This document shows positions 1-10,017 of a DNA stretch of 10,017 nt, piece after piece. The translations under genes were made by a program, and so were the position numbers. Source of the DNA: Desulfobacterales bacterium. Lineage in GTDB: Bacteria; Desulfobacterota; Desulfobacteria; Desulfobacterales; Desulfosalsimonadaceae. The DNA lies in the NCBI GenBank assembly GCA_018224315.1, contig JAGTVF010000097.1, forward strand, positions 1 to 10,017, given 5' to 3'. The notes below the pieces were generated by a model that saw only the letters and a list, made by a program, of their open reading frames with translations, was not told the origin of the DNA and ran no database searches. Within the stretch, counting starts at the first letter, position 1. Each line of letters begins with the position of its first letter.

Positions 1-1697
1 AGGAACTGCTCAACAAGCATTATCCTGAAATAGACATTGTTGCCCAAAAAGACACCCTGGCCTGCCTCAAGGCGGTTTCCTCCGGAAAGGTGGATGCCGC
101 CCTGTCAGAGAAGCCGGTTTTTGACCATTTGATCCGGCGGCATTTTCTCACGGATCTCAAAAGCGTGCCGGTCATGGACAGTCCCTGGCTTGAAAACACG
201 CCGGTATCCATAGGTGTCAGCAAGGAGCGCGCCATACTAGGCGCTATACTGCAAAAGGCCATGGACAGGGTGACCCAGGATGAGATGGCCCGGCTCTACC
301 GCCGCTGGCTGGACCGGGAGCAGGCCGGGTGGGCCGGGCTCAGGATGACGCTTTCCCGGCAGGAACGCCAGTGGCTGGAAGAAAAGGGGGAAATCCGCAT
401 CTGCGGCCGGCCTTCCTGGCTTCCCTTTGAGGAAATCGATGAAAAAGGGTCCCACAGGGGGATTGCAGCTGATATCATGGCCCTGCTGGAGGAAAGAATC
501 GGTGTGCCCATCCGATTTGTTCCCACAAAAAGCTGGGAGCAGAGCCTTGAGGCCTTAAAAAGCGGCCGCTGTGACCTGCTTTCCGCAGTGTCAAAAAGCA
601 GCCGGGAAAAAGGCCCGTTTGTGGTGTCCAAACCGTATCTCGAGTCTGTCAATGTGATGGTGGCTCGGGACGGGCAGCCCTATATTCCGAATCTTCATGC
701 CCTGGAAGGCCGAAAAGTCGGTATTGTGCAGGGCAACCCGGTGGCGGACTACCTGCGGGATCAGTATCCCGGCATCCGGCTTCGTTTTTATCCGGACCTG
801 AAAGGGGTTTTGCGGGCAGTGGCCAAAGATGAGGCAGAAATCGCCCTGGGAAGCCTGCACCGGGTCAGCTATATCCTTCACGAACTCGGGCTTTATGATT
901 TAAAAATCGCCGGGCAGACACCATACAAAGAACAACTGGGCCTGGGCATTGCCGGAGACAATCAGGTCCTTGCCGCCATCATGGACAAGGCCCTGGAGGC
1001 GGTCTCCGGCCGGGAGGTGAGCCGGATTACCCGAAAATGGCTTTCGATCCGGTATGAAAAGGGATTTGACACCCTGCTGCTGTTTCAGATTCTGGGGGTT
1101 GTGGCTGTGCTCATGAGTTTGTTTGTTTTCTGGAACAGAAAACTGGCCCGCCTAAACCGGGATCTGGGCACCGCCCATCAGGCGCTTGCCGTCAAAAGCC
1201 GGGAACTGGAAAGACTTTCGGTTACAGATGCCCTGACCGGCATTTTCAACAGGCTCAAAACCGAAGATCTCCTGCTGGATGAAATCCGGCGCATCCGAAG
1301 AACCCGCCAGCCGTTTTCCGTTATCATGCTGGACGTGGATCACTTCAAGCAGATCAATGATTTGCACGGGCATCAGACCGGAGATCATGTCCTAAAGCAG
1401 ATCACCGGTTTATTGCATGCCAATATCCGCCAGGCCGACAGTATCGGCCGGTGGGGCGGGGAGGAGTTTTTGATCATCTGTCCGGACACATCAATGAAAG
1501 GGGCCCTCATTTTGGCCCGGCACCTGCGCGGTGTGCTTGCCGAACAGCAGTTTTCCGCTGCCGGCCGGGTGACCTGCAGTTTCGGCGTGGCTCAATATTA
1601 CCCGGGGGAAGGCATCACCCAGCTTTTGCGCAGGGTGGACCGGGCCATGTACCGGGCCAAGCAGCGCGGCCGAAACCGGGTGGAAGTTTTGGAATAA
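1..1697 (+). CDS. Membrane diguanylate cyclase with tandem periplasmic solute-binding sensor domains (5' end cut by window)
   Basis: The reading frame is open from the first full codon at position 3, so the gene begins upstream; 564 residues are visible. Visible residues 1 to about 105 look like the end of one family-3 solute-binding (Venus-flytrap) domain. Residues about 125-345 form a second one, opening with a segment like EIRICGRPSWLPFEEID and ending in the usual Arg-Lys-Trp helix. A single hydrophobic segment follows at about 357-376, then a short charged linker and a C-terminal GGDEF domain starting near DALTGIFNR. The active-site loop is GGEEF (nt 1455-1469), a functional variant of GGDEF. 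An RxxD inhibitory site (RQAD, nt 1428-1439) lies five residues before it. The family makes cyclic di-GMP from two GTP; ligand binding in the periplasm would control cytoplasmic cyclase output. The ligand cannot be told from sequence. The domain order resembles BvgS/EvgS-type sensors with the kinase replaced by a cyclase. Confidence 0.93.
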   Translation, partial: ELLNKHYPEIDIVAQKDTLACLKAVSSGKVDAALSEKPVFDHLIRRHFLTDLKSVPVMDSPWLENTPVSIGVSKERAILGAILQKAMDRVTQDEMARLYRRWLDREQAGWAGLRMTLSRQERQWLEEKGEIRICGRPSWLPFEEIDEKGSHRGIAADIMALLEERIGVPIRFVPTKSWEQSLEALKSGRCDLLSAVSKSSREKGPFVVSKPYLESVNVMVARDGQPYIPNLHALEGRKVGIVQGNPVADYLRDQYPGIRLRFYPDLKGVLRAVAKDEAEIALGSLHRVSYILHELGLYDLKIAGQTPYKEQLGLGIAGDNQVLAAIMDKALEAVSGREVSRITRKWLSIRYEKGFDTLLLFQILGVVAVLMSLFVFWNRKLARLNRDLGTAHQALAVKSRELERLSVTDALTGIFNRLKTEDLLLDEIRRIRRTRQPFSVIMLDVDHFKQINDLHGHQTGDHVLKQITGLLHANIRQADSIGRWGGEEFLIICPDTSMKGALILARHLRGVLAEQQFSAAGRVTCSFGVAQYYPGEGITQLLRRVDRAMYRAKQRGRNRVEVLE

Positions 1698-1704
1698 CCT
1701 GAGT

Positions 1705-2772
1705 TTACGGCAGCGGCTCGTCAGTGTAGGCCACATTGGCCTCCTGCGGGGTGCGGGGCTCAAGCGGCCGGTTATTGGCGATGTCATCGACCCAGTTGGC
1801 ATTGAGCAGCAGGGATTTGCCGGATAGCACAATATCTGCATCCTGCAGGGCCTGGTCGGCTGTTTTGCGGTCATAAATCCCGCCGCAGATCATCAGCGGC
1901 TTGCCGGTTTTCTGCCTTGTGAGCTGTGCCATGTTTTGATCCGTGTCAAATGCCGGGTCGCTGAAATTCAGGGTGGAGACCGAAACGGCATCCACCGGCT
2001 CTTTGTCTAAATAACCGATGGTTTCCAGCCACTGGTCCTTTTCAAACAATGACACCTTCATGTCCACAACGCCCCAGTTCGATATCCGGAAGGTCAGCAG
2101 CCGGTCTTCGGGCATGACCCCGCGCACTGCGCGGATAATCTGTTTGGCCAGCCGGAACCGGTTTTTGGTGGAGCCGCCGTAGGCGTCTGTGCGCTTGTTG
2201 GAATACGGGGATAAAAATGAGTTGATGAGATAACCGTGGGCCCCGTGGACCTCCACGCCGTCAAAACCGGCTTCAACAGCGCCTTTGGCGGTTTCGGCAA
2301 ATCCGTGGATCACATGATCAATGTCAAATTGACTCATTTCATCGGGCACCGGAAAAGGCTGCCCGGTAAGGGGATTGTCCTGCTGCGGGGCCACCGGGCT
2401 CGGGGCGATGATCCGGCCGGCGGGATTGATCTCCGGCCAGGCCACCCGGCCGCAGTGAAACATCTGCATGACCGCCGTGCTGCCGGCGTCTTTGATGGCC
2501 CGGACAACCGGTTTCCAGGCCTCGATCTGGCGCTGTGTGACCATCCGGGACTGGCGGGGATAGCCCTGGGCGCTTTCGTAGTCTGTGAGCACGGCTTCGG
2601 TGAAAACAAGGCCCACGCCGTTTTGGGCCCGGCGCACCAGAAAGTCGAGCACATCCTGGCGCGGTACACTGTCTTTGACAGCAGAGGTGCGCGTCATGGG
2701 CGCCACACCAATGCGGTTTTTCAACTGGATGTTTTTGATCCAAAATCCGGAAAACAGGTCTTTTTCTGCCAT
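1705..2772 (-). CDS. Old-yellow-enzyme family NADH:flavin oxidoreductase
   Basis: A 355-residue FMN-dependent TIM-barrel oxidoreductase. The N-terminal strand carries NRIGVAPMTR. HCGR lies at residues 106-109. The motif HGAHGYLINSFLSP (from H176) holds the substrate-binding pair H176/H179 and Y181, which corresponds to the catalytic Tyr of the family. The usual YGGS...NRFR segment follows, and the C-terminal phosphate-binding loop contains CGGIYDR. The length fits the single-domain OYE class, without the 4Fe-4S and NAD(P)H domains of the dienoyl-CoA or trimethylamine dehydrogenase branch. The start at 2772 was chosen because AGGAG sits 6 bases before the ATG and the next residues match the family N-terminus; longer in-frame extensions run into the upstream gene. 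It lies 34 bases after the flavodiiron gene and is probably co-transcribed. It likely reduces activated C=C bonds of enones or related electrophiles; the natural substrate is unknown. Confidence 0.93.
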   Translation of the reverse strand: MAEKDLFSGFWIKNIQLKNRIGVAPMTRTSAVKDSVPRQDVLDFLVRRAQNGVGLVFTEAVLTDYESAQGYPRQSRMVTQRQIEAWKPVVRAIKDAGSTAVMQMFHCGRVAWPEINPAGRIIAPSPVAPQQDNPLTGQPFPVPDEMSQFDIDHVIHGFAETAKGAVEAGFDGVEVHGAHGYLINSFLSPYSNKRTDAYGGSTKNRFRLAKQIIRAVRGVMPEDRLLTFRISNWGVVDMKVSLFEKDQWLETIGYLDKEPVDAVSVSTLNFSDPAFDTDQNMAQLTRQKTGKPLMICGGIYDRKTADQALQDADIVLSGKSLLLNANWVDDIANNRPLEPRTPQEANVAYTDEPLP

Positions 2773-2806
2773 GATGGGCTCCTTTTTCTTTTCGGCCGGG
2801 GTGGGT

Positions 2807-3985
2807 TCAGACCAGATCCAGGTCTTTGTGTTTTTTGGCAATGGCTGCGGCCATGTCATCGAGTGCCTTGAAATCGCTTTGCGAGGCAAGGCCCTTGCAC
2901 AAGACCGGATCAATGACCTCCACCTTGAGGTTGCCGGTCATGGACGCTAAAGTTTCCACGGTTTTGCCGCCCCAGCCGTAGGACCCGATAATGGAAAGAA
3001 ATCTGGCCTTTGGCCGCAGGGCATTGGCCAGAAATGCGGCATAGGCGGCCATGGGATGCGGGCCGGCCAGGACCGTGGGCGTGCCCACCACGATTGTGGC
3101 CGCATCCACCAGGGACATGGCCAGCTTGCCGATATCGGTCACCGGCAGGTTAAACAGCTCCACGCGTACGCCCTGGGCTGTGAGGGCTGCGGCCAGGTGA
3201 TCCACCATTTGCCGGGTACTGCCGTGCATGGATACAAAGGGCAGCACCACAAGGTTTTTGGGCGCGCCGTTGACCCACTGGTCATAGGCATCCATGATCC
3301 AGGCGGGATCATCATAGATCTGGCCGTGGCTCGGGGCGATCATGTCAATGTCATAGGGCCTGAGCTTTTCCAGGTTTTTGGAGATGATTTTGGAAAACGG
3401 CATCATGATTTCGGCAAAATAGCGCTTGGCTGCCTCATATACCCGTCCCGGGTCGGTGACGAAAAGATCGGAAGTGGCAATGTGGGAGCCGAAAAAATCA
3501 CAGCTGAACAATATGCGCTCTTCCTCCAGGTAGGTGACCATGGTTTCGGGCCAGTGCACCCAGGGGGTGTGGAGGAATGTTAAGGTTTTATCCCCCAGGC
3601 TCAAAACATCGCCGTCTTCAACAGGGGAAAACACATCTTCGGAAAGGCGGAGCAGGTCCATGAGCATGCCTTTGGCTTTGGGGGTGACCACCACCTTTGC
3701 CTCTGGAAATTTCTCCAGCACCCGGCCGAGGGTGCCGGAATGATCCTGCTCGGCATGATGGGAGATGATGTAGTCGATTTTTTCAACCCCCCGGAGCTGA
3801 TCCATGAGTGTTTCTTCCATGGGCGGATCCACGGTGTCCAAAAGCGCGGTCTTCTGGCTTCCCTTGATGAGATAGGCATTATAGCTTGTGCCGTCGGGCA
3901 GCGGGATCAGGGAGTCAAACAGCCGCCGGTCCCAGTCAATCGCCCCCAGCCAGTCAATGTTTTCCTTGATCTGCCGTTTTTCCAT
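2807..3985 (-). CDS. A-type flavodiiron protein (rubredoxin:oxygen / NO oxidoreductase type)
   Basis: A 392-residue cytoplasmic protein with a metallo-beta-lactamase-like diiron domain (about 1-240) and a flavodoxin-like FMN domain (about 245-392). The diiron ligands are visible: H77, E79, D81 and H82 in HHAEQDHSG, H144 in TPWVHWPE, D163 in SCDFFGS and H220 in APSHGQ. The FMN phosphate loop is SMHGSTRQM. There is no C-terminal rubredoxin or flavin-reductase extension, so this is the simple class A type, which needs an external electron donor such as rubredoxin. Family members reduce O2 to water and/or NO to N2O in anaerobes; which one applies here cannot be read from sequence. The start at 3985 is supported by an AGGAGA ribosome-binding site. 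It is the first gene of a two-gene operon with the OYE-family gene and has a good promoter about 90 bases upstream. Common names are roo or fprA; I leave the symbol open. Confidence 0.95.
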   Translation of the reverse strand: MEKRQIKENIDWLGAIDWDRRLFDSLIPLPDGTSYNAYLIKGSQKTALLDTVDPPMEETLMDQLRGVEKIDYIISHHAEQDHSGTLGRVLEKFPEAKVVVTPKAKGMLMDLLRLSEDVFSPVEDGDVLSLGDKTLTFLHTPWVHWPETMVTYLEEERILFSCDFFGSHIATSDLFVTDPGRVYEAAKRYFAEIMMPFSKIISKNLEKLRPYDIDMIAPSHGQIYDDPAWIMDAYDQWVNGAPKNLVVLPFVSMHGSTRQMVDHLAAALTAQGVRVELFNLPVTDIGKLAMSLVDAATIVVGTPTVLAGPHPMAAYAAFLANALRPKARFLSIIGSYGWGGKTVETLASMTGNLKVEVIDPVLCKGLASQSDFKALDDMAAAIAKKHKDLDLV

Positions 3986-4074
3986 AACCGCTCTCTCCTG
4001 TGTTTTGTCCGGGTCTTTTGTACATACGGCCGGATAGCAATTGAAAGAAAACATGAAATGATTTTTAAATCCAT

Positions 4075-4103
4075 AATATAGCTTTGCCCCCGGCAAAGGT
4101 CAA
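4075..4103 (-). promoter_or_regulatory. Predicted sigma70-type promoter of the flavodiiron/OYE operon
   Basis: Read on the minus strand, TTGACC (4103-4098) is followed by a 17-base spacer and TATATT (4080-4075). This is close to the TTGACA-N17-TATAAT consensus, and an AT-rich leader follows. It would start transcription near 4068, leaving about 80 bases of leader before the ATG at 3985. No other candidate of this quality was seen between 3986 and 4165. This is a pattern match by eye, not an experimental start site. Confidence 0.62.
4082..4098. repeat. Perfect inverted repeat inside the promoter spacer (candidate operator)
   Basis: ctttgcc-ccc-ggcaaag is a perfect 7-bp inverted repeat with a 3-base centre. 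It occupies the spacer between the -35 and -10 hexamers of the flavodiiron/OYE promoter, overlapping the first base of the -35 box. A dimeric repressor bound there would block RNA polymerase, or a MerR-like activator could reshape the spacer. The sequence does not match an operator I recognise (not FNR/HcpR, Rex or PerR-like). Confidence 0.45.
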
Positions 4104-4165
4104 ATCCACCCTTATCACCCCGGCTCAGAAATTGCTGCCTTTCCTCTCATCTGTTGTGAATCGGT

Positions 4166-4594
4166 TCATTTCATTGCCTGCTCTATCCGGGAGACATATT
4201 CTTCTACTTCATCGAGTCCGGAAAACAGGTAATTACAAATCTGTCGCCCGTCCACAGACTCATAATCATGGGCAAGAAATTTTCGGAAACCGGCGATTCT
4301 GGCAAAGGAATGGGCAAATTCTGCCTCAAGAATGCGATTTTCAGATAGAATATCAAAGGCCTCTGCATACGTTTGCGGCGGTCTCAGCGCTTTGCGCTTT
4401 ATTGCCCTGGAGATTTCCGCGTAAATAGCAAGTTTATGGTTCAGTTCGATTAAACCGGCTTCGGCATCGAAGTATACTGCAACATCCAGGTCGCTCAGCG
4501 AATTTTCCATTGCCGTGCCGGATGAGCCGAACACGTAAGCAAAAAGCACACGGGGTTGAAATCCTGATAAGGTCTGCGCAAGCTCACCAAACAT
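4166..4594 (-). CDS. MntA-HepT chimera: nucleotidyltransferase N-terminus fused to HEPN C-terminus
   Basis: A 142-residue protein. Residues 16-42 match the core of MntA-type minimal nucleotidyltransferases: FAYVFGSSG, with G23-S24 and, ten residues later, D35-L-D37, which is the GSX10DXD motif. From about residue 56, and clearly from LRPPQTYAEAFDIL (70-83), it matches the C-terminal half of HepT-type HEPN (DUF86) toxins. That part includes R104-KFLA-H109-D-Y111, the RX4HXY RNase motif with the Tyr that MntA modifies in known systems. Each family alone is about 100-150 residues, so the second half of MntA (with its third acidic residue) and the first half of HepT are missing. The reading frame is intact and a GAGG ribosome-binding site lies 5 bases before the ATG. 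It sits 65 bases downstream of vapC; a weak TATAAG -10-like box lies in that gap. It may be a functional fusion, an inert deletion product, or a stand-alone HEPN-like antitoxin. Confidence 0.82.
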   Translation of the reverse strand: MFGELAQTLSGFQPRVLFAYVFGSSGTAMENSLSDLDVAVYFDAEAGLIELNHKLAIYAEISRAIKRKALRPPQTYAEAFDILSENRILEAEFAHSFARIAGFRKFLAHDYESVDGRQICNYLFSGLDEVEEYVSRIEQAMK

Positions 4595-4659
4595 TTATAC
4601 CTCGTCAGCCAGCAGTTCCGTGTAAGTTGTTCAGTGTGTGTACTTATATCATCAATAAC

Positions 4660-5070
4660 TTATTTTTCAGTCAGCCCAGGGATGCGCGCCCATTTATGCC
4701 TGGCAAGCTTATGGTCAAAGGTGTAGGTTGCCTCGCATCCGGCTGAACGATTTTTGTAAATAATGACGTAGTCTGAAAAATCGGCTGGTCCCCGCCGATA
4801 GGCGGCAAGTGCAGATCCGGCGGTATGCGGGTCTTGGATGGAAAACTCTTTTGTGGAAAGAATCTGCTCAAGAACCTTGATCACCCAGTGTTTTTCGTAT
4901 TTGTAGGCTCCGCGCAAAACCCATACCAACTCACAGAGAACAACTGTTGCAATCATTGCCGGAGATTCCCTTGTACAACACGACTCGATCAAATGGTTGG
5001 CCTGCGCGGACTGCTCGGCATGATCCTGGGTTAGATAGCGGACCAGCACATTGGTGTCCAGGCCGATCAT
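4660..5070 (-). CDS. vapC: PIN-domain ribonuclease toxin, VapC type
   Basis: 136 residues, the normal VapC size. The PIN active-site acids are in place: D5 in MIGLDTNVLVRYL, E47 in LCELVWVL, D97/D100 in ADFSDY and D119 in TFDHKL. These bind Mg2+ for cleavage of RNA; known VapC toxins cut tRNA or rRNA, but the target here is unknown. The start codon overlaps the stop of vapB by four bases (ATGA), the usual translational coupling in vapBC operons. The toxin is expected to be inactivated by the VapB encoded just upstream. The next gene on the same strand is the MntA/HepT-like chimera, making a compact toxin-antitoxin island. Confidence 0.92.
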   Translation of the reverse strand: MIGLDTNVLVRYLTQDHAEQSAQANHLIESCCTRESPAMIATVVLCELVWVLRGAYKYEKHWVIKVLEQILSTKEFSIQDPHTAGSALAAYRRGPADFSDYVIIYKNRSAGCEATYTFDHKLARHKWARIPGLTEK

Positions 5071-5303
5071 TCTTTTTGACTCCCTTCACGAATGGCCCGG
5101 TCCATTTCTTCAAGCGATATTGCCTTTTGGGGCCTGGGCAGCATGCCTTTGAGCCGGCTGACCGGTGTATGCCTTGCCACCAGCCTTACGCCATGATCAT
5201 CTTCGAGTATAAACTCCACCCGGTCTCCGGCCGTAAGCCCCAATTTATCTCTTAAATCTTTCGGCAGGGTAATCTGGCCCTTGCTTGTAAGGGTTGCATG
5301 CAT
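5067..5303 (-). CDS. vapB: AbrB/SpoVT-family antitoxin, VapB type
   Basis: 78 residues from the start at 5303. The N-terminal AbrB-type swapped-hairpin DNA-binding domain is clear (ATLTSKGQITLPKDLRDKLG, then GDRVEF); the C-terminal region (about 45-78) is the expected toxin-binding tail. An alternative ATG lies one codon upstream at 5306. AGGAG at 5314-5310 is 3 bases from that ATG and 6 from the one at 5303, so I prefer 5303. VapB should neutralise VapC and, with it, repress its own promoter. The perfect 14-bp inverted repeat that begins about 20 bases before the start is the likely operator. Confidence 0.92.
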   Translation of the reverse strand: MHATLTSKGQITLPKDLRDKLGLTAGDRVEFILEDDHGVRLVARHTPVSRLKGMLPRPQKAISLEEMDRAIREGSQKE

Positions 5304-5322
5304 CATGATCTCCTGTTGTCAT

Positions 5323-5356
5323 CTGCATTTCCTTACCTAAAAGTAAGGAAATGCAG
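5323..5356. repeat. Perfect 14-bp inverted repeat upstream of vapBC (likely VapBC operator)
   Basis: The arms ctgcatttccttac (5323-5336) and gtaaggaaatgcag (5343-5356) are exact reverse complements around a 6-base centre (ctaaaa). It overlaps the predicted -10 box of vapBC and ends about 20 bases before the vapB start. There is no T-run after either arm, so a terminator is unlikely. Autorepression by VapB or VapBC at such palindromes is well known for this family; the assignment here is inference from position. Confidence 0.7.
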
Positions 5357-5368
5357 CTATCCCGTCAA
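5340..5368 (-). promoter_or_regulatory. Predicted promoter of vapBC
   Basis: On the minus strand TTGACG (5368-5363) is followed by a 17-base spacer and TACTTT (5345-5340). The -35 is good and the -10 weak. The -10 lies across the centre and inner arm of the 14-bp inverted repeat, as expected for an autoregulated toxin-antitoxin operon. Confidence 0.45.
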
Positions 5369-5473
5369 GCCTTTTCTGAAAAATTTTTGCTCGGTCCGCT
5401 CTTGTATCATATAAAATCCTGTCCCGGCTTTCCTTGAAATCAATGGCAGCATGCAGCATAGGAGCTGCGATGG

Positions 5474-5512
5474 CCGCGCACCTGCCGGCCACCAAGGCCG
5501 GCAGGTGCGCGG
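5474..5512. repeat. 17-bp GC-rich perfect hairpin downstream of the alanine symporter gene
   Basis: The arms 5474-5490 (ccgcgcacctgccggcc) and 5496-5512 are exact reverse complements around the loop accaa. This would form a very stable RNA hairpin in either direction. It lies 43-81 bases past the stop of the minus-strand AGCS gene, so it may end or protect that transcript, but no U-tract follows on the minus strand. Apart from this hairpin, the vapBC promoter and the inverted repeat, the 250-base gap 5304-5554 shows only a small gaaatt/aatttc repeat at 5519-5534. Confidence 0.6.
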
Positions 5513-5554
5513 GTCCATGAAATTTTAGAATTTCAGCAGCTTTCCGGGCCGTCT

Positions 5555-6907
5555 TTATCCGATGTCTGCGGGATAGACCCGCTTGGGATCGCTGAAGTAT
5601 TCTTTGGTCAACCGGATGATGACCGGGCTTAAAAAGATCAGGGCGATGAGGTTGGGCCAGGCCATCAGGGCGTTGAATATATCCGAGATGGTCCAGACCG
5701 TGGATAGCTCCACATAGGCGCCCACCGGCAGCAGCAGGCAGTAAAGCACCCGGTAGGGCATGACCAGCTTTTCTCCGAAAAGATAATCAATGCAGCGGTC
5801 CCCGTAATAGGACCAGGTAATGGCCGTGGAAAAGGCAAAAAAGATGATGCCGATGGCCACAATGTATCCGCCAGGGCCGGGAAGGCCCATGTTAAAGGCT
5901 TTGGCCGTCAGGTCGGCACCGGTTTCCCCGGAGGTGAAGGCCCCGGTGATAATGATGACCAGGCCGGTCATGGTGCAGACCACAATGGTGTCAATAAAGG
6001 GGCCGAGCATGGAAATCAGCCCGGCGCGCACCGGTTCGCTGGTTTTGGCCGCCCCCCAGGCAATGGGTGCGCTGCCCAGGCCGGCCTCGTTTGAAAACAC
6101 GCCCCGGGCCACGCCAAAGCGGATGACCTGGGCCACGGCTGCGCCGGCAAAGCCGCCGGTGGCCGCCGTGCCGGTAAAAGCATCTGTGAAGATCATGGCA
6201 AAGGCGGCCGGAACCTCGCTGAGGTTGGCAAAGATCACCACCAGGGAGCCGAGCACGTAAAAGGTTGCCATGATGGGCACCAGCCGGCTGGCCACCTGTC
6301 CGATGCGCTTGATGCCGCCGACAATCACAAGAAAAACAAGGGCGCCGATGAGCAGGCCTGTCACCAGCTTGGGAATCCCGAAATAGGTCTGAACGGGTTC
6401 AGCCACGGAATTGGCCTGGACCATGTTGCCGATGCCAAATGAGGCCACGGCTGCAAACACGGCAAACAAAACCCCCAGCCATTTCTGCCCCAGACCCTTT
6501 TCAATGTAGTACATGGGCCCGGCGCCCACCACGCCGTTGGGGTGAATGGTCCGGTAATGCAGGGAAAGAAGGCATTCTCCGTATTTTAAGGCCATGCCGA
6601 AAACCGCAGTGACCCACATCCAGAACATGGCCCCGGGCCCGCCAAGGGCCACGGCCGTTCCCACGCCGGCAATGTTTCCTGTGCCGATGGTGGCTGAAAG
6701 CGCTGCGGTCAGGGCCTGGAAATGGCTGATTTCTCCCTTGTCCTTTGGGTCGTCATATTTACCGGAGATCAGTTTCCAGGCATAGCCGAACTTGCGCAGC
6801 TGAATCAGCGGCACAACGATTGTCAGCAAAATTCCTGTGCCGACCAGAAGAATGATTGTTACAGGTCCCCAGACAAAACTGCTGATCATCCCAAGAAATT
6901 CTTCCAT
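5555..6907 (-). CDS. Sodium:alanine symporter, AGCS family
   Basis: A 450-residue integral inner-membrane protein, about ten or more hydrophobic segments, of normal family length. The AGCS signature region GGPGAMFWMWVTAVFG is at residues 89-104, preceded by SATIGTGNIAGVGTA. Other strongly conserved stretches are GVARGVFSNEAGLGSAP in the middle and FAFSTAITWSYYGDRC near the C-terminus. The family couples Na+ (or H+) influx to uptake of alanine, glycine or similar small amino acids; the exact substrate is not readable. The start at 6907 follows an AAGGGGGG ribosome-binding site. The gene stands alone, transcribed away from the HPP operon terminator. The 230 bases upstream contain a near-perfect 9-bp inverted repeat (7087-7106) but only weak promoter-like boxes. 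Confidence 0.95.
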   Translation of the reverse strand: MEEFLGMISSFVWGPVTIILLVGTGILLTIVVPLIQLRKFGYAWKLISGKYDDPKDKGEISHFQALTAALSATIGTGNIAGVGTAVALGGPGAMFWMWVTAVFGMALKYGECLLSLHYRTIHPNGVVGAGPMYYIEKGLGQKWLGVLFAVFAAVASFGIGNMVQANSVAEPVQTYFGIPKLVTGLLIGALVFLVIVGGIKRIGQVASRLVPIMATFYVLGSLVVIFANLSEVPAAFAMIFTDAFTGTAATGGFAGAAVAQVIRFGVARGVFSNEAGLGSAPIAWGAAKTSEPVRAGLISMLGPFIDTIVVCTMTGLVIIITGAFTSGETGADLTAKAFNMGLPGPGGYIVAIGIIFFAFSTAITWSYYGDRCIDYLFGEKLVMPYRVLYCLLLPVGAYVELSTVWTISDIFNALMAWPNLIALIFLSPVIIRLTKEYFSDPKRVYPADIG

Positions 6908-7086
6908 TCATCCCCCCTTTTTTACATTTTGAGTCGGGTTCATGTTGACGTGCGTTACGGCTCACAAAGGGTTGTTTCTTGCGGCGCTGCAGATTCCGGG
7001 CGGGAAAAACGGCTGGCCGGATTCTGCTGCTGCCGGTTGTCGTTCCGGTGGAAAAGTAAAGATAATTTATAAAAAAACAGAATGTT

Positions 7087-7106
7087 AACAGCTGGGACCA
7101 GTTGTT
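7087..7106. repeat. Imperfect 9-bp inverted repeat upstream of the alanine symporter gene
   Basis: aacagctgg (7087-7095) and ccagttgtt (7098-7106) pair with one mismatch around a 2-base centre. It lies about 180 bases before the AGCS start and just past the terminator of the HPP operon. It could be a regulator site, but no clear promoter was found beside it. Otherwise 6908-7139 contains no gene that I can support. Confidence 0.3.
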
Positions 7107-7139
7107 TTTAAAAAAGGATAGAAATCTTTTGCTAATTTT

Positions 7140-7168
7140 AAAAAAAATAGCACCAAATCGGACTGGTG
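7140..7168 (-). terminator. Intrinsic terminator of the CBS-HPP operon
   Basis: Read on the minus strand, CACCAG (7168-7163) pairs with TTGGTG (7156-7151), including one G-U pair, around a 6-base loop. CTA and eight consecutive T follow (7147-7140). It begins 23 bases past the HPP stop codon. The stem is short but the position and U-tract are convincing. Confidence 0.7.
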
Positions 7169-7191
7169 TAAAGATATTTGATTTTTTTGCT

Positions 7192-7728
7192 TTACAACCA
7201 GAACTCCGGGTAACGGCGGCGGGGGGCGATATTGTTGACCAGCAGGGCCACGGCCAGCATCACAACAGCTCCGAGGCCGGCCGGAACCAGTACGTACCAG
7301 AAGCCCAGGGTATGGATTTTGCTGCTGCCGATCACCGCAATCAGTGCGGTGGCACCACCTGGGGGGTGCAGGGTTTTTGTGGCGTGCATGGCAAGGATTG
7401 CCGTGGCCACGGCAACGGCTGCTGCCAGGGGCATGCTTGCCCCCAGCAGCTTGAATGCCGCCACCCCGATCACAGCCGAAATCATGTGCCCGCCCATGAG
7501 GTTTCTGGGCTGGGCCAAAGGGCTTCTGATGGCGCCGTAGATCAGCACTGCGGATGCGCCAAAGGAGCCGATGATCATCACCAGATCCGAATCGCTCAGT
7601 ATCCGGTAGTGGATCAGGGCCACTGCCGCAATGCCCAGAAAAGATCCCGCCCAGGACCAGAGCATTTCCGCAAAGCTGACTCTGGGCGGACTTGTGGTCA
7701 CGCCTTTCATTTTTTTGAAATACTGCAT
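7192..7728 (-). CDS. HPP family integral membrane protein
   Basis: 178 residues, mostly hydrophobic, with about four or five membrane spans. The family-defining His-Pro-Pro is at 121-123 (LHPPGGATALIAV), and the other conserved stretch is SFGASAVLIYGAIRSPLAQP (55-74) followed by RNLMGGH. The start at 7728 is preferred over one nine codons upstream because AAAGG precedes it at good spacing and the longer form would overlap the CBS gene. It lies 10 bases after the CBS gene and both end at the terminator at 7140-7168. Some HPP proteins of cyanobacteria and chloroplasts have been shown to transport nitrite; whether this bacterial member does so is inference. In other genomes HPP and CBS domains occur fused or adjacent, matching this pairing. 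Confidence 0.92.
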   Translation of the reverse strand: MQYFKKMKGVTTSPPRVSFAEMLWSWAGSFLGIAAVALIHYRILSDSDLVMIIGSFGASAVLIYGAIRSPLAQPRNLMGGHMISAVIGVAAFKLLGASMPLAAAVAVATAILAMHATKTLHPPGGATALIAVIGSSKIHTLGFWYVLVPAGLGAVVMLAVALLVNNIAPRRRYPEFWL

Positions 7729-7738
7729 GATTTTTCCT

Positions 7739-8350
7739 TTAACAAATCTTTGCAAAAAATGATTTCACCATGTCGGCGCGGCTGACAATGCCCGCAATTT
7801 TTCCGTCCGGGTCCGCCACCGGCACCCGGTTGATCTGTTTTTCGGCAAACAGCTGGGAAATTTCGGACAAGGGGCGCTCCGGGGCCACGGTCACCGCCGG
7901 GGCGGACATGATATCGGCCGCGGTTTTGCCCCGGATGGGAAGCGCCACGCATCCCTTGTTTTTCAGGCACTGGCTGATCACACCCATAAATGAGCCCGAG
8001 GGCTCAGCCCCCATTTTCTGGAGAAAATCCTTTTCCGAAATCACGCCCAGGACTTCATTTTTTTCATTTACAACCGGAATGCCCGAGATGTTGGCCGCGG
8101 CCATGCGCTCTGCGGTTTCCAGCAGGGAGGTTTCCGGATTGACGCAGATCACCTGCCGGGTCATTACATCTTTGGCCCGCATGGACCGGGCGATCCGGTC
8201 CACTGCGTGATTGTAGGCAAAACGGTAGATTTCCATGAAATCGGCGGGCGTGATATCAATATAGCCCTGCATTTCCTTCATGGCGGCGATAATGTCCTGG
8301 TTTTCAAGATCCACGGGCGAGGTGCCCGGATCATCAGAGTTAAACGGCAT
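7739..8350 (-). CDS. Tandem CBS-domain protein, partner of the HPP membrane protein
   Basis: 203 residues, soluble. A short N-terminal region (1-57), rich in charged residues and without a recognised domain, is followed by two CBS domains. CBS1 is at about 58-112, with DVMTRQVICVNPETSLLETAE and GVISEKDF. CBS2 is at about 143-198, with DIMSAPAVTVAPERPL and GIVSRADM. Such a pair (a Bateman module) binds adenine nucleotides and controls a partner protein. Since the next gene, 10 bases on, is the HPP membrane protein, the simplest reading is that it gates that transporter. The start at 8350 follows AAGGGGG. An FNR-like palindrome lies about 110 bases upstream. The ligand is not readable from sequence. 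Confidence 0.92.
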   Translation of the reverse strand: MPFNSDDPGTSPVDLENQDIIAAMKEMQGYIDITPADFMEIYRFAYNHAVDRIARSMRAKDVMTRQVICVNPETSLLETAERMAAANISGIPVVNEKNEVLGVISEKDFLQKMGAEPSGSFMGVISQCLKNKGCVALPIRGKTAADIMSAPAVTVAPERPLSEISQLFAEKQINRVPVADPDGKIAGIVSRADMVKSFFAKIC

Positions 8351-8459
8351 CAGCGGCCCCCTTGAAAATCCTGCCTTTGAGTCGGTTTTTGGGTGGTTTT
8401 CTACAGCAATTACGGGTAAAAACTGTAGTAAAGACTTTCATAAAACCATTGCGGCTGCA

Positions 8460-8473
8460 TTGACTTATGTCAA
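8460..8473. promoter_or_regulatory. FNR/CRP-family-like palindrome between the CBS-HPP and EVE genes
   Basis: TTGACttatGTCAA, extended to attgac/gtcaat at 8459-8474, is a perfect palindrome. Its half-sites and spacing match the FNR/DNR branch of CRP-family regulators (TTGAC/T-N4-A/GTCAA). It is in the 172-base divergent region, 109 bases before the CBS start and 49 before the EVE start. On the minus strand it also supplies a perfect TTGACA -35 hexamer, but no good -10 follows at 17 bases (TATGAA occurs further on). Which gene it controls is open. Confidence 0.45.
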
Positions 8474-8522
8474 TATTGGAAACTGTGAAAGCCAAAAACA
8501 AAAGGATGACGCGGGGAAAATC

Positions 8523-9047
8523 ATGACACAGAAACGCCGGAGGCACTACTGGCTCATGAAGTCCGAGCCGGGCGCTTTTTCCATAGAGGATTTGAAAAAC
8601 AGTGAAAACGCCACTGCCGCCTGGGACGGAGTTCGCAATTATCAGGCCAGGAATTTTTTGCGCGATGAGATCAAGGCCGGAGACGGGGTTTTGTTTTACC
8701 ACAGCAACATTGCCAAACCCGCCATTGTCGGGTTGGCAGAGGTCGTCCAAGAGGGCTATCCGGACCATACGGCCCGGGACCCTGCATCAGACCACTATGA
8801 CCCAAAAGCTACAGTCGACAATCCCAGGTGGTACATGGTCGACATTCGGTACCTGGCTTCTTTGCCCGAACCCCTTGACCGGGATGCCCTGGGCAGGCAT
8901 TCGGTGCTATCCAAAATGGATGTTTTAAAAAAGGGCAGCCGGCTGTCGGTCCAGCCTGTCACCCCGGAGCAGTGGCAGGCGGTTCTGGAGGTTTCGAATT
9001 TGTCTGACCCTGCAAAGAGGAGATGGCCCAGTGGCAGCGGGCATTGA
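8523..9047 (+). CDS. EVE domain-containing protein (THYN1-like)
   Basis: 174 residues. Nearly the whole protein is an EVE (PUA-like) domain. It has HYWLMKSEP at the start, FSIEDL, then WDGVRNYQARNFLRD (34-48), GDGVLFYHSN (53-62), IVGLAEVV (68-75) and DPASDHYDPK (86-95). EVE and related YTH/ASCH domains bind modified bases in nucleic acids, and bacterial EVE proteins are often near restriction or RNA-modification genes, though none is seen here. The start at 8523 was chosen because GGGGA lies 5 bases before the ATG and the protein start matches the family. It is 9 bases upstream of the VOC gene, so the two are probably co-transcribed and perhaps translationally coupled. The ligand and cellular role are unknown. 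Confidence 0.92.
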   Translation: MTQKRRRHYWLMKSEPGAFSIEDLKNSENATAAWDGVRNYQARNFLRDEIKAGDGVLFYHSNIAKPAIVGLAEVVQEGYPDHTARDPASDHYDPKATVDNPRWYMVDIRYLASLPEPLDRDALGRHSVLSKMDVLKKGSRLSVQPVTPEQWQAVLEVSNLSDPAKRRWPSGSGH

Positions 9048-9056
9048 GCTTCAATA

Positions 9057-9422
9057 ATGAATAAAGCCTTTAAAACCGCAAATACAATCCTTTACTGCAA
9101 AAACTGGCAGCAAACTGTTGCGTTTTACAAAGACCGGCTCGGTCTGGCTGTGAATTTCGCAAATGATTGGTTTGTGGAGTTCTGTCTGGCGGGCGGGGCC
9201 AGACTCAGCATTGCCGATCAAAGCCGCGCTTCTGTCAAAAGCTGCGGCGGTGCCGGCATCACCCTGGCCCTGGAAGTCGAAGAAATTGAAGCGGTCCGGG
9301 CGCACATGCATGAATCCGGCCTTGGGCCCACCGATATCCGGGATCACCCCTGGGGGGCCCGGGTGTTTTATTTTTATGACCCGGAGGGCCACCGGATCGA
9401 AATCTGGCAGCAGAAGCCATAA
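9057..9422 (+). CDS. VOC (glyoxalase/bleomycin-resistance) family protein
   Basis: 121 residues, one VOC module of two beta-alpha-beta-beta-beta repeats. N-terminal repeat: TILYCKNWQQTVAFYKDRLGL. C-terminal repeat: ITLALEVEEIEAVRAHM and YFYDPEGHRIEIWQ. The second-repeat metal-ligand position keeps E115, but the usual first His near the start of strand 1 is absent (TILYC), and T69 occupies the expected place in the second repeat. It may therefore not be a classical metal-dependent glyoxalase. The start has only a weak ribosome-binding site, and it begins 9 bases after the EVE stop, which suggests translational coupling. The substrate is not readable. Confidence 0.88.
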   Translation: MNKAFKTANTILYCKNWQQTVAFYKDRLGLAVNFANDWFVEFCLAGGARLSIADQSRASVKSCGGAGITLALEVEEIEAVRAHMHESGLGPTDIRDHPWGARVFYFYDPEGHRIEIWQQKP

Positions 9423-9464
9423 CTGTCAAACGATCCGGAATTCGCGGACCATTTTTACCTTAAA

Positions 9465-9476
9465 TGTAAGCTTACA
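9465..9476. repeat. Perfect 12-bp palindrome before the RidA-like gene
   Basis: tgtaag-cttaca is a perfect uninterrupted palindrome, 18 bases before the RidA-like start and just upstream of its AAGGAGG ribosome-binding site (9481-9487). It may be an operator or chance. No clear promoter was recognised in the 72-base gap 9423-9494. Confidence 0.3.
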
Positions 9477-9494
9477 CAACAAGGAGGCCTTTTA

Positions 9495-9905
9495 ATGAAA
9501 TCTTTAGAAAAAAAACTGATCAATCCGCCCGGAACCGAAAAGATTTACCAACGCATGCAGTTTTCCCAGGCGGTGCGCGCCGGCAACATGGTCTGGGTGT
9601 CCGGACAGGTGGGTATTGACGAAAACGGAAAGGCCGCCGAAGGCATTGAGGCCCAGGCACGGGCGGCTTTTGCCGGCCTGCAGCATGTTTTGGCAGAAGC
9701 CGGTGCCGGCCTGGAAGATATTGTGGAGCTGGTGACCTATCATACGTCCATGAAGGAGATTGGCAAGTTTTTAAAGGTCAAGGCGGAATTTATCCCTTCT
9801 GATTTTCCGGCCTGGACCGCCGTTGGGGTCACCGAACTGGTAATGCCCGAGCTTTTATGCGAAATCCGGGCCACTGCCGTGACCGGAAGCGGCAGCAGCG
9901 CGTAA
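9495..9905 (+). CDS. RidA (YjgF/YER057c/UK114) family protein lacking the key arginine
   Basis: 136 residues, a single chorismate-mutase-like RidA domain of normal length. Motifs: SQAVRAGNMVWVSGQVGID (24-42), the helix EAQARAAFAGLQHVLAEAG (52-70), DIVELVTYHTS (75-85), and the C-terminal strand LLCEIRATAV with E123. Canonical RidA hydrolyses reactive 2-aminoacrylate and related imines using an Arg in the FPAR motif (Arg105 in E. coli) that binds the substrate carboxylate. Here that motif is FPAW, with W107 in place of Arg. The protein therefore belongs with Rid subfamilies that lack this Arg, whose function is mostly unknown. The start has an excellent AAGGAGG site 7 bases upstream. It follows the VOC gene by 72 bases and precedes the J-domain-like gene by 32. 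Confidence 0.92.
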   Translation: MKSLEKKLINPPGTEKIYQRMQFSQAVRAGNMVWVSGQVGIDENGKAAEGIEAQARAAFAGLQHVLAEAGAGLEDIVELVTYHTSMKEIGKFLKVKAEFIPSDFPAWTAVGVTELVMPELLCEIRATAVTGSGSSA

Positions 9906-9937
9906 GTTCCCCGGCCGGCCCCAGGGAGGGTTGAACA

Positions 9938-10017
9938 ATGCCGAAAAACAAATACCAGGAAATCACCGAAGCCCGCAATATGCTGGCACTTCCGGAAAAG
10001 GCCAGCCTTGAGACCAT
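9938..10017 (+). CDS. Start of a J-domain-like (DnaJ-related) protein, cut by window edge
   Basis: 26 complete codons are visible after an ATG preceded by GGGAGGG (9924-9930) at 7 bases. The segment ARNMLALPEKASLETI resembles helix I and the following turn of J-domains (the usual pattern is a-r-x-x-L-x-L-P-x-x-A-S/T-x-x-x-I). The diagnostic HPD loop would lie beyond the window, so the call is tentative. The gene is on the same strand as RidA, 32 bases after it, and is probably co-transcribed. A J-domain protein would recruit and stimulate an Hsp70 partner. Confidence 0.6.
   Translation, partial: MPKNKYQEITEARNMLALPEKASLET

Follow-up and report, generated by a model that had tools for sequence, protein, structure and literature searches.

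The window analysed here, a stretch of 10,017 nucleotides, contains one short open frame in which the front of an MntA antitoxin runs directly into the back of a HepT toxin. This frame is very probably a decay remnant of an MntA–HepT type VII toxin–antitoxin pair, and the half-and-half fusion is best explained as the scar of a recent deletion, found in one genome among those searched. Of the two readings offered by the initial annotation, the deletion remnant is supported by the two-gene pairs of close relatives, by a gap of 358 bp relative to them, by the lack of a second such junction and by the loss of key enzyme parts. The other, a compact self-regulating HEPN module, is not supported.

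The fused frame and its intact relatives

The fused frame lies on the minus strand (4166..4594), starts with ATG and extends over 142 codons (142 aa) with no stop or frameshift inside. Counting in the translation confirmed that this single frame carries both signature motifs at the residues first proposed, GSX10DXD (G23-S24, ten residues, D35-L36-D37) and RX4HXY (R104-KFLA-H109-D110-Y111). Profile searches likewise found an MNT match in the front part (residues 12–68 over all profiles) and a HEPN/HepT match in the back part. The Pfam profile Polbeta (PF18765) covers residues 13–68 (E 2.2e-9, profile 10–63 of 93), and the HepT-like profile (PF01934) covers residues 63–137 (E 2.4e-16, profile 47–120 of 120). 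The NCBIfam models MntA_antitoxin (NF047752; E 3.7e-8, 33.2 bits, cut-off 60) and HepT_toxin (NF047751; 59.7 bits, cut-off 60) gave the same picture. The profile matches are far above chance, and both equivalog cut-offs are missed, as half domains should miss them. The sole match to the fusion protein in its own assembly is its own locus (E 0.01).

The MntA-derived part, with GSX10DXD, occupies 4405..4594 (-), up to the junction repeat, and corresponds to residues 1 to about 64. It is closest to the MntA of the genome G007 (81% amino acid identity over residues 1–70; 86.6% nucleotide identity over 4392–4637). The HepT-derived part, with RX4HXY and the stop codon, occupies 4166..4391 (-) and corresponds to HepT from about residue 63 to the end; residues 64–141 of the fusion are 88% identical to the HepT of G001. 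The junction, which had been placed at about residues 50–56, is actually at residues 64–68. Our scan of positions 4050–5600 for promoters and terminators gave one promoter-like site, against a shuffle mean of 1.8 (sd 1.3), and two terminator-like sites, against a mean of 1.4 (sd 1.3), neither count being above chance.

The fusion shares its motifs, gene order and the homology of both halves with the known MntA–HepT (HEPN-MNT) type VII pair, such as SO_3165/SO_3166. However, it is one frame with half of each domain rather than two adjacent complete genes, and it differs from the pair in missing the NCBIfam cut-offs and in lacking the third metal ligand, the MntA C-terminal helix and HepT alpha1–alpha2. 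The two-gene arrangement is that of the close relatives: mntA and hepT are neighbouring, unfused frames in four genomes of the same genus (G001, G002, G007 and G008) and in one of the same family (G022), with open frames of 130–166 aa for MntA and 145–171 aa for HepT. In that search, nine of 98 genomes, the window's own being among the 98, had matches at E 1e-8 or better. The halves are also apart in three additional public loci (L019, L020 and L021); L015, L016, L017 and L018 represent the very contigs of G008, G001, G007 and G022, respectively, and are not independent of them. Comparison with these intact relatives bore out the absence of the C-terminal half of MntA and the N-terminal half of HepT.

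We searched for the same junction in overlapping samples of 98 genomes, of 389 genomes from the order (E 1e-6), and of 389 from the class and 395 from the phylum (both E 1e-7). Leaving aside the frames at the G201 and G231 loci and the 208-aa open frame of G118, none of the matches listed was a second half-and-half fusion; the matches in the class sample were all genomes of the order. The viral contigs gave seven pattern matches and no relative of the fusion, and the plasmids held no relative of it. No report of a half-and-half MntA/HepT fusion was found among the papers listed from one open-licence library, judged from titles and the starts of abstracts. Given that neither the genome samples, the viral contigs nor the plasmids yielded a second example, a conserved new architecture was rejected.

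Elements missing from the fusion and the question of function

The initial annotation spoke of the front of MntA. A front is indeed matched, but it ends short of the Asp-bearing strand of the MNT domain. In the relatives this strand reads IDVVILN and aligns with IDIVELN of the MNT chain 7ae2_B, whereas the window reads KALRPPQ at this place. The third metal-binding Asp of MNT is absent from the fusion, its equivalence to D71 being based on the motif rather than on an alignment to the S. oneidensis chain. In S. oneidensis MntA, D71 binds Mg together with D39 and D41; deletion of helix alpha4 impairs adenylylation, and the C-terminal helix region is needed for full activity (PMC7641770, available sections).

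In addition to this strand and the end of MntA, the fusion has lost HepT residues 1 to about 62, which carry 22 of the 48 columns invariant across 11 intact HepTs. The model of an intact HepT places helices at residues 2–30 and 35–62, both absent from the fusion, and the PF01934 profile is covered from 47 to 120 only, so that the HEPN helical bundle is incomplete. The accessible part of a study on a Legionella HEPN enzyme describes a dimer interface formed mainly by alpha1, alpha2 and the Y-loop, and places the metal site at Q44/E47 (PMC11586414). If the numbering carries over, the equivalent site would fall within the lost part of HepT. Within the retained part, N105K, directly after R104, replaces an Asn that is invariant in the 11 intact HepTs.

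AlphaFold gave no confident fold for the fusion monomer. The mean pLDDT was 46.4 and the pTM 0.31 (12-row alignment, with 8 MNT rows and 3 HepT rows), as compared with 86.0 and 0.81 for the intact HepT (11 rows), an imperfect control, as only 3 of the 11 HepT rows covered the C half of the fusion. Since the MNT half lacks the Asp that serves as third metal ligand as well as the C-terminal helix, and the HEPN half lacks alpha1–alpha2, the fusion product most likely has neither activity. The toxin would have been lost in the same event, and the loss of the antitoxin would therefore have been harmless.

The retained parts show little sequence decay. For the HepT half, pairwise dN/dS is 0.07–0.08 with G008 and G001 and 0.14 with G007; for the MNT half it is 0.23–0.40 with the same three genomes. 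The window has two unique residues (P91A and N105K) at the 40 HepT-half sites that are invariant in six other sequences, and none at the 26 such MNT-half sites. The same count in the other six ranges over 0–8 and 0–3, respectively; the window is unexceptional, and the two changes are no proof of relaxed selection. The low dN/dS and the few unique residues give no sign of long decay, so that a loss of function, if there was one, would have to be recent. Dating the fusion by dN/dS was rejected, because there is a single genome and the ratio mixes the time before the fusion with the time after it.

An open frame with both motifs kept and a low dN/dS in the HepT half, preceded by upstream sequence that resembles L017 including the start-codon context, could also belong to a young functional mini-protein, which would either bind the intact HepT or MntA of incoming elements or act as a compact self-modifying HEPN. 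We consider this highly improbable. Most of the low dN/dS would stem from before the fusion, and the frame occurs in one genome only among the samples of 98, 389, 389 and 395. Moreover, the loss of the third acid, the MntA C-terminal helix and HepT alpha1–alpha2, the lack of a confident fold and the N105K change argue against such a protein, and all but the last of these points also tell against the compact module originally suggested. A further reading, to which we attach the least probability, is that the fusion is expressed as an anti-addiction or dominant-negative partner, with the HepT back half capping intact HepT or MntA. If this were true, the scar would protect the cell against incoming toxin–antitoxin elements.

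The junction, a second scar and the ancestry of the halves

The window is shorter by 358 bp than L015, L016 and L017, and by 359 than L018–L020. The mntA and hepT frames of L015–L017 are offset by 1, and because 358 mod 3 is likewise 1, the remains read through as one frame; by chance, one deletion in three would keep such a frame. An in-frame deletion of a few hundred bases, as originally proposed, is supported. At the junction lies a 13-nt imperfect direct repeat (4392..4404 (-)), which reads CAACAAAGCGCAA in mntA of L017, CAATAAAGCTCAA in hepT of L015 and CAATAAAGCGCAA in the window. The best 13-mer pair near the junction scores 10/13 in L017, a score reached by 35 of 148971 pairs within the locus, 9/13 in L016, and 8/13 in L015, there at an offset of 355 instead of 358. 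The microhomology is therefore suggestive rather than strong, and is weak in L015 and L016. We propose that the second half of mntA and the first half of hepT were removed from an mntA–hepT pair, with a net loss of 358 bp relative to the intact relatives, and that the route may have been illegitimate recombination at this short imperfect repeat. The event could have involved a single copy or two diverged ones, and the remains would have formed one open frame by chance, their offset happening to match 358 mod 3.

The neighbourhood indicates a longer history. In the 5′–3′ direction of the minus strand, the fusion is preceded by an amaC-like symporter (5555-6907 (-); putative, named by reading, with no profile), an AbrB/MazE-type antitoxin gene (5067..5306 (-); PF04014, E 6e-12) and a PIN-domain, VapC-like gene (4660..5070 (-); PF01850, E 9.6e-7, NCBIfam VapC cut-offs missed), the abrB gene belonging to a neighbouring toxin–antitoxin pair. 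It is followed by an FprA-like flavodiiron protein (2807-4096 (-); putative, named by reading). A perfect 17-nt inverted repeat at 5474-5512, just downstream of amaC, is probably the amaC terminator hairpin. Close behind it, a blast of the window neighbourhood revealed a scar of the missing middle, 76 bp in length (5384..5459 (-)), between amaC and the adjoining abrB gene and about 0.8 kb from the fusion, with the PIN gene in between. The scar comprises the 3′ end of mntA together with the first hepT codons, and matches the intact loci in G008, G001 and G007 at 70–71 of 76 positions. It is the only match to the missing middle in the window's assembly (E 0.01), and a broken assembly with the missing middle on another contig was therefore rejected.

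The sister genome G003 carries the same piece in the corresponding amaC–abrB interval, inside a 2259-bp alignment at 91%, and has a different gene after PIN in place of the fusion. As a side observation, the frame right behind PIN in G003 (L046 4306-6693 (-)) is 796 aa long and looks helicase/restriction-like by eye; a Pfam search at E 1 gave no match for it. That the scar has the same position and edges in the window and in G003 supports a shared scar. The two scars are identical at 66 of 76 positions, the window scar being nearer to the intact loci, which would be compatible with faster change in G003, yet is no help to the shared-scar reading. In G019, the similarity to the abrB–PIN unit starts at window position 5389, the edge of the scar. 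The scar probably predates the divergence from G003, and probably represents a first mntA–hepT copy truncated on the arrival of the abrB–PIN unit. The fusion, on the far side of that unit, would then probably stem from a second copy.

The two halves of the fusion also differ in their nearest relatives. Sites were taken as diagnostic where G008 and G001 share a letter that differs from that of G007 and the window has either of them; at these sites the window is G007-like at 22 of 30 in the MNT half and at 5 of 29 in the HepT half. The contrast between the halves is significant by Fisher's test on the diagnostic sites (p 2e-5) and on rounded synonymous differences (p 0.007), both values being optimistic because diagnostic sites are linked. 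The dS of the MNT half is 0.23 to G007 and 0.62 to G008, and that of the HepT half is 0.80 and 0.56. Thus, the picture of one deletion in the initial annotation stands as to the deletion itself, but is incomplete: a scar of the missing middle lies nearby, and the halves are nearest to different relatives. A single clean deletion as the whole story was rejected, as it fits neither the scar nor the mosaic pattern.

A version of the decay-remnant reading, not exclusive of it, is recombination, in a toxin–antitoxin hot spot, of a G007-like mntA–hepT copy with a diverged G008/G001-like one. The half-specific dS, the Fisher tests and the 76-bp scar beside abrB are consistent with this version. Nevertheless, the HepT half of G007 may itself be the unusual one, with 18 unique changes against 5 in the window, and ordinary gene conversion followed by a simple deletion yields the same mosaic pattern. 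Given the linkage of the diagnostic sites as well, we regard recombination between two copies as possible, though somewhat doubtful.

The mosaic pattern could, on the other hand, come from chimeric assembly of two strains. The assembly has 384 contigs, one of which is exactly the window (10017 bases), and the assembler might have collapsed or chimerised an mntA–hepT pair that is intact here in the real genome. Such an error is very unlikely. The repeat at the junction spans no more than 13 nt and is imperfect in the relatives; a repeat of 13 nt is below the usual assembly word size. The missing middle is not found elsewhere in the assembly, which is estimated to be 90.9% complete, and the flanks of the window are colinear with G004 on both sides.

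Apparent recurrent decay of MntA–HepT loci, and full-length fusions

G004 is the closest genome by FprA (92%) and is colinear with the window at 1-4155 and 5527-8352. In the same amaC–fprA gap it carries a different mntA in the opposite orientation (L045 6446-6975; Polbeta, E 1.3e-17), followed by the last HepT residues only (profile 90-120, E 6e-5, 23.2 bits, cut-off 23.5). The two genomes are a case of independent arrival and decay at one site, and the gap looks like a small hot spot of repeated toxin–antitoxin arrival and decay. HepT tails also stand directly behind mntA-like frames, identified by eye, in G388 (L081 1178-1737) and G348 (L082 1653-2145; the start of the mntA-like frame looks doubtful), and G132 has a hepT with stops. 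Loss of the hepT front seems to be a recurrent decay route in this order, from whose sample we inspected three out of five HepT frames shorter than 105 aa. Like the window, G004, G388 and G348 have lost the 5′ part of hepT and keep a C-terminal stretch behind mntA. In these loci, however, mntA is complete at its 3′ end (on profile evidence in G004, on inspection by eye in G388 and G348) and the HepT tail is not fused to the mntA frame, whereas the window has a truncated mntA as well, with the two frames merged into one.

Full-length fusions of the two domains form another point of comparison. HEPN-M is described as 'occasionally fused to MNT', and fused HEPN domains as typically devoid of catalytic residues, in the available portion of PMC3710099. 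A natural full-length MNT-HEPN fusion of 294 aa was spotted by its long open frame in G208 (L079 2082-2966 (-)). By eye, both of its domains are whole, with the acid strand RVDVVVLN and the motif RNLIVHYY; it thereby keeps the RNase motif that the same source reports as usually lost. The window fusion shares with it the order of MNT before HEPN in one polypeptide, but matches half profiles only, and its architecture is found in one genome only of the samples searched.

To conclude, our analyses indicate how a toxin–antitoxin module of two genes can be reduced to a single open frame carrying both signature motifs. A motif scan would take such a remnant for a 'new fusion', and motif-based censuses of MntA and HepT should therefore demand the MNT acid strand together with HepT alpha1–alpha2.
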